This document shows positions 1 to 64,000 of a stretch of 64,000 nt of DNA, piece by piece. The DNA lies in contig VGZC01000005.1 in NCBI GenBank assembly GCA_016872725.1, positions 1-64,000 of the forward strand. The letters are read 5' to 3'. The translations under genes and the position numbers were made by a program. The notes beneath the pieces were generated by a model. It was not told where the DNA came from. It searched no databases and saw only the letters and a program-made list of their open reading frames with translations. How positions within the stretch are numbered: position 1 is the first letter of the stretch; each line of letters begins with the position of its first letter. The DNA is from Planctomycetota bacterium (GTDB taxonomy: Bacteria; Planctomycetota; Planctomycetia; Pirellulales; Pirellulaceae).

Positions 1-115
1 ATCTCCGTCCTTCGACGGCCGCGCCGACGATCTATCCGGCATTCGGCTCGCCTTCCGGCTCTGCGAGTGACATCTCTCCGTCACTCCGTCCCGCGATCCC
101 CGCCCGTTCCCAAAC
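1..115. other. Left-edge noncoding stretch
   Basis: No credible gene is visible between the window edge and the first REP-like half-site. Short open frames exist on both strands but resemble nothing and have no ribosome binding site. Whatever precedes it lies outside the window. Confidence 0.4.
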
Positions 116-276
116 AGGACACCCAAGCTTCCTCTTCCCAGATAGGACACCCAGGTTCGGATCCAATGCGAATCCGGGTGTCCTGTGTTGGAGACACTGT
201 GTTGGAGACAAGGGTGTCCTGTGTTGACTGTGGAAACAGGACACCCATCTCCTCGGCGATTTGAAAATGGGTGTCC
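116..276. repeat. REP-like palindrome cluster, left copy
   Basis: The 9-mer AGGACACCC and its reverse complement GGGTGTCCT recur here. A 41-bp hairpin spans 144-184 with perfect 9-bp arms. A second hairpin spans 239-276 with perfect 10-bp arms (GGACACCCAT / ATGGGTGTCC). Half-sites lie at 116-124 and 212-220. Linkers repeat TGTGTTGGAGAC. The 41-bp hairpin recurs nearly unchanged at 581-621, on the other side of a RAYT-like transposase remnant, which is the usual arrangement of REP elements and their transposase. That the elements are mobile or transcribed is inference. Confidence 0.7.
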
Positions 277-300
277 CATGGCGAACTGTGTTGACCCTAC

Positions 301-582
301 ATCTCTTGGTTCATGGCGCGCGTGAAGGAGCCAATCGCCCACCTGGCCAATGGCGAGATGGGCGGGAGCGGCCGTTTCCGGGAGCAACGGTTCGGGTGCC
401 GGGAACTTGTGGATGAGGGAGGCCGTTTGGCGTGCATGGTCTATGTCGATCTGAACCAAGTGAAGGCCGGTCAGGCGCCCCATCCGGAGGACTCGAACTA
501 CTCGGCCATCCAGGAACGACTGGTCGCCTGGCGGAAAGGCGAGGCGTTGGCGGGTGTTGAGGCCTTATTGGGGAACAGATAG
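301..582 (+). pseudogene. RAYT-like (IS200/Y1 family) transposase, 3' remnant
   Basis: Homology by eye starts at the codons for SWFMARVKEPIA (from about 304) and runs to the stop at 580-582. It shows the C-terminal signature of REP-associated tyrosine transposases: an aromatic/basic GRFREQRF stretch, then LACMVYVDLNQVKAG, where the family usually has YVDLNPVRAG. About 93 codons remain of a protein usually above 200 residues. The HuH metal site and the catalytic tyrosine region upstream are missing, so this is a 5'-deleted, inactive copy. An in-frame ATG at 313 could express an 89-residue peptide, but nothing suggests that it does. The stop codon abuts the right-hand REP-like hairpin, so the native gene end and its flanking palindrome are preserved. 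Confidence 0.7.
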
Positions 583-654
583 GACACCCAGGTTTGGATC
601 CGATGCGAATCCGGGTGTCCTGTGATGGAGCTGTGTTGGAGACAAGGGTGTCCT
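581..654. repeat. REP-like palindrome cluster, right copy
   Basis: A 41-bp hairpin (581-621) has the same 9-bp arms and nearly the same interior as 144-184. It is followed by the TGTGTTGGAGACAAGG linker and another GGGTGTCCT half-site at 646-654, as on the left. The two copies bracket the transposase remnant in the same orientation. Confidence 0.7.
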
Positions 655-931
655 GTGTTGAACCCTCCCTGTGTTGAACCCTCCGGCGGACACCCCCACC
701 GACGCAATCCGTCGGATGTTTACCCCTGTGTTGAACCCAAACCGCTCGTTCCTCGTCCGCGAGCCGCACGATATACTCCTTCTTCAGCGGGAGCTCCTTG
801 TTGACGTGGGGGTTTTCCAAGAACGCCGATTTGCACAATCCCAAAATCAAGTTTGGGCGAGGCACTAGTCGCGGCGTAGTTTGGCGTGGGTCGGGGCCTC
901 CCTGCCAACGCCCGCCCGAGGGGAGTTTTCG
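655..931. other. Noncoding stretch with a possible IS630-type transposase scrap
   Basis: This stretch holds three TGTTGAACCC direct repeats and no intact gene. On the minus strand, about 742-795, the translation KKEYIVRLADEERA resembles the first residues of IS630-family transposases (typically KYIVRLxxEER). It then runs into repeat DNA. The match is short and I hold it loosely. The end of the stretch carries the promoter and ribosome binding site of the next gene. Confidence 0.35.
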
Positions 932-3900
932 ATGCGGCAGGATTCAAGAACTCGTTCCGAGCTGTCTTTCTCGCTTCGGTACACGCTCGGCGCGATCGGT
1001 TGTCTCATAGGCCTATCGGTATGGACTTTGCCGCCGTTGCTCGAGGGCGCCGAAGTTCGTCAGGAATCGCGTTCGCTCGGCGCGGACGTCGGCGAAACGG
1101 TGCGCGCGTCGGTCGAAGCGGATTGGATCGAACAGGACCAGAAGTTCTCGAAGGTCTCGCCGGCGCACTTGGCACTCCAGGTTGCTGAATCGCCGACGGT
1201 TACGACTCGTCAGGATGCGGCGGGGGCTGTCGACGGTATCAAGGACGGTCGATTCGGCTTCCACGTCGCGGTCAACGAGACGGATCCATGGTGGCAGGTC
1301 GACCTCGGTCGCGACTATTCGATCGACCGAATCGTCGTCTTCAACCGCACCGACAACGGTTTGGCGCCGCGCACGCGGAATATCGGGATCCAGGTCGCAA
1401 GCGAAACCCGTCCCGGTCAATTCGTGCCCGTCTATCAACATGATGGGACCGTATTTCACGGTATCCGCGAAAACGCACCGCTCGTCGTGCGTTTCGAAGG
1501 CAAAGGCATCCAAGCTCGGATTGTACGACTGCACATGTCTGGGCCGTGCGCGCTCGCGCTGGACGAAGTGGAAGTGTATGCGGTTGACAATCCCAATATG
1601 AATATCGCCTTGAAGAGGCCCGCCGATCAGAAGAGCGTCAGCACGCATTCGCGCGACAAGTCGACGAACCACATCATGTCCGACACGCCGGGTCAGGATG
1701 ACCGCTTCACCTTGAGGCATTCGCGGGAAATCTCGCGCCGCGCGCGGGAGCTTGCCTCGCGACTGCGACCCAGAGCGGACGCAAGGCGTCTCGAACCTCT
1801 GGTGGACCAACTCGAACAACTCGACCTCCGGCTCGACGACGTCGAGTCCGGTTCCTCGCATTCCGAGCCGATTCGTCGGGAAACGTACTTTGCGGCAAGG
1901 CACCTCTTGCGGGCCATCGCATTCACGAATCCCCTGCTCGATATCGACCGGCTCCTGTTCGTCAAGCGGCATCGGGGCAGCTTGCCGCACATTTGCGATC
2001 AGTACTACGGTTTCACGGCTGTTCCCGGCGGAGGGCTCTTTGTGCTCACTGACCCTTTCAGCGAACATCCAAGACTCGCGAATCTCCTCGAAAACGCCGT
2101 CGTCGGCGAGGGACGACTTGCGGGTAGGAGCCTGGACCTCGGAGCCTTTCTTTCACCGGAAGTATCGTACGACGGATCATCGGTCTTCTTCGCGTACACC
2201 GAGAATCGCGAACCGATGCGGTCGTGGGACGAGGTTTGGCCGCCGTCGGAAGGCAAACGGAAGTGGACGCCGACCAATTGCTACCACCTTTTCCGTGTGG
2301 GGTCCGACGGTAACGGACTCGTCCAGTTGACCGACGGCCCTTGGAACGACTTTGATCCGTGCATGCTCCCTAACGGCCGTATCGCGTTTATCTCGGAACG
2401 CCGAGGAGGCTATGTTCGTTGCGGGATCCGAGCCTGCCGGAGCTTTAATCTCTGCTCGATGGACGAGAACGGCGACGACATGATCCCGCTGAGCCACCAC
2501 GAGACGAATGAATGGCATCCAAGCGTCAGCAACGACGGGATGCTCCTGTTCACCCGGTGGGACTACGTGGACCGCAACACGCAGATCGCTCACCATCTGT
2601 GGACCTGCTATCCGGACGGTCGCGACCCGCGCGCTCCCCACGGGAATTATCCGGTCGATCGCAGGGACAGGCCGTGGGCCGAATTGAGTATCCGGGCCAT
2701 CCCCGATTCCGACCGACTCGTCGCCACCGCCGCGCCCCATCATGGATACGCATTCGGCTCGTTGGTGCTGATCGATCGGAGCATCGTCGATGACGGAGGA
2801 AACTCGCAGATCACGCGACTCACACCCGAGGTGCCGTTCCCGGAGGGCGAAGGACCGATTCGCGAGAACGAGGTCTACGGGACGGCATGGCCATTGAGTG
2901 AGGATGATTTCCTTTGCGCCTACGATCCTCAGGCAGCTCATCACGCGATCTACTGGATCGACCGCGCCGGCAACCGGGAACTGATCTACGGCGACCCGCA
3001 CATCGCGTGCATCAGCCCCATGCCGCTCCGAGCGCGCGCCGTGCCTCCCGTGATTCCCGATCAGACCAGGCGGGCGCGAATCGCAACCAGCTCGACGGAG
3101 AACCGCGAATCGCCATTCAAGACATCTCCCGACGAATACAAGCAAAGCGCGGAAACGAAACGACCGTCCTCTTCCGATGCGGCCACCATTGCGCTGCTCA
3201 ACGTGTATGACAGCCGCTTCGAATGGCCCGATGCGACGCAGATCACTCATTTGCGCGTGATCCAGATCCTGCCCAAGTCGACGCCGTCCCGAAATACGCC
3301 TCGTGTGGGTATCGCCGAACAAACGAACGCGCGCGCCGTACTCGGTACGGTACCGGTTGAGACGGACGGAAGCGCTTACTTCGAGGCGCCCCCCGGCAAA
3401 TCGATCTACTTCCAGGCGCTCGACGCGCGCGGCATGGCCGTGCAATCCATGCGAAGCGGGACGTACGTGCACCCCGGTGAGCGATTGACGTGCCAAGGAT
3501 GTCACGAACCGAAACAGCTCGCGCCCGCGCCGCGAGACGGCCCGCCGCTCGCCTTGCTGCGCCCGCCGTCCAAGCTGATGCCCGAGCCCGAAGGTTCCAA
3601 CCCATTCAGCTACGTCCGGCTCGTCCAACCCGTCCTGGACCGGCATTGCGTCGATTGCCATCGGGAGAAAGGAGCGATCGATCTGAGCGGTCCGATCGAG
3701 GTCCGCCGCTGCCCGCGGGACAGCCACAAGCCGGTATCGTTTACGAAATCGTATGACAACCTCGCCGAGAAATTCGGGTTCTTTTTCCACGCGCACAGCA
3801 CGACGAGCATCGCGAATATTCCAATGGACGCGATCGCCGGCGGGCGGACGACCGCCGGACAGTTCGGCGCGAGGGCTTCCAGACTGGTCCATTATCTCGA

Positions 3901-4045
3901 TGATCGGCACTACGGCGTGCGGCTCCCACCCGACGATTTCCGCCGTATAGTGCTCTGGTTGGACTGCAACAGCGAATTCCTCGGCGCGTACGAGGACGCC
4001 GAGGCCCAAGCTCGCGGCGAGAAGATCACGCCCAGCCTGGAGTAG
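932..4045 (+). CDS. Secreted HzsA-like protein with discoidin domain and two CxxCH motifs
   Basis: About 1037 residues. The ATG at 932 is preferred over one at 881 because GAGGGGAG sits just upstream and the protein then begins with a basic n-region and a hydrophobic stretch ending near EGAE, a signal peptide. Residues about 85-220 form an F5/8 type C (discoidin) domain, with PWWQVDLG and a following DRIVVFNRTDN. Next comes a TolB/WD-like propeller typical of the hydrazine synthase alpha middle domain, with CDQYYG, SERRGGYVRCG and TRWDYVDRN. Near the C-terminus are two c-type haem motifs, CQGCH (about residue 854) and CVDCH (about 906). In anammox bacteria this fold belongs to hydrazine synthase. 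No beta/gamma subunit is nearby, so the enzymatic role is unknown. A paralogue without the discoidin domain lies at 42853-45222. A periplasmic redox or sugar-associated role is inference. Confidence 0.8.
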   Translation: MRQDSRTRSELSFSLRYTLGAIGCLIGLSVWTLPPLLEGAEVRQESRSLGADVGETVRASVEADWIEQDQKFSKVSPAHLALQVAESPTVTTRQDAAGAVDGIKDGRFGFHVAVNETDPWWQVDLGRDYSIDRIVVFNRTDNGLAPRTRNIGIQVASETRPGQFVPVYQHDGTVFHGIRENAPLVVRFEGKGIQARIVRLHMSGPCALALDEVEVYAVDNPNMNIALKRPADQKSVSTHSRDKSTNHIMSDTPGQDDRFTLRHSREISRRARELASRLRPRADARRLEPLVDQLEQLDLRLDDVESGSSHSEPIRRETYFAARHLLRAIAFTNPLLDIDRLLFVKRHRGSLPHICDQYYGFTAVPGGGLFVLTDPFSEHPRLANLLENAVVGEGRLAGRSLDLGAFLSPEVSYDGSSVFFAYTENREPMRSWDEVWPPSEGKRKWTPTNCYHLFRVGSDGNGLVQLTDGPWNDFDPCMLPNGRIAFISERRGGYVRCGIRACRSFNLCSMDENGDDMIPLSHHETNEWHPSVSNDGMLLFTRWDYVDRNTQIAHHLWTCYPDGRDPRAPHGNYPVDRRDRPWAELSIRAIPDSDRLVATAAPHHGYAFGSLVLIDRSIVDDGGNSQITRLTPEVPFPEGEGPIRENEVYGTAWPLSEDDFLCAYDPQAAHHAIYWIDRAGNRELIYGDPHIACISPMPLRARAVPPVIPDQTRRARIATSSTENRESPFKTSPDEYKQSAETKRPSSSDAATIALLNVYDSRFEWPDATQITHLRVIQILPKSTPSRNTPRVGIAEQTNARAVLGTVPVETDGSAYFEAPPGKSIYFQALDARGMAVQSMRSGTYVHPGERLTCQGCHEPKQLAPAPRDGPPLALLRPPSKLMPEPEGSNPFSYVRLVQPVLDRHCVDCHREKGAIDLSGPIEVRRCPRDSHKPVSFTKSYDNLAEKFGFFFHAHSTTSIANIPMDAIAGGRTTAGQFGARASRLVHYLDDRHYGVRLPPDDFRRIVLWLDCNSEFLGAYEDAEAQARGEKITPSLE

Positions 4046-4152
4046 TCGAACGGGGAATCGCCAAGTCCCGCTCGGAAGGCCCCATGACGTTCGCGCCACC
4101 TAACAGGTTCGCCGCACGCCGCCTCTCCCTCCCTCGAACCAACAGGTCCATC

Positions 4153-4656
4153 ATGCCGTCACCGCTCAACATCGCGCGAAGCCAATTGGCATCGGCGCGC
4201 GACTACACTCGGACGCTCCTCACCGATCTCGATGATTCACTCTGGTACACGCAACCACCAGGCTGTCCGACCAATATCGCTTGGCAAGTGGCGCACCTCG
4301 CGTTCGCCGAGTACGCCCTGGTCCTGGTCCGTGTGCGCGGGAAGGAGCCGGATGACGAACTTCTTGTCTCGAACGGTTTCTGGAGACGATACAAGAAGGG
4401 GTCCGAGCCGTCCCTTGCCGGCGCCGATGAGCCGACCCCTGCCGAATTGCGAGCGACCCTGGACCGTGTGCACGACCGGTGTCTCACCGAAATGGCCTCG
4501 TTCACCGATAGCCAGCTAGGCGCGCCCGTTCCCGAACCCTATTCAGGCTATCCAAACAAGCTCGGCTCGCTGTTATTCTGTTCCGCGCACGAGATGCTGC
4601 ACGCCGGACAAATCGGGCTCGTGCGCCGCATGCTGGGAAAGAAACCCGTTCGCTAG
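4153..4656 (+). CDS. DinB-fold (DinB/YfiT-like) protein
   Basis: About 167 residues, predicted cytosolic four-helix bundle of the DinB/YfiT superfamily. The metal-binding histidine pattern is visible: one His in WQVAHLAF (N-terminal third) and two in SAHEMLHAGQIGLVRRMLG near the end. Family members are often metal-dependent thiol transferases, but the individual substrate cannot be read. The ATG at 4153 starts the recognisable MPSPLNIARSQL helix; an upstream in-frame ATG at 4084 would add an unconvincing basic leader. The gene follows the HzsA-like gene by about 100 bp on the same strand and may be cotranscribed with it. Confidence 0.75.
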   Translation: MPSPLNIARSQLASARDYTRTLLTDLDDSLWYTQPPGCPTNIAWQVAHLAFAEYALVLVRVRGKEPDDELLVSNGFWRRYKKGSEPSLAGADEPTPAELRATLDRVHDRCLTEMASFTDSQLGAPVPEPYSGYPNKLGSLLFCSAHEMLHAGQIGLVRRMLGKKPVR

Positions 4657-4887
4657 GTCCCAACGCGCGACCCGATCGATCGGACCGCGAGGAACGATGA
4701 GGTCCGGCACCGCCACCCGGTGGCGTCAAAGGTCGTTATCCATGCGACCCGTGATCAACGACCACTGAATGCGGTTTCCTCTCCGGGCATACGTTGCACG
4801 CCGAGATCAAGCCTCGTGGCGGGTCGCAACGGGAAGGGGCAACCGACGCGGATTTCAACGGATTCCATGATGAGGAAGGCGGACCCT
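4657..4887. other. Intergenic region before truncated epimerase
   Basis: No gene or convincing hairpin is visible. The last 20 bases carry AGGAAGG, a plausible ribosome binding site for the ATG at 4888. Confidence 0.4.
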
Positions 4888-5568
4888 ATGAAGGTCGTCG
4901 TGACGGGGGCGAGCGGACTGGTGGGACGAGCTCTCACTGACCGATTGCGCGAGGGCGGGCATGAGCCGATTCGGGTCGGCAGGAGTCGATCGAGCGACAT
5001 CGTTTGGGATCCGGAAAACGGCGAGCTCGATTCAAGGCAACTCGAAGGCACCAATGCCGTCGTGCACCTCGCCGGCGAGAACATCGCGAGCGGACGATGG
5101 ACGGGTCGAGTCAAGGAGCGGATCCTCGAGAGCCGAACGCGAGGCACGAGCCTGCTCAGCCGAACGCTCGCCGGACTTCACGACAAACCCGGCGTCGTCG
5201 TGAGCGCCTCGGCGATCGGCTACTACGGAGATCGAGGCTCGGAACGACTCGATGAGCAGGCGTCGGCTGGCGTCGGCTTTCTGCCCGGCGTATGTCGCGA
5301 CTGGGAATCGGCGACCGAACCGGTCCGCATCGCGGGGATCCGGTTGGTGACGATGAGGACCGGCGTCGTCCTGGCGCGCCAAGGCGGAGCGCTCGCCAGG
5401 ATGATCACTCCGTTCCGCTTGGGCGTCGGAGGCTCGAGCGTAAGCGATCGGCGCGGGCCCGCTAGCCGATACGGTCCTTGCCAACGAACGGCCTCAATAC
5501 GTCGGGAACGAGGATGGTGCCGTCGACTTGCTGGTGATTCTCCAGAATGGCGATCATCGCCCGACTGA
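4888..5568 (+). pseudogene. NAD(P)-binding epimerase (TIGR01777/YfcH family), 3'-truncated
   Basis: The first 182 codons are a clear N-terminal half of a TIGR01777-type short-chain epimerase: VVVTGASGLVGRAL (Rossmann glycine motif), VVHLAGENIA, RTRGTSLL, SASAIGYYGDRG (catalytic SA...Y region) and MRTGVVLA. Homology stops after FRLGVGG (about 5433), where relatives of about 300 residues continue with a GxG(R)QWxSWIHxxDL stretch. The frame then runs antisense through the end of serS to a stop at 5568, adding about 45 unrelated residues. The serS stop codon lies only about 30 bp past the break, so the missing third was probably deleted at a junction in 5434-5462. The substrate half is lost, so activity is unlikely. 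An assembly or sequencing error at the junction is the alternative. Confidence 0.75.
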
Positions 5569-6739
5569 CGGCGACTGCCGTGCCGTTGAGCGTGTGAACG
5601 AAGTGGGTGCCTTTCTCGGCCTTTTTCCTGAAGCGGATATTGAGCCGCCGCGCTTGGTAGTCGGTGCAGTTCGAAGTGCTCGTGACTTCGCCCCATTCCC
5701 CTCGTTCACCTCGACCCGGCATCCACGCCTCGAGATCGTATTTGCGATAGGCGGGCCCGCCCAGATCGCCGGTCGCCGTATCGACAACCCGGAAGGGAAT
5801 TCCAAGCCGATCGAAGAGTTCCCGCTCGATCGCGCAAAGCTCCTCGTGGACCGCATCGCTCTGATCGGGCGTCGTGAACGCGAACATCTCGACTTTCGTG
5901 AATTGATGAACGCGATACAAGCCCCGCGACGCGCGGCCGGCCGCTCCCGCTTCCGTCCGAAAACAATGGCTCAGCCCGCAGAATCGGATCGGCAGTTGGT
6001 CCTCGTCGAGCGTCGCTCCGCTGTACATCCCTCCGAGCGTGATTTCGGAGGTCGCGACCAGATTCAGGTTCGAGTTCTCGATGCTGTAGATCTGGGTTTC
6101 GGGTCCGCGCGGGATGAAACCGACCCCGTTGAGGATCTCGGTGTAGGCGAGGTCGGGCGTGATGACGGGTGTGAACCCTTTTTGGATGAGCAACCCGACA
6201 GCGAATTGCTGGAGGGCCAATTCGAGCAGCACGGCCTCGTTCTTCAGGAAATAGAACCCGTGACCGGCGATGCGCGCGCCCGCCTCGAAGTCGATCAGCG
6301 CGTGCCGTTCGGCGAGCTGCACATGATCGAGGGGTTTGAACGCGAAATCGGGGACGGGCGCCGCGCCGCGCCCGACTTCCCGGTTCGCTCCGTCGTCCGT
6401 CCCGATCGGCGCGTCGGGATGGGTTCGATTGGGGATGAGCGTCTGGATCGCGAGCGCCTCGTCGTCGAGCCGATCGTGTTCGGACTGCGCCGTGTCCTTC
6501 GCGTCGCGCAGCCTCCGCCCTTCCTCGACGCGCTCGGCCCGAGCCGTCGGATCCTTACACGACCCGATCGACTTGGCAACCTCGTTCGCCCGTCGATTCA
6601 ATTCCTGGACGTCCTGCAGCTTCGCTCGGCGAAGCTCCTCGATTTCCACGAGGCGGTCGACATCCACCGCCGCGCCTCTCCGCGCGCAGTTCTCCTTCAC
6701 TTCCTCGGCATGGTCGACAATGTACTTTCGGTCCAGCAT
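5462..6739 (-). CDS. serS: Seryl-tRNA synthetase
   Basis: 425 residues, normal length for a bacterial class II SerRS, which charges tRNA-Ser (and tRNA-Sec). It starts MLDRKYIVDHAEEVKENC, continues into the N-terminal tRNA-binding coiled coil (about residues 30-105), then the catalytic core. Class II motif 2 is visible as CFRTEAGAAGRASRGLYRVH followed by QFTKVE, and motif 3 as HTLNGTAVAVSRAMIAILEN. The C-terminus (VLRPFVGKDRIG) matches the family end, so serS is intact although its 3' end overlaps the artefactual tail of the truncated epimerase on the other strand. Confidence 0.97.
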   Translation of the reverse strand: MLDRKYIVDHAEEVKENCARRGAAVDVDRLVEIEELRRAKLQDVQELNRRANEVAKSIGSCKDPTARAERVEEGRRLRDAKDTAQSEHDRLDDEALAIQTLIPNRTHPDAPIGTDDGANREVGRGAAPVPDFAFKPLDHVQLAERHALIDFEAGARIAGHGFYFLKNEAVLLELALQQFAVGLLIQKGFTPVITPDLAYTEILNGVGFIPRGPETQIYSIENSNLNLVATSEITLGGMYSGATLDEDQLPIRFCGLSHCFRTEAGAAGRASRGLYRVHQFTKVEMFAFTTPDQSDAVHEELCAIERELFDRLGIPFRVVDTATGDLGGPAYRKYDLEAWMPGRGERGEWGEVTSTSNCTDYQARRLNIRFRKKAEKGTHFVHTLNGTAVAVSRAMIAILENHQQVDGTILVPDVLRPFVGKDRIG

Positions 6740-6866
6740 GGATCGGAGTGCCTTCTTGTGGTGAGTTACGTCCGGTCATGTCGCACGGGGATGGGGGACG
6801 CGGTGTCGGGGCGGATGCGAGCTCGGCTCGCGGCGCGTTCTTCGAACCCAACCGATCCGCGGCCGG

Positions 6867-8231
6867 TCATCGCGAGGCCAGCTCGTTCCATAGGTGGGCA
6901 CTGGCCGCAATCCCCCGGTGGAAATCCGCGATGCGGAGTTTCTCGTTCGGGCCGTGGGCGTTGTCGTCGTCGAGTCCCCAGCCAAGCAGCAGCGAGTCGG
7001 CCTTCAAGTGCTTTCGGAACGACGAGACGATCGGAATCGAACCGCCCTCGCGGATGAACACGGGCGCCGTGCCGAACCCGCGCTCGATGGCGCGAGCCGC
7101 CGCCGCCAGGTAGGGGCTGCTCAGGTCGGCCACGTAACCGGCTCCTCCATGCATCTCGATCAGTTCGTACGTCACCCCCGGCGGGCAGACCGACGCAAGG
7201 AACCCGCGAAGGCACTCGGCCACTTTCGCGGGATTCTGATTGGGAACCAATCGAAAACTGAACTTCGCGCCGGCTCGCGCGGGAAGCACCGTCTTGCTTC
7301 CCTCCCCCTGATACCCGCTCCACAGGCCGTTGATATCGAACGTGGGTCGAGCCCAACGCCGTTCGAGCGTCGTGTAGCCATCTTCGCCGTGGAGCTTCGG
7401 GACGCCGATCCGCCCTTGGAATCGGTCCTCGTCGAACGGCAACGCGCGGAATTGACTCCGCTCCTGGTCCGTCAGCGGAAGCACGTCGTCGTAGAAACCG
7501 GGAACTTGGATTCGCCCCCGATCGTCGATCAACCGAGCGAGGATCGCGGTCAGCGCGTTGGCCGGGTTCATGATACTGCCGCCGAAGGTCCCCGAGTGCA
7601 GGTCCTGACGGGGGCCCGTCACGCGCAGTTCGAAGTACGCGATCCCGCGAAGCCCGTACGTGATCGCCGGGAGATCGGGACTGAATTGCGATGAATCGCT
7701 GATCACCACGACGTCGCACGCGAGCCGCTCCGCATTCGCCCTCAAGAACCCGTCGAGATGCTCGCTGCCCACCTCCTCCTCGCCCTCGATCAGGAACTTG
7801 ACCTGCAAGGGAAGACCGCCCCGCACGCGCATCCACGCCTCGAGACTCTTGACATGCGTCAGGAGCTGGCCCTTGTCGTCGGTCGCGCCGCGCGCGAATA
7901 AATCGCCGTCGCGGCGCGTCGGCTCGAACGGAGGACTGATCCACTCGCCGAGCGGATCGGGCGGCTGGACGTCGTAATGGCCGTAAACGAGCACGCGAGG
8001 AGCGCCCGGCACGGCCGGAGTCTCGGCGTAGACAAGCGGGTGGCCCGCCGTCGGGATGACCTCGCGCGCCACTCCAAGCCGTTCGAACTGGTCTGCGATC
8101 CATTGCGCCGCCCGCTCGACGTCCGATCGGTACTTCCCGTCGGCGCTCACGCTGGGAATCCGGAGAAGCCGGCAAAGATCTTCCTCGAAATCCGCGGCGC
8201 GACTCCGCAAATAATGCTGGATATCCCGCAT
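6867..8231 (-). CDS. M20 family dipeptidase/metallopeptidase
   Basis: About 454 residues, cytosolic di-zinc peptidase of the M20A/carnosinase-like group (dipeptidase or related amidohydrolase). The metal site reads VYGHYDVQPP (His and Asp), ARGATDDKGQ (bridging Asp) and EGEEEVGSEH (catalytic and metal-binding Glu pair). The dimerisation lid domain follows, then a C-terminal IREGGSIPIV stretch typical of the family. The ATG at 8231 has AAAGGAA just upstream. It is divergent from clpS, with about 80 bp between the start codons, so the two may share a regulatory region. Confidence 0.93.
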   Translation of the reverse strand: MRDIQHYLRSRAADFEEDLCRLLRIPSVSADGKYRSDVERAAQWIADQFERLGVAREVIPTAGHPLVYAETPAVPGAPRVLVYGHYDVQPPDPLGEWISPPFEPTRRDGDLFARGATDDKGQLLTHVKSLEAWMRVRGGLPLQVKFLIEGEEEVGSEHLDGFLRANAERLACDVVVISDSSQFSPDLPAITYGLRGIAYFELRVTGPRQDLHSGTFGGSIMNPANALTAILARLIDDRGRIQVPGFYDDVLPLTDQERSQFRALPFDEDRFQGRIGVPKLHGEDGYTTLERRWARPTFDINGLWSGYQGEGSKTVLPARAGAKFSFRLVPNQNPAKVAECLRGFLASVCPPGVTYELIEMHGGAGYVADLSSPYLAAAARAIERGFGTAPVFIREGGSIPIVSSFRKHLKADSLLLGWGLDDDNAHGPNEKLRIADFHRGIAASAHLWNELASR

Positions 8232-8310
8232 GGGTCGATTCCTTTCCGATTGACGTTTCAATATACTGGCGCCCCTGCGATGGCACCACCGGCGAAAAGG
8301 AGATTGGACC

Positions 8311-8694
8311 GTGTCACGTGGCAGCCGGACGGCGGTGCTCGAATCGGATGCATGGGCGGACGAGTTCACCCAGCGGACATCGGACAGGACGGCGACCCTC
8401 GATCGCGCCGAACCGTCCCCGCGAAAACAGCCTCGATACCATGTCGTGCTGTGGGACGACGACGAACACACGTTCGATTACGTGATCCGCATGATGCGCA
8501 GCCTGTTTGGATACTCCGACGAGCGAGCCAACCAATTGGCGGACGATGTCGATCGCGCGGGCCGGGCCGTCTGTCTTACGACGAGCCGCGAACATGCCGA
8601 GCTGAAACGGGATCAGATCCATGCATTCGGACGCGATACGCTCGTGACAAGCTGCCTCGGTTCGATGTCGTCCACCATTGAACCGAGCGAATGA
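8311..8694 (+). CDS. clpS: ClpS-like adaptor of Clp protease
   Basis: 127 residues with a disordered N-terminal tail of about 40 residues and a ClpS core (RYHVVLWDDDEHTFDYV, ERANQLADDVDRAGRAVC, ELKRDQIHAFG). ClpS hands N-degron substrates to ClpA/ClpC. The start is GTG at 8311, supported by AAAGGAG upstream. Aligned by eye to E. coli ClpS, the pocket residues that grip the substrate amino terminus differ: Asn34 aligns with Asp and His66 with Asp. Either the pocket recognises another N-terminus or this is a paralogue. The neighbouring M20 peptidase is divergent. Confidence 0.85.
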   Translation: MSRGSRTAVLESDAWADEFTQRTSDRTATLDRAEPSPRKQPRYHVVLWDDDEHTFDYVIRMMRSLFGYSDERANQLADDVDRAGRAVCLTTSREHAELKRDQIHAFGRDTLVTSCLGSMSSTIEPSE

Positions 8695-8732
8695 CGCGCT
8701 CCGATCCGCGCGGGCCGCGCCGATCGCCCGAT

Positions 8733-8812
8733 GGCTCAAGAACCAGACGGCTCAAGAACCAGACGGCTCAAGAACCCGACGGCTGAATAACCCGACGGCT
8801 GAATAAACAATG
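8733..8812. repeat. 16-bp tandem repeat, five copies
   Basis: Five consecutive 16-bp units starting GGCTCAAGAACCAGAC at 8733. Units 1 and 2 are identical, unit 3 differs by one base, and units 4 and 5 drift (GGCTGAATAA...). The array lies between the convergent clpS and mtaB genes and is probably noncoding. Confidence 0.8.
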
Positions 8813-8877
8813 CGGCTCGGAAACAAGGCCGCCCGGGAGCCGAATCCGGGGCGGCGGACTCGATCGGGGATTGCGTT

Positions 8878-10158
8878 TCAGGCCGTTGTCCTCGCCACGA
8901 GCCGGCCGTCGATGGACGCCGTCGACTGAACGGAAACCAGCGAGCCGACTTCGAGCGGTTCGCCGAGCAGTTCGACGGGCACGTAACGGCACGCCGTGCC
9001 TCGCGCCGCGATCGCTCCACGGCCGCGTGTTGGTGTCTCCACCAGGACCTGCAATCGGCTGCCGACCAACGCCCGGAGATAGGCTTCCCGCAGGTCCCTT
9101 TCGAGGCCGGCCAATCGGTCGACGCGTTCCTTGCGTTTCGCCGGGGGAACCGGATCGTCCATCGCGGCCGCCGCCGTCCCCTTTCGAGGGCTGAACGGAA
9201 AGACGTGCATCTTCGCGAAACCCGCTTCCCGCGCGACGTCCACCGTCCGCTCAAAATCGTCGTCCGTCTCGCCGGGAAACCCGACCAGGATATCGGTCGT
9301 CAAACAAGGTCGATCGAGGGCATCCCGGATCGCGCGGCAAACGTCGAGGAATCGCCGAGCGCCCCATCGGCGCCGCATGCGACGCAGGATCCGGTCCGAC
9401 CCGCTTTGGAGGCACACGTGCAGGTGCGGACAGATCCGATCCGACCGGTCCCGCATCACGCGGATCAACTCGCGAGTCACTTCCGTCGCCTCCATGCTCG
9501 ACAATCGCACGCGAAAGGAACCCGGAAGATCGGCGATCCGCTCGAGCAAGTGGGAGAGCCGGAACCAATCCGCCTTGGAACGTCCCCAATTCCATTCGAT
9601 GCCGTAGTGCCCGAGGTGGATCCCGGTGAGCACGATCTCGCGGTAGCCGTTGTCGACGAGCCGTCGCACTTCGTCGAGCACTTGATGGTCGGGCCGACTG
9701 ACGAGGTGCGGGCGCACGTGCGGAATGATGCAATAGCTGCATTTGAGCATGCAGCCGTCCTGGATCTTGACGAACGCCCGATTCCGTCCGGAGAATCCCG
9801 AGATGCCGTCGGGCGGATCGACGACGCCGTGACGGCCCAAGAGATCGGGGATCTCCCGCTTGTCGGTGATCACTTCGGCCACGCCGGGCAGTACGCTGAT
9901 TTCACCAGGAGCCCTCGTCGCGTAACAGCCCATCACGACGATCCGCGCCTCGGGATTCTCCCGCGCCAGACGGCGAATCACCTGCCGGCTCTTCGCGTCA
10001 CCCTCGGCCGTCACCGTACAGGTGTTCACGATGCAGAGCGACGCCCGTTCACCCGGAAGGGCGTCGCGATACCCCGCGCGCGCAAGGCCCTCGCGCACCA
10101 GCTCCGTCTCGTACTGGTTTACTTTGCAACCGAGCGTCACGGTTTGAATCGTCGCCAT
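8878..10158 (-). CDS. mtaB: tRNA t6A37 methylthiotransferase (MtaB-type)
   Basis: About 426 residues. MtaB adds a methylthio group to N6-threonylcarbamoyladenosine at position 37 of ANN-decoding tRNAs. The N-terminal UPF0004 domain shows its three cluster cysteines (TLGCKVNQYE, VNTCTVT, VMGCYA). The radical SAM motif is CMLKCSYC, the domain has GIHLGHYG, and the C-terminus fits a TRAM RNA-binding domain. The ATG at 10158 begins at MATIQTVTLGC, which matches family starts; the longer frame to 10224 adds residues with no family likeness. The fusion at 18331-19485 has a YrdC domain, which in TsaC makes the t6A precursor. Confidence 0.93.
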   Translation of the reverse strand: MATIQTVTLGCKVNQYETELVREGLARAGYRDALPGERASLCIVNTCTVTAEGDAKSRQVIRRLARENPEARIVVMGCYATRAPGEISVLPGVAEVITDKREIPDLLGRHGVVDPPDGISGFSGRNRAFVKIQDGCMLKCSYCIIPHVRPHLVSRPDHQVLDEVRRLVDNGYREIVLTGIHLGHYGIEWNWGRSKADWFRLSHLLERIADLPGSFRVRLSSMEATEVTRELIRVMRDRSDRICPHLHVCLQSGSDRILRRMRRRWGARRFLDVCRAIRDALDRPCLTTDILVGFPGETDDDFERTVDVAREAGFAKMHVFPFSPRKGTAAAAMDDPVPPAKRKERVDRLAGLERDLREAYLRALVGSRLQVLVETPTRGRGAIAARGTACRYVPVELLGEPLEVGSLVSVQSTASIDGRLVARTTA

Positions 10159-10325
10159 GGTGGACCTGTGTCCGATTTCCGATTGTTGTATAATGTCATG
10201 TTCGCGGCCGGTTGCCAAACCCACCCACCCTCGCGACCAAACATCGGAACGCGGACTGGATTCCGCCGCGCCTCACGGCCCATACCGAAAAATTCGCTGA
10301 AAAAGACATTGAAAGACCCCTCGAT

Positions 10326-10718
10326 ATGGCCAAACAGGGAGCCCGTAAGAAGGTGCCCAAGGAGTTGGCGGTGATCAACGCCGACAACTGCACGGGATGT
10401 GAATCGTGCATCGAGGTATGCCCGGTCGACTGCATCACGCTCATTCGACGGAACATGGGCGTGAAGGGGAGCCATGCCTGGTGCGAGATCGATCTGGAAC
10501 GGTGCGTCGGTTGCGAATGCTGCGTACACATTCCGCAGAAGAAGACGAACCCGTATGAATTGAACGTCTGCCCATGGAATGCGATCGAAATGGTTCCGAC
10601 CGAGAACGTGGCGACGGTGGTGGCGCAGATCGGAGGCCCGCCGGACTACATCGAGGAGCATTGGGACCGGTTGGTTGGCACGGCTCAGCGGCTCGCCGAG
10701 ATGCGGGCGTCTGGGTAG
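10326..10718 (+). CDS. 4Fe-4S dicluster ferredoxin-like protein
   Basis: About 130 residues, soluble electron carrier. Cluster I is classical: CTGCESCIEVCP. Cluster II reads CVGCECC, with the CP (NVCPWNAIE) about 17 residues further on, a long insertion as in Alvin-type or Fer4-like ferredoxins. A basic leader (MAKQGARKKVPKELAVI) precedes the clusters and about 35 helical residues follow. The ATG at 10326 starts this leader; the frame is open further upstream, but that part overlaps the promoter side of mtaB. The physiological partner is not evident. Confidence 0.88.
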   Translation: MAKQGARKKVPKELAVINADNCTGCESCIEVCPVDCITLIRRNMGVKGSHAWCEIDLERCVGCECCVHIPQKKTNPYELNVCPWNAIEMVPTENVATVVAQIGGPPDYIEEHWDRLVGTAQRLAEMRASG

Positions 10719-10734
10719 GCGTTCCGTCGGCGCG

Positions 10735-11580
10735 TCACGACTCGTGGCCGATCGACCGCCTCTCGACGCGCTCCTCGCATCGCTTCAGGTACGCGATGCT
10801 GTCGCGGGCGAGCGATTCGACGCCCGGCGCGAAGTCGAACACTTCGACCGAGATCCAGCCGGAATACCCCATGTCGCGGAGTGTCGCGAGGATTGGCTCG
10901 AAGTCGACGGTGCCCATCCCGGGGCCTCGACGATTCGCGTCATTCGCGTGGAAATGCAGCGCCGAACCGGCGTGACGTCTCAGGATGTCGACGATCGGCG
11001 TCGATTCGGACGCCATGGCTTTGACGTCGAGGTGCAGACCGACGTGCGGACAATCCACCATCTCGATCAGCTCGGCCGCGAGATCGGCCGTGCGGAGGAA
11101 ATCACCTTCCTCCGGACCGAGCGGTTCGACGGCGAGTCGGACTTTGCAATCCCCGAGCGTTCCGCAGGTCCTCCGGAGCACATCGGCGGCGAATCGCATG
11201 GCCTGTTCGTGGGTGAGACCCGGGAGCACGTTCCGCTGTTTGGGTGAACCGAGCACGAGAATCGTCCCGCCCAGATCGCGGCACAGCCGGGCGAGTTCGC
11301 CGATGTATGCGGCCGTCTCCCGGCGCACGTCTTCGTCGGGAGACGTCAAATAATAGCCGCGCGTGAACGCGAGCAGCCAGTGCAGGCCGACCACTTCGAG
11401 GTTCTCGGTTTCCGCGAGCCGCCTCACCGAATGGCGTTCGGCCATTGTGATGTCGTAGGCGTTCTTTTGGATTGTGAACGGGGCGAACTCAATGCCCGTG
11501 TAGCCGCACTCGCGGGCGAACCGGAACGCGCGGGGGAACGGCCAGTCCTGGAACGTCTCGTTGCAGATCGCATAACGCAT
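10735..11580 (-). CDS. Sugar phosphate isomerase/epimerase-like TIM barrel
   Basis: 281 residues, xylose isomerase-like TIM barrel (AP endonuclease 2 / PF01261 superfamily). The usual metal-binding positions are visible: LAVEPLGPEEG (Glu), HVGLHLDVKAM (His/Asp), LHFHANDANRRGPGMG (His and Asp) and WISVEVFDF (Glu). Planctomycetes have many such proteins, acting as isomerases, epimerases or dehydratases of small sugars, and the substrate cannot be assigned here. It lies just downstream of lysA on the same strand (60 bp), so cotranscription is likely. Confidence 0.85.
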   Translation of the reverse strand: MRYAICNETFQDWPFPRAFRFARECGYTGIEFAPFTIQKNAYDITMAERHSVRRLAETENLEVVGLHWLLAFTRGYYLTSPDEDVRRETAAYIGELARLCRDLGGTILVLGSPKQRNVLPGLTHEQAMRFAADVLRRTCGTLGDCKVRLAVEPLGPEEGDFLRTADLAAELIEMVDCPHVGLHLDVKAMASESTPIVDILRRHAGSALHFHANDANRRGPGMGTVDFEPILATLRDMGYSGWISVEVFDFAPGVESLARDSIAYLKRCEERVERRSIGHES

Positions 11581-11640
11581 CGGTCGGCCTCGGACTTTCG
11601 CGAAGCGGGCGGAGCGACTCCACGCATAGGGGCGGTCGGC

Positions 11641-12945
11641 TCAGCGCGCGGGAATCCGTTCTCCGCGCATGAGGTCCTCGTAGGACTGGCGGTCCCGGAT
11701 CAGGTGGCACCGGTCCTGCTCGACGAGCACTTCGGCGGCGAACGGTTTCGAGTTGTAGTTTGAGGCCATTACGGCGCCGTACGCGCCCGCGCGCTCGATC
11801 ACGAGAAAATCGCCGACGCGAGCCGCGGGCAACGACCGAGTCCGCACGAAACCGCCTTCCTCTTGCGTGAAGATATCGCCCGATTCGCAGAGCGGCCCGC
11901 CGACGACGACGTCGAGCAGGCCCGGTTCATCGGCGTCCGTGCGGCATACGGACATCGGATGATAGGCGCCGTAGAGGATCGGCCGAGCGAGATTGTTAAA
12001 GCCCGCGTCGACAAGATAGAACGTCTTGCCCGCCGTGCGCTTGACGGCCCGAATCTCCGCGATCAGATATCCCGATTCGGCCACGAGGTATCGGCCCGGT
12101 TCGATCTCGAGCGTCACACGGTGTCCGAACTCCGACTCGAGTCGTTTGCGGGTCGCGTCCCAAAGCGAGAAATAGGCGTCGATATCGACATCCGTATCGG
12201 TGGCCCGGTACGCGATCGGAAGACCGCCGCCCGCGCTGATCGTCATCACCGTTCGGCCAACGGTCCTCGCGGCCGATTCCATCGCCGAGCAGACCTGGGC
12301 GAGATGTTCCAGGTCGCTCCCCGAACCGATATGCATGTGCAATCCGGTGATTCCCAACCCGCATCGGTCGGCGAGGAGCAGTGCGTCGCCGAGCCGCCCG
12401 TGCCAGATTCCGTGCTTGGATTGTTCGCCGCCCGTGTTCGTCTTTTGACTGTGCCCATGCCCGAACCCTGGGTTGATCCGGAGCATGATGTTCCGTCCGG
12501 GGGCGCGGTCGCCGAGCTGTTCGATCATGTCGAGCGAGCCAGCGTTCACGGGGATATGGTCGCTCACGACGATATCGAGCGCGTCGCGATCGAAGATGTC
12601 GGCCGTATAGACGATGCCCGGAGGTTGGGAGGCGCCGGAGAACCCGGCCGCCTGGGCTCGGCGGATTTCCCCCGCGCTCACCGCGTCCACCACGACGTTG
12701 CGACGGAGCATGAAATCCAGAATGGCCAGATTCGAATTCGCTTTTTGCGCGTACCGGATGACGTCGAACGCCTGCAAATCGGCGATCCGGCGGGAGATCG
12801 CCGAGGCATCATACACATAGAGGGGCGTGCCGAAACGTTCGGCGAGTTCGGGAATCGGCATTCCGCCGATCTCCCGTCGGATGGTTCCCTCGAATTCGGT
12901 CGGCGGTTCGCACCCGGCTGATGGCGGTGGGGTTGGCGTGGTCAT
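11641..12945 (-). CDS. lysA: Diaminopimelate decarboxylase
   Basis: About 434 residues, PLP fold type III decarboxylase, last step of lysine synthesis from meso-diaminopimelate. Visible marks are the PLP lysine in RYAQKANSNLAIL, HMHIGSGSDLEH, the glycine-rich SAGGGLPI phosphate loop, LEIEPGRYLVAESG, and the dimer-interface active site GPLCESGDIF. The ATG at 12945 (MTTPTPPPSAG) has GGAAAG upstream; an ATG 16 codons earlier is possible. Confidence 0.93.
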   Translation of the reverse strand: MTTPTPPPSAGCEPPTEFEGTIRREIGGMPIPELAERFGTPLYVYDASAISRRIADLQAFDVIRYAQKANSNLAILDFMLRRNVVVDAVSAGEIRRAQAAGFSGASQPPGIVYTADIFDRDALDIVVSDHIPVNAGSLDMIEQLGDRAPGRNIMLRINPGFGHGHSQKTNTGGEQSKHGIWHGRLGDALLLADRCGLGITGLHMHIGSGSDLEHLAQVCSAMESAARTVGRTVMTISAGGGLPIAYRATDTDVDIDAYFSLWDATRKRLESEFGHRVTLEIEPGRYLVAESGYLIAEIRAVKRTAGKTFYLVDAGFNNLARPILYGAYHPMSVCRTDADEPGLLDVVVGGPLCESGDIFTQEEGGFVRTRSLPAARVGDFLVIERAGAYGAVMASNYNSKPFAAEVLVEQDRCHLIRDRQSYEDLMRGERIPAR

Positions 12946-13120
12946 GGGCTTTCCGTGGGGTGGGGACTCTGAAGGAAAACGGGGTTCAGGCATGGGGGAG
13001 CGATGCCTTCAAATCGGGAATCCCGGTAAGAACAGATCGTGTGAATACGACGCCAATTTTCGGTGCCGCTTCCTACTCGTTTCGCCCATCACCGGCTCCT
13101 TTCGCCCCGATTCGCGGGGC
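12946..13120. other. Intergenic region upstream of lysA
   Basis: No gene is visible. It should hold the lysA promoter and any terminator for the membrane-protein gene at 13121-14590, but no clear T-tract hairpin is apparent. Confidence 0.3.
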
Positions 13121-14590
13121 CTAGCGATCGAAAAAACTCGAAAGCGCGAGATAGCCCGGAAAAAAATTCGGCTCGCCGACTCTCTCCTTCACGACCGGCT
13201 TGGCCTTGCCCTGTTCCCACAACTGGAACGTGGCGTCGGCGATCGAGAAGTTCGCGATTTGGGAATAGGCGAGAAACACGGGATCCTTGCGCCCCACAAA
13301 GCCCGCCGGTCGGTAATCGATACCGTCCGGCCGCAGGGCCAGGTTCGCCGTCCACGGAACGCGTTCTCCGGCCGACACACCGCGCAACATGCGTCCGGCG
13401 ACGACGGCCGCGATGTGATCCCGCAGGTTGTCGAGCGATTCGTCGACGTTCTTGACCGACCTCGAGAACCGAATGGTCTTGGCGCCCGTTCCGGTTTGCG
13501 GGACCAGGACGATGTTCAGTGATGTCCCGATGTAGGCGCCGTTGTAGTATTGGCGCGTCGCCGTATGGGTGAACGTCTCGACCTGGTCGTATCGCATCGA
13601 CGTTGCGGTGAACAGGCCGCGCCGGAAGACGCCCCGTTCATGGCATCGGAAGACGATGCGGCGATGAACACGGATTCCCCACACGGCGAGCGAGGCTCCG
13701 ACGAGCAGAACGACGCCGAGGATTCTCGCGCCCGGAACCATGCCGCCCAGGACGAGCGGCGTACCGGTCAGGACGAACAGGGCGGCGACCGTCCAAAGCA
13801 GGACGGCGGCGACTCCGCTTCCTTTCCGTTCGAAGTGGATGCGCCCGAGCCCTTCAACGGGTTCGCCGTCCGTGTCGGCCGCGGCCCGCTCGCCGATGCG
13901 TTTTTCGAGCAGAACGCGGAGCAGGAACGCGTTCGATGAACGCTCGGGAGCCTCGAACACGGGTTCATCCCGACCTTTGCGCCATACGCGGACCCGGTCG
14001 TCCAGAACGGCGACCGAAACCAGGTCCTCGATCGGAATCGTGACGGGCGATCGATGGCCGACGGTCAGCGCGGCGTTGGTGAGCGACCAGTTCGCGCCCC
14101 GAACGATCGCGCCCGCGCTCAGCGCCTCATCGGCCCTTTGGCGGTAGGCGTTGACGAGCCGCCCGATCAGCGGGGCGAGCGGATCGGATTGGGCGAGCGG
14201 GAAACGGTTGTCGCATGCGACTTCGCGCGGCTCGCCCTCGATCCGCATCCGAAATCGGCGCCGTGTGCCGGCGCAAACGCCCTGCGAGAAGATGCGGCGC
14301 GCGTCCAATTCGACGCGATACGCGTCCTCGTCCTCGTACGACCGTTCGCCGCGCCGGTCGCGGATCGTGAAACCCTGTCCGGTGTCCGTGATCCAACGGC
14401 GCTTTCGCGCGAGCCGTCCGATCGCGGCGGCGGACGCGACGGCGACGACCAACGACGCGCCAAGAACGGCGATTCCGGGCCTCTTTCGGGCCGCGATCAT
14501 GACGCCGCCGACGAGGCAGCCGAGCACGGACGCGATGAGTACGCCCCGAAGGAACCTCGGGACATGCCCGGAGACCTGAACCGCGTCCAT
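13121..14590 (-). CDS. Membrane protein of unknown function
   Basis: 489 residues; I do not recognise a named family. Two transmembrane helices lie near the N-terminus (about residues 15-36 and 42-60) and two more around 255-300. They separate two soluble regions rich in beta strands, which read like repeated PH-like/DUF modules: RDRRGERSYEDEDAYRVELD in the first, GLFTATSMRYDQVETFTH in the second. The ATG at 14590 is supported by GAGGTGAC. The upstream hydrolase gene ends 40 bp away on the same strand. No catalytic motif is seen; a surface-sensing or stress role would be a guess. Confidence 0.75.
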   Translation of the reverse strand: MDAVQVSGHVPRFLRGVLIASVLGCLVGGVMIAARKRPGIAVLGASLVVAVASAAAIGRLARKRRWITDTGQGFTIRDRRGERSYEDEDAYRVELDARRIFSQGVCAGTRRRFRMRIEGEPREVACDNRFPLAQSDPLAPLIGRLVNAYRQRADEALSAGAIVRGANWSLTNAALTVGHRSPVTIPIEDLVSVAVLDDRVRVWRKGRDEPVFEAPERSSNAFLLRVLLEKRIGERAAADTDGEPVEGLGRIHFERKGSGVAAVLLWTVAALFVLTGTPLVLGGMVPGARILGVVLLVGASLAVWGIRVHRRIVFRCHERGVFRRGLFTATSMRYDQVETFTHTATRQYYNGAYIGTSLNIVLVPQTGTGAKTIRFSRSVKNVDESLDNLRDHIAAVVAGRMLRGVSAGERVPWTANLALRPDGIDYRPAGFVGRKDPVFLAYSQIANFSIADATFQLWEQGKAKPVVKERVGEPNFFPGYLALSSFFDR

Positions 14591-14629
14591 GTCACCTCAC
14601 TCTCGGTCGATGCGCCTCGCGGGTAACCG

Positions 14630-15544
14630 TCATTGGGGTTTGGCGAGGTGTTTTTCAAACCAGCCAACGAGCGCCTCGAACGCGCGCCGCTGGTCGTCGC
14701 CGCGAAACCCGTGGCCGGCGCCCTTGAGCACGAGGAACTCGCTCACCACCTTGTTTTCCCCGAACGCGGCGTGAATCCGTTCGCTATGGGCGATCGGGAC
14801 GAGGTCGTCCTTGTCGCCCGCGATCAGCAACGTGGGCGAGTCATCCTGGGATACATGGACGAGGGGCGACATTTCCTGGGCCGATTCGAGGTCGAGATCG
14901 AGCGCGGGGAATTGCTTGTATGCCGGGAGTTTTTCGGGAGCCTCCCATACCATGATGCGCAGGTCGGTCGGCGCGACGATCGCGACGACCGCCGCGACTC
15001 GGTCCGACGCGCGTTCGATCGGATCGGCGTTCGCCGAGTCGCCCTCGTCGCTCGCCGTGGCAAGCATCAACGAAAGATGGCCCCCCGCGCTCATCCCGAA
15101 AACGCCCAGCCGGTTCGGGTCGACGTCCCACCGCGCGGCGTTCGACCGGATGAACCGGACGGCGCGCCGGACGTCGGATACCGCCTCGGGGATCGAGAAT
15201 TTCGGGCTGCTGCCATGCCGCACGGCGAACACGGTGAATCCCTTGTCGAGCAGCGGAGCGAAGAGGGGCATCGCGCTGGCGGGCGGAGCCCATGTGGAGT
15301 ACCAACCGCCGCTCACCATGAAGAGTACGCCCGCGCCGTTCGCCCCCGCCTTCGGTCGATAGACATCGAAGGTCATCGCGAGTCCGAGCTTGTGGCCGTA
15401 GACGACGTCCTCCACAATATCCGCGTCGGCTCCGCGAGCGGACGGAATCCCCCAGACGGCGCATGCCGCGAGGGCGGAAACGAACGTCACGAAGGCGGCG
15501 GCGCGACGCGCGCGCCGGGTCGAGTGATTCGCGCGATGGGCCAT
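14630..15544 (-). CDS. Secreted alpha/beta hydrolase (esterase/lipase-like)
   Basis: About 304 residues. The start at 15544 (GAGGAG upstream) gives a twin-basic n-region, a hydrophobic core and a cleavage site near SARGAD, so export is expected. The hydrolase core has the oxyanion region SGGWYST, the nucleophile elbow FGMSAGGHLS (Ser), an Asp in IAGDKDDLVP and the His in KGAGHGF. This fits the BD-FAE/esterase subgroup acting on small esters or acylated sugars. It is divergent from a second secreted hydrolase (start 15639) with a shared 95-bp upstream region. Confidence 0.88.
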   Translation of the reverse strand: MAHRANHSTRRARRAAAFVTFVSALAACAVWGIPSARGADADIVEDVVYGHKLGLAMTFDVYRPKAGANGAGVLFMVSGGWYSTWAPPASAMPLFAPLLDKGFTVFAVRHGSSPKFSIPEAVSDVRRAVRFIRSNAARWDVDPNRLGVFGMSAGGHLSLMLATASDEGDSANADPIERASDRVAAVVAIVAPTDLRIMVWEAPEKLPAYKQFPALDLDLESAQEMSPLVHVSQDDSPTLLIAGDKDDLVPIAHSERIHAAFGENKVVSEFLVLKGAGHGFRGDDQRRAFEALVGWFEKHLAKPQ

Positions 15545-15638
15545 GTTCCGTTCTCCTCGCCGAGTACCTTGCTCTTGGAATCGACATCGATCGGGGCTCC
15601 CATGATGGCGCGCCGGTCGGGATGGAGGCAATACGGCA

Positions 15639-16934
15639 ATGGCCATGCGACACGTCCCGCCCTGCCACGGCGGAATCGGAGATCGAACGCCACGCCGCGC
15701 GCCGCGCCGATTCGCGCACGGGCTCTTGGTCCGGACGCTCGCCGTTCTGTTGACCGGCTCGCTGGCGATCGCCGCGACGCGGAATCCGGCGCGGTCCGGG
15801 AGCGGCGACCCGTCCGACGGCGGCGCACTCGATCGACTTCCCCGCGATCAGCTCCTCGTCCAGCACGCGGCCGACGGCTCCGTGCAACCGGTCCACACCG
15901 TCGACGACTGGAAGCGGCGACGCGAGGAAATCCTGGACGGAATGCGCGCCGTCATGGGCGAACTGGATCCGAAGCAGGCTTCGCGCGGTCCGCTCGACAT
16001 GCGCGTCGAGGAAGAAGTCGATTGCGGCGCGTACGTGAGGCGACTCGTCTCCTACGCGTCGGAACCCGATTGCCGGGTCCCCGCCTATTTGCTCATCCCG
16101 AAGTCGGTGCTCGCGGAATCGGACGCCGATCCGAGCCGCGGCGATGAAGGCGCCGCGCCGGCGTTGGCGAACGCCGCTTCACGGCGCGCGACCCGCCGAG
16201 CTCCCGCCGTGCTCTGCCTTCATGGTACCGACAATGTGGTCGGCCATGGAACGGTCGTCGGGCTTGGAACGCGGCCCAACCGGCAATACGCCGCCGAACT
16301 CGCCGAACGCGGTTATGTGACGCTGGCCCCCAATTACCCGCTCTTGGCCAAGTACCAGCCCGACTTGGCCCGTTTGGGCTGGAAGAGCGGAACGCTCAAG
16401 GCCGTTTGGGACAATATGCGAGGCCTTGACCTGCTCGAATCGCTCCCGTTCGTCGACGGCGAGCGGTTCGGCGCGATCGGCCATTCCTTGGGAGGCCACA
16501 ACGGGATCTTCACGAGCGTATTTGACGATCGGATCGACGTGGTCGTATCGAGCTGCGGGCTCGATTCGTTCGTCGATTACTACTCCGGCGACGAGCGGAA
16601 CTGGCAATTGGAGAGAGGCTGGTGCCAGACACGCTACATGCCGCGACTCGCCGACTACCGGGGGAAGCTCGAGTCGATTCCGTTCGACTTCCACGAGCTG
16701 ATCGGCGCGATCGCGCCGCGGCACGTGCTGATCATCGCGCCGCGCGACGATCACAATTTCCGCGCGGACAGCGTGGACCGCATCGTCGCCGCGGCGAGAC
16801 CCGTGTTCGCCCTGCATGGGCATGCGGACCGGCTGCGGGTCGAACATCCCCCCTGCGGCCACGACTTTCCGCCCGAGATGCGCCAAGCCGCGTACGCGCT
16901 CTTCGACCGTGTGCTCAAGGTCCCGGAAAGATGA
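15639..16934 (+). CDS. Secreted alpha/beta hydrolase (dienelactone hydrolase/acetyl esterase-like)
   Basis: About 431 residues. A basic, Arg-rich leader and one hydrophobic segment (LLVRTLAVLLTGSLAIAAT) suggest a signal peptide or anchor. The hydrolase domain has an LCLHGTDN oxyanion stretch, the nucleophile elbow AIGHSLGGHN (Ser) and a C-terminal EHPPCGHDFPPEM with the catalytic His. The overall layout matches the planctomycete group related to acetyl xylan esterases. GGAGG lies 12 bp before the ATG at 15639; an ATG at 15645 is an alternative. Substrate unknown; polysaccharide deacetylation is inference. Confidence 0.82.
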   Translation: MAMRHVPPCHGGIGDRTPRRAPRRFAHGLLVRTLAVLLTGSLAIAATRNPARSGSGDPSDGGALDRLPRDQLLVQHAADGSVQPVHTVDDWKRRREEILDGMRAVMGELDPKQASRGPLDMRVEEEVDCGAYVRRLVSYASEPDCRVPAYLLIPKSVLAESDADPSRGDEGAAPALANAASRRATRRAPAVLCLHGTDNVVGHGTVVGLGTRPNRQYAAELAERGYVTLAPNYPLLAKYQPDLARLGWKSGTLKAVWDNMRGLDLLESLPFVDGERFGAIGHSLGGHNGIFTSVFDDRIDVVVSSCGLDSFVDYYSGDERNWQLERGWCQTRYMPRLADYRGKLESIPFDFHELIGAIAPRHVLIIAPRDDHNFRADSVDRIVAAARPVFALHGHADRLRVEHPPCGHDFPPEMRQAAYALFDRVLKVPER

Positions 16935-17233
16935 GGCGAATGCGCGGTCGCGGCGACCCGGGCGGACCCTGCCGGCTCGACCTTGTCGCTCGTAGGGATC
17001 GTGCCGACGAACCGAATCGGGTTCCATGGAATCCAGTCGGTTTCGTTCAAGGACTGTCTTGCGGCGAATCGGGCCGTTGATAGAGTCGAGTTATATCGGG
17101 AGCCGGCGAAATCGCCCGAGCGCGGGACGGTCGGCTTCCGGGCTCGGCCGCGACGGGCGTGATCGGCGATGGGCCGATCGACGCGGGCCGCCGCGGCCGG
17201 AGCCCGAACGACAGCCACTCGACCTGGTTCCCC
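16935..17233. other. Intergenic region with an imperfect palindrome
   Basis: No gene is seen. The segment around 17017-17044 contains the 10-bp palindrome TTCCATGGAA inside wider arms AACCGA...TCGGTT. It could form a hairpin, but there is no T-tract, so a terminator is not supported. Confidence 0.35.
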
Positions 17234-17800
17234 ATGCCTGAATCGCTGCCCATCGACGAAGTGGAATTGCTCCTGGAAAACGCGCGGCTGCGCGACGCGC
17301 TCGAACCGTACTTGGACGAGTCACTCGAAGTTCTGCGGCTCAATCGCCGGTCGACGCGCGAAGAGAACGAGTTCCTCGCGTCGATGCTCGCGTGGGAACG
17401 GGCTCCGATCGTTCCGATCAGTCAATGGTTTGAACCGGAACTTCGCCTTCCGCGTCCCGAGTCGCTCGATGACGCGAGCCTGCACCGGATCCTCGGAGAC
17501 ACCCTGAAACGGCTGTATGAGAAGCGGGTCCAGATCGAGTTCACCGATCACTTGAGTGACCGGCGCCTTTACGCGATCATCTACCGTGACATCCTTCCGT
17601 CACTCGAAAAACGGCTCGAATCGCCGCGGAACTACCTGCACTGGCGATGCATGGATCCGGACGACGACGCCGAACTTTGGCTGCGGTACTACGCGACGGA
17701 CGACGAGCGTCGGGAGTGGTCGATCGAGTCGGGCCAAGCGCCGCCCGCTCGCGAACGGCCACCGTTTCCCCGACGCATGCCGTTTCGCGGATATCCATGA
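17234..17800 (+). CDS. Hypothetical acidic protein
   Basis: About 188 residues, not recognised. It begins MPESLPIDEVELLLENARLR, is acidic and helical without signal peptide or membrane segment, and ends in a Pro/Arg-rich tail (PPFPRRMPFRGYP). Several conserved-looking blocks suggest a real protein: LASMLAWERAPI, RLYEKRVQIEFTDHLSDRRL, NYLHWRCMDPDDDAELWLRYY. The ATG at 17234 is chosen because homologous-looking sequence begins there; upstream codons look noncoding. It is convergent with rpiB, 37 bp between stops. Confidence 0.65.
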   Translation: MPESLPIDEVELLLENARLRDALEPYLDESLEVLRLNRRSTREENEFLASMLAWERAPIVPISQWFEPELRLPRPESLDDASLHRILGDTLKRLYEKRVQIEFTDHLSDRRLYAIIYRDILPSLEKRLESPRNYLHWRCMDPDDDAELWLRYYATDDERREWSIESGQAPPARERPPFPRRMPFRGYP

Positions 17801-17837
17801 CGGGTCGCGGCGGACGAGCGTCCTTGGGACGCGGGAC

Positions 17838-18326
17838 CTAGCCGGCCGGATCGGAGCTTCGGCCTTCGCGAGGCGGTTCGAACGCGCGCCGCCGTTCGAG
17901 GGCGATGATCTTCTCGACGCGCCGAGCGTGGCGCCCGCCTTCGAATTCGGTGCTGAGCCACAGCGCGACGAGGTTGTCGATGTTGCGTTCGCCGAGCAGA
18001 TGGCTCGAGAGGCACAGCACATTGACATCGTTGTGGCGACGGCACATTTCGGCGTCGAATTCGTCGTGGCAGGTCGCGGCCCGGACGCCCGCGAACTTGT
18101 TGGCGGTGATCGCCATGCCGATCCCCGTGCCGCAGATCAGGATGCCCCGTTCGGCGTCCCCTTGCGACACGAGCGTCGCGACATGCGCGGCGATATCCGG
18201 GTAGTCGACGGCCTGCGTGTCCAGCGTCCCGACGTCGATCACCTCATGGCCCATTTGCCGAAGGAAGGGCAGCAGACGCGCCTTGACCTGCAAGCCTCGA
18301 TGGTCGTTTCCGACAGCCACGCGCAT
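17838..18326 (-). CDS. rpiB: Ribose 5-phosphate isomerase B
   Basis: 162 residues, RpiB/LacAB family enzyme interconverting ribose 5-phosphate and ribulose 5-phosphate. It opens with MRVAVGNDHRG (substrate-binding Asp and His), has VDYPDIAA, the conserved RGILICGTGIGMAITANK phosphate loop, and RRHNDVNVLCL. The last 20 residues are a charged tail. Its start lies 4 bp after the stop of the upstream YrdC/phosphatase fusion gene, so translational coupling is likely. In Bacillus the same three activities are adjacent as separate genes (ywlC, ywlE, ywlF). Confidence 0.95.
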   Translation of the reverse strand: MRVAVGNDHRGLQVKARLLPFLRQMGHEVIDVGTLDTQAVDYPDIAAHVATLVSQGDAERGILICGTGIGMAITANKFAGVRAATCHDEFDAEMCRRHNDVNVLCLSSHLLGERNIDNLVALWLSTEFEGGRHARRVEKIIALERRRAFEPPREGRSSDPAG

Positions 18327-18330
18327 GAGG

Positions 18331-19485
18331 TCATTCTCCGGGCAAGACGAGGGAATCGAGGGGTTGGATGTCGAGTTGATCGAGCCAGGCGATCAGGTTG
18401 CGTTCGATCTGATCGGCGCAGTGCTGGTACATTTCGAGCGGGCCGCCGATCGGATCGGCGATGTCGGCGCCGTCGAGGCTGACGACCTTGACGCGGCCCG
18501 CCGTGAACGGCCAGTGCGCCAGGATGGCGTCGCGGTGCCCGCGCGTCATCGTGAGGATCAGGTCGGCGAAACGGGCGAGGCGTTCGCTGAGCGGTTGCGA
18601 TTCGTGCGGCCTCAGATCGAGCCCGCGCTGCGCGAGGACGGCGACCGCCTCGGCCGATGGCCCCGATCCGCTCATCGCCGAAACCCCCGCGGACATCACC
18701 AGGATGCCCCGCGATTCGAGCGACTCGATCGGAACGTTGAACTTCCTGGCGAGCAGATTCCGCATGAGCCGTTCAGCCATGGGGCTGCGGCACGTGTTCC
18801 CCGTGCAGACAAACAACAGCATGTAGCCGGCCATCTGTCTCAGCGATGCGTCGGTCAAGACACCCATTCGGCGAACGATCAGCTTGAGCCCGTCGACGCG
18901 CACGACGGCTGGAGGTTGGGCGAACCGGCAGCGGCCATCGTCGAGCACGAGCGAGGCGTGGTCGTCGAGCCGTTCGACGGCTTCGGTCGCCGTCACGGCG
19001 GGAGGCGATCCGATCGGATGGGCGTTCGTCCAGACGACGGGTCCCGCGCACAGTCGAAGGACCGACTGGACGGTCGCATGCGCCGGAACGCGGAGCGCGA
19101 CCGTGCCGCGCGGCGCAACGGCCGCCCGCACGGCGTCGGGAAGGACGCGCAGCGCGCTGTCGGGATGCGTGTCGTCGACGATCATCGTGAGCGGCCCGGG
19201 CCAGCACCGCCGAGCGAGACGGCGAGCGAGGGGCGAAATCGCCGGAACGTAGTCCAGAGCGTCCTCGCCGCTCTTCAGCGCGAGCGACAAAGGTCTCGAC
19301 GCATCCGCTCCCTTCCACCGCGCCAACCGTTCCACCGCCGACGGTTCCAGAGCGCTCGCCGCGGCACCGTATACCGACTCCGACGGAAAACCGACAATAC
19401 GGCCCTCGGCCAGCGCCTGGACGGCCCGGTGGACGACGTCGCGCGGATCCTCCGTCCGCTTCAGATCGATGACGACAGGCGGCAT
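18331..19485 (-). CDS. Fusion: YrdC/Sua5-type domain plus LMW protein (arginine?) phosphatase
   Basis: About 384 residues in two domains. Residues 1-215 are a YrdC/Sua5 domain (GRIVGFPSESVYG, SRPLSLAL, CWPGPLTMIV, VALRVPAHA, WTNAHPIGSPPA), which in TsaC makes threonylcarbamoyl-AMP for tRNA t6A. From residue 222 there is a complete low-molecular-weight phosphatase: the P-loop VCTGNTCRSPMAE has its nucleophile Cys at 227, and the acid loop is ADIADPIGGPLEMY. The Thr after CTGN, and the DP-GG loop, match the arginine phosphatase YwlE rather than tyrosine phosphatases, which carry Ile or similar there. The P-loop's own Met at 222 suggests a gene fusion. ATG 19485 is preferred over a GTG nine bases upstream. 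Confidence 0.9.
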   Translation of the reverse strand: MPPVVIDLKRTEDPRDVVHRAVQALAEGRIVGFPSESVYGAAASALEPSAVERLARWKGADASRPLSLALKSGEDALDYVPAISPLARRLARRCWPGPLTMIVDDTHPDSALRVLPDAVRAAVAPRGTVALRVPAHATVQSVLRLCAGPVVWTNAHPIGSPPAVTATEAVERLDDHASLVLDDGRCRFAQPPAVVRVDGLKLIVRRMGVLTDASLRQMAGYMLLFVCTGNTCRSPMAERLMRNLLARKFNVPIESLESRGILVMSAGVSAMSGSGPSAEAVAVLAQRGLDLRPHESQPLSERLARFADLILTMTRGHRDAILAHWPFTAGRVKVVSLDGADIADPIGGPLEMYQHCADQIERNLIAWLDQLDIQPLDSLVLPGE

Positions 19486-19794
19486 GGAAACCACCGGGTT
19501 TCATGCGAGGTTTCGAGCGAAAAGGGGGCCGCCGGCGATCCGCGTCCGCCTCGGGGGTTCCGCCGAGTTCTCGTCGTACTATAGAAGACCCGGAAAGCGA
19601 CCGTCAAGGAGCGGTCAAGGAGCGGTGAACGTAGGACAAGCGTGCTCCTTTCCGGCACGGGACAAGATGTCATCGGTTCACGCCACGCCGGGAGCTTGCC
19701 CCACAGCTTGACACCCGGCGATCGGGACGTACAAATCATGGGTTCGCCGGACTCCGTTCGGCGCTCGTCGGAAACCGACCTGGGTTTCCACGTT

Positions 19795-19866
19795 TCCCGG
19801 GTGGTGTAATTGGCAACACAGCGGATTTTGGCTCCGCCATTCATGGTTCAAATCCATGCCCGGGAG
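19795..19866 (+). tRNA. tRNA-Gln (anticodon UUG)
   Basis: A 72-nt cloverleaf folds fully. The acceptor stem TCCCGGG (19795-19801) pairs with CCCGGGA (19859-19865), discriminator G. The D stem is GTGT/ACAC, the anticodon stem GCGGA/TCCGC with loop TTTTGGC and anticodon TTG (19828-19830). The variable region is 4 nt, and the T stem CATGG/CCATG has the TTCAAAT loop. CCA is not encoded. It reads CAA and, by wobble, CAG. It is convergent with uvrC, whose stop lies about 15 bp downstream. Confidence 0.95.
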
Positions 19867-19880
19867 TTCCCCTCCCCGCG

Positions 19881-21278
19881 TCAGCCCGCGCCTTCGACGT
19901 CGTCGAGGTTCGACTTGCGGCGCAGGATGTGATGATAGTGCTGAGCGAAACGGTGCGCCTCGTCCCGCACATACTGCAGGAGGCGCAGGGCGAACGCGTG
20001 GCGGCTCAATCGCAGCGATTCCGCCTGGCCCGGCAAGAAAATCTCCTCCTCGCGTTTGGCGAGCGAGAGGAGAGTGGGCGGATCGATCGCCTGTTCCCGG
20101 AATGCGGCGAGCGCCGCGTTCAATTGGCCCTTGCCTCCGTCGATCAGCACGATGTCCGGGAACGGTTCCCCGTCGGCCCGCAATCGTCCGTATCGCCGGC
20201 CGACCACCTCGTGGATGCTCCGGAAGTCGTCGATGCCCTCGACTTGCCGGATCTTGTAGCGGCGGTATCCGGGTTTGAACGGGAGACCGTCGAGGAACTG
20301 CACGACGCTCGCCACCGTCTGATCGCCGGCGAGATGCGCGATGTCGATCCCTTCGATGGTTCGCGGAGGTTCGTCGAGCTTCAGGATCTTCCGGAGGCCG
20401 ACGAGACCTTTTTGCGGATCGACATGGAAGACTTCGGGCTGCGCGTGGGTGTCGAGATCGCCGCGCTGGTCGAGTGATTCGAGCATGGCGATTTCGTCGC
20501 GCATTCGGGCCGCTTCCTCGAATCGGAGTTCCTTCGCGGCCGACCGCATTTCGTCGCCCATTTGGGAGAGCAGGTCCTTCTTGCGGCCTTCGAGGAACAT
20601 CTGGAGCCGGCGGATGTCGCGCCGGTATTCCGCCTTGCCGATCCTCAGATTGCAGGGCGCCGTGCATTGGCGGATGCTGGCGAGCAGGCAGGGTCGGAAC
20701 CACTTCCAACGCTCGTCCCCTTCGTCGATCTCCAGCCCGCACGTGCGGAACTGGAAGATGCGTTGGAGGACCTGCACGGCGCCGCGGAGCGAACCGGCGC
20801 TGGGAAACGGTCCATACAGCTTCGCGCCCGAGGCCCACGGTTCGCGCGTGACCTCGACCCTCGGAAAATCGTCGCGGGTCGTGATCATCAGGTAGGGAAA
20901 CGTCTTGTCGTCCTTGAGTTCCCGGTTGTGTTTGGGTTGGATGTCCTTGATGAGCCGGGACTCGACGAGCAGCGCGTCGACTTCGCTCTCGCATTCGATG
21001 AAGTCGACGTCCGCGATTTCGCCGACCCACGACGCGGTCCTGGATTCCTCGAGGGCCGCCTTGAGGAAATAGCTCCCCGCGCGGGAGCGGAGGTTCTTGG
21101 CCTTTCCCACATAGACGACCCGTCCGGCGGCGTCCTTCATCAGGTAGACACCGGGGGTCTGCGGGAATTCGCGGACTTTCGCGCCCGCCGCGCGCCATGC
21201 CGTCCGCTCCGAGTCCGGGCTGCCCGGGATGTTTGTTTCGGCCTCCGGATCGCCGGGCCCAGGTTCGTTCGTCTCCAT
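19881..21278 (-). CDS. uvrC: UvrC-like excinuclease subunit lacking the C-terminal HhH domain
   Basis: 465 residues; UvrC makes both incisions around DNA damage with UvrA and UvrB. The N-terminal GIY-YIG domain is clear (TPGVYLMKD, VVYVGKAKNLRSR, ALLVESRLIKDIQPKHN). A cysteine region follows (RPCLLASIRQCTAPC), then the UVR domain and the RNase H-like endonuclease core (GIDIAHLAGDQTVAS, IVLIDGGKGQLNAAL, LLSLAKREEEIF, HRFAQHYHH). It ends about 20 residues after this core, whereas E. coli UvrC (about 610) continues with tandem helix-hairpin-helix motifs. No frameshifted HhH sequence is apparent at the 3' end. The tRNA-Gln gene is convergent. Confidence 0.92.
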   Translation of the reverse strand: METNEPGPGDPEAETNIPGSPDSERTAWRAAGAKVREFPQTPGVYLMKDAAGRVVYVGKAKNLRSRAGSYFLKAALEESRTASWVGEIADVDFIECESEVDALLVESRLIKDIQPKHNRELKDDKTFPYLMITTRDDFPRVEVTREPWASGAKLYGPFPSAGSLRGAVQVLQRIFQFRTCGLEIDEGDERWKWFRPCLLASIRQCTAPCNLRIGKAEYRRDIRRLQMFLEGRKKDLLSQMGDEMRSAAKELRFEEAARMRDEIAMLESLDQRGDLDTHAQPEVFHVDPQKGLVGLRKILKLDEPPRTIEGIDIAHLAGDQTVASVVQFLDGLPFKPGYRRYKIRQVEGIDDFRSIHEVVGRRYGRLRADGEPFPDIVLIDGGKGQLNAALAAFREQAIDPPTLLSLAKREEEIFLPGQAESLRLSRHAFALRLLQYVRDEAHRFAQHYHHILRRKSNLDDVEGAG

Positions 21279-21425
21279 ACCGTATCAATATGCGCGGCGG
21301 CGGCCGCCGAGGGAACCACGCTCCGCCGTGCTCCGCGTCGAGGGGAGCCGTTGGAATCCGCCCGCACGGTCTGCTCTAATGGTGCCGGTGCGGCCGATGC
21401 GGCCGATGGGCGATCCGGAATATCC

Positions 21426-22307
21426 ATGGCGCGTTCCGTTCCAAACTCGACGCTGGACCCGCACGAAGGGCCCTACTTCATCGAGCTGCTCTACGCGGAG
21501 CCGCCGAGCATCCCGAAGGCGGACCTGTTCGACGCGTTGAAGGACCGATGTCCGGGCATCGCGCCGCTGGTGCGCGATGCCGATTCCGACCTGCTCGCAT
21601 TCGTCCACACACGCCATTCGGTGCGGTATCGCGACGGAACGCTCCCCGCCCAATGCCTGATCGCCGAATCGAGCAAGCCGACCTCGCCCGATAGGCTCGT
21701 CGATGCCGTGCGTCAATCGTGGCGGTTTCCCGAAGTGGAATCGCTCATCGAGGACGCCGGCGTGTCGATGCTGGTGAGCGACCTGATGGCGAGCGGCCTG
21801 CCGCACAAGGATCGGTTGGGCCTCTTCCAGCAGTGCGTTGCCGCCGTGCTCGAAACGGCCATGCCGCTCGCCATCCACTGGTCGCCGACACAGCAGATCA
21901 TTCCTCCGCGCGCCTACCTCGACGCGGTCGCCGACCCGAGCGTCCATCTCTTCGCGCGTCCCGGAGCCTTGAATGTCCGCCTCTTCCGGATCACCGGGTA
22001 CGACGGCGCCGAGGACGCGTCGTGCGAGGATCTGCTCATGGACACGCTCGGGCTCGCCGCGCTCGGACTTCCCGATCTGCAGTGCCATTTCCGACGGCTC
22101 GAACCGAACGACGTTTCGCACGTCCTGTACAACACGGCCATCTATCTCTTCGACGAGGGCCCGGTGATCGAGACGGGGCACACGATCGCGGGCGTTCGCG
22201 AGGACGATCGATGGGAATGCCGGGGCATGGAGGCGATCTGGAAGCCGGCCCGCGAGGTGCTCGACATCGATCCGGGCCCCCGCCATTCGGCTCGTCGCGG
22301 AACATGA
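21426..22307 (+). CDS. DUF4261-like protein
   Basis: About 293 residues, cytosolic. The pattern LLYAEPPSIPKADLFDALKDR, LIAESSKP near the start, AVLETAMPLAIHWSPTQQIIPP in the middle, and DLQCHFRRLEPNDVSHVLYNTAIY with a final DEGPVIETGHTIAG matches the DUF4261 arrangement as I recall it; function unknown. The ATG at 21426 is the first that does not run into the uvrC promoter. No strong ribosome binding site is visible, so the start is uncertain by a few codons. Confidence 0.7.
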   Translation: MARSVPNSTLDPHEGPYFIELLYAEPPSIPKADLFDALKDRCPGIAPLVRDADSDLLAFVHTRHSVRYRDGTLPAQCLIAESSKPTSPDRLVDAVRQSWRFPEVESLIEDAGVSMLVSDLMASGLPHKDRLGLFQQCVAAVLETAMPLAIHWSPTQQIIPPRAYLDAVADPSVHLFARPGALNVRLFRITGYDGAEDASCEDLLMDTLGLAALGLPDLQCHFRRLEPNDVSHVLYNTAIYLFDEGPVIETGHTIAGVREDDRWECRGMEAIWKPAREVLDIDPGPRHSARRGT

Positions 22308-22649
22308 CGGCCGGGCGTAACGACCGCGCCGCCGCGGCCCGGTCCAACCGATTTCGCCGATCGCGCCGATCGCGGGGCGCGCGCATCGAGCGAACGGCAC
22401 GAAACAGGACCGGAATTCGCGAGTCGATTTGACGCGACCGGGATTCCGTCCTATTTGTTTCAATGGTCAGCCTGTCGCCTTCGCAACGCAATCGATCCGC
22501 CGGTCGTTCCGTCGAACGGAACGATCGCATGGCCGGCGCGGTGCGCCGGGACGCGTTCGCGTCCATTCCGGTGTTGCCCCTGATCGCGCAATGAAGTGCC
22601 CCGCGCGGAGCCCGCGGCGCGCCGATCGCCGTCCCGACGAGGTGCCCTC
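22308..22649. other. Intergenic region upstream of the RTX-calpain gene
   Basis: No gene is visible. It is GC-rich with GCCGATCGC repeats. It presumably holds the promoter of the protease gene. The ribosome binding site is CGAGGTG before the ATG at 22650. Confidence 0.35.
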
Positions 22650-24224
22650 ATGAACGCGAGCCGATGGTGGAGTCGAAACGGAACGAAATCATCGGCGCGG
22701 AGAAACCGCAAGCGGAGGCAGCGGCGCCGAGGCCCGGGCATGACGATGGAACGGCTTGAAAGCCGCGACCTCATGGCCGTCTCGTCGCTCTGGTTCAGCG
22801 GAAGCATGCTCGTCGTTCAGTCCAACAACCTCGCGACGAACGTCGAAGTCAGCCGCGTCGGGGCGAACGTCGTCGTCAATGACGTCGGAAGCCGCAAATC
22901 GTGGGCGTATGCGGCGAATCTGGTCTCCGCCGTCGAGTTCCAGGGCGGGGCCGGAAACGACCGGTTCGTCGACCTCATCGCCACCATGACCGTCCGGTGT
23001 TTCGGTTTCGGCGGAAACGACTACCTTCAAGGCGCCGGTGGAAACGACTATCTCGACGGCGGCGACGGCAACGACACGCTCGTCGCGCTCGGCGGCAACG
23101 ATACGCTCGTCGGAGGCGCCGGCAATGACGTCCTTCAGGGCGGCGAAGGCGCCGACAGCGTGTGGGGCGGCGCCGGAAACGACCTGCTCCTGGGCGAAGG
23201 CGGCGATGATCAGCTCGTCGGCGAATCCGGCGACGATCAGCTCAACGGCGGCGCGGGCATCGACCGCATGTTCGGCGGCGCCGGCAACGATACGCTCGTC
23301 GCGATCGACAACGTGATCGGCGATTTCACGCAGGGAGACGAAGGCGGCGACACCTATTGGCTCGACCTCGACGCGACGACCGACCTGGTGGCCGGCGCTT
23401 CGTCCGACGACACGACGCACCTCGTTCGATCGTTCGCGAACGGCGCGGACCGGACGCTCGACGGCGACCGCATCGCCGATCCGAAAGCCCTGTCGAACCA
23501 CGTCTACAAATCGTTCGCCGGACGACCGCTCTTCTCGTCCGCCGGGCCGGCCTATTCCGACATCCGCCAGGGCGCGGTCGGCGATTGCTATCTGCTCGCC
23601 GGGCTGAGCGCGATCGCGATGGATGCTCCACGGATGCTCCGGCAAAACCTGGTTGATTTCAACGACGGGACGTTCGGCATCCGGCTCGGCAACAACTTCT
23701 ATCGCGTCGACAGCGACCTGCCGGTCGCGAACAGCCGCAGCGCGAATCCGGCGTACGCGGGGTTCGGTGCCGAGGGCAGTCTTTGGGTCGCGCTGGTGGA
23801 AAAGGCGTTCACCTACTACCGCAAGGGCGCAGGCACCTACGCGTCGATCGTCGGAGGTTGGGGCGTCGAAGCCAACCTCGCCTTCGGAACGCGCGCCCCG
23901 GGCGATCGCGACATGACCCGATACGCCAACGCGACGTCGCTCGCGAACGAGGTCTTCAATCGGTGGAGCACCTACGGCGCCGTCACGATCGGATTCCTCG
24001 GGCAGAAACGGCCGGGAGTCGGCAATGCCCCGCTGATCATGGGCCACATGTACACGGTCATCTCCGTGACCCTCACGAACGGAGCGGTGACCGGCATCAC
24101 GGTGCGGAACCCATGGGGAGTCGACGGCGTCGCGAACAGCTCGAACCCGAACGACGGTCTCGTCACGCTCACGCCCGATCAACTCTTCTGCTACACGGGC
24201 CGCGTGAATTGGGGCGCCGTATGA
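22650..24224 (+). CDS. Calpain-family cysteine protease with RTX repeats
   Basis: About 524 residues. The N-terminus is highly basic, then [16 protein letters not shown], a motif found near the start of many planctomycete exported proteins in place of a classical signal peptide. Residues about 110-230 carry repeated GGxGxD nonapeptides ([13 protein letters not shown] types), the calcium-binding RTX beta-roll. The calpain catalytic domain follows: Cys313 in VGDCYLLAG, His466 in MGHMYTV and Asn487 in VRNPWG, all three residues present. The protein is probably calcium-regulated and exported; the substrate is unknown. The gene ends 18 bp before the convergent dehydrogenase gene. Confidence 0.9.
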
Positions 24225-24242
24225 GGCCGTCCCAGGAACGGC

Positions 24243-25253
24243 TCAACACCATTCCGCCTTGGTCACGACATTGCGGAGCGGCTGGCCGAGCGCGAATCGG
24301 CGGACATTGTCGACGAGCGTTTCGAGGTGCCGTTCGGGGACGCGCGGCGAGTATCCGGCGATGTGCGGCGTGAGGATCACGTTCGGAAATCGCCACAGGG
24401 GATGGTCGCTCGGAAGGGGTTCCTGTTCATAGACGTCGAGCGCGGCGCCGGCGATTTCGCGCGCGTCGAGCGCCGCGACGAGGTCGTCGAGCCGGACGAT
24501 GGCGCCGCGACCGATGTTGATCAGGAACGCGGTCGGCCGCATCCGCCCGAAAACGGCCCGATGGAACATGCCGACCGTTCGCGGCGTCTGCGGCGCGGCG
24601 ATCACGACATAGTCGCTTTCCCCGAGAAGGCGGTCGATCTCTTCGACGGGCCATAACGCGTCGACTTCGGACGGCCGTTCGCGGCGCAGCGCGTCGACCG
24701 CGAGCACGCGCATGCCGAACGAGCCGGCGCGCCGCGCGATCTCCGACCCGATGCATCCCAACCCGACGACACCCAGCGTCTGATCGCCCAGGTGCCGATG
24801 GCTCCGGTCGATCTCGGTGACGACCGAAGGGCCGATCAGCGATGAGGCCCTCTGCGTGTCGCCGCCCAGCGGTTCCCATCGGGCGTCGACCTGGTTCCGA
24901 ATGTAGATGTGCAGATTGCGCGCGAAGCAGATCACATACCCCATGACCTGATCCGCGATGACGTCGGAAAAAAGGCCCCGCATGTTCGTGAGGACGGCGG
25001 GATGCCCGATCAACTCGGGGAACATGTAGTGCTCGAGGCTCGCGGTGGGGGATTGAATCCACCGGAGCCGCGTCGCGGCGGCGAGCAGATCGGCCGTGAT
25101 CTTGCCGTAGAACGCGTCCGCCTCCGGCATCGCGCGCCGCGCCGCGCCGAGATCGGTCGCATTGATAACGCGCATCGAGCCCGCCGCCTCGGCCACACGC
25201 GCGAGGCGATCCGGATCGAGCGGCGGATAAACGACCAACGTATCTTCGCGCAT
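24243..25253 (-). CDS. D-isomer specific 2-hydroxyacid dehydrogenase
   Basis: About 336 residues, NAD(P)-dependent oxidoreductase interconverting 2-hydroxy and 2-oxo acids. The Rossmann motif is VGLGCIGSEIARRAGSFGM. The catalytic set is visible: Arg in NIGRGAIV, Glu in the following LDVYEQEPLP, and His in NVILTPHIAGYSP. The ATG at 25253 has GGGGAGG just upstream. Substrate (glyoxylate, hydroxypyruvate or other) cannot be read. It is convergent with the RTX-calpain gene and divergent from the DUF1800 gene at 25461. Confidence 0.93.
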   Translation of the reverse strand: MREDTLVVYPPLDPDRLARVAEAAGSMRVINATDLGAARRAMPEADAFYGKITADLLAAATRLRWIQSPTASLEHYMFPELIGHPAVLTNMRGLFSDVIADQVMGYVICFARNLHIYIRNQVDARWEPLGGDTQRASSLIGPSVVTEIDRSHRHLGDQTLGVVGLGCIGSEIARRAGSFGMRVLAVDALRRERPSEVDALWPVEEIDRLLGESDYVVIAAPQTPRTVGMFHRAVFGRMRPTAFLINIGRGAIVRLDDLVAALDAREIAGAALDVYEQEPLPSDHPLWRFPNVILTPHIAGYSPRVPERHLETLVDNVRRFALGQPLRNVVTKAEWC

Positions 25254-25460
25254 GCGAGCCGACCTCCCCTTGCGTTCGTTGTGACGCGCCGCGCACGGCG
25301 TTCCCCACGCGATTCTCCGAGCGGCAACCGAGCATTCCCGACGGACCGTGCGACGACCGGGTGAACGGTGCGCCGCGCCGCGACAAGATACCATCGGTCG
25401 GTCCAGTGTGCTATTCTGAAGCCCGCACAGGGTTCGGATTTCTCGAACAGGGGCGGAGTC

Positions 25461-27044
25461 ATGCGTTGGTTTGATGCGTACGACGGTCCGTGGACGCGCG
25501 ATGAGGCGGCCCATTTGGGTCGTCGAGCGGGATTCGGGCGGCGGCCCGACGAATTGACCCGAATGGTCGAATGGGGCCTCGATCGGACCGTCGATGGAAT
25601 CGTCGACTACCCGGTCGTGGACGAGGAACTTGAAGCCGAGATCGCCGCGCTGCCCGAAATCCTCGCCGTCGATCGGAACGGCCAAGAGAAGCCGGTCGGG
25701 AGCATCAAGGTCCCGTTCTACGAGTGGGACCTGCAAAACCACTGGATCTTCCGGATGATCCGGACCCGACATCCGCTACAGCAACAGCTCCAGTTGTTCA
25801 TGCACGATCACCTCGTGTCCGACTGGCAGAAGGTCTGGGCGACGATCACCGACGCCGATGTGCGAGGTCCGACCGGATTCAATCGGGGCGCGCTGAACCC
25901 GTGGACGCAGAAAATCGTCGGCCGACAATACCGGTTGCTGCGCGACGCGAGCCACGGACCGTACCGCGCTCTGCTGCGCGCCGTCCTGCGCGACCCGGCA
26001 ATGCTCATCTATCTCGACAACCGGATCAACACCAAGGAAAAACCCCAAGAGAATTTCGCGCGGGAATTGCTTGAACTGTTCACGATGGGCGTCGGCAACT
26101 ACACCGAACACGACGTGCGGGAAATCGCCCGAGCGCTCACCGGCGAGGCGCTCAACGAGCGGGAAGCCGACCATTGGCCGTTCGAGTACGAGTTCCAGGC
26201 CGATCGGCACGACGGGGAAGTCAAGACGGTCTTCGGAAAGGAAGTGCGCTCCGACATGCCGGGCGGCGAAGCCGATCGGATCATCGACTTGATCCTGGAT
26301 CACGTCAGCGGCGCTCCGATCAGTCCCGCGCACGCGCGGGTGCCGGCGGCCGCGCTGCACCTGGCGTGGAAGTTCCTCGGCTGGTTCGTGTTCGAATCGA
26401 TTCCGATCGATCATCCGGCGGTCGAGGAATTGGGCGCGTTCTTCTATGAAACGCGGGTGGACGGCGACAATTACCAGGTGCGCGAGGTCCTTCGGAAGAT
26501 CTTCAAGTCGCGGTTCTTCCACGACGAATCGTATCGATACCGCATGGTGAAGCACCCCATGGACTACATGGTCATGGCCGCGCGCAACGTCGAACTCGAT
26601 GAATTCGCCTGCGTGACGCGCTGGCCGCTCAACAAGATGGGAGTGCCGGTCTGGACGGCCGAGATGGGCATGCGGCTCTACGGAGCGCCCAACGTGTCGG
26701 GATGGGAGCATGGTCGGGCATGGATCAACTCGGGGAACCTGATCGCGCGTTTCAATCTGGCGGGCGGCATGTCGGGCGCCGACTTCATGACCCCGGCGTA
26801 TTGCGACCGGCTGATCGCCCAAGGGCATGTCGACTCCGAGTCGGATACGGAAGGCATCGTCGAGTACTTCCGCGCTCGACTGCTCCAGGCCGAATTGCGT
26901 CCGGCCGAAAAGCAGTCGCTCGACGCGATGGTGGCGGCGATCGGCGCGTCGCCGTCCGAAGCGGACCCTTCCACGGTCTTCCAGCGGCGCGTACGCGCCT
27001 GTTTCCACGTCATGATGACGTTTCCCCGATATCAGTTGAAATGA
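25461..27044 (+). CDS. DUF1800 family protein
   Basis: About 527 residues. It carries the DUF1800 hallmarks: HLGRRAGFG near the start, MHDHLVSDWQKVW, RDPAMLIYLDNRINTKEKPQENFARELLELFTMG (a long conserved run at about residues 175-215), EIARALTGE, and a C-terminal VWTAEMGMRLYGAPNVSGW. No signal peptide is evident. In planctomycetes DUF1800 genes are usually followed directly by DUF1501 genes; here the DUF1501 gene starts 55 bp downstream. Function is unknown. The mirror-image pair at 37457-42295 is a paralogous copy. Confidence 0.92.
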   Translation: MRWFDAYDGPWTRDEAAHLGRRAGFGRRPDELTRMVEWGLDRTVDGIVDYPVVDEELEAEIAALPEILAVDRNGQEKPVGSIKVPFYEWDLQNHWIFRMIRTRHPLQQQLQLFMHDHLVSDWQKVWATITDADVRGPTGFNRGALNPWTQKIVGRQYRLLRDASHGPYRALLRAVLRDPAMLIYLDNRINTKEKPQENFARELLELFTMGVGNYTEHDVREIARALTGEALNEREADHWPFEYEFQADRHDGEVKTVFGKEVRSDMPGGEADRIIDLILDHVSGAPISPAHARVPAAALHLAWKFLGWFVFESIPIDHPAVEELGAFFYETRVDGDNYQVREVLRKIFKSRFFHDESYRYRMVKHPMDYMVMAARNVELDEFACVTRWPLNKMGVPVWTAEMGMRLYGAPNVSGWEHGRAWINSGNLIARFNLAGGMSGADFMTPAYCDRLIAQGHVDSESDTEGIVEYFRARLLQAELRPAEKQSLDAMVAAIGASPSEADPSTVFQRRVRACFHVMMTFPRYQLK

Positions 27045-27099
27045 ACCACGGCCTTTCGGCGCGAACCGTGTAACCCAAGCGAATCAAGGATCCGATACG

Positions 27100-28425
27100 A
27101 TGCGAATCTCACGACGCGACGCGATGCGAGTCGGCTTTTCGGGATTGGCTTCGCTCGCCTTCCCCGCGGCGATGCCGCTCTGGCCGGCGAGGTCGTCGGA
27201 GGGCTTCGAGCGGGCGCGGCGCGGCGCATCCGACCGGATCCTCGTCCTGATTCAGCTTGAAGGCGGAAACGACGGGCTGAACACGGTCATCCCTTATCGG
27301 GACGACGCGTACCGCGCGGCGCGCCCCGCGCTCGCCGTACCCCTGGGTGAGGAACTCGCGGTCGACGCCGAAAACGGTTTCCATCCGCAATTGTGGCGGC
27401 TCGCGAACCGATACGTCGACGCGGGACAAGTCGCCGTCGTCCAGAACATCGGCTACGCACAGCCGAATCAATCGCATTTCAGCTCGATGGACTTTTTCGA
27501 ATTCGGCATGGTGCCCGGCGAACCCGCGCCGTCGACCGGGTGGCTCGCCCGCTATTTCGAACGGGAGTGCGCGGGGGCCGAGTCGGAGAATCCGCTGGCG
27601 ATCACGACGGCCGGAATCGGATTGGTTCCCGACTGTTTTCGCGGCATGCGTGGCTACACACCGCCCGCCATCAGCCAAACGCACACCTACGCGATCCGCG
27701 CGGGCGAGGACACGGCGGCGCGTCTCGCCGCCATCCGGGCCGTGAACGCGGGGGCGACGGAAGACCCGGAGATCGAATTCCTGCAGCGCGCCGAACAACA
27801 GACGGAGGCGTCCATCGAGGAACTCCAGCGCGCCGCGGCCCGCCCGACGCTCGTGGACGAACGGGAATACGCCGATGATACGCTCGGTCGGGGCCTCAAG
27901 TTGGTCTCGCGGATCATCCGATCGGGGTTCCCGACTCGCATCTTCTACGCGAGCCAAACGGGATACGATACGCACGGCGTGCAGGTGAACCTGCGCGATC
28001 CGCTCAACACGGGCACGCACCCGCAACTCCTCGGCGCCCTCGATCAGTCGCTCGACGCCTTCCTGACCGAAATGGAATGGAGCGGCCACCTCGACCGCGT
28101 GCTCGTGATGACCTTCTCGGAATTCGGACGCCGCGTGAAAGAGAACGGGTCGGGGAACCAGCGGGGCACCGACCACGGCGCCGCGAATTGCTTCCTGCTG
28201 GCCGGAGGCGGCGTGAAAGGCGCGATCTACGGCGGTCAGCCCGATCTAGAGGATCTTGACCAGGGCAACGTCCGGCACAAGATCGACTTCCGCTCCCTCT
28301 ACGCGAAGGTGATCTCCGGATGGCTCGGAGGAAACCCGGCCTCGGTCTTCGACGCGCCCGTCCTGGACCGCGTCGTCGCGCCCGAACTCGGGAAACTCGA
28401 CCTGTTCAAGACAGTTTCCGACTGA
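27100..28425 (+). CDS. DUF1501 family protein, Tat signal
   Basis: 441 residues. The N-terminus MRISRRDAMRVGFSGLASLAF is a Tat-type signal (SRRD), so the protein is exported folded. The DUF1501 core reads LIQLEGGNDGLNTVIPYRD, HPQLWRLANRYVDAGQVAVVQ, NQSHFSSMDFFEFG, QTGYDTHGVQ, VMTFSEFGRRVKENGS and RGTDHGAAN, which resembles the alkaline phosphatase/sulfatase superfamily. Substrate is unknown. It is the partner of the DUF1800 gene just upstream. It ends about 90 bp before the broken toxin-antitoxin pair. Confidence 0.93.
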   Translation: MRISRRDAMRVGFSGLASLAFPAAMPLWPARSSEGFERARRGASDRILVLIQLEGGNDGLNTVIPYRDDAYRAARPALAVPLGEELAVDAENGFHPQLWRLANRYVDAGQVAVVQNIGYAQPNQSHFSSMDFFEFGMVPGEPAPSTGWLARYFERECAGAESENPLAITTAGIGLVPDCFRGMRGYTPPAISQTHTYAIRAGEDTAARLAAIRAVNAGATEDPEIEFLQRAEQQTEASIEELQRAAARPTLVDEREYADDTLGRGLKLVSRIIRSGFPTRIFYASQTGYDTHGVQVNLRDPLNTGTHPQLLGALDQSLDAFLTEMEWSGHLDRVLVMTFSEFGRRVKENGSGNQRGTDHGAANCFLLAGGGVKGAIYGGQPDLEDLDQGNVRHKIDFRSLYAKVISGWLGGNPASVFDAPVLDRVVAPELGKLDLFKTVSD

Positions 28426-28511
28426 AATGGTCCGCGAAACGACCGTCGCTTCACGACTCGGACCCAAGCGATGGTATTTGGGCTGGAATGTGCGGAACAA
28501 GGAAACGAATC

Positions 28512-28730
28512 ATGACACGAGTCGCCGTAGCCGACGATGTTGCAGCAAAGATCCGAGAAAGCGAAGGGCCAATCGAATTGATTGACGCGAGCGGACAGAC
28601 CATTGGTATCGTTCGAAGACCACCGACGGAATCGGAAATCGAGCGGGCGATAAGCCGGGCAAGTCAAGGCGGAAGTCGGCTTACTTGGGCCGAAGTTATC
28701 GCAAAGGTGAAGGATGGAGCCACCGGGTGA
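28512..28730 (+). CDS. Antitoxin-like small protein
   Basis: 72 residues, MTRVAVADDVAAKIRESEG at the start and a C-terminal helix ending AEVIAKVKDGATG. The layout resembles type II antitoxins of the Phd/prevent-host-death kind, but I cannot assign a family firmly. AAGGAAA lies upstream of the ATG. Its stop overlaps the next start as GTGA, the coupling typical of antitoxin-toxin operons. The antitoxin looks intact; its toxin does not. Confidence 0.55.
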   Translation: MTRVAVADDVAAKIRESEGPIELIDASGQTIGIVRRPPTESEIERAISRASQGGSRLTWAEVIAKVKDGATG

Positions 28731-28831
28731 CATACGATGTCCGGTTTTCGTTGGGCGCCGCCGCGGAATTGGTCCGTATTGCGGGAAATGAAGCCGGATT
28801 CACGGAAGAACTTCCCTGGGATCGCCGATAG
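28727..28831 (+). pseudogene. Truncated RelE/ParE-type toxin remnant
   Basis: A GTG at 28727 overlapping the antitoxin stop opens a 34-codon frame (VTYDVRFSLGAAAELVRIA) ending at TAG 28829. Its first half resembles the start of RelE/ParE-like toxins (V/TYxVRFxxxAxxEL), which are usually 90-110 residues. The remaining two thirds are missing, so the toxin is probably inactive. The match is short and is judged by eye. Confidence 0.5.
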
Positions 28832-28885
28832 GGATAGAATGATCCCGAATCCTCTTTACAAACGCGGCAGTCAGCACAATTCCAA

Positions 28886-29341
28886 ATGACCCGATACGTT
28901 CGGCCGGTGATCATGTTCGCAGTGATCGCGACGCTGCAGCTAGGCGCGGCGAAGGGCGGTCATTGTCATCGGTGCGGATGTTCGGCTTCGACGCATGAGG
29001 GTGAGTCGACTCGCACGGATCATCGACACGGTGGCGGAGGCGATTCGCGGGCACAATGCGATTGTGGCCCTGCGGATTGTTCCCCTGCGGATTGTTCCCC
29101 TGCGAATGGGACGGCTCCAGGATTGCCTCGGGATCGTGAACCCGGGAAATCCTGTCCGTGTTGTCCGACCTGCCCGGCGCACGGAACGTGCTCGATCTGT
29201 GGTGGTGCGCAATCGATGGCACTCATGGTGAATTGGACGCCGCCGACCACCAATCGGGTGACGTCGCGGCTGTTCGGTGAGTCGGTTTCCGGCTACGAAC
29301 TTTTGCTCTGCTCTGAGCTGCTCCGGCCACCGGCGGCATAG
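28886..29341 (+). CDS. Small secreted Cys/His-rich protein, probable metal binder
   Basis: 151 residues. A short hydrophobic leader (VIMFAVIATLQLGAA) is followed by GGHCHRCGCSASTH, a CDCGPADCSPADCSPANG repeat and KSCPCCPTCPAHGTCSICGG, together more than a dozen cysteines with histidines. It sits at the head of a metal efflux operon, so periplasmic metal binding or sensing is plausible; this is inference. No named family is recognised. The ATG at 28886 gives the full leader. Confidence 0.6.
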   Translation: MTRYVRPVIMFAVIATLQLGAAKGGHCHRCGCSASTHEGESTRTDHRHGGGGDSRAQCDCGPADCSPADCSPANGTAPGLPRDREPGKSCPCCPTCPAHGTCSICGGAQSMALMVNWTPPTTNRVTSRLFGESVSGYELLLCSELLRPPAA

Positions 29342-29411
29342 TTGACGCCCGCAGTGGCGTTGGCAGCGTCGGGTTCTTTCTTGGGCCGCAATTCCGGTGG
29401 TGGATGACCGT

Positions 29412-29428
29412 TGGAAACGTCGTTTCCA
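29412..29428. promoter_or_regulatory. Candidate operator: perfect 8-bp palindrome
   Basis: TGGAAACG-T-CGTTTCCA is a perfect inverted repeat with a 1-bp spacer, 41 bp upstream of the first adaptor start at 29470. It is the right size and place for a metal-responsive repressor or activator. No regulator gene lies in the window next to it. A role as operator is inference. Confidence 0.45.
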
Positions 29429-29469
29429 GGTAGCGCATCCGTCCGCCGCCGCGTGAATGTCGATGCACG

Positions 29470-31122
29470 ATGACTCACGAGACTGACACCGCGCCGAGCC
29501 GTGGATCGCCCGCCCTCGATCCACGGCGGAGCGACGAATCAACGGTTGACACTCCGTCGCAAGGCCGTCTGCGCCGCGCTTTGCCGAATCTGCTGATTCT
29601 GGCGGCGATGTCCGGAATCGCATTCATCGGACACCGTACGGACTGGCGATTCGGCTGGGCGAGCCAACGAATGCCGGGTCCTTCCGCACAACAAGCGTTC
29701 CAGGTCACCGTTGATAATGAGCCGGTATCCGTCAACTCCGACGCCGCGGAATGGTGTTCCGATCACGGCGTGGCTCACTGCCCGTTGTGTTTTCCGCAAT
29801 GGGTTCAGCTCGATACGGTTCCCGCCGTCGATGCGAACCAACTGAATCGCATCCGAGCGGCATTGTCGCAACTTGGCCGGGCGGAAAATTCGCCTACCTG
29901 CGCATTGGTCCATCATTGTCTCCGTTTTGACGCCGCCGACGCCGCGGAAAAGCTGGGCATTGAGGTGGCACCGGCCTGGACGACCGAAATGTCCGAGGTC
30001 ATTGCCGCCAGTGGTGAAACGGCCTTCGACCCCACTCGAGTGGCGCACCTCTCATCACGCATGCCCGGTTCGGCATGGCGGGTAATGAAGCGTCTCGGCC
30101 AACCCGTTCAAGAAGGCGAGGTCCTTGCGCTGATCGAGTCCGGTGACGTGGGCAAAGCCAAAGCCGACCTCCAACAAGCGCTCGTGCAGCTTCAATTGAG
30201 ACGGCAGGCGAACGAAAATATCCGCCAGGCACCCGTTGCGGAACAGCAGCGGAACGAGGCCGTGGCCGCGCTGCGAGATGCGGAGGCACGGGCACTCAGC
30301 GCCGAGCAGGCACTTGTCAACGTCGGGCTGCGTGTCTCGGCTTCCGAGTTGCTGGACCTACCATTCGACGCGATCGCAAAAAAACTCCAGCGCCTTGGCT
30401 TACCCGGCGATTTCGCCGATCTTCAGGACGAAGACCTCCCCGGAACGCTTGTACCGATCATTGCGCCCCAGGACGGCGTTATCACGCAAAGCGACCTGAT
30501 TGCCGGCGATGTTGTCGAGCCCTCACGCAGGTTGTTCACGATCGCGGATCCCGGTCGACTGGTCTTGACGCTTTATGTTTCTCCAGGCGATGCGGCTCAA
30601 GTCAAGATTGGACAGGTCGTGCATTTTCGCCCTGACGGAGCCATGCGCGAAACGACGACTCGAGTGAGTTGGATTGCCGCGGCCGCAAGGGACCGCACTC
30701 GGACAGTCCCCGTTCGCGCGGAACTCGACAATTCGGAGGGTCGTTTGCTGGCATCATCGTTCGGTCTCGGGCGAATTGTGCTGCGGCGGGAACCCGACGC
30801 CGTGGTGGTTCCCAACGAGGCCGTCCGATCGGATGGCGACTGCCGGCTGATTTTTGTTCGCGACAAGAACTTTCTCAAGCCGGCGGGACCCAAGGTGTTT
30901 CACGTCCGAACGGTTCGAACGGGTGCGCGGGATGCCAAATACACGGAGATCATCGTGGGGGTCGTGCCGGGCGAAGTCGTCGCGACAAAGGGCAGTGACA
31001 TTCTTCTCAACGAACTCCGTCGACACCACAACACTCAAACCGTGGCCGGGAAACAGAATCAGAAGCAACGCGTGCAGACATCGCGTCGAACAGGAGTCGA
31101 TCATGCGCTCACACCTCAATAG
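29470..31122 (+). CDS. RND efflux periplasmic adaptor (membrane fusion protein), first copy
   Basis: 550 residues. It has a signal-anchor (LLILAAMSGIAFIGHRT, after a basic start). A motif WCSDHGVAHCPLCFPQW at about residue 93 has spaced Cys/His. The HlyD/CusB-like body follows: GRIVLRREPDAVVVPNEAV, VGKAKADLQQALVQLQLRR coiled coil, and a barrel with APQDGVITQSDLIAGDVVEP. It bridges the pump and channel in a tripartite efflux complex. It overlaps the second adaptor by 20 bp, so the two are translationally coupled. Confidence 0.88.
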   Translation: MTHETDTAPSRGSPALDPRRSDESTVDTPSQGRLRRALPNLLILAAMSGIAFIGHRTDWRFGWASQRMPGPSAQQAFQVTVDNEPVSVNSDAAEWCSDHGVAHCPLCFPQWVQLDTVPAVDANQLNRIRAALSQLGRAENSPTCALVHHCLRFDAADAAEKLGIEVAPAWTTEMSEVIAASGETAFDPTRVAHLSSRMPGSAWRVMKRLGQPVQEGEVLALIESGDVGKAKADLQQALVQLQLRRQANENIRQAPVAEQQRNEAVAALRDAEARALSAEQALVNVGLRVSASELLDLPFDAIAKKLQRLGLPGDFADLQDEDLPGTLVPIIAPQDGVITQSDLIAGDVVEPSRRLFTIADPGRLVLTLYVSPGDAAQVKIGQVVHFRPDGAMRETTTRVSWIAAAARDRTRTVPVRAELDNSEGRLLASSFGLGRIVLRREPDAVVVPNEAVRSDGDCRLIFVRDKNFLKPAGPKVFHVRTVRTGARDAKYTEIIVGVVPGEVVATKGSDILLNELRRHHNTQTVAGKQNQKQRVQTSRRTGVDHALTPQ

Positions 31123-32698
31123 CTGTGGACCGGCCGCTCCCCGGCCATCATGGCGAATCCCGCGGCGACTCGGCCAAGTGACGCCTGGGTTGCTGGCACT
31201 GACGTGCGTTGTCGCACTCGTTGCCGTTGGGCAGCGGACCGGCTGGAGGCTCTCGAAGTTCTCCCACCTCTTTGGCCAATCGCAGGTCAGCGGACCGGTG
31301 TGGTGCGCCGCACATAGCGTGTCGGATGCGATTTGCATCGAGTGCCGTAAGGAGGCCGAACCGCGAGCAAAGGAATTCGGTTGGTGCAAACTCCACGGAG
31401 TACACGAGTGTCCATTATGTCACCCCGAGTTGGCTCAGTTGGCCTCGCCACCAAGCGTGACGGAGGACGACATGCGGCGAGCGGCCGCCGGATTGGAATT
31501 CGCGGACCGCGCAGAGAACAATAGCCGGTGCAAGTCGCATCAACGGCGCATTCAGCTCACTTCCGCCCAAGCGCTCGGCGAAATCGGTATCGAAGTCGCG
31601 CACGCGAGCCGCCAAACGGTTTCCGAGTTCATTTCGACATCGGGAGAGATCGGCTTCGATCCGACTCGGGTCGCTCGGATCGCGCCGCGGGTCGCGGGCG
31701 CCCTGTGGCGGGTCGACAAGCGCATTGGCGACAAAGTACGAGCGGGCGAACTTCTCGCATTGGTTGATTCATCCGCCGTGGGAAAGGCCAAGGCCGAATT
31801 CCAGCAGGCGCTCACCAACCTTGACCTGAAAGCGCAAAGCCTGGCCAGGCGAAAACCGTTGGCTGGACAGACGATCGCCGGCCGGGTCATCCAGGCCGCC
31901 GAGGCGGAGGCGCTTGAATCGCAAGTGCAGTACCTGTCGAGTCGGCAGGCATTGATAAACCTGGGACTGCCCGTGCGGGCCGCGGACTTTGAAGGCTCGG
32001 ACCCCACGTCGAACGCGGATCGGTTACGGCTTCTCGGCTTGACCGATAACGAACGGCAAGCCATTTTCTCGCTCACGCCATCGAATAATCTTCTGCCTGT
32101 TCGAGCTCCATTTGACGGGGAAATCATCGAGAGCGAAAGCGTCCCCGGAGAAGCGGTCGATACCGGCACTACGCTATTCGTGGTCGCCAATACGCGCACC
32201 ATGTGGCTGACGCTGAATGTCGCCCTGGAAGACGCCGATCGCGTCCGAACCGGTCAGCGCGTTCGGTTCCGGCACGAGGCGCACCGGGACTGGGACGAGG
32301 GGGTCGTGTCGATCATCGGCCGGGCCGTCAACGAATCGACTCGAACAGTGCCCGTCATCGTCGAGTTGGCCAACGCGGACGGCCGGCATGTGGCGGGCGC
32401 GTTCGGCAAGGCGAGCATTTTGTTGAGAGAAGTGCCCAACGCGGTTGTCGTCCCCAGTTCGGCGATCCACTGGGAAGGCGACTGCCACATTGTTTTCGTC
32501 CGCGAGAAACATTTCGACCAACAAGACGCGCCAAAGCTATTCCACGTTCGCAAGGTTCGGCCGGGAGTTCAGGACTCGGCACTCGGGAATCCCATCACCG
32601 AGGTGATTGCCGGACTGCTTCCAGGGGAAATCGTGGCGACAACCAATAGCGGAATCTTCCGATCCGAGTTGTTGAGGAACAACCTCGGCGCCGGGTGA
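31103..32698 (+). CDS. RND efflux periplasmic adaptor, second copy
   Basis: About 531 residues; AACAGGAG precedes the ATG at 31103. A hydrophobic segment (LLALTCVVALVAVGQRTGW) is followed by two Cys/His motifs, WCAAHSVSDAICIECRKE and WCKLHGVHECPLCHPEL. The adaptor body then mirrors that of the first copy: TSGEIGFDPTRVARIAPRV, coiled coil VGKAKAEFQQALTNLDL, PFDGEIIESESVPGE lipoyl-like, then a beta-barrel. Two non-identical adaptors suggest a heteromeric ring, as proposed for some efflux systems; that is inference here. Confidence 0.9.
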   Translation: MRSHLNSCGPAAPRPSWRIPRRLGQVTPGLLALTCVVALVAVGQRTGWRLSKFSHLFGQSQVSGPVWCAAHSVSDAICIECRKEAEPRAKEFGWCKLHGVHECPLCHPELAQLASPPSVTEDDMRRAAAGLEFADRAENNSRCKSHQRRIQLTSAQALGEIGIEVAHASRQTVSEFISTSGEIGFDPTRVARIAPRVAGALWRVDKRIGDKVRAGELLALVDSSAVGKAKAEFQQALTNLDLKAQSLARRKPLAGQTIAGRVIQAAEAEALESQVQYLSSRQALINLGLPVRAADFEGSDPTSNADRLRLLGLTDNERQAIFSLTPSNNLLPVRAPFDGEIIESESVPGEAVDTGTTLFVVANTRTMWLTLNVALEDADRVRTGQRVRFRHEAHRDWDEGVVSIIGRAVNESTRTVPVIVELANADGRHVAGAFGKASILLREVPNAVVVPSSAIHWEGDCHIVFVREKHFDQQDAPKLFHVRKVRPGVQDSALGNPITEVIAGLLPGEIVATTNSGIFRSELLRNNLGAG

Positions 32699-32772
32699 GC
32701 GGACCACAACCATTAACGGCCCGGTCGGGCCGTCCGCCACCGAGACACGACGGACGCGATCGAGAGTTCGAC

Positions 32773-35700
32773 ATGCTGAACCGGATTATCGACACCGCCT
32801 TGCGCCAAAGGCTTTTGGTGATCCTGGCCGCGATCGCGTTTGCCGTGGCCGGAGGCGTGTCGTTGTGGCACCTCGACATCGACGCCTTCCCCGACACGAC
32901 GCCCGTGCAAGTGCAGATCAACGCCACCGCTCCGTCGCTGGGCCCGGAGGAGGTCGAGCAGCAAATCACGTTTCCCGTTGAACAGGCCCTCAGCGGCCTG
33001 CCCCGGCTCCAGACATTGAGATCCGTCTCAAAGTTCGGACTGTCGCAGGTGGCTGTCACCTTCGATGACGGGACGGACATCTACTTCGCTCGGCAACTGG
33101 TCAACGAGCGTCTCGGTACCGTGGTGCTGCCGCACGGAATTGAAAGGCCGACGCTCGGCCCGGTCTCGACGGGCCTGGGCGAGGTGTTTCACTACATCGT
33201 GTCGCTTCGTGGTTGGGATTTTTCCCAGGCTAGCGAGGAAGAGCGGGTCGAAAAACTGACCTACTTGCGGACGATTCACGATTGGAGCATCAAACCAAAA
33301 CTGCGCACGGTGCGGGGCGTCGCCGAAATCAACTCGTGGGGCGGTTACGAAAAACAGTATCAGGTGCACATCGATCCGGATCGATTGATCAAACACGACT
33401 TGGCGTTCGCGCATGTGGTGGAGGCGCTCGAAAACAACAATCGTAACGTCGGTGGGGGAGGTATTCGAAAGAACAGTCAGTTCCTGTTGGTGCACGGTCT
33501 GGGACGGACCGTCAATGAGGAGCAGATTCGGAACATTGTCGTCGCGTCGCAGGATGGCGTCCCCATTCGAGTCCGCGATGTGGCCGAGGTAAGGATCGGC
33601 CATGAAATCCGGCGCGGAGCCGTGACAGCCCATGGTCGCGGCGAGGCGATCCTCGGGCTGTGCTTCATGACCATGGGTCAGAACAGCAAGGTGGTCGCGA
33701 GCGATCTTCAACGCAAGCTGAACGACATTCGCGGCGCACTGCCATCCGATGTCCAGGTCGACGTCGTTTATGATCGAACGGAGCTCGTCGAGTTCGTCAT
33801 GGATACGGTGCGCCGAAATCTGTTTGAAGGCGGCCTGTTGGTCGTGGCGGTCCTGTTCCTGTTCCTCGGCAACCTGCGGGCGGCGGCTATTGTCGCGGTG
33901 GCCATTCCGTTGTCCATGTTGTTCGCGTTTTCGGGGATGCTTCAGGCGGGGATCGCGGCGAGCTTACTCAGCTTGGGCGCCATTGATTTCGGCATGGTGG
34001 TCGATAGCTCGGTTGTGATGATCGAGAACTGCGCGCGCCACCTTGCGCATGGCGATCCGCGGCAACGATCGAAGATCGAAGTTATCCGCAATGCGGCCGT
34101 CGAGGTTCGCAAGCCGACGCTGTTCGGTGAACTGATCATCATGGTCGTTTATCTGCCGATCCTCACGTTGGAGGGGATCGAGGGAAAGCTCTTTCGGCCG
34201 ATGGCCCTGACGGTCATTTTCGCGCTCATCGGCTCGATGATCCTGTCAATGACGCTTATGCCCGTGCTGGCGAGCGTGGTGTTACCCCGCCGCATCGAGG
34301 GGCGCGAACCGTGGCTCATGCGCATGGCGCACCGCCTCCATAACCCGCTGCTCACCGTATGCATGGACCATCGCTACGCGGTCGTGACCATTGCGGCCTG
34401 TGTTCTGATATTCGCGTTCGCCATGATTGCGCCGAACTTGGGTACCGAGTTCATTCCAAAGCTCTCCGAAGGATCACTCGCGATCAGTGTCGTGCGACTG
34501 GCGGGTACGGATATGGAAGAGTCATTGCACGTCAATTCGCGGATGGAGCTCAAGATCTTGGAGAGCTTTCCCGATGAGGTCCGCGACGTGTGGAGCCGGG
34601 TCGGCACCGCCGAGGTGGCGACCGATCCAATGGGCATCGAGTTGACCGATATGTACATCACGCTTCATCCGCGTTCGCGGTGGAAGCAAGCCCGAACGCA
34701 GGCGGAACTCGTCGAACGGCTGGACGAGAAACTGCGGGAATTCCCCGGTCAGCGAATCGCATTTTCGCAGCCAATCGAACTGCGGCTGAACGAGATGATC
34801 TCGGGGGTGCGTTCCGACCTGGGAATCAAGCTGTTCGGCGACGATTTCGAGATCTTGGCGACGAAGGCGGCCGAAATCGAGACCGTATTGAAATCGATAC
34901 CCGGAAACGCGGACGCGAGCGTTGAACAAGTCACCGGCCAACCTGTGCTGCAGATCCAGATCCGACAGGACGACATTGCCCGTTATGGCGTGCCGGCCCA
35001 GACAATTCTGGACTTGATTCAGTCCATCGGAACGCTTCCGGTGGGGGAAGTGGTGGAAGGCCAATTGAGATTTCCGCTGGCGGTGCGTCTGCCCGAGCGG
35101 ATGCGCACGAGTGCGGAGGCGATGGGCGCCATTCTCGTGGCCACCCCTGGCGGCGAACGTATTCCCCTCGTACGGCTCGTGGACATTCGAACGGAAGAAG
35201 GCCCCTCCACGATCACACGTGAATGGGGCCAGCGACGGATCACCATTACGAGCAACATTCGCGGGCGCGACGTGGGCAGTTTCGTGGCGGAGGCACAGCG
35301 TCAAGTCGCGGCCAAAGTGCGGCTTCCGGGCGGACGGTATTTCCTGGAGTGGGGCGGGCAGTTTGAGAATTACCAACGTGCGTCCCGGCGATTGCTGATT
35401 GTGGTTCCGGTCGCCGTGGCCATGATCTTCACGCTGCTCTACTTGACCTACCACAACGTCGTGGATTCGCTGCGCGTCGTTACGGGCGTTCCACTTGGCT
35501 GGGTTGGAGGCATCATCGCCCTCTGGCTCCGGGACATGCCGTTCTCAATCTCCGCCGCCGTCGGCTTCATCGCGCTCTCGGGTGTCGCCGTGCTCGACGA
35601 CATGATCCTGGTCAGCTATGTCCGGCAACTGCGCGCTCGCGGTCTGAACATCCACGACGCGGTGCGGCAAGCCGCCGTAACACGACTGCGCCCCGTGCTG

Positions 35701-36009
35701 ATGACGACGCTGGTCGCCAGTCTTGGCTTTCTCCCGATGGCGCTCAGCACGGGACAGGGCGCCGAAGTCCAGCGTCCTCTGGCGACGGTCGTCATCGGCG
35801 GAGTCATCGGCGCCATGTTGATGTCGCTGATGGTCCTCCGCGTGCTTTACCTGTTCTTCGATGCGATGGCCCGCGCGGCGTTGGTTCTCCTGGTCCGCGG
35901 CTTGCGGATGGACCGCCGCGCGGCCATGTCCGTGCTGGGCCTGGCGGACAAGCCGAGCGAGTCCGACAAGGCCTCGGATTCCTGTCGCTCGGGCCGCAGG
36001 AATGCTTGA
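32773..36009 (+). CDS. Heavy-metal RND efflux pump, CzcA/CusA family
   Basis: About 1078 residues, full length for an HME-RND pump. It begins LNRIIDTALRQRLLVILAAI, with DIDAFPDTTPVQVQINATAPSLGPEEVEQQITFPVE, then porter and transmembrane domains. The fourth helix carries AIDFGMVVDSSVVMIEN (Asp at about residue 405), the D-F-G...D...EN proton-relay signature of divalent-metal (Co/Zn/Ni/Cd) exporters. Monovalent Cu/Ag pumps have AIGxxxDAAxV instead. Usual pumps read DGA where this one has DSS. The ATG at 32773 is the start; the frame to 32695 adds a spurious leader. Export of divalent metals is inferred from motif type. Confidence 0.92.
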   Translation: MLNRIIDTALRQRLLVILAAIAFAVAGGVSLWHLDIDAFPDTTPVQVQINATAPSLGPEEVEQQITFPVEQALSGLPRLQTLRSVSKFGLSQVAVTFDDGTDIYFARQLVNERLGTVVLPHGIERPTLGPVSTGLGEVFHYIVSLRGWDFSQASEEERVEKLTYLRTIHDWSIKPKLRTVRGVAEINSWGGYEKQYQVHIDPDRLIKHDLAFAHVVEALENNNRNVGGGGIRKNSQFLLVHGLGRTVNEEQIRNIVVASQDGVPIRVRDVAEVRIGHEIRRGAVTAHGRGEAILGLCFMTMGQNSKVVASDLQRKLNDIRGALPSDVQVDVVYDRTELVEFVMDTVRRNLFEGGLLVVAVLFLFLGNLRAAAIVAVAIPLSMLFAFSGMLQAGIAASLLSLGAIDFGMVVDSSVVMIENCARHLAHGDPRQRSKIEVIRNAAVEVRKPTLFGELIIMVVYLPILTLEGIEGKLFRPMALTVIFALIGSMILSMTLMPVLASVVLPRRIEGREPWLMRMAHRLHNPLLTVCMDHRYAVVTIAACVLIFAFAMIAPNLGTEFIPKLSEGSLAISVVRLAGTDMEESLHVNSRMELKILESFPDEVRDVWSRVGTAEVATDPMGIELTDMYITLHPRSRWKQARTQAELVERLDEKLREFPGQRIAFSQPIELRLNEMISGVRSDLGIKLFGDDFEILATKAAEIETVLKSIPGNADASVEQVTGQPVLQIQIRQDDIARYGVPAQTILDLIQSIGTLPVGEVVEGQLRFPLAVRLPERMRTSAEAMGAILVATPGGERIPLVRLVDIRTEEGPSTITREWGQRRITITSNIRGRDVGSFVAEAQRQVAAKVRLPGGRYFLEWGGQFENYQRASRRLLIVVPVAVAMIFTLLYLTYHNVVDSLRVVTGVPLGWVGGIIALWLRDMPFSISAAVGFIALSGVAVLDDMILVSYVRQLRARGLNIHDAVRQAAVTRLRPVLMTTLVASLGFLPMALSTGQGAEVQRPLATVVIGGVIGAMLMSLMVLRVLYLFFDAMARAALVLLVRGLRMDRRAAMSVLGLADKPSESDKASDSCRSGRRNA

Positions 36010-36020
36010 AGGAACAAGCC

Positions 36021-37346
36021 ATGAATTCCGCAACTCGCCGCGTTGTCGTGGGGCTGTTCGCCGTATTGGCATGGATGCCGGACGTCCTGGCCCAGGACAT
36101 GTCGTCCTCCCGTCGTTCGGGACACTTGCTTGCGTATCGCGAGCCGACGGAGATCCTCCAGCCGCCGACACCGGAAGGAGGCATTACCATTGATGAGCTG
36201 GAAGAAATCGCCTTGGCGAATCATCCAGGCATTGCCGAAGCCTATGGGCGCGTCGAAGGGGCGCGTGGCCGTTGGGTCCAGGTAGGACTGCCTCCCAATC
36301 CGCAAATCGGCTATTCGGGCCAGCAACTCGGCAGTCGCGGCTTTGCGGAACAGCATGGCGTACTGGTACAGCAAGAGATCATCCGCGGCGGCAAGCTGCG
36401 GCTGAGTCGCGAAGTCGCGAGCCGGGAAATTCTCCGCGCCGAACAAGAGCTTGCGGCATTGGAACAGCGCGTGCGAACCGACGTGCGGTCGGCGGCGTTC
36501 GCCGTTCTCGTGGCGCGGCGGCAGATCGAACTGAACATGGAGCTCGTCGCAATCGCCGAGGCGGCTCTCGCAAACGTGGAGGAACTCCTGGCGGCCAAAC
36601 TCGCCAGCCGCATCGAGAAACTACAGGCGCAATTGGAAGTCCAACAGGCTCAGGTCACCCTAGGCAACTCGCGGAATCGGTATGCATCGACGTGGCGTTC
36701 CCTGACAGCCGTCTTGGGTCAACCGGGTTTTCCCGAGCGATCGGTTGTCGGTGAGTTGGTTCCCGACGTCGGTCGACTGACGTGGGAGGAATCCCTGGCG
36801 AATCTGCAATCGACGAGTCCGGAAATCGCCTCGGCCGGGGCCGAGGTGGAACGGGCGCGAAGTGCGTTGGCCCGTGCTCGAGCCGAGCCGGTTCCCAATG
36901 TGACGGTACAGGGGATCATCCAGCGCGACAATGCGATCGGAGGGACGGATGGCGCGCTCCAGGTCACACTGCCGATTCCCATTCTCAATAGGAATCAAGG
37001 GGGGATTCGCGAAGCCGAAAGCCAGCTCGGTGTCTCCATGCAGGCGATGAGGAGACTGGAGTTGGATCTGCAAAATCGGTTGGCGCCGGTCTTCGAGCGG
37101 TACGACAACGCGCTCGCCCAAGTCAGCCGGTACCGCGATCAGATCGTGCCGACCGCGGAAGAAAACCTCAAACTCACCAGGCAGGCCTATGACGCCGGGG
37201 ACGTGAACTACCTCAGCCTGCTTACCGCCCAACGCGCCTATTCCCAAATCAACGCGGCCTATGTCGAGTCGCTGGGGGAATACTGGCACGCACGGACGTT
37301 GATCGACGGATTGATGCTTAGCGGAAGCCTGTCGCCGCCGAAATAG
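36021..37346 (+). CDS. TolC-like outer-membrane efflux channel
   Basis: About 441 residues, periplasmic/outer-membrane component of the RND complex. A signal peptide (RRVVVGLFAVLAWMPDVLAQD) is followed by two OEP repeats of long alpha-helical coiled coil (EEIALANHPGIAEAYGRVEGARG, QQEIIRGGKLRLSREVA, LTRQAYDAGDVNYLSLLTAQRAYSQI). The ATG at 36021 has GAAGGA upstream and the gene overlaps nothing. It lies only 11 bp after the pump gene, so they share a transcript. It is the last gene of the efflux operon; a strong terminator follows. Confidence 0.92.
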   Translation: MNSATRRVVVGLFAVLAWMPDVLAQDMSSSRRSGHLLAYREPTEILQPPTPEGGITIDELEEIALANHPGIAEAYGRVEGARGRWVQVGLPPNPQIGYSGQQLGSRGFAEQHGVLVQQEIIRGGKLRLSREVASREILRAEQELAALEQRVRTDVRSAAFAVLVARRQIELNMELVAIAEAALANVEELLAAKLASRIEKLQAQLEVQQAQVTLGNSRNRYASTWRSLTAVLGQPGFPERSVVGELVPDVGRLTWEESLANLQSTSPEIASAGAEVERARSALARARAEPVPNVTVQGIIQRDNAIGGTDGALQVTLPIPILNRNQGGIREAESQLGVSMQAMRRLELDLQNRLAPVFERYDNALAQVSRYRDQIVPTAEENLKLTRQAYDAGDVNYLSLLTAQRAYSQINAAYVESLGEYWHARTLIDGLMLSGSLSPPK

Positions 37347-37382
37347 ACGCTTCGAACTCGCTCGAGGGCCCTCCGCGCGCGG

Positions 37383-37430
37383 CGTACCGCGCCGACCGAC
37401 CGGTGGTCGGCGATCGGCGCGGTACGTTTT
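37383..37430 (+). terminator. Intrinsic terminator after the efflux operon
   Basis: CGTACCGCGCCGA pairs perfectly with TCGGCGCGGTACG (13 bp), and CCGACC pairs with GGTCGG (6 bp) around loop GGT. A 3-nt bulge separates the two stems. TTTT follows. This is a strong hairpin with a short T run, 36 bp past the TolC-like stop. It also precedes the end of the convergent DUF1501 gene on the minus strand, and may serve both. Confidence 0.8.
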
Positions 37431-37456
37431 GAACGCGCGAGGTCGAATACGGTCGA

Positions 37457-38749
37457 CTAGGCGATGCAGTCGAGCGGTTCGAAGGCGCCGCCGAGAATCG
37501 GGTCGGGCTCGGTGCCCAGCCACTTCTTGAGGATGGCGGCGTAGACGCTTCGGAAATCGTTCGAGGGAATGAAGTGTCCCTGCGGGTTGAAATGCTCGTA
37601 GCTCGGATGATGCCCGTGCACGCCCGCCTTCACGCCGTTGCCGACAAGGAACATGGGGGTCGCCGAGCCGTGGTCGGTGCCTTGGCTGTTGTTCTCGGCG
37701 ACGGTCCGGCCGAACTCGGAGAATGTCATCACGAGCGCCCGATCGGCGTTGCCTTGCGCCGTCATGTCGCGATGGAACGCGGCGATCGAGTTCGACAGAT
37801 CGGCCATGAGGTTGTCATGGTGTCCGCGTTGGCCCGAGTGTGTGTCGTAGCCGCCCTGCCGCACGAAGAAGACCCGCGTGCTCAGGCCGCCGGCGATGAG
37901 CGCGCCGACGGTACGGAGCGAGTTGCCGAGATGCGAGCCGGGATAGTTGGCCGAATTGGCCTTCGCCCGTTCGGCCGCTTCCTGAATCCGAGCGCTCGTC
38001 GCGTTCGCCTGCATCACCGTGTGCGTGATGTATTCGAGATCGGCGATCGAATTCTGTTTGGCCGCGTCGACCGCGTTGACCGCTTGATACAGGGCGTCGG
38101 TCTGGCCATGGCGGAATCCAAACGCGGCGGGGTTGTCGATGTTGAGGCACGGACGATCGCGGGCGTCCATGAGCCAGAACCGGCTTCCGGTCGCTCCGAC
38201 GGCGATCGTCGGCTGCGCGTCGGCCTCGCTCTGGAACGCCGTATCGGCGTACCGGCCGATCCAGCCGACCGCATCCGCGCGTCCACCGCCACCCGCGCCG
38301 CCGCCGCCGCCCGCGTCGTAGATATCGAGCCGCTTCGTCGGATCGCCGCTGTGCCAGATGTACATCGCCTGCTCGTGGCTGTAGTTCGGGTTGGGATACC
38401 CCACGCCCGGAACGGCCGCGAACTTGCCCTGGTCGTGCAGTTCCTTGAACGGACGCAGATTCGGATTGAGCCCGACCTCGTCGTTCAACCGGATCACCTG
38501 CTGCTCGGTGATGCGCGTGATCTTGCGCAGCCGATGGTAGCCGTCCATCGAGTACGGCACGAGCGCGCTCGGACCGTCGTTGCCGCCGCTCATCTCGACG
38601 ATGACCAGGACCCGGTGGCCCGAGCCTTGCGTCTGTTGGCCTGCCAGGCAACTGTGGACCAAGAAGTTCGGCAACGTCGAGCCGATGCCGACAAGGCCTA
38701 GTCCCCGCGTGAGGAAATCACGCCGCGTTGCGATCCTGGTTCTTGGCAT
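37457..38749 (-). CDS. DUF1501 family protein, Tat signal (second copy)
   Basis: 430 residues. The leader MPRTRIATRRDFLTRGLG is a Tat motif (TRRDFL). The core reads VIVEMSGGNDGPSALVPYSMDGYHRL, GYPNPNYSHEQAMYIWHSG, GGYDTHSGQRGHHDNLMADL, LVMTFSEFGRTVAENNSQGTDHGSATP, a sulfatase-like DUF1501 enzyme of unknown substrate. A glycine-rich loop GGGGGAGGGG lies near residue 150. AGGAGGATG is just upstream of the ATG at 38749. It is the partner of the large DUF1800 gene 120 bp upstream on the same strand. The first copy at 27100 has the opposite orientation. Confidence 0.93.
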   Translation of the reverse strand: MPRTRIATRRDFLTRGLGLVGIGSTLPNFLVHSCLAGQQTQGSGHRVLVIVEMSGGNDGPSALVPYSMDGYHRLRKITRITEQQVIRLNDEVGLNPNLRPFKELHDQGKFAAVPGVGYPNPNYSHEQAMYIWHSGDPTKRLDIYDAGGGGGAGGGGRADAVGWIGRYADTAFQSEADAQPTIAVGATGSRFWLMDARDRPCLNIDNPAAFGFRHGQTDALYQAVNAVDAAKQNSIADLEYITHTVMQANATSARIQEAAERAKANSANYPGSHLGNSLRTVGALIAGGLSTRVFFVRQGGYDTHSGQRGHHDNLMADLSNSIAAFHRDMTAQGNADRALVMTFSEFGRTVAENNSQGTDHGSATPMFLVGNGVKAGVHGHHPSYEHFNPQGHFIPSNDFRSVYAAILKKWLGTEPDPILGGAFEPLDCIA

Positions 38750-38869
38750 GGGTCACATCCTCCTACTACCGATTGGGAAAACACCGTATCTCGATTCGCC
38801 TCGTTTGTCGCCGCGCCCGGTACGCCGCGCGCGGCGGCCCCTTCATTAGCCTCGGATTATCCTCGATTC

Positions 38870-41800
38870 TCAGGTCAATTGGAACTCGGGCGAACAGGCG
38901 ATCATGACGAGCAGGCGGGTCAGGATCGCATTCGCCTTGGCCGGGTCAGTCCCCCACTGAGCCGGTTCGGGGAGGGGCTTCAGGAATTCAACCAACGCCG
39001 CACGCTTGGCGTCGGCGAGCGGAACGGACCAGAGGCTGTGGACCAGGTAATCGACGACCTCGCCATGGTTCTGGAAGGTCTTTCCGGCGAGCACGGTGCC
39101 GACCACGTCGATGCCGGTCTGGCCAGCCCTTGGGCGCTGTTGGAGGGTTTCGGCGAGCACATTGTAGCGGTTGAGCACGCGGCTCGTGGTGATCCACGTT
39201 CGGCCGCCCTGCCACCCGAACACGCTCGGCGGCTCGAACACGTCTTGTCCCATCTCGCGGAGCGCCGAGACAAGGTACGGATAGTCGGCCGTCTTGAGGC
39301 CGAGATCGCGATGGAGTCCGACGATCATCTGGACAGGGCTCTTGATCTCGGTCCGCATCGACTGCTCGCTGTAGAATTCCTCCGAAAGGAAGAGGTTTTC
39401 GAGCATCGGAGTGAGTTCGTAGTTATTGAGCTTGATCACACTGGCGAGCGATTCGACCGTGTCGATCGATGGGCTCGCATGCGCGAAGAACGAGAACATC
39501 TGCCGCGCGATGAACTTCGGCGGCGCGGGCGTTTCGAGGATGATCCTGACGAAGTCATCGCCGCTGAAGTTGCCCGATTTGCCGAGCACCGTCTTGGGCT
39601 CGGTGTCGTGGTTATCGGTGACGAATCGGAACTGGCCCGTCCAGGGATCGTAGGTGAATCCGGTGAGCGCCCGGGCGCCTTGCCGGATGTCGGGTTCGCC
39701 GTACCCCTGGTCGCGACCCATGCTGAACAACTCCATGATCTCGCGGGCGAGGTTCTCGTTCGCCTTGCCTTTGACATTGGTGTCGTTGTTCAGGTATTTC
39801 AGCATGGCCGCGTCATGCGCGATGCCATGGAGCAGGGTATCGAAGTTGCCGGCCGCGTTGTCGCGGAAGAGCTGGTTCTGGAGGTACATGTAGTAGCTGT
39901 CGCCGACATCGCTGTACTGCGACGGAATCTGCCCGTGCCAGAAGAGGGTGAGTTTCTCTTCGAGAGGGCGGGGCGATTCGATCATGCGCCGGACCCACCA
40001 CGCCTTCATCGCTTGGATTTGGCGTTGATCGGCGGCGACCCGTTCGTTGTTGATCCGTTGTTGCTCCTCGCCGGAGAGCGCCGGGTGATAATTTTCCGGC
40101 CGGTTCTTCGGATAGGCGACAAACGCGACGTCGGCGGCCGGCAGGTCCTTGAAGTGCACCATGTGCCGGACCGCGCCGTGCAGCCCCATGGCGTGCAGTT
40201 TGGCGACTTCCTCCTGCGTGCCGCCGAATCCGGCTCGAACCATCAGGTGCCGGGCCTTGGCCATGTCCCATGCGGCGGGATCGAGCGGTTTGAGTCCGCC
40301 GTAGGCGGCGAAGCGGGCAGCCGCGATCTTGGGCGGTCCGCTGTCGACGGCCTGGCGTTTTTCGCCGACCGCTTTTTCGGCGGCGTCCTTCTCGGCCGTG
40401 GCGGCGGCGAGCGCCTGTTGGGCGGGCGCGACTTTCGGTTCGGTGTCCGCAACGACTTTGGCGAGTTCCGCGGCCTTGGTCTGGGCGGCGGTGAGCGCGG
40501 CGACCGTCTTTTCGAGGGCGGCCTGGGCGGCCTTGAGTCCGTCGTCGGCGGCCTTCGCTTTCTCGGCGGCGGCGGTCGACGCGGCGGTCGTATCCGCCAC
40601 GGCCTTCTCCGCGGCCGCTTTTTCCTCGGCCGTGCCGGCCTTGCCGACCGCTTCCTGGGCGGCCGTCACGGCGGCGGCGGCGTCCTTGGCCGCCTGATCG
40701 GCGGCCGTCTTGGCGGCCGTCGCGTCGGCGACCGCCTTGTCCGCCGCTTCCTTATCCTTGGTCGCGGTGGTCACCACGGTCGCCGCGGCGGCGTGATCGG
40801 CCTGCGCCTTGGCGAGCGCGTCGGTGGCCGCCTTGAGATCGGCGGTCGTCTTGTTGAACGCGGCGATCTTGGGCTGCAGCGCCTGGTTGGCCGCGTTGAG
40901 CGCCGCTTCATTCGCCCGCAGTTCGTCGTTCGCGGAGCGCGCTTCGCGATAGAACCGCTGCTGCATCATGCGATCGATGCCCTCGCGGACCGCGACCTGA
41001 TTGGCAAGCGCGCCTTCGACGGCGGCGAGTTCCGCCTGCGCCTTGTCGGCGGCCGCCTGCGCTTCGGCCGCGGCGGCGGCGAGCTGTTCGTTCTGGGCCT
41101 TCATGGCCGCCTCGCGGTCGGCGGCCGCCTTCGCGATCGCCGCCTTGTCGGCGGCCAGCGATACCTGGGCCTCGGGTGCGACCACGAGCGCCTGCACGGC
41201 CGCCTTCAACGTCGCGGCGTACGCTTGCTGGGCACGTTCGAGGTCGGCGGCTTTCGGCGGCACCGCCTGTTCGGCGAGCGCGCGAGCGGCCTCGGCCTTC
41301 TTACCCGCTTCGGTTTCCCGAGTCAGGTCTTTCGCGGCGCGCGTCTTGGCGATGCGCTTCTCGACACCTTCCTGAGCCGCCTTGATGCGCGCCTCGGCCT
41401 GCTTCACCGCCTCGACCTTCTGCGCCAGATCGGCTTGGACCTGCTGCAGGGCGGCCGTCGCCGTTTGGACGACCTTTTCCGCTTCGATGAGCGGCACGCG
41501 CAGTTCCAGGGCGAGCGCCTTCGCCGGGTCGCTCCGATATTCCGGCAAGAGGCGTCCGACGGCGTGCAGCGCGGCGGCATAGGCCTTCGCGGCGTTCTCG
41601 GCGTCGGTCGTCTTCTGCGCCCGATCGGCGTCGGTCGCCTGCTTGAGCGCGGCGGCGGCCCCTTGGACGACCGCGTCGGCGGCCGCGAGATCGGCGAACG
41701 CCTTGGAAACGGCCGCGTTCGCCGCCGACTGCTGGTCGGACGTCGCCTTCGAAAAGGCGGCCTTCTCGATCGCCTGCTTCGCGTCGCGGATCTTCGTCGC

Positions 41801-42295
41801 GCGGTCGGCTTCCGATTGCCGAACCAGGGCCTTGATCTGAGCGGCCGATCCTTCGGCCGCCGTGAGCGCCGCCGTGTACTTCTCCTCAGCCGCCTTCGCC
41901 TCGGCCTCGCGCTGCGGCAATACCTGCTGCGCCGCGTCGAATTCGACCTTGCGCTGCGCCGCCAATTCCTGAGCGAGCTCGTACACTTCGAGCGCGTCCT
42001 CTTTCGCGGCCGGTTCGGCCTTCTCGTACTTGTCCTTCGCCCCGTTGACCTGATCGGTGGTCACGCGATTGTTGTACGCGGCCGAATTGAACCGATTCGT
42101 ATCCAGATTGTCGCGGGCCGCCTGCAACGCGTTCCGCGCCGCGACGACGACCTTGTCCGCTTCCGCGAGCGCCGCGGTCGCCGCCTTGACCGCCTCGACC
42201 GGATTCGGGTCTTGAGCGGACAGCCGCGAACCGAGCGCCGACGACGCCCATACAAGGCCTCCCAGGAAAACAACGGATACCCATCGACGATTCAT
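38870..42295 (-). CDS. Exported DUF1800 protein with ~640-residue Ala-rich coiled coil
   Basis: About 1141 residues. GGGGGAGGA precedes the ATG at 42295. The signal peptide is WVSVVFLGGLVWASSALG followed by AQDPNPVEAV. Residues about 30-665 are an almost uninterrupted run of Ala/Lys/Glu/Asp heptads (e.g. AADKAVADATAAKTAADQA), a long coiled coil. From about 670 the DUF1800 domain follows: AKARHLMVRAGFGG, MLKYLNNDTNVKGKANENLAREIMELFSMGRDQGYGEPDIR, GFTYDPWTGQF, VFGWQGGRTWI. The coil is unusual for DUF1800 and could span the periplasm or hold the enzyme away from its anchor; that is speculation. The rest of the pair is the DUF1501 gene. Confidence 0.9.
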   Translation of the reverse strand: MNRRWVSVVFLGGLVWASSALGSRLSAQDPNPVEAVKAATAALAEADKVVVAARNALQAARDNLDTNRFNSAAYNNRVTTDQVNGAKDKYEKAEPAAKEDALEVYELAQELAAQRKVEFDAAQQVLPQREAEAKAAEEKYTAALTAAEGSAAQIKALVRQSEADRATKIRDAKQAIEKAAFSKATSDQQSAANAAVSKAFADLAAADAVVQGAAAALKQATDADRAQKTTDAENAAKAYAAALHAVGRLLPEYRSDPAKALALELRVPLIEAEKVVQTATAALQQVQADLAQKVEAVKQAEARIKAAQEGVEKRIAKTRAAKDLTRETEAGKKAEAARALAEQAVPPKAADLERAQQAYAATLKAAVQALVVAPEAQVSLAADKAAIAKAAADREAAMKAQNEQLAAAAAEAQAAADKAQAELAAVEGALANQVAVREGIDRMMQQRFYREARSANDELRANEAALNAANQALQPKIAAFNKTTADLKAATDALAKAQADHAAAATVVTTATKDKEAADKAVADATAAKTAADQAAKDAAAAVTAAQEAVGKAGTAEEKAAAEKAVADTTAASTAAAEKAKAADDGLKAAQAALEKTVAALTAAQTKAAELAKVVADTEPKVAPAQQALAAATAEKDAAEKAVGEKRQAVDSGPPKIAAARFAAYGGLKPLDPAAWDMAKARHLMVRAGFGGTQEEVAKLHAMGLHGAVRHMVHFKDLPAADVAFVAYPKNRPENYHPALSGEEQQRINNERVAADQRQIQAMKAWWVRRMIESPRPLEEKLTLFWHGQIPSQYSDVGDSYYMYLQNQLFRDNAAGNFDTLLHGIAHDAAMLKYLNNDTNVKGKANENLAREIMELFSMGRDQGYGEPDIRQGARALTGFTYDPWTGQFRFVTDNHDTEPKTVLGKSGNFSGDDFVRIILETPAPPKFIARQMFSFFAHASPSIDTVESLASVIKLNNYELTPMLENLFLSEEFYSEQSMRTEIKSPVQMIVGLHRDLGLKTADYPYLVSALREMGQDVFEPPSVFGWQGGRTWITTSRVLNRYNVLAETLQQRPRAGQTGIDVVGTVLAGKTFQNHGEVVDYLVHSLWSVPLADAKRAALVEFLKPLPEPAQWGTDPAKANAILTRLLVMIACSPEFQLT

Positions 42296-42852
42296 GCGAA
42301 ATCCTCCCCCTCGCGCAATCAAGAGGTTTGACGGAATACGGTTCACGGGATCGTGATCCCCCACACGGCCTCCGCGGCCAACCGGCGGCCCGGCGATTCC
42401 ACGCCGACGCGCCGCGTACCCAACTCGATCTAACTCGTCATCTCGACAACGGCTCTCGACGACTGTCTTGTATGGCGTGCGGCCGCGCGTCGCGCGGTCG
42501 TGGATGCGTATCGGTGTGCTTGTGCGGGGCGTTGCGAACAACCACTCAACCATGCGCGACATGCGCCGCGGCGGAGGGCGATTGGTTTGGTTTAACCGTA
42601 ATCCATGGTTCGGGCGGCGTCAAGTATTCCGACAATGCCGTCCATGCGTTCGGGGGGAGCGGCGCCGATCGCAGCGATCAGCGCGGTTGCGGAAGAATCG
42701 GGTGCTCGGTCGCCGCGAACGACTCGCGCCCTCCGAACGTCTCGCGAAAAAAACGACAAGAACGCGTTTCCATTCCGGGCGCGCGTGCGTTTTAATGGAG
42801 GCCGTCGGGCGGGGCCGCCGCGCCCGAGGCATGCCGGGAGGAGGACGAGATA
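42296..42852. other. Divergent intergenic region
   Basis: This 557-bp stretch separates the minus-strand DUF1800 start from the plus-strand HzsA-like start. It should hold two promoters. A GC-rich palindrome CCGCGCG-T-CGCGCGG (42483-42497) is present but could occur by chance in DNA this GC-rich. Short frames here look noncoding, and GGGAGGAGG precedes the ATG at 42853. Confidence 0.4.
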
Positions 42853-45222
42853 ATGATCACGCGCGTTGGAATCGACGTTCGAGTGTCCACCTGGTCTTGG
42901 CTGGGAATCGGGATCGGATGCCTCGCTCTCGCCGAACTCGGCGCGGCGCCCCTCGCGGCGCGCGGCGAGGAACCTCGACGGGCCGGCGCGACGGGCGGTC
43001 TCGACGCGATCGCCGACGCGATCGACCGAGCCCGCGCGCTCGCCGCGCGGATTCGCGTCATCGAGGACGCCGATCCAATACGTCTCGACGGACTCCTCGC
43101 CGAACTCGAACCGCTCGACACGCGCCGGCGCGAACTCCTGTCCGAATCGTCCGCCGACCCCAAGGCGATCGACGAGCTCGGCATCCGCGTCGCCGCCGTC
43201 AAACGCCGCATCGCGTTCGCCAACCCGCGGCTCGATTTCGACCAACTGCTCTTCATCAAGCGGCACGACTCGGTCGGCGTCTACCACATGTGCGACCAGT
43301 ACTACGGCTGCAACGCCAGACCCGGCGGCGGGCTCTACGCGCTGCGCGATCCGTTCGGCCCCGAACCAAGGCTCGTCAACCTCCTCGAAAACGCGACCGT
43401 GAGGAACGGGCGGCTCAAAGGCCAAAAGCTCGATACGGGTTCATTCCTTTCGCCCGAGCTTTCCTTCGACGGTAAGACCATTCTCTTCGCATACAGCGAG
43501 GCGAAGGCCTGGGAGAAATATCAGGGGAAGGAAGCGTACGACTGGAAGCCCGAATACAGCTTCCACATCTTCAGGTGCAACGCGGACGGTTCCGAACTCA
43601 CACAGCTCACCGACGGCGATTGGAACGACTTCGATCCGTGCTTCCTTCCGAACGGCCGGATCGCGTTCGTGTCGGAACGCCGCGGCGGATTCCTGCGGTG
43701 CGGACGGCATTGCCCCGTCTACACGCTGCACTCGATGGAACCGGACGGATCGGACATCGTTCAATTGAGTTATCACGAGACGCATGAGTGGCACCCGAGC
43801 GTGACGAACGACGGCATGCTGGTCTATACGCGATGGGACTACGTCGATCGGGACACGAACATCGCGCACCATATCTGGACCTGCTATCCCGACGGGCGGG
43901 ATCCACGCTCGTTCCACGGCAACTACCCCGACCGGCGCGAGAGCCGTCCGTGGATGGAAATGGCGATCCGCGCGATCCCGGGTTCGCACAAGTTCGTCGC
44001 GTCGACCGGCGCGCACCATGGCCATGAATTCGGATCGCTCGTCCTGATCGATCCCCACGCGGTCGACGACAATGCGTCGTCGCAGCTCACGCGGATCACG
44101 CCCGAGACGCCGTTCCCCGAGGCGGAAGGCGGCAAGGCGTCGGTCCGCGAGCACCAGGCCTACGGCACGCCGTGGCCGCTGAGCGAGGACGACTACCTGT
44201 GCGTGTACGATCCGAAGATCGAGCGGCGGGCCGTTTATTGGATCGATCGATTCGGAAACCGGGAGCGGATCCACGGCGACGCGGAGATCCCGTGCGTGAG
44301 TCCGATCCCCCTCCGCGCCCGGCCTCGGCCTCCCGTGATCGCCGATCAGACGATGCAGACCGCGCGGGCCCGGTCGAGCGCCGTCGAGCCACCTTCCGCG
44401 ACGATCGCCGTGCTCAATATCTACGACTCCGACTTCGATTGGCCCGAGGGAACGCGGATCGACGCGCTCCGGGTGATCCAGGTCCTTCCGAAGACGACGG
44501 CGCCCCCGAACGAACCGAGGATCGGCGTGGCCACGCAGACCAACGCGCGCGCCGTGCTGGGCACGGTGCCGGTCGAGAGCGACGGGAGCGCTTACTTCGA
44601 GGCGCCGGCGGGTAAGGAGCTGTATTTCCAGGCGATCGATTCCGAGGGGATGGCCGTGCAGTCGATGCGCAGCGGCACCTACGCGCATCCCGGCGAAAAG
44701 CTCACCTGCCAGGGATGCCACGAACCGAAGCAACGCAGCCCCGTTCGCCCGTCCATCGCGCCGCTCGCGCTGCGCCGCGCTCCCTCGGTGATCGCGCCGG
44801 AAGCCGAGGGCTCCAATCCGTTCAGCTATGTCCGACTTGTCCAACCGGTCCTCGATCGCCACTGCGTCGCGTGCCACACCGAGCGCAAGGCGATCGACTT
44901 GAGCGGTTCGATCACTCCGACGCACGGTTGGACCCAGTCGTATCTGGCGCTCGCCGAGAAATACGGGTTCTACTTCCACGTCACCAACGGCTCGATCCAC
45001 ATGGGCGTTCACGGAGGAAGCCGCACCATTCCCGGGAAGTTCGGAGCGCGCGGATCGACGTTGATCGAGTACCTCGACGAGCGGCATCACGGAGTGCGGC
45101 TCGCGCCCGAGGAACGCCATCGGTTGACGCTCTGGCTCGATTGCAATTCCGAGTTCTTCGGCTCGTACGAGAACACCGACGCGCAAAGCCGAGGCCAGAT
45201 CGTCCGTCCCACATTGGATTAG
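42853..45222 (+). CDS. Secreted HzsA-like protein with two CxxCH motifs (paralogue)
   Basis: 789 residues. The signal peptide (WLGIGIGCLALAELGAAPLA) is followed by a short helical region and then a propeller matching residues of the 932-4045 protein: FIKRHDSVGVYHMCDQYYG, LVNLLENATVRNGRLKGQ, AFVSERRGGFLRCG, YTRWDYVDRDTNIAHHIW. Haem motifs are CQGCH (about residue 619) and CVACH (about 671). It lacks the discoidin domain. In the anammox enzyme one haem uses an unusual tyrosine ligand shortly after its CxxCH; here the residues after CQGCH are EPKQ with no tyrosine, as in the first copy, so the active site is probably different. Function unknown. Confidence 0.82.
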   Translation: MITRVGIDVRVSTWSWLGIGIGCLALAELGAAPLAARGEEPRRAGATGGLDAIADAIDRARALAARIRVIEDADPIRLDGLLAELEPLDTRRRELLSESSADPKAIDELGIRVAAVKRRIAFANPRLDFDQLLFIKRHDSVGVYHMCDQYYGCNARPGGGLYALRDPFGPEPRLVNLLENATVRNGRLKGQKLDTGSFLSPELSFDGKTILFAYSEAKAWEKYQGKEAYDWKPEYSFHIFRCNADGSELTQLTDGDWNDFDPCFLPNGRIAFVSERRGGFLRCGRHCPVYTLHSMEPDGSDIVQLSYHETHEWHPSVTNDGMLVYTRWDYVDRDTNIAHHIWTCYPDGRDPRSFHGNYPDRRESRPWMEMAIRAIPGSHKFVASTGAHHGHEFGSLVLIDPHAVDDNASSQLTRITPETPFPEAEGGKASVREHQAYGTPWPLSEDDYLCVYDPKIERRAVYWIDRFGNRERIHGDAEIPCVSPIPLRARPRPPVIADQTMQTARARSSAVEPPSATIAVLNIYDSDFDWPEGTRIDALRVIQVLPKTTAPPNEPRIGVATQTNARAVLGTVPVESDGSAYFEAPAGKELYFQAIDSEGMAVQSMRSGTYAHPGEKLTCQGCHEPKQRSPVRPSIAPLALRRAPSVIAPEAEGSNPFSYVRLVQPVLDRHCVACHTERKAIDLSGSITPTHGWTQSYLALAEKYGFYFHVTNGSIHMGVHGGSRTIPGKFGARGSTLIEYLDERHHGVRLAPEERHRLTLWLDCNSEFFGSYENTDAQSRGQIVRPTLD

Positions 45223-45441
45223 TCCCAACTTTCTTGGTCGTTGCGGCGGAAATACGCCTGTCTTCCCGTGGGATACGCGCGTTCGAGGCCGTATTCGCGT
45301 TCCATCCGTAGCCAGAACCTGGAACTCCCCGCGGCGATCGGTCGCATTCCTTTGGCGAGTGCCTGGCAATCGAGGGTAGCCAGAAGACACTCCCCATAGT
45401 GGGGGATCGCGCTGTGGCGGCAGCGCGCCTTCGATGGCGGA
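45223..45441. other. Short noncoding stretch after the HzsA-like gene
   Basis: No recognised gene. A minus-strand open frame (45219-45482) reads FWLRMEREYGLERAYPTGRQ near its end and looks faintly protein-like, but its start lies inside the next relic and I do not recognise it. Confidence 0.3.
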
Positions 45442-45504
45442 ATGAGCTCGAAGAAGCGAACCGTCCACGTGGAAACCGTCACCCGACATTACAAGGGCAA
45501 GACC
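45442..45504 (+). pseudogene. IS1634-like transposase, N-terminal relic
   Basis: The ATG at 45442 opens 20 codons ending HVETVTRHYKGKT and then TAG (45502-45504). Family members of this transposase type typically begin with a similar VxRxYKGKTYxSxLLR run. The expected Tyr codon after KGKT is TAG here. Only the first residues remain before the next relic starts. The match is short but distinctive. Confidence 0.6.
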
Positions 45505-45517
45505 TAGGTCAGTCAGA

Positions 45518-45820
45518 CGATTCTCGTTCACGTATGAGTACGAGTTCGGCGCTGGCTGGCAGCACGTGGTCTTGTTCGAGGGCGTCGTGCAGGCCGATCC
45601 GAAGGCCAAGTACCCTCTGTGCCTCGAACGTGTCAGGGATTACCAGCCCGAAGACGGCGGCGGGGTGTGGGGCTACGCCGACTTCCTCGAAGCCAGCGGC
45701 AACAAGAAACACAAGGGACTCGAGAGCATGAAGGAATGGGTCGGGGGCTGGTTCGATCCGGAGGAATTCGATGCGGCCACGGCGACGAAGGCAACGAAGA
45801 AGGGGCTGCCCGATTGGAGG
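45518..45820 (+). pseudogene. pRiA4b ORF-3-like protein, 3' fragment
   Basis: The translation RFSFTYEYEFGAGWQHVVLFEG, then YPLCLERVRDYQPEDGGG, VWGYADFLEA, MKEWVGGWFDPEEFDA and GLPDWR is the C-terminal core of the plasmid pRiA4b ORF-3 family (related to IS1096 TnpR passenger proteins), usually YxYDFGDxWxHxVxLE...PEDxGG. About 100 codons remain; the N-terminal half is absent and no good start is present. The frame stays open to 45886. An intact gene with the start at 45566 is a poor alternative because it would begin in mid-domain. Confidence 0.75.
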
Positions 45821-45835
45821 AGGATATGGGGCTCG

Positions 45836-46208
45836 CACTCGCGAGGGTGTCGACAAGACCGTTCGCCTGAGGCACGTGAACAATGAAGCGATCGAATTGG
45901 CGCAGCGACGGATCGGCGAGCGCCACGCGGCGGTACTCGGGACCTTCAAATGGACGGTACGGCCTTTCAGACGTCCGCGCCGCGGTCGGCAACGGACCTG
46001 TTCGGTCAACTCCAGGAGCCAGGCCCGCACCGAGTCCGGTTCGACCCGATTCTCCGCGATCGTCGTTTCATGCGAAGCGGGCGGCAAGGCCGTTGCAAAA
46101 AATTGCAAGGCGATCGGCCAAGTTGGTATCGTAAGCGCAGGCCGCCGTCCCCCGGGTTGCACGGTGCACATTCCCTGGGGCCGTCGGATCGAAGCGAGGC
46201 TGCGTACC
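45836..46208. other. Noncoding region holding a dinB relic
   Basis: Apart from the dinB fragment listed separately, nothing recognisable is present. A small AT-rich palindrome TTGCAAAAAATTGCAA sits around 46094-46109. The end provides the upstream region of the STN-like gene. Confidence 0.4.
45941..46076 (-). pseudogene. dinB (DNA polymerase IV) little-finger relic
   Basis: On the minus strand, 45 codons read SHETTIAENRVEPDSVRAWL, then LELTEQV and GRLKGRTVHLKV. DinB-type Y-family polymerases have the same run in the little-finger domain (SxETTF...LRAxLxxLxxxVxxRLR..L.GRTVxLKxR). After LKV the match stops. Fingers, palm and thumb are absent, so this is a fragment. Confidence 0.65.
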
Positions 46209-47051
46209 ATGCGTTCACGAATGGCCTGTCGACCCGTATCCATCCTGGTTCCATTGTTGCTCTGCGCGGCAGTGAGTGGCCTGGCCCAGGATTGGGGCGC
46301 GGGCGCGGTGTTCTGGCGGGAGGCGAGGAGGCCCGGCGAGGAACGGGCTGCCGCGACGATCGAGCAAGCGCTGGACGGAGTGCTGTCCGCGGACATCCAC
46401 GACCTCACCCTCGATTCGCTCGTCGATTTTCTCCGCGACCAGGGGCTGCCGGCGCTGCTCGACAAGCACGCCCTGGCCGATGCCGCGATATCCGGCGATG
46501 AACCGGTGTCCTTCCAATATTCGGGCGTCCAATTGCGGTCGGCCCTGACCATCGCCCTTCGAGAACAGGACCTCACGTGGCTGGTGGCTGACGAAGTGCT
46601 GCTGATCACGACTCCGGAGGTGGCGGAACAAAGACCCATGACCCGCGTCTATTTCGTGGGTTCGGTTCTTCGCAAGCGATCGTCAGTCAATATCGATGGA
46701 GAGCGCCAGCTCGGCGACGGCGACGGCGTCCAATTGGGAAACACGGCCGGCGACGGTGTTCGCCGACCCGACTACGATTTCGCCGAACTGATCGAGGCGA
46801 TCACCTCGACGATTGCCCCCGATACGTGGGAATCGGTGGGCGGCTCGGGCACGATCCGGCCGCTTGTCCTGCGCGGCGATGCGCCCGTGTTGATCGTCTC
46901 GCAGTCGTACGATGTCCAGCAGCGGATCAGCGACCTGATTCGGGTGCTTCACGCGCCGTCGGAGGCAATCGATGGTTCACACGCGCGGAGCCCGATGTGG
47001 CGAGATCCTTCGGAGTTTTCCAGGGGGATGGGGACGGCAAAGTCCACGTGA
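46209..47051 (+). CDS. Exported STN-like domain protein
   Basis: About 280 residues. The ATG at 46209 gives a signal peptide (MACRPVSILVPLLLCAAVSGLAQD). After it come two secretin/TonB short N-terminal-like modules: TLDSLVDFLRDQGLPALLDK and VSFQYSGVQLRSALTIALRE, the latter followed by ADEVLLITTPEVAE. A DYDFAELIEAITSTIAPDTW stretch leads to VLIVSQSYDVQQRISDLIRVL. The type is common in planctomycetes, with unknown role in envelope assembly or regulation. After about residue 255 the frame enters a WYL-regulator relic in another frame, so the native C-terminus is probably lost and the last 20-25 residues are artefactual. Confidence 0.75.
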   Translation: MRSRMACRPVSILVPLLLCAAVSGLAQDWGAGAVFWREARRPGEERAAATIEQALDGVLSADIHDLTLDSLVDFLRDQGLPALLDKHALADAAISGDEPVSFQYSGVQLRSALTIALREQDLTWLVADEVLLITTPEVAEQRPMTRVYFVGSVLRKRSSVNIDGERQLGDGDGVQLGNTAGDGVRRPDYDFAELIEAITSTIAPDTWESVGGSGTIRPLVLRGDAPVLIVSQSYDVQQRISDLIRVLHAPSEAIDGSHARSPMWRDPSEFSRGMGTAKST

Positions 47052-47283
47052 AAGTCCGCTTCTCCCAGGCCGTGGCCCGCCACGTGACCGAGTCCGAATG
47101 GCACGGCAGTCAGCGGCTCACGATGTAGACGGACGGCAGCCGGATCGCCACGTTTGACATGGGCCATACCGAGGAGATCAAACGCTGGATTCAGAGCTTC
47201 GGCAGGCATGCGGTTGTCCTTGCCCCCGGAATACTTCGAACCGAGATCGTCGGTGAACTTAGCGCATTGCAACTGGCCTATGG
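47000..47283 (+). pseudogene. WYL-domain transcriptional regulator, C-terminal relic
   Basis: In a frame different from the STN-like gene the DNA reads ARSFGVFQGDGDGKVHVKVR, then FSQAVARHVTESEWHGSQRL, a TAG at 47126-47128, then DGSRIATFDMGHTEEIKRW and FGRHAVVLAPGILRTEIVGEL. This is the C-terminal part of WYL-domain regulators (FGVFxGxxxxxVxLRFxPxVAxYVxERxWHPSQ...). The N-terminal HTH and most of the WYL core are gone, and the in-frame stop shows decay. Confidence 0.7.
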
Positions 47284-47405
47284 CGAGGGCGGCATGCTCG
47301 CGGGTGGAAAGGTAACGCGCCGGGGTTCCACGGACGCCACGGTTAGGCGAACCGTCCATGAGGGGCGTTCGCGCCGAGCGCCACGAAAGGTCTGAGACTC
47401 GGGTT

Positions 47406-47927
47406 TCATCCGATCGCGGAGGGTGTCGCGCCTCGGGATCGCGCGACGATCCAATCGACGAGCGGCGCGAGATCCGAGCGCGGGAACACGGGCAAGTCGA
47501 GTTCGATCGGATCGTCGGTCACCATGGCGAGCACGTTCGGGATGCGGATGGCGTGGGGCTGCGATTGGCCCGCGGCTCGCCAAACCTCGATCTTTGGAGC
47601 CGCCGTCTCCGTGTCGCCCTCGACGAGCACGATCGGGCACCCCGCGAAGGCGGGGGCCATCGCCGCGTACCAGTCGTCCGGCTGAGAGCCAAGCTCGGTC
47701 GTCGGTACGTAGACGGCGGCGAGTTCGCGCGACAGCACGCCGACAATGGAAGAGCCCGCGAGCCGATGTCGATGCGAGTCCTTTCCCGGCGTGTCGAGCT
47801 CATGCCGATGGTGGGTGTGCTTGATCGTGCCGACGCGCAGACCCCGCTCCCGCAGCGCGCCGATCAGTTCGACGATCAGCGTCGTCTTGCCGTGGTTCTT
47901 TCCGCCGATGACGTGCAGGCGATTCAT
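47406..47927 (-). CDS. mobB: MobB-like molybdopterin guanine dinucleotide adaptor
   Basis: About 173 residues. The P-loop GGKNHGKTTLIVELIGAL (Walker A) is followed by KHTHHRHELDTPGKDSHRHR, the Mg/GTP region of MobB, and FAGCPIVLVEGD (Walker B area). MobB binds GTP and assists MobA in making the Mo-bis-MGD cofactor. Other moco genes are not in the window. The ATG at 47927 directly precedes the P-loop segment MNRLHVIGGK. A terminator hairpin for the neighbouring barrel gene lies just upstream. Confidence 0.85.
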   Translation of the reverse strand: MNRLHVIGGKNHGKTTLIVELIGALRERGLRVGTIKHTHHRHELDTPGKDSHRHRLAGSSIVGVLSRELAAVYVPTTELGSQPDDWYAAMAPAFAGCPIVLVEGDTETAAPKIEVWRAAGQSQPHAIRIPNVLAMVTDDPIELDLPVFPRSDLAPLVDWIVARSRGATPSAIG

Positions 47928-47944
47928 GGAGCCGATCCGATCCT

Positions 47945-47986
47945 GAAAAGAAAGCTCGACCGATCCCCGAAAGGACCGGTCGAGCT
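47945..47986 (-). terminator. Intrinsic terminator of the barrel gene
   Basis: AGCTCGACCG pairs with CGGTCGAGCT (10 bp, 47953-47986) around ATCCCCGAAAGGAC, in which TCC and GGA can add 3 bp. Read on the minus strand it is followed by TTCTTTTC. It lies about 120 bp past the stop of the minus-strand barrel gene. Confidence 0.75.
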
Positions 47987-48109
47987 CGCGTCGGTTCGCG
48001 GCCCGGTGGGGCCGCCGCTTCCTTCGTGGTTCGCTCGGGCCGCCCGCCACCGCTCCGCGCGGAGCGGCCCGTCGATCCGAGTGATCGTGACGATGAACGG
48101 TCTACCAAT

Positions 48110-49687
48110 CTACCAGTTGTACTGGATCCCGCCGTAGAACCCGTGCAGGATCATGCTTCCGTTGGAATCGACCGCGCGGAGGCTGTCGAGGTTGGCGATG
48201 TAGTCGACGGGAATCTGGTTGGTCGACAGGGCCAAACCGGTCAGCGCCACGGCGCGGTAACCCGCGTTCACGCTCCAGCATCGCGACATCCGGTAGTTGC
48301 CGCCCAGGTTCAGCTCGCCGATCATCGCCACATCGTCCTTTTGGCTCGCGACGCAGACATTGCTGCCGTCGAACGGGCCGCCCGGATCGACGATGTACGC
48401 GGCGCCGTTCGATCCGCACATGCGCGAGAAGTGGCGGATATGGTTTCCGAATACGCCGACCTTGGTCGTCGCGTAGAGGCCCATGCACTCCCAGAGATCG
48501 TAATCGAGCCGTCCGCCAAGCTGGAAACCGATGAGGTTGTTGACCACGTTGATGGTGTAGTTGACTTCCTCGGGGTCGCCGTTGAGCCCCATGTCGTCGG
48601 GATCGGTCGAGTACTGGAAGCCCTCGTCGAATCGGAAGTAACGGACACCGGCGAGCCAACTGAGCCGCGGTCCGCAGACGCACGTCGGCTGGAGCGCGCC
48701 GCCCCAGAGGTTCGTTTCGACGTTGTGGAACTGGTAGCTGCGCCGCAGCAGATGCCGTTCGGCGTCGAAATAGGCGTCGCTGACCGGAGGATCGACTCCA
48801 CCCGGATCATACCAGATGTCGTCGAAATGGAGGACCGTGTCGAGGTCTCCCGCGACGTCGGTGGAATAGGCGTTCGCGCATCGCACGTTCGGGAAGAGGC
48901 CCCAGTAGACCGCTTCGATCGCGTTGTTGCCGCAGTTGAAATAGCGGCCGAGCCTCGCTTCGAAGCCGCCCGCCCAATCCATGTCCGCGTCGCGCGACGT
49001 CAGCACGCGATTCTGAATGTCGTTCGTGTCGTAGCTCAACCAGACATCGTTCTCGTCGTCGCGCGTCATCAACAGGCCGCTGACGCCGCCGAACCAATTC
49101 GAGCAAGGTCGACAGGCCGGAACACCACACGCGTTGGCCATCGCGCCATCGGACCACGGCGACGCTCTCCACTGCGGATCCTCGTAGGGAGAGTGCTCGC
49201 CGGCGACCGGCGGCGGAGCATACAGCGGTTGGGCCTGCGCGGCGGGAGGAACCAATTCGGGTTGCAGACGGGTTCCCGTCATCCACGCGGGAGACGCTTG
49301 ACCTTGACCATTGCCGAGAACCGATCGATCGGCCAGAGTCGGTCCGACTCCCTGCAGGTTCGGCGCCGGCGACAACGGGCTCAGCCCCGGGCCATACCCG
49401 CTCGCCGGCGCCACGGCGGCCGGACCGTAAGCGGGCGCGGTCGCGTAGCCGGGTCCCAGAATCGGACCATCGGACGATTGCGGAGCCGCGACGCGGGACG
49501 CGTTGCCGTACGGCATCGGCGCGCTTTGGGGATACGTTCCATAAAGGGCCGGTGCTCCATAGGGAGCCGGCGATCCAAATGCGTACGGCATGGGAACGCC
49601 GTAAGGCGCGTCCTGCGCGCGGCCGTCTCCCGCCAGCGTCCAGCCGGCCAGGGCGATCGCCACTCCTCTCACTATCAAGGACTTCAT
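48110..49687 (-). CDS. BBP7-like outer-membrane beta-barrel protein
   Basis: About 525 residues. AAGGAG precedes the ATG at 49687. Signal peptide MKSLIVRGVAIALAGWTLAG. Residues 25-170 are low-complexity Pro/Tyr/Gly/Ala (APYGVPMPYAFGSPAPYG type), a surface linker. The rest is beta-rich with alternating aromatic strands: NWFGGVSGLLMTRDDENDVW, DWAGGFEARLGRYFNC, YRAVALTGLALSTNQIP, ending FYGGIQYNW, with a terminal aromatic as in outer-membrane proteins. Several cysteines lie near CGVPACRPC. It is of the planctomycete BBP7-like barrel type. No ligand known. Confidence 0.8.
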   Translation of the reverse strand: MKSLIVRGVAIALAGWTLAGDGRAQDAPYGVPMPYAFGSPAPYGAPALYGTYPQSAPMPYGNASRVAAPQSSDGPILGPGYATAPAYGPAAVAPASGYGPGLSPLSPAPNLQGVGPTLADRSVLGNGQGQASPAWMTGTRLQPELVPPAAQAQPLYAPPPVAGEHSPYEDPQWRASPWSDGAMANACGVPACRPCSNWFGGVSGLLMTRDDENDVWLSYDTNDIQNRVLTSRDADMDWAGGFEARLGRYFNCGNNAIEAVYWGLFPNVRCANAYSTDVAGDLDTVLHFDDIWYDPGGVDPPVSDAYFDAERHLLRRSYQFHNVETNLWGGALQPTCVCGPRLSWLAGVRYFRFDEGFQYSTDPDDMGLNGDPEEVNYTINVVNNLIGFQLGGRLDYDLWECMGLYATTKVGVFGNHIRHFSRMCGSNGAAYIVDPGGPFDGSNVCVASQKDDVAMIGELNLGGNYRMSRCWSVNAGYRAVALTGLALSTNQIPVDYIANLDSLRAVDSNGSMILHGFYGGIQYNW

Positions 49688-50129
49688 CCTGCAACTCCTT
49701 CCACCGCGAGCAGCGCCGGGCCGAACGCGCTCCTCCAAGAAGCGCGGTGTGAGGATCGGCTCGACGCGTTCGCCTCGGGCAAGGGCATCCGTACCGTCCG
49801 TCGATTCCGTTCGGGCGTACTACACGCATCGACCAGAGTCCGGAGCGAGGTTGCCCGTTTCGCAATCGCGGGAAGGAAATCGAGGCGAGGCCGCCGGATC
49901 AAGCTGCAACCGCGGCATATCCCCACCGGCGAGCCGGCGGCCCAAGGACCGACCGTCCGTTACAGGCACGATAGACGATCGACCGCGCCCGAAACGCAAG
50001 GTCGCGCGCGTTCGGGCGGCAATATAGCTCCCGTTTCGCGCCGTGCAACCGCCCGCCGGGAAAACGCCCAGCCTCGTGCGGCAAGCGTCCAGTTTGCCGC
50101 GCCACGCGATTCCGGCTCAAGAATGCGGC
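49688..50129. other. Intergenic region between barrel gene and parA
   Basis: No gene is visible in 442 bp. The minus-strand barrel promoter must lie here. A few open frames look noncoding. No clear repeat or hairpin with T-tract was found. Confidence 0.4.
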
Positions 50130-50954
50130 TTAGGCCGCATCGGAGCGCCGGTCGGCCCCTTCCGAGGATTCCATGGCGAGGACCTCGTGGGCGAGCCGGC
50201 GGTAGTCGAGTGCGCCGTTGGAGTCGGGAGCGTATTCAAAAATCGATTCGCCATGGCTCGGTGCTTCCGCCAGCCGGATGTTGCGGCGGATTCGAGTCGT
50301 GAACGCGCGGGCGTTCCTCCACGCCGGGCCCGCGTCGGCGCGCTCGGCGAAAAACTCATCGACGTCCGCGCCCACTTCCGCCGCCAATCGGGTTCCCGAG
50401 TCGTACATGCAGAGAACGACTCCCGTCAAATGCAGGTCGCGGTTCAGCCGCTGCGCGACGACGTCGATGGTTCGAAGGAGTTTGCTCAGTCCGTGCAAGG
50501 CAAGGAAGTGCGGTTGAAGCGGAAGGAACACCTCGCGCACCGTCGTGAGCGCGTTGAGCGTGAGGATGCCGAGCGACGGGGGGCAGTCGAGGATCAGGTA
50601 GTCGAACGATCCGTCATCCTCGGCGAGCTTATCCCGGAGCAACAGCTCGCGACCGACCTCGCCCGCCAACTCCAACTCGGCCGCCGCGAGGTTCAAATGC
50701 GACGGAGCGACCCAGAGATTCTGGCCTACTTGATGCCGGACATGGGCGATCGGCACGCCCCGAGTCAGCACGTCGTAGGTCGACGGTGTCTGCTCGTCGA
50801 GCGCCAATCCCAAGTGCAGCGAGGCGTGGGCTTGGGGATCGAGATCGACCAGGCAGACGCGGCGACCCTCCTGGGCGACGGCCGCCGCGAGATTCACGGC
50901 GGTCGTCGTCTTTCCGACCCCCCCCTTCTGATTGATGATGGCGATCGATCGCAT
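50130..50954 (-). CDS. ParA-family ATPase (orphan)
   Basis: 274 residues. The deviant Walker A is INQKGGVGKTTTAVNLAAA, with DLDPQAHAS following and LILDCPPSLGILTLNAL as the Walker B/A' region. ParA/Soj ATPases position chromosomes, plasmids or protein clusters. No parB or centromere-like repeat is adjacent, so this may act on a cargo other than DNA or with a distant ParB. The ATG at 50954 has AAGGAG upstream. Confidence 0.92.
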   Translation of the reverse strand: MRSIAIINQKGGVGKTTTAVNLAAAVAQEGRRVCLVDLDPQAHASLHLGLALDEQTPSTYDVLTRGVPIAHVRHQVGQNLWVAPSHLNLAAAELELAGEVGRELLLRDKLAEDDGSFDYLILDCPPSLGILTLNALTTVREVFLPLQPHFLALHGLSKLLRTIDVVAQRLNRDLHLTGVVLCMYDSGTRLAAEVGADVDEFFAERADAGPAWRNARAFTTRIRRNIRLAEAPSHGESIFEYAPDSNGALDYRRLAHEVLAMESSEGADRRSDAA

Positions 50955-51286
50955 GAACGGGAACTCCTTCTCGCGTTCGGTTCACTTTCGCCTCGGTGCG
51001 CATCGCCCGGCTTCCGAGCCGTTCTCGACCCGGCCCGCTTGGGCCCTCGGGCGACAAGGGCGGCGGATTATAGGGATTACCCACCCATGAGCCCAGACCA
51101 GTAAGGCGGGAGTTGGCGGAACGACGGCCCACGCGCCCGCACCTTCGGCATCCTCGCACCCCCGGGCACCCCGACGCCCCCGCGTTGGCCGCAAACTGAA
51201 ATTGTCCCGTATCGCACGGCCCGCTACAATCCGCGCGTCGTAGTCCGCCGATAGGGCGACGGACGTGGACTAGGGATGGTCGATCG
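50955..51286. other. Intergenic region, divergent promoters
   Basis: 332 bp between the minus-strand parA start and the plus-strand kdsD start. No gene or strong palindrome is evident. It should hold promoters for both directions. Confidence 0.35.
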
Positions 51287-52366
51287 ATGAGCGTTCCCGG
51301 CGCGGCGAAGGCAGAGGCTGTTCCGTTCGAGCCGATATGGCTGGCGCGCGAGATCCTGCGCGCGGAAGGCGCCGCCCTGCTGAAACTCGCCGATCGAATC
51401 GCGCCCGATTCGCTCGCGCGCGCGGTCGAGCTGATCCAAGCCTGTTCGGGACGGCTCGTCGTTTCGGGAATCGGCAAGGCCGGATTGGTCGCGCGGAAGA
51501 TCTCCGCGACGTTCAGTTCCACCGGCACTCCCAGTCAGTTTCTGCATTCCGCCGAGGCGGCGCACGGGGATCTGGGCTGTTTTCGATCGGGTGACGTCGC
51601 GCTCGTGCTGTCGTACAGCGGCGCCACGGAAGAGATTGTCCGGTTGTTGCCGCCGCTCGCCGAACTGCGGATCCCGTTGATCGCCGTCACGGGCCGACGT
51701 GCAAGCCCGCTCGGACATGCCGCGTCGGTCGTGCTCGACCTCGGCCAACTCGACGAAGCATGCGAGCTGGGATTGGCGCCGAGCACGACAACAACCGCCA
51801 TGGTGGCGCTCGGCGATGCCCTGGCTCTGGTGGTCAGCCGGCTGCGGGCGTTCACCGCGCGGGATTTCGCGCGATTCCATCCCGGCGGAAGCCTCGGACG
51901 CCGTCTCACACGGGTCGAGGAGGTGATGCGTCGGCTCGAGGATTGCCGGCTCGGCCACACGGGACAGTCGGTGCGCGAGGCGATCACGGCGACAAGCCGC
52001 CCGGGCCGGCGGACCGGCGCCATCATGGTCCGCGACCAAGCTGGTCGTTTGGCGGGGATCTTCACCGACAGCGACCTGGCGAAGCTGATCGCTCAAACGC
52101 GGGACGACGTGCTCGACCGACCGATCGAGGACGTGATGACGGGCGACCCGAAGGTCATCCGGTCGGGCGAGTCGCTCGAAGGGGCGATCGAGGTCCTCGA
52201 TCGCCACAAGATCAGCGAACTGCCGGTCGTGGATGCGTGCGGATTCCCCATCGGCTTGATCGATGTGACCGACATCCTCGCCATCGCCGGCGGTCGGAAA
52301 CCACCCGCCGAGCCGGTCCGTTTGGCGGCCGGTTTGCGGGTTTTCGACAGGGACGCGAACCCGTGA
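51287..52366 (+). CDS. kdsD: Arabinose 5-phosphate isomerase (KdsD/KpsF)
   Basis: 359 residues. An N-terminal SIS domain (LVVSGIGKAGLVARKISATF, SYSGATEEI, LGLAPSTTTTAM, FARFHPGGSLGRRL) is followed by a pair of CBS domains (VEEVMRRLEDCRLGHTG; DVMTGDPKVIRSGESLEGA, KISELPVVD). It interconverts ribulose 5-phosphate and arabinose 5-phosphate, the first committed step of Kdo synthesis for lipopolysaccharide. It heads a plus-strand run with kdsC 28 bp downstream. Confidence 0.95.
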   Translation: MSVPGAAKAEAVPFEPIWLAREILRAEGAALLKLADRIAPDSLARAVELIQACSGRLVVSGIGKAGLVARKISATFSSTGTPSQFLHSAEAAHGDLGCFRSGDVALVLSYSGATEEIVRLLPPLAELRIPLIAVTGRRASPLGHAASVVLDLGQLDEACELGLAPSTTTTAMVALGDALALVVSRLRAFTARDFARFHPGGSLGRRLTRVEEVMRRLEDCRLGHTGQSVREAITATSRPGRRTGAIMVRDQAGRLAGIFTDSDLAKLIAQTRDDVLDRPIEDVMTGDPKVIRSGESLEGAIEVLDRHKISELPVVDACGFPIGLIDVTDILAIAGGRKPPAEPVRLAAGLRVFDRDANP

Positions 52367-52394
52367 CGGGATCGCGCGGGAGGTCCGCCGTTCC

Positions 52395-52916
52395 ATGAAG
52401 CTCGACGCCCAATGCCGCGATATCGAACTCATCCTCTCCGATGTCGACGGCGTGCTCACCGACGGAGGCATCGTCTTCGACAATCAGGGGATTGAATCCA
52501 AGAAGTTCCATGTCCGCGACGGATTCGGAATCCAGGTCTGGCGGCGGGCCGGATTCCGTTTCGGCATCCTTACCGCCCGGAATTCGCACATAGTCAAAGT
52601 CCGCGCGAACGAATTGGGGATCGACATCGTAAGGCAGGGGTCGGAGGACAAGACGGCGAAGGCGCTCGAGATCGTGGCGGAATGCGGCTTGACTCCCGAG
52701 CAGACCTGTTACATCGGCGATGATCTTCCCGACCTGGCGATCGTGAAGCGGGTCGGGTTGGGAATCGCGGTCGCGGACGCCGCGAAGGAACTTCGGGACC
52801 AAGCCGATTATGTCACGGTGTTGCCGGGCGGACAGGGCGCGGTTCGCGAGGTGATCGAGATGCTCTTGCGGGCGAAACGGTTGTGGGACGACCTTGTCGG
52901 CAAGCACGCCAACTAG
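52395..52916 (+). CDS. kdsC: Kdo-8-phosphate phosphatase (KdsC)
   Basis: 173 residues. HAD family phosphatase with motif I LSDVDGVLTDGGIV, motif II ILTARNS, and motif III/IV YIGDDLPDLAIV. It dephosphorylates Kdo 8-phosphate. It is normal length for KdsC (about 170-190). Its stop is 13 bp before the next start, so the LptC-like gene is cotranscribed. Confidence 0.95.
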   Translation: MKLDAQCRDIELILSDVDGVLTDGGIVFDNQGIESKKFHVRDGFGIQVWRRAGFRFGILTARNSHIVKVRANELGIDIVRQGSEDKTAKALEIVAECGLTPEQTCYIGDDLPDLAIVKRVGLGIAVADAAKELRDQADYVTVLPGGQGAVREVIEMLLRAKRLWDDLVGKHAN

Positions 52917-52929
52917 CGGGCCGAAATCG

Positions 52930-55929
52930 ATGATCGTCAGGTTGATGCGATCGGCCGCCGGCCTGGGTGCCGCACTCGGGTTGTACTGGGTGTACCAGTT
53001 GGCGGTCGTGCCTCGTGTCGAACCTCCGGACCGACCGGCGTCGAGTGCGGAGTCGGCCGCGAGCGCCTCGGAACCGGCGATCCGCGGACTCGAAAAGTAC
53101 TTCGCCGCCGACGCATGGCAGCGCAACCAGCCGAAGGTCCTCGAGACCGAGCACGGGGCCCTGCTGTTCCGCGAATACGCGTCGCGCGACGACGGCACGA
53201 TCGAACTCGCGCCGGTCACCCTGCTCTATTATCCCCAAGGCGACCCGTCGGCCGTCGCGCCGGTCGTGATCGACGCGCCGCAGGGCGCCGTGCTGCAATC
53301 GGACCGCGCGATCAACCTGGCGCGGGGCGATTTCGGGAAACCGATCGCGGGCCGCCTTCAGGGCAATGTGACGATCCGCCGCCCGCGCACCGACCCCGAT
53401 CACGACGACGAGCTGTATTTGGCGGCGCGCAACGTGCAGATCGACCGGCAGCGGATCTGGTCGCCGAACGAGGTCGAATTCCGTTTCGGACCGCATTGGG
53501 GCCGCGGCAGCGATTTGCGGATCCGGTTCCACGGGAGCGATGCCCGGTCGCTGTCGCAGCGGCGGAGGACGGGCGTCGTGCGCGAAATGGAACTCGCCCG
53601 GATCGACAAGATCCTCATCGCCGCGGATGACAACTTCCAGTCACTCAATGCGCTTCCCGCCGACACGCGCGGACGTCCGGATCCGCGTCCCGCCTCGAAC
53701 CGGACACCCGAGAACGCGCCGGTCGAACTGCGATGCCGCGGCCCGTTCCGGTTCCATTTCGTGGAACAGACGGCCGTGCTCACCGACGGCGTATCACTCA
53801 CCCGCGCCGTCCCGGGCGGACCTGTCGATTCGCTGCGATGCGAACTGCTCGAAATCCGTTTCGCGTCGCTCCGCGCGCCGAACCTCCCGGGCGGCGCCAT
53901 GGGCCGCGCGGCGGGCGGCATGGGCGGCTCGCGGTCCGGAGACGACTCCCCGTCCGCTCGACCCACCATCGACCGTTTCCTCGCGAAAGGCGGTCCGGTC
54001 GAATTCGATTGGCCGTCGCGTCAAACGAGCGCGACGGCCGACATGATCGAGTGCTATTGGACGGAGCGTCGCCTTGTGCTCGAAGGCGCGGCGGGGGCCC
54101 GCCTGCGGTATGGAGCGAATGAACTGCGGTCGCAGCGCATCGACTATCGCCTCGCGGAGGGTAACGCGCGCCGGCCAGGAACGTTGCTCGCCGAGGGGGC
54201 GGGGCGTCTGACCGGCGAGATGCCCGGCCGCGGATCGTTCTCCGCGTCCTGGACCGAGTCGCTCCACTTGCGGCCCCACGAGAACCGCCATTGGCTTTCG
54301 ATCACGGGTGACGCGTCGATCGCCTTGGACCGGTTCGGCGCGTTCTCGGCGCGCGTGGTACATCTGTTTCTGAATGAGGAATCGCCGAGCGGCGACGGGG
54401 GGCATGGGACACAAGGAAAGAACGCCCCGCGACTCGCCCCCGACCGGCTGCTCGCCGAAGGCGATGTGCGGATCGACTCGCCGTGGCTTCGGAGCGCTGC
54501 GCCGAGCGATGCGCTGCGGGTCTGGTTCGAACGGGAATCGAACGCGCGGCCTGGACCCGGCAAGACCGTTTCGCACGCCCGTTCGAATGCCGCGCCCGAT
54601 TCGGACCGCGCCGACCCGCTCGCCAAACCGGTCGGCCCTCCACTCGATTTCCAAGGGAATGTCATCGAGATGCGGGTGCTCGCGGGCCCCCTGATGGCGC
54701 TCGACGATGTCACGGTTGCCGGCCGCGTGCTGATTCGACGGTCCGGAGGAGCGTCACCCCAATCGACGGTCCAAATCGCCGGGGAACTGCTCCAGGTCAG
54801 CGGGCTCGCCCGCGCCCAGGGCCTGGTCCGCGTCGAGGGGAATCCGGCGGAGGCGGGCGCGGAGGGGCTGATCCTGCGGGGCGCCCAAATCCATTGCGAT
54901 CTGGCGGCGAACCGAATGTGGATACCGGGAGTTGGCGAAATGCGCGCGTCGGACAACGGCTCGCGCCGCGGAGCTCGGCCCCCACGGCCGATTCCTCCCC
55001 TGACCATCCGGTGGAGCGAAGGCCTCGATTTCGACGGCACGTCGGCCACCGTGCGGGGGCAGGTCGAGACGACGGGCGTTCATGTCGGCGAACAAGGAGA
55101 CACGACCGAATTCCGCGTGACGGGACGCGATGTCCGCGCCGACCTGACGCGCTCGATCCGATTCCTCGAACCGCCGGTCGAGTCGGCGACCGAGGATGTC
55201 GAGCTCCGCAAGATCGCCTTCCAAGGAGAAGTGCTCGGAGAAAGCCGCACCGTCGGGCCGGACCAATCGTTGCGGTCGCGCGAAGCGATGAAGGTCGTTG
55301 ATCTGGCGATCGACGGGCTTTCGGGAACGGCGACCGCGTCCGGGCCCGGCTCGATCCGCTCCACGCGCGTCGGCGGATCGCTCGACATGGCCTCACCATC
55401 CCCGCCCCGCGATCTTCCCGCGCCGCCCTCGGGCGCCGGCGTGACGAAGCTGGTGCAGGTTCATGTGCGATTCGACGAACAGCTTGCGATCCGATCCGCC
55501 GAGCGTCGTGTCGAGTTGTCGGGGGATGTCCGCGCGACGTATGTTCCGGTTGGATCGTGGGACGAGCCGTTTCGCGCCGACTCGCCGGAACTGGGAACCG
55601 AGGGCCTGGAACTCATCAGCGACCGGCTCGAACTTTCCGAATCACCGGCCCACGACGGCGGCTCGCCGCCCCATCACGAAATCCTCGCCCTTGGCGACGC
55701 GAAGGCTCGCGGCGAGTCGTTTCAGGCGACGGGCCATCGGATTTCGTATCATGACGGCAAGGAACTGCTCGTCCTCGAGGGGAACGGCCGGGATCTGGCC
55801 GCGGTGCGCACGGCGTGGGGGAACGGGAACGCCGAGGCGCGTGTGATCATGATCTGGCCGAAACAGAAGCGGGTGAAGAGTGACGGAATCCGATCGCTCG
55901 ACTTCGGTCCGGTGGGTGGTCCGCGCTGA
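52930..55929 (+). CDS. Large LptC/OstA-like periplasmic protein
   Basis: About 999 residues, far longer than LptC (about 190) or LptA (about 180). It begins with one membrane helix (GLGAALGLYWVYQLAVV) and continues as beta-rich sequence with repeated jelly-roll-like strands, e.g. VVIDAPQGAVLQSDRAINLA, GRLQGNVTIRRPRT and FRFHFVEQTAVLTDGVSLTR; the last repeats near 54700-55800 (LELISDRLELSE, VRVEGNPAEAGAEGL). LptC and LptA have this fold, and kdsC-lptC is a classical gene order. So lipopolysaccharide or outer-membrane lipid transport is likely. The ATG at 52930 is chosen as it starts the membrane helix. Confidence 0.65.
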   Translation: MIVRLMRSAAGLGAALGLYWVYQLAVVPRVEPPDRPASSAESAASASEPAIRGLEKYFAADAWQRNQPKVLETEHGALLFREYASRDDGTIELAPVTLLYYPQGDPSAVAPVVIDAPQGAVLQSDRAINLARGDFGKPIAGRLQGNVTIRRPRTDPDHDDELYLAARNVQIDRQRIWSPNEVEFRFGPHWGRGSDLRIRFHGSDARSLSQRRRTGVVREMELARIDKILIAADDNFQSLNALPADTRGRPDPRPASNRTPENAPVELRCRGPFRFHFVEQTAVLTDGVSLTRAVPGGPVDSLRCELLEIRFASLRAPNLPGGAMGRAAGGMGGSRSGDDSPSARPTIDRFLAKGGPVEFDWPSRQTSATADMIECYWTERRLVLEGAAGARLRYGANELRSQRIDYRLAEGNARRPGTLLAEGAGRLTGEMPGRGSFSASWTESLHLRPHENRHWLSITGDASIALDRFGAFSARVVHLFLNEESPSGDGGHGTQGKNAPRLAPDRLLAEGDVRIDSPWLRSAAPSDALRVWFERESNARPGPGKTVSHARSNAAPDSDRADPLAKPVGPPLDFQGNVIEMRVLAGPLMALDDVTVAGRVLIRRSGGASPQSTVQIAGELLQVSGLARAQGLVRVEGNPAEAGAEGLILRGAQIHCDLAANRMWIPGVGEMRASDNGSRRGARPPRPIPPLTIRWSEGLDFDGTSATVRGQVETTGVHVGEQGDTTEFRVTGRDVRADLTRSIRFLEPPVESATEDVELRKIAFQGEVLGESRTVGPDQSLRSREAMKVVDLAIDGLSGTATASGPGSIRSTRVGGSLDMASPSPPRDLPAPPSGAGVTKLVQVHVRFDEQLAIRSAERRVELSGDVRATYVPVGSWDEPFRADSPELGTEGLELISDRLELSESPAHDGGSPPHHEILALGDAKARGESFQATGHRISYHDGKELLVLEGNGRDLAAVRTAWGNGNAEARVIMIWPKQKRVKSDGIRSLDFGPVGGPR

Positions 55930-55941
55930 GCCTTTCCTTGC

Positions 55942-57033
55942 ATGACCGGCATCAGTTTGCACGACGACGCGGCGCTCGACGCCGTTTTCCGCGAGCATCG
56001 TCTCGATCCGTATCCGCTGCGCCGGCTCCGGTATCTGCTCTACGCCGAACGCCGCCCGGCGCGCGAGGCGATCGCCGGCCTGCCCGGCGCGGCGCGGCGC
56101 GTGATCCACGAGCGGGTACGCCTTCCGTGGCTGACGATCGAGGACCGGACCGACTCGCGGGCCGATCGTTCGACGCGCCTCGTCTACCGCGCGCCCGACG
56201 GGGCGGTGTTCGAGGGCGTGTTGCTCCGCGCGACCGGCGCGCGAACCAGCGTATGCGTCTCGACGCAGGTCGGCTGCGCGTCGGGCTGCGCCTTCTGCGG
56301 CACGGCCCGCATGGGTCGGATCCGCGACCTGGGCGCGCACGAAATGATCGACCAAATCGTTCTGGCGAACGACGTGTTGCGAGGCGAGGGCCGCCGCGCG
56401 CGCAACGTCGTGTTCATGGGGATGGGCGAGCCGTTCCACAACGAGCTCGCGTTGGGCGAGGCCATTCGCCGATTGGTCGATCCCCGCCGTTTTTCGATCT
56501 CGCCCCGGAAGCTGCTGGTATCGACGGTCGGCGTGCCCGATGCGATGGTCCGGTTCGCCCGCGACTTCCCGCTCGTCGGGCTCGCCGTCAGCCTGCACAG
56601 CACGATCGGGCCGCAGCGCGCGTCGATGATCCCGCTCGCCCGCCGGTACCCGCTCGATGCGATCCGGACCGCCATGCTCGACGTCCAAACCGTCTCGCGA
56701 CGTCCGTTGATGATCGAGTACCTGATGCTGGAGAGGATCAACGACGAACCGGACGACGCGATCCGGTTGGCCGACTACTTGCGGGGTATTTGGGCGCATA
56801 TCAATCTCATTCCGTACAATCCGATCCCCGATGGCCGCCGGGATTATCGGGCGAGCCCCCGCGACCGGCGCGATCGATTCGCCCGTCTCTTGCGCGAACG
56901 GGGCTATCTGACGACCATCCGTCATTCGCAGGGATCGGATATCGCCGCCGCGTGCGGCCAATTGGCGAGCGGCGCGCGGGTCGATCGCGAATCGCCGGGC
57001 GACGGGAACGGTTTTCCGAGCCACCAATCGTGA
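55942..57033 (+). CDS. rlmN: 23S rRNA (adenine2503-C2)-methyltransferase, RlmN-type
   Basis: 363 residues. The radical SAM cluster is CASGCAFCGTARMG (CxxxCxxC). The RlmN/Cfr core has VVFMGMGEPFHN, ISPRKLLVSTVGVPDAM, GLAVSLHSTIGPQRASMIPL, LINLIPYNPI-like HINLIPYNPI. The methylated Cys is likely the one in AACGQLASG near the end. It modifies A2503 of 23S rRNA, and in RlmN also A37 of some tRNAs. Cfr, the resistance enzyme, is a close relative; RlmN is preferred since it is the common housekeeping form. It starts 12 bp after the LptC-like stop. Confidence 0.93.
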   Translation: MTGISLHDDAALDAVFREHRLDPYPLRRLRYLLYAERRPAREAIAGLPGAARRVIHERVRLPWLTIEDRTDSRADRSTRLVYRAPDGAVFEGVLLRATGARTSVCVSTQVGCASGCAFCGTARMGRIRDLGAHEMIDQIVLANDVLRGEGRRARNVVFMGMGEPFHNELALGEAIRRLVDPRRFSISPRKLLVSTVGVPDAMVRFARDFPLVGLAVSLHSTIGPQRASMIPLARRYPLDAIRTAMLDVQTVSRRPLMIEYLMLERINDEPDDAIRLADYLRGIWAHINLIPYNPIPDGRRDYRASPRDRRDRFARLLRERGYLTTIRHSQGSDIAAACGQLASGARVDRESPGDGNGFPSHQS

Positions 57034-57140
57034 CCTACGTTACGATAGGAACTTTCGTGGAGGGATCCGGGAGCGACGGGCACGATCGGAAAGCGCCGAC
57101 GTTCGGGTGGACCCGCCCTCGACGGCCGGGAGGTTCGACC

Positions 57141-57650
57141 ATGTTCTTGTTCAAGGGACGCCGGCAGCGATTCGAACTCGAAGGCTACCTCCGCAAGGTC
57201 GCCGATCTCACGAATCCCAACGGTGGCGCGGTCGAGACGACCCAGCGCCGCGACAGCCGAATCAACCGAGTCTTCCCCGTTCTCATCGCTCCGTGGGAAG
57301 ACGAACAGCCGGTCCTTGCCCAGTGCACGTTCGGGTTGACCCAAGACGTGTCCGAACATGGAGTCGCCGTCATCCTGAGCCGCAAGTTTCCGATGGTGCG
57401 TGTCGTCGTGGGGATGTGGCCGACGAACGAGATGCTCACGGCGACGAGTTCCAAACCGGGATTTCTGGTCGGCGACGTCCGCCAGACGCATGAAATCGGG
57501 GCGGCCTTCCACCACATCGGCGTGTTGCTCAAGGAACTACTTGACGAATCGCACCCCGCCCACGAGAAACTAGCGCATCAGGCCCGCTGCCTGCTGCCGC
57601 CCGATCAGCTCCACTTGCTGAAACAGACCCAGCTCGCCCACGCGCACTGA
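57141..57650 (+). CDS. PilZ-like domain protein
   Basis: 169 residues, GGGAGG before the ATG at 57141. A short helix (FELEGYLRKVADLT) precedes RRDSRINRVFPVLI, then TFGLTQDVSEHGVAVIL. The RxxxR and DxSxxG motifs of PilZ domains, which bind cyclic di-GMP, are both present in the right order and spacing. No other domain is seen. PilZ identity is by motif only; a c-di-GMP role is inference. It lies between rlmN and an S9 peptidase. Confidence 0.6.
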   Translation: MFLFKGRRQRFELEGYLRKVADLTNPNGGAVETTQRRDSRINRVFPVLIAPWEDEQPVLAQCTFGLTQDVSEHGVAVILSRKFPMVRVVVGMWPTNEMLTATSSKPGFLVGDVRQTHEIGAAFHHIGVLLKELLDESHPAHEKLAHQARCLLPPDQLHLLKQTQLAHAH

Positions 57651-57686
57651 TGCGTACGGTTCGTTTCGCTATCCATCTCCACCTCG

Positions 57687-59780
57687 ATGAGAGCTTCCCT
57701 GATGGCTTCCCGACGCGCGTTCCTTCGTTGGCGGATTTTGGTGCCCGCCGGAATCCTCGTTGCCCTGCTCGCATGCCCGGCGCGTGCGGGGGAGCGGATG
57801 ACGGCCGAGATGCTCTGGCGGCTTGGACGACTCGAAGGCGGCGCTTTGTCGCCCGACGGAAGTCGCGTCGCGTATGGTGTGCGGCGCTACGACCTGGCGC
57901 GCAACTCGGGCCTGTCCGAACTGCGCGTCGCCGATCGGAACGGCGACAACGACCGCGTGATCGCGGCGAATCTGAAAGGCCTTGGTTCGGTGCAATGGGT
58001 GGTTCGGGCCGAGGGACTTCGGCTGTTCTACATTGCCGTGCCCGGCGACGTCGAGGGCGCGGTTCCGCAGGCCTACATGGTCGACGCCGATCGAGGATCG
58101 CCTGTCGCCGTCACGCGGATCGAGTCGGGAATCGCGAATCTGAAGGTGAGCCCGACCGGGACGCATCTCGCGTTCACCGTCGATGTCAAAATGGACCCGA
58201 CGGCCAGTGAATTGCATGCGGACCTGCCGCTCGCCGACGCGCGGATCATCGATGGCCTTCTGTACCGCCACTGGAACGCGTGGCACGACTACGCCTACAG
58301 CCACCTGCACGTCGCGCCGCTCAACGCGGACGGAACCGCCGGTCCGGCCGTGGACTCGATGGCCGGCTTGCGGGCCGATTGCCCGGTTCCTCCGTTCGGA
58401 GGCGAAGAGCAGTTCGCGTGGTCGCCCGACGGGCGCGAGATCGCCGCGACATGGAAGCTCGTGAACAACCCGGCCGAGTCGACCGATACGGGCATCTTTC
58501 TGATGGGCATCGATCGGCCGTCCGATCGTCGATGCATCACGCCCGGCATGCCCGGCTACGACAATGATCCGGTCTACTCGCCCGACGGACGATGGATCGC
58601 GTTCCACTCGATGGAACGCGCGGGATTCGAGGCCGATCGAAACCGGATCATGCTGTACGATCGGGCGTCGGGCGCACTGCGCGAGCTGACCGAGGGCCTC
58701 GATCGGACGGCGCACGGATCGCTCTGGTCGGCCGACAGCCGGTCGGTGTTTTTCACGTCGGAACACGTCGGCACGACGCAGATCTTCGAGATCGCCCTTG
58801 AACGGCCGGATGCGCGGCAAGTGACGCGAGGCTGGTTCGATTGGCGCCTGTGCGGAGTCGATCCGTCGGGCGGCCTCCTGGCGGCGCGGCAGAATATGAT
58901 CCGCCCCGAGGAACTCGCCTCCGTCTCCGGCGCCGATGGGTCGGCGGCGGACGTGACGCATGTCAACGACACGATCTACGCCGGACTCGAACTCCCCAAG
59001 ATCGAGGAACGCTGGGTCCGAGCGAGCGACGGACGCATGATCCACAACTGGGTCATCCTGCCTCCTGACTTTGACGCGAGTCGAACCTGGCCGATGCTGA
59101 CGTACTGCCAAGGAGGTCCGCAAGGCCAGATCGGGCAATGGTTCTCGTACCGATGGAATTTCCATCTGATGGCGGCCAAGGGGTATGTCGTTCTCGCCGT
59201 GAACCGTCGAGGCCTTCCGGGCTTCGGACAGGAATGGAACGACGCGATCAGCGGGGACTGGGGCGGCCAAGCGATGCGCGACATCCTCGCGTCGACCGAC
59301 GAAATGCTCGCCCAGTCCTACATAGACCGCAAACGGGTCGCGGCGGTGGGAGCGAGCTACGGCGGCTATACCGTCTATTGGCTGATGGGGAACCACGCCG
59401 ACCGGTTCGCGTGCATGATCGCGCATTGCGGTGTGTTCAATCTCGAATCGATGTACGGATCAACCGAGGAGTTGTTCTTTCCGAATTTCGACTTGGGAGG
59501 CCCCTATTACGCGGGCGGCGGTGTCCAAGAGGACTACGATCGCTTTTCGCCGCACCGGTTCGTGGGCCGTTGGAGGACGCCTCTGCTCGTGATCCACGGT
59601 GAAAAGGACTTTCGGGTTCCCGTCACGCAGGGGATGGAAGCGTTCACCGCGGCGCAGGTTCAAGGCGTCCCGTCCCGGTTCCTCTACTTCCCGAACGAAG
59701 GACATTGGGTGTCCTCGCCGCAGAACAGCGTGCTCTGGCAGCGCGTCTTCTTCGACTGGCTGGATCGCCATTGCAGGTAG
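57687..59780 (+). CDS. Secreted S9 family (prolyl oligopeptidase-like) peptidase
   Basis: 697 residues. Signal peptide RRAFLRWRILVPAGILVALLACPARA. A TolB-like beta-propeller (residues about 40-430) repeats LSPDGSRVAYG, VSPTGTHLAFT, WSPDGREIAATW and YSPDGRWIAFHS. The alpha/beta hydrolase domain follows: YCQGGPQGQIG, nucleophile VGASYGGYTVY, IHGEKDFRVPV (Asp), NEGHWVS (His). It cleaves short peptides, most likely in the periplasm. ATG 57687 and 57702 are both possible starts. Confidence 0.93.
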   Translation: MRASLMASRRAFLRWRILVPAGILVALLACPARAGERMTAEMLWRLGRLEGGALSPDGSRVAYGVRRYDLARNSGLSELRVADRNGDNDRVIAANLKGLGSVQWVVRAEGLRLFYIAVPGDVEGAVPQAYMVDADRGSPVAVTRIESGIANLKVSPTGTHLAFTVDVKMDPTASELHADLPLADARIIDGLLYRHWNAWHDYAYSHLHVAPLNADGTAGPAVDSMAGLRADCPVPPFGGEEQFAWSPDGREIAATWKLVNNPAESTDTGIFLMGIDRPSDRRCITPGMPGYDNDPVYSPDGRWIAFHSMERAGFEADRNRIMLYDRASGALRELTEGLDRTAHGSLWSADSRSVFFTSEHVGTTQIFEIALERPDARQVTRGWFDWRLCGVDPSGGLLAARQNMIRPEELASVSGADGSAADVTHVNDTIYAGLELPKIEERWVRASDGRMIHNWVILPPDFDASRTWPMLTYCQGGPQGQIGQWFSYRWNFHLMAAKGYVVLAVNRRGLPGFGQEWNDAISGDWGGQAMRDILASTDEMLAQSYIDRKRVAAVGASYGGYTVYWLMGNHADRFACMIAHCGVFNLESMYGSTEELFFPNFDLGGPYYAGGGVQEDYDRFSPHRFVGRWRTPLLVIHGEKDFRVPVTQGMEAFTAAQVQGVPSRFLYFPNEGHWVSSPQNSVLWQRVFFDWLDRHCR

Positions 59781-59839
59781 GCGACACGGCATTCCCGGAT
59801 TCCCGCGCGGAGAGACTCCTCATTCCGATCGAACCGATC

Positions 59840-61579
59840 ATGGAGAATCCGTTGGTCCTTTCCGACCGAACATCGCGGTTGGTCCACCGCATGGTGGCCG
59901 GCCATACCGTGACGATCGGCGCGTATGCGCTGTGCGTCTGGTCGGCCGCTGTGGGAACGTTGGTCGAGGTCGTATCGGCGTGGAGCGCGGGGGCCGTCTT
60001 TCTGTACGCGGAGAGCCTGGCGCTCGCGGCCGTGCCGTGGGTGGCGCCGAGCGTTACGCGGACATCGGTTCGGGGATCGTGGATATGCGGCCTGCACGGC
60101 GCGGCGGCCGGCGCGCTCGTCGCCGGGTCGGGCGGGACCGAATCGCCGATGGCCTGCTGGTTGGTCGCGGTCCCCTTGCTCGCGTGCGTTTTGGGTGGAT
60201 CCCGCGCTCTGGCCGTCGCCTGCCTCGCCGCCTGCGCCGCCGCGCTCGCGACGCACGGTATCCCGTCGGCGCTGAGCGTTCCCTTCTGGGCGGATCGCGC
60301 GTCGATCGCCGCGCTCGGGCCGATCGGGCTCCTCGGCGGACTCGTGCTCGGCGTTCTCATCGCATTCCTAGCGGGACTGCGGCAGTCGGCGGCCCGTGAT
60401 CGATGCGATGAACTCGAATCGGCGATCGAGCGGCGCGATCTGGCGCGGCGCGACTTCCTGTCGAAGATGAGCCACGAGTTGCGAACGCCTCTGACGGCCA
60501 TCCACGGATTCGCCGAGGAGATGACGTCGCGGCCGGGCAACGCGGAATGGGCGCGGGGTATCGACACGATCCGCCGCAACAGCCGCGCGCTGCTCGCGTC
60601 GCTCGATGATCTCATGGAATGGGAACGCATCGCCAACGGCGAAGGCCGCGCGCGACGGGCGGACCATGACTCGCACCCCTTCTTCGCGGGGATCGAAGAG
60701 GCGATCCGCGCCATGCCGTCGCCCCAGGTCGATCCGGTCTCGCTCGAACTTGTCGGGGACGTGCCCGATCGGATCGGCATCGACGGAGAACTCGCCACCA
60801 AGGCGATCGTGAAGACGGTCGCGGGCGCCGTTCAGGCGACCGGTCGGGGCGGCATTCGGTTGCGGATCGAATTCGCGACGGATTCGCCGCTTTGCGAAGT
60901 GACCGTCGCGCCCGATCGGCACAGTTGGCACGACTACGAACTCGCCGGCCTATTCGAATCGCCGGGCGGCGTCGAGACGGTGGGCGCGTTCTCGATCGCC
61001 CTCGCGCAGAACTGGCTCCGACTGCTCGGCGGAACGGTCGCGCCCGCCCGCATCGAGAAACCCCGGTCGGCGGCGATCCGCGTGACGTTGCCGTTCGAGC
61101 CGGCCTCGCCGCGCGTGGGTCCGGGCAACGGGTCCGCCGAACGCGACGGCGCCGGCTCGGCCGCGGCGCAGCGCATCGAGGGCGCGAGGATTCTGATTGT
61201 CGAGGATTCGGTCGACACGCGGGCCCTGATCACCCGTCTGCTCACCCGATCCGGCGCGATCGTGCAGGGCGTCGAGAACGGCCAGGCGGCCGTCACCGCC
61301 GTCTTCGCCGCCGAAGCCATGGGCGCGCCGTTCGACGTGGTCCTCATGGACATGCAGCTCCCGCTCCTCGACGGCTGCGAAGCGACGCGAAGGCTGCGCG
61401 CCGAGGGCTTCCGGCGTCCGATCCTCGCGTTCACCGCGCAGTCGGTCGGGTTCCCGCGCGAGGTCTGTCTCGCCGCGGGCTGCGATGACTATCTCACCAA
61501 GCCGTTTCGAAGCGCCGAGATCCTCGAACGGATCGCGCACCACGCCAACCGGTCGCTCAAACTCATGCTCAAGCCGTGA
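59840..61579 (+). CDS. Membrane hybrid histidine kinase with degenerate ATPase domain
   Basis: About 579 residues. It has about five or six N-terminal transmembrane helices (residues 20-165), a HisKA helix with His212 in SKMSHELRTPLTAI, an HATPase_c-like region, and a C-terminal receiver with Asp504 (VVLMDMQLPLLDG), FTAQS and YLTKPF. The ATPase region looks inactive: at the N box, IVKTVAGAVQATG replaces the canonical xNLLxNAxK and the G1 box DxGxG is absent (EVTVAPDRHSW). The protein may therefore be a phosphatase or relay, or need a partner kinase. The start ATG 59840 is the first after the upstream peptidase stop. Target unknown. Confidence 0.85.
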   Translation: MENPLVLSDRTSRLVHRMVAGHTVTIGAYALCVWSAAVGTLVEVVSAWSAGAVFLYAESLALAAVPWVAPSVTRTSVRGSWICGLHGAAAGALVAGSGGTESPMACWLVAVPLLACVLGGSRALAVACLAACAAALATHGIPSALSVPFWADRASIAALGPIGLLGGLVLGVLIAFLAGLRQSAARDRCDELESAIERRDLARRDFLSKMSHELRTPLTAIHGFAEEMTSRPGNAEWARGIDTIRRNSRALLASLDDLMEWERIANGEGRARRADHDSHPFFAGIEEAIRAMPSPQVDPVSLELVGDVPDRIGIDGELATKAIVKTVAGAVQATGRGGIRLRIEFATDSPLCEVTVAPDRHSWHDYELAGLFESPGGVETVGAFSIALAQNWLRLLGGTVAPARIEKPRSAAIRVTLPFEPASPRVGPGNGSAERDGAGSAAAQRIEGARILIVEDSVDTRALITRLLTRSGAIVQGVENGQAAVTAVFAAEAMGAPFDVVLMDMQLPLLDGCEATRRLRAEGFRRPILAFTAQSVGFPREVCLAAGCDDYLTKPFRSAEILERIAHHANRSLKLMLKP

Positions 61580-61635
61580 CGCGGTGACTGGTTATTGTCA
61601 CATCGATACGCGGCGGGCGAAGCGGCCGCGGAACA

Positions 61636-62340
61636 CTACGCGCGGCGCGACTCCCGCGCCGCGCCGCCCGCATCGGGTGTGGGCGCGTCGTACGCGAGTT
61701 CGAGCGTACCCCAGAGGCTTGGGTCCTCTTCGAAAGGCAGTTCCCGCCCGACGGAAAACGTCTGCCAGCCCTGTTCGCGATCGATGATCGCGTAGCTGAA
61801 TCCGAGTCGAGGCTGTTCGAGGGGCTCATAGCCGGTCATGGCGGAGGCGAGGATGATCATATCGAGGATGTAGCCATCGACGCGTTTCTCGGCGCGCGCG
61901 ATGACGCTGCCGGCCGGGCATTCCTTGGCGGGTTCCCGCGCGCGATGGATGGGGACCGCGAACGCGGCCGGTTGGTTTCCTTCCCGGCCCGCGCCGAACG
62001 GCATGAACGCGAACCGATGGCAGAACCGGCTCGCGCGATGGACATTGCCCGTCGCCCGCGTATCGATCCAGAAATGGACGCCGTCGCTTTCGTCGAGCCG
62101 CGAGGCGCGGCACCAGGGCACTTGTTTCTTGCCGACGACCCGCGCGCTGAACGCGAGCCCTTCCTCGCTCCACGCGCCGCGAAGGTCGGCGAAGATCCGC
62201 TTGCCTTCGAGCTCCCCGAAGCTCGGCAACCGATATCGCTTGTCCAGGTCCCGAGGTCCCTTGCGCGCGGCGTCGGACCGGTAACGGAGCAAGGCGGCGA
62301 ATCGGAACAGGAACGTCTTGGGAATCAGCGATTCACTCAT
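61636..62340 (-). CDS. CBM9/DOMON-like protein of unknown function
   Basis: About 234 residues without a signal peptide, not clearly assigned. The strands FADLRGAWSEEGLAFSARV, DGVHFWIDTRATGNVHRAS and LGFSYAIIDREQGWQTFSVG suggest a family 9 carbohydrate-binding-like beta sandwich. A GTG at 62349 overlaps the uvrA stop as GTGA; the ATG at 62340 (GGGTGA upstream) is used here. It is downstream of uvrA in the same operon. A DNA repair role is not implied by this fold. Confidence 0.6.
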   Translation of the reverse strand: MSESLIPKTFLFRFAALLRYRSDAARKGPRDLDKRYRLPSFGELEGKRIFADLRGAWSEEGLAFSARVVGKKQVPWCRASRLDESDGVHFWIDTRATGNVHRASRFCHRFAFMPFGAGREGNQPAAFAVPIHRAREPAKECPAGSVIARAEKRVDGYILDMIILASAMTGYEPLEQPRLGFSYAIIDREQGWQTFSVGRELPFEEDPSLWGTLELAYDAPTPDAGGAARESRRA

Positions 62341-62345
62341 GGGTG

Positions 62346-64000
<1,655 letters not shown>

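Follow-up and report, generated by a model that had tools for sequence, protein, structure and literature searches.

HzsA-like dihaem cytochrome c with an F-type-lectin-like front domain, one of 28 HzsA-like genes in a Planctomycetota genome

The window, i.e., the whole stretch of 64,000 nucleotides of Planctomycetota DNA that we analysed, carries at 932-4045 (+) an intact gene for an HzsA-like dihaem cytochrome c, which we read as 1037 codons encoding 1037 amino acids. The reading frame is open between a TTG at 881 and the stop at 4045, and the ATG start at 932 is preceded by a Shine-Dalgarno-like GAGGGGAG, a good ribosome-binding site. The product has a signal-like N-terminus and a lectin-like module, followed by a propeller, an HZS_alpha domain, and a cytochrome domain in the order found in HzsA, the alpha subunit of hydrazine synthase. 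Residues 1 to ~42 (932-1057, +), a hydrophobic stretch followed by EGAEV, read as a predicted Sec signal peptide. An F5/8C (discoidin) domain occupies residues 91-203 (1202-1540, +; PF00754, E = 1.6e-11), a predicted three-helix segment lies ahead of the propeller at residues 257-330 (1700-1921, +), and a TolB-like beta-propeller, six-bladed in HzsA, was placed at residues ~335-700 (1934-3031, +) by profile alignment and the predicted model, with a weak PD40 propeller repeat at residues 464-494 in Pfam. The HZS_alpha middle domain follows at residues 771-859 (3242-3508, +; PF18582, E = 2.2e-21), and the two haem-binding motifs are CQGCH at residues 854-858 (3491-3505, +) and CVDCH at residues 906-910 (3647-3661, +). 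Both Pfam assignments lie over their gathering cut-offs, HZS_alpha with 76.7 bits against 26.6 (an excess of 50 bits) and F5/8C with 44.9 bits against 28.2. The original prediction had let the protein begin with F5/8C: The domain is indeed there, but not at the very start, as it follows the signal peptide and ~50 further residues. Downstream by 38 bp, an open reading frame with a DinB_2 superfamily domain lies on the same strand (4084-4656, +), and cotranscription of the two genes is possible.

The homology of the window protein to HzsA is far beyond chance. A profile built on 26 of the HzsA-like proteins in this genome (L056, a misframed ORF, was left out) matches HzsA of Candidatus Kuenenia stuttgartiensis (PDB 5c2v) with an E value of 5.7e-45, in an alignment that spans the propeller, the middle domain, and the C-terminal cytochrome domain. 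An AlphaFold model that had the window protein plus 22 relatives as its input reached a mean pLDDT of 59, with mostly 80-95 in the propeller and ~24 in the lectin part. Foldseek returned 5c2v as the top PDB match of this model (E = 5.5e-24; next TolB, 1.8e-11), and VIA-align likewise ranked 5c2v first (Z = 34.0, 546 residues, rmsd 4.3, model residues 334-1023), with all three HzsA domains covered. The early reading of a two-haem, HzsA-like protein fused to F5/8C, made from the propeller and the two CxxCH motifs, is thus borne out by Pfam, by the 5c2v profile match, and by the model alignment, and the resemblance extends as homology over all three domains.

We located the haem sites through the HMM alignment to 5c2v, where the two CxxCH motifs land on those of haem alpha-I (C583-H587) and haem alpha-II (C685-H689). 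Adding 27 to the chain index of 5c2v yields the published numbering (His587, Tyr591, His689, and His772), and since these published residue numbers fit the alignment, the first CxxCH corresponds to the alpha-I site and the second to the alpha-II site. H993 (3908-3910, +) aligns within one residue of Kuenenia His772, which makes it the candidate distal ligand of haem alpha-II. Across 26 divergent paralogues, the alpha-I CxxCH was conserved in 26/26, the second CxxCH in 25/26, H993 in 24/26, and a propeller cysteine, C497 (2420-2422, +), in 25/26; HH603-604 is kept in most of the aligned paralogues, and an RWDY segment is strongly conserved across very divergent ones. The window protein hence shares with Kuenenia HzsA the domain order, a CxxCH at both haem positions, and a conserved His near His772, whereas it differs by an extra lectin-like module and a helical segment.

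It differs further in the features that define a hydrazine synthase. In HzsA, haem alpha-I is ligated by Tyr591, four residues past His587, which itself binds zinc (PMC12607021, PMC12758564). At the Tyr591 position, the window protein has Q862, and a Tyr was found there in 0/26 aligned paralogues. On the NCBIfam HzsA equivalog model NF052339, the window protein scored 48 bits, far under the cut-off of 800. No beta or gamma subunit lies beside the gene, which has ~930 bases upstream before the contig start and DinB_2 downstream. Profile searches of the genome found no canonical HzsB, HzsC, HDH, or anammox operon, in agreement with the original observation that anammox genes were missing nearby, and the genome-wide check for beta and gamma subunits that had been called for returned just two weak beta-gamma-like matches, one on contig C37 and the other on C7, and no complete hydrazine synthase operon. 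A true hydrazine synthase is rejected on the basis of the NF052339 score, the loss of Tyr591, and the missing partners. That the gene is a divergent but genuine HzsA of an unrecognised anammox bacterium is extremely improbable, despite the common fold and haem motifs, the beta-gamma-like fusion upstream of an HzsA-like gene on C37, and an HAO-like protein in the genome: The C37 fusion scored 183 bits against a cut-off of 1250, and the HAO-like protein, the sole one in the genome, had HDH as its best curated model with 67 bits against 900. HzsA homologues of this kind were judged incapable of hydrazine formation in PMC12758564, with which the lack of hydrazine synthase identity here agrees.

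L053 (4918-9281, contig C37) encodes a fused seven-bladed propeller and dihaem MauG-like protein that resembles an HzsB-HzsC fusion; the HzsA-like gene that it immediately precedes is truncated by the contig end. L083 (5859-7946, contig C7) is a second beta-gamma-like propeller-dihaem protein, with no listed HzsA-like gene on its contig. L082 (772-2373, contig C1) is the octahaem HAO-like protein and carries an N-terminal membrane anchor. The two beta-gamma-like genes could point to an alpha/beta-gamma complex that converts some other nitrogen compound or small molecule, with the partner of the window protein encoded elsewhere, akin to the operons of clades I-IV described in PMC12758564; a broad family with alternative substrates has also been suggested for HzsA homologues (PMC10732223). 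We judge such a complex unlikely here: Only two beta-gamma-like genes stand against 28 alpha-like ones, with none near the window gene, and the C37 alpha-like protein, the one that adjoins a beta-gamma-like gene, belongs to another clade of the tree, one with full support. Clades I-IV, from Planctomycetota and Desulfobacterota, share with the window protein the HZS_alpha fold, the alpha-I CxxCH, and the lack of Tyr591, but they were chosen for co-located beta-gamma genes, and no glycan modules are described for them in the sections consulted; clade I reportedly lacks an equivalent of His772 and clades II and III the alpha-II site, whereas the window protein has a second CxxCH and H993.

The front domain resembles F-type lectins, which are its closest solved relatives. 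When residues 78-222 were searched alone with phmmer, we obtained F-type lectins and hardly anything else, led by hPAF (4gwi, 4.9e-10) and followed by 3cqo, 2j22, and 1k12, a set that includes FBP32, a streptococcal fucolectin, and eel agglutinin. The His52-Arg79-Arg86 triad of the eel lectin (AAA; numbering from PMC5712786) aligns with H111-R139-R147 of the window protein, i.e., with a candidate triad His at 1262-1264 (+) and two candidate Arg at the ends of RTDNGLAPR (1346-1372, +). Compared with the published F-type motif HX24RXDX4(R/K) (PMC5712786), H111, R139, D141, and R147 are all present at a longer spacing: Between His and Arg there is one residue more than in AAA, and the two Arg are as far apart as in Streptococcus mitis hPAF, a solved F-type lectin with the same R-X-D-X5-R spacing. 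Of the four F-type-lectin-like modules in the genome, three keep the triad; it recurs with a 27-residue His-Arg spacing in the paralogues on C43 and C70, and the related copy on C74 lacks the last Arg. The motif alone occurred 12 times against 9.1 expected by shuffling, which is not significant, and we give weight only to where it lies within the aligned domain. The original prediction left the ligand as sugars or lipids. Because the triad is kept here and the lipid-binding factor V C2 type is without it (PMC5712786), a sugar is favoured over a lipid, to judge from the residues, and a lipid-binding discoidin is disfavoured. The module shares with AAA, FBP32, S. mitis hPAF, and the CBM47-type fucolectins a similarity of E 5e-10 and, as a candidate, the His-Arg-Arg triad, but it differs from them by its fusion to a haem protein, and fucose binding is in its case a prediction.

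The gene is not the single oddity that it first seemed. Searching the 5.24-Mb genome with PF18582, we found 28 matches over the cut-off on 18 contigs, 26 of them near full-length and two fragments, another contrast with HzsA. A second copy lies in the window itself (42853-45222, +; 789 amino acids, 59% identical, no N-terminal module), divergent from the gene of a DUF1800 protein (38870-42562, -), and tandem copies occur on contigs C30, C70, and C74. About half of the paralogues carry glycan-type modules. Among the add-on modules, F5/8C is present on eight paralogues, FGE-like C-terminal domains on five, and LamG on two (one of them under the cut-off), while others bear NPCBM, CBM6 (just under the cut-off), HEAT repeats, or none; one HzsA-like protein (L054, 5673-9647, contig C25) carries HEAT repeats at its C-terminus and has lost its second haem motif. 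In a tree computed from 25 cores, proteins with the F-type-lectin-like module fall on three separate branches, and the sister of the window protein is the 42853-45222 copy, 65% identical in the core and without a front module. This scatter, together with a sister that lacks the module, indicates that modules have been gained and lost.

Homologues are distributed unevenly beyond this genome. PF18582 matches were found in 28/146 genomes at the order level and in 58/294 at the phylum level. The listed members of one family of the order have 3-29 copies, and sampled genomes of the host's own family have 0 or 1, against 28 in this one. The closest core homologues share 42-52% identity and belong to Pirellulales, other Planctomycetota, Lentisphaerae, Kiritimatiellae, and a Bacteroidetes bin; the Kiritimatiellae sequences are from rumen and gut, and several rumen genomes are among the closest core relatives. 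Where the N-terminus of the closest homologues was present, no F5/8C domain aligning with that of the window protein was found.

We propose, with a probability of roughly 0.5, that the gene encodes an exported dihaem c-type cytochrome on an HzsA scaffold, held on glycan by its lectin-like module, and not a hydrazine synthase. The glycan would be of a fucose or galactose type, and the lectin-like module would keep the protein on it either in the periplasm or at the surface. With Tyr591 missing, the alpha-I haem is probably ligated by the His of its own CxxCH motif, and together with conserved propeller residues (C497, the HHETNEWHP segment, and HH603-604) it may form the redox site, as the catalytic haem. 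The haem at the alpha-II position would be bis-His and pass electrons to or from a carrier in the periplasm. A wire from haem to haem is not supported, since the alpha-II haem of HzsA is too far from the other haems for efficient electron transfer (PMC12607021). The 28 paralogues would then represent one redox core aimed at different ligands via exchangeable modules, and as a committed guess for the activity we put forward a redox step, oxidative or reductive, in the utilisation of glycans. A simpler account holds that this is a plain electron-transfer or adhesion protein, whose haems carry electrons and whose propeller and lectin part serve contacts with proteins or the cell surface. Here, the second haem is probably bis-His, propellers of the TolB type frequently serve as platforms for interactions, beta-propellers dominate the structure match list, and F5/8C has been counted as a protein-interaction domain (PMC5615132), yet the conservation of the alpha-I motif, C497, HH603-604, and RWDY in divergent paralogues suggests an active site, and we take this account to be possible but doubtful.

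The surroundings of the copies bear on the proposed glycan-directed redox enzyme in both directions. Some HzsA-like copies adjoin carbohydrate genes (GH127, GH32, a SASA esterase, GFO/IDH/MocA, and a GSDH-cytochrome), and others have housekeeping neighbours such as polyphosphate kinase and ArgRS. GFO/IDH/MocA genes occurred 11 times within 10 kb of copies against 3.9 expected, with several clustered on two contigs, and their enrichment at 5 kb was not significant. Sulfatases were not enriched within 10 kb (1/24 near, against 1.8 expected), and across 23 related loci no conserved gene neighbour was found in more than 4. Given these weak neighbour statistics and the lack of a conserved neighbour, the glycan role is a reasoned guess. 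The surface redox protein acting on polymers of the original prediction would fit the export, the two c-haem motifs, and the glycan-type modules, and is to be taken as a possibility. The neighbour, sulfatase, and GFO/IDH/MocA results count against the proposal, as do the housekeeping neighbours and the missing lectin module of the closest homologues. On a related point, active FGEs have a cysteine after RGGSW, and the FGE-like C-terminal domains of the five paralogues concerned (L041, L037, L042, L043, and L044) lack it, which makes it unlikely, from these sequences, that they act as sulfatase activators.

Previous work has already described distant HzsA homologues that lack the key residues, whereas the copy number and the glycan-module shuffling are newer. 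Outside anammox bacteria, PMC12758564 reports clades I-IV and >600 structural matches named HZS_alpha domain proteins, and PMC10732223 likewise includes such homologues. In the openly accessible main texts found by a literature search, neither a genome with 28 copies nor glycan-module shuffling on an HzsA core is described. The origin of hydrazine synthase is open, and a recent survey reported few alpha-subunit homologues; 28 modular versions in a non-anammox genome constitute a family in which an ancestral activity of the HzsA fold could be tested. More broadly, haem redox enzymes directed at glycans may form a large modular class in which exchangeable lectin-type modules aim an HzsA-fold core at different polysaccharides; HzsA would be a specialised offshoot that gained Tyr591, a picture that we consider rather unlikely as it stands. 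If the glycan link is true, it would amount to a haem-based route of carbohydrate utilisation that had gone unrecognised in Planctomycetota and related gut bacteria. In metagenomes, HZS_alpha annotations must not be counted as anammox.

A published parallel exists in the PSCyt cytochromes of Verrucomicrobia, which are combined with CBM domains (PMC5615132). PSCyt1-3 resemble the HzsA-like family in being exported c-type cytochromes of the PVC group with multiplied copies and fusions to LamG, NPCBM, CBM6, and F5/8C, but their redox core is a different one. A Pfam search detected no PSCyt domain in the window protein even at an E value of 10, and PSCyt1 appeared below threshold in two HzsA-like paralogues.
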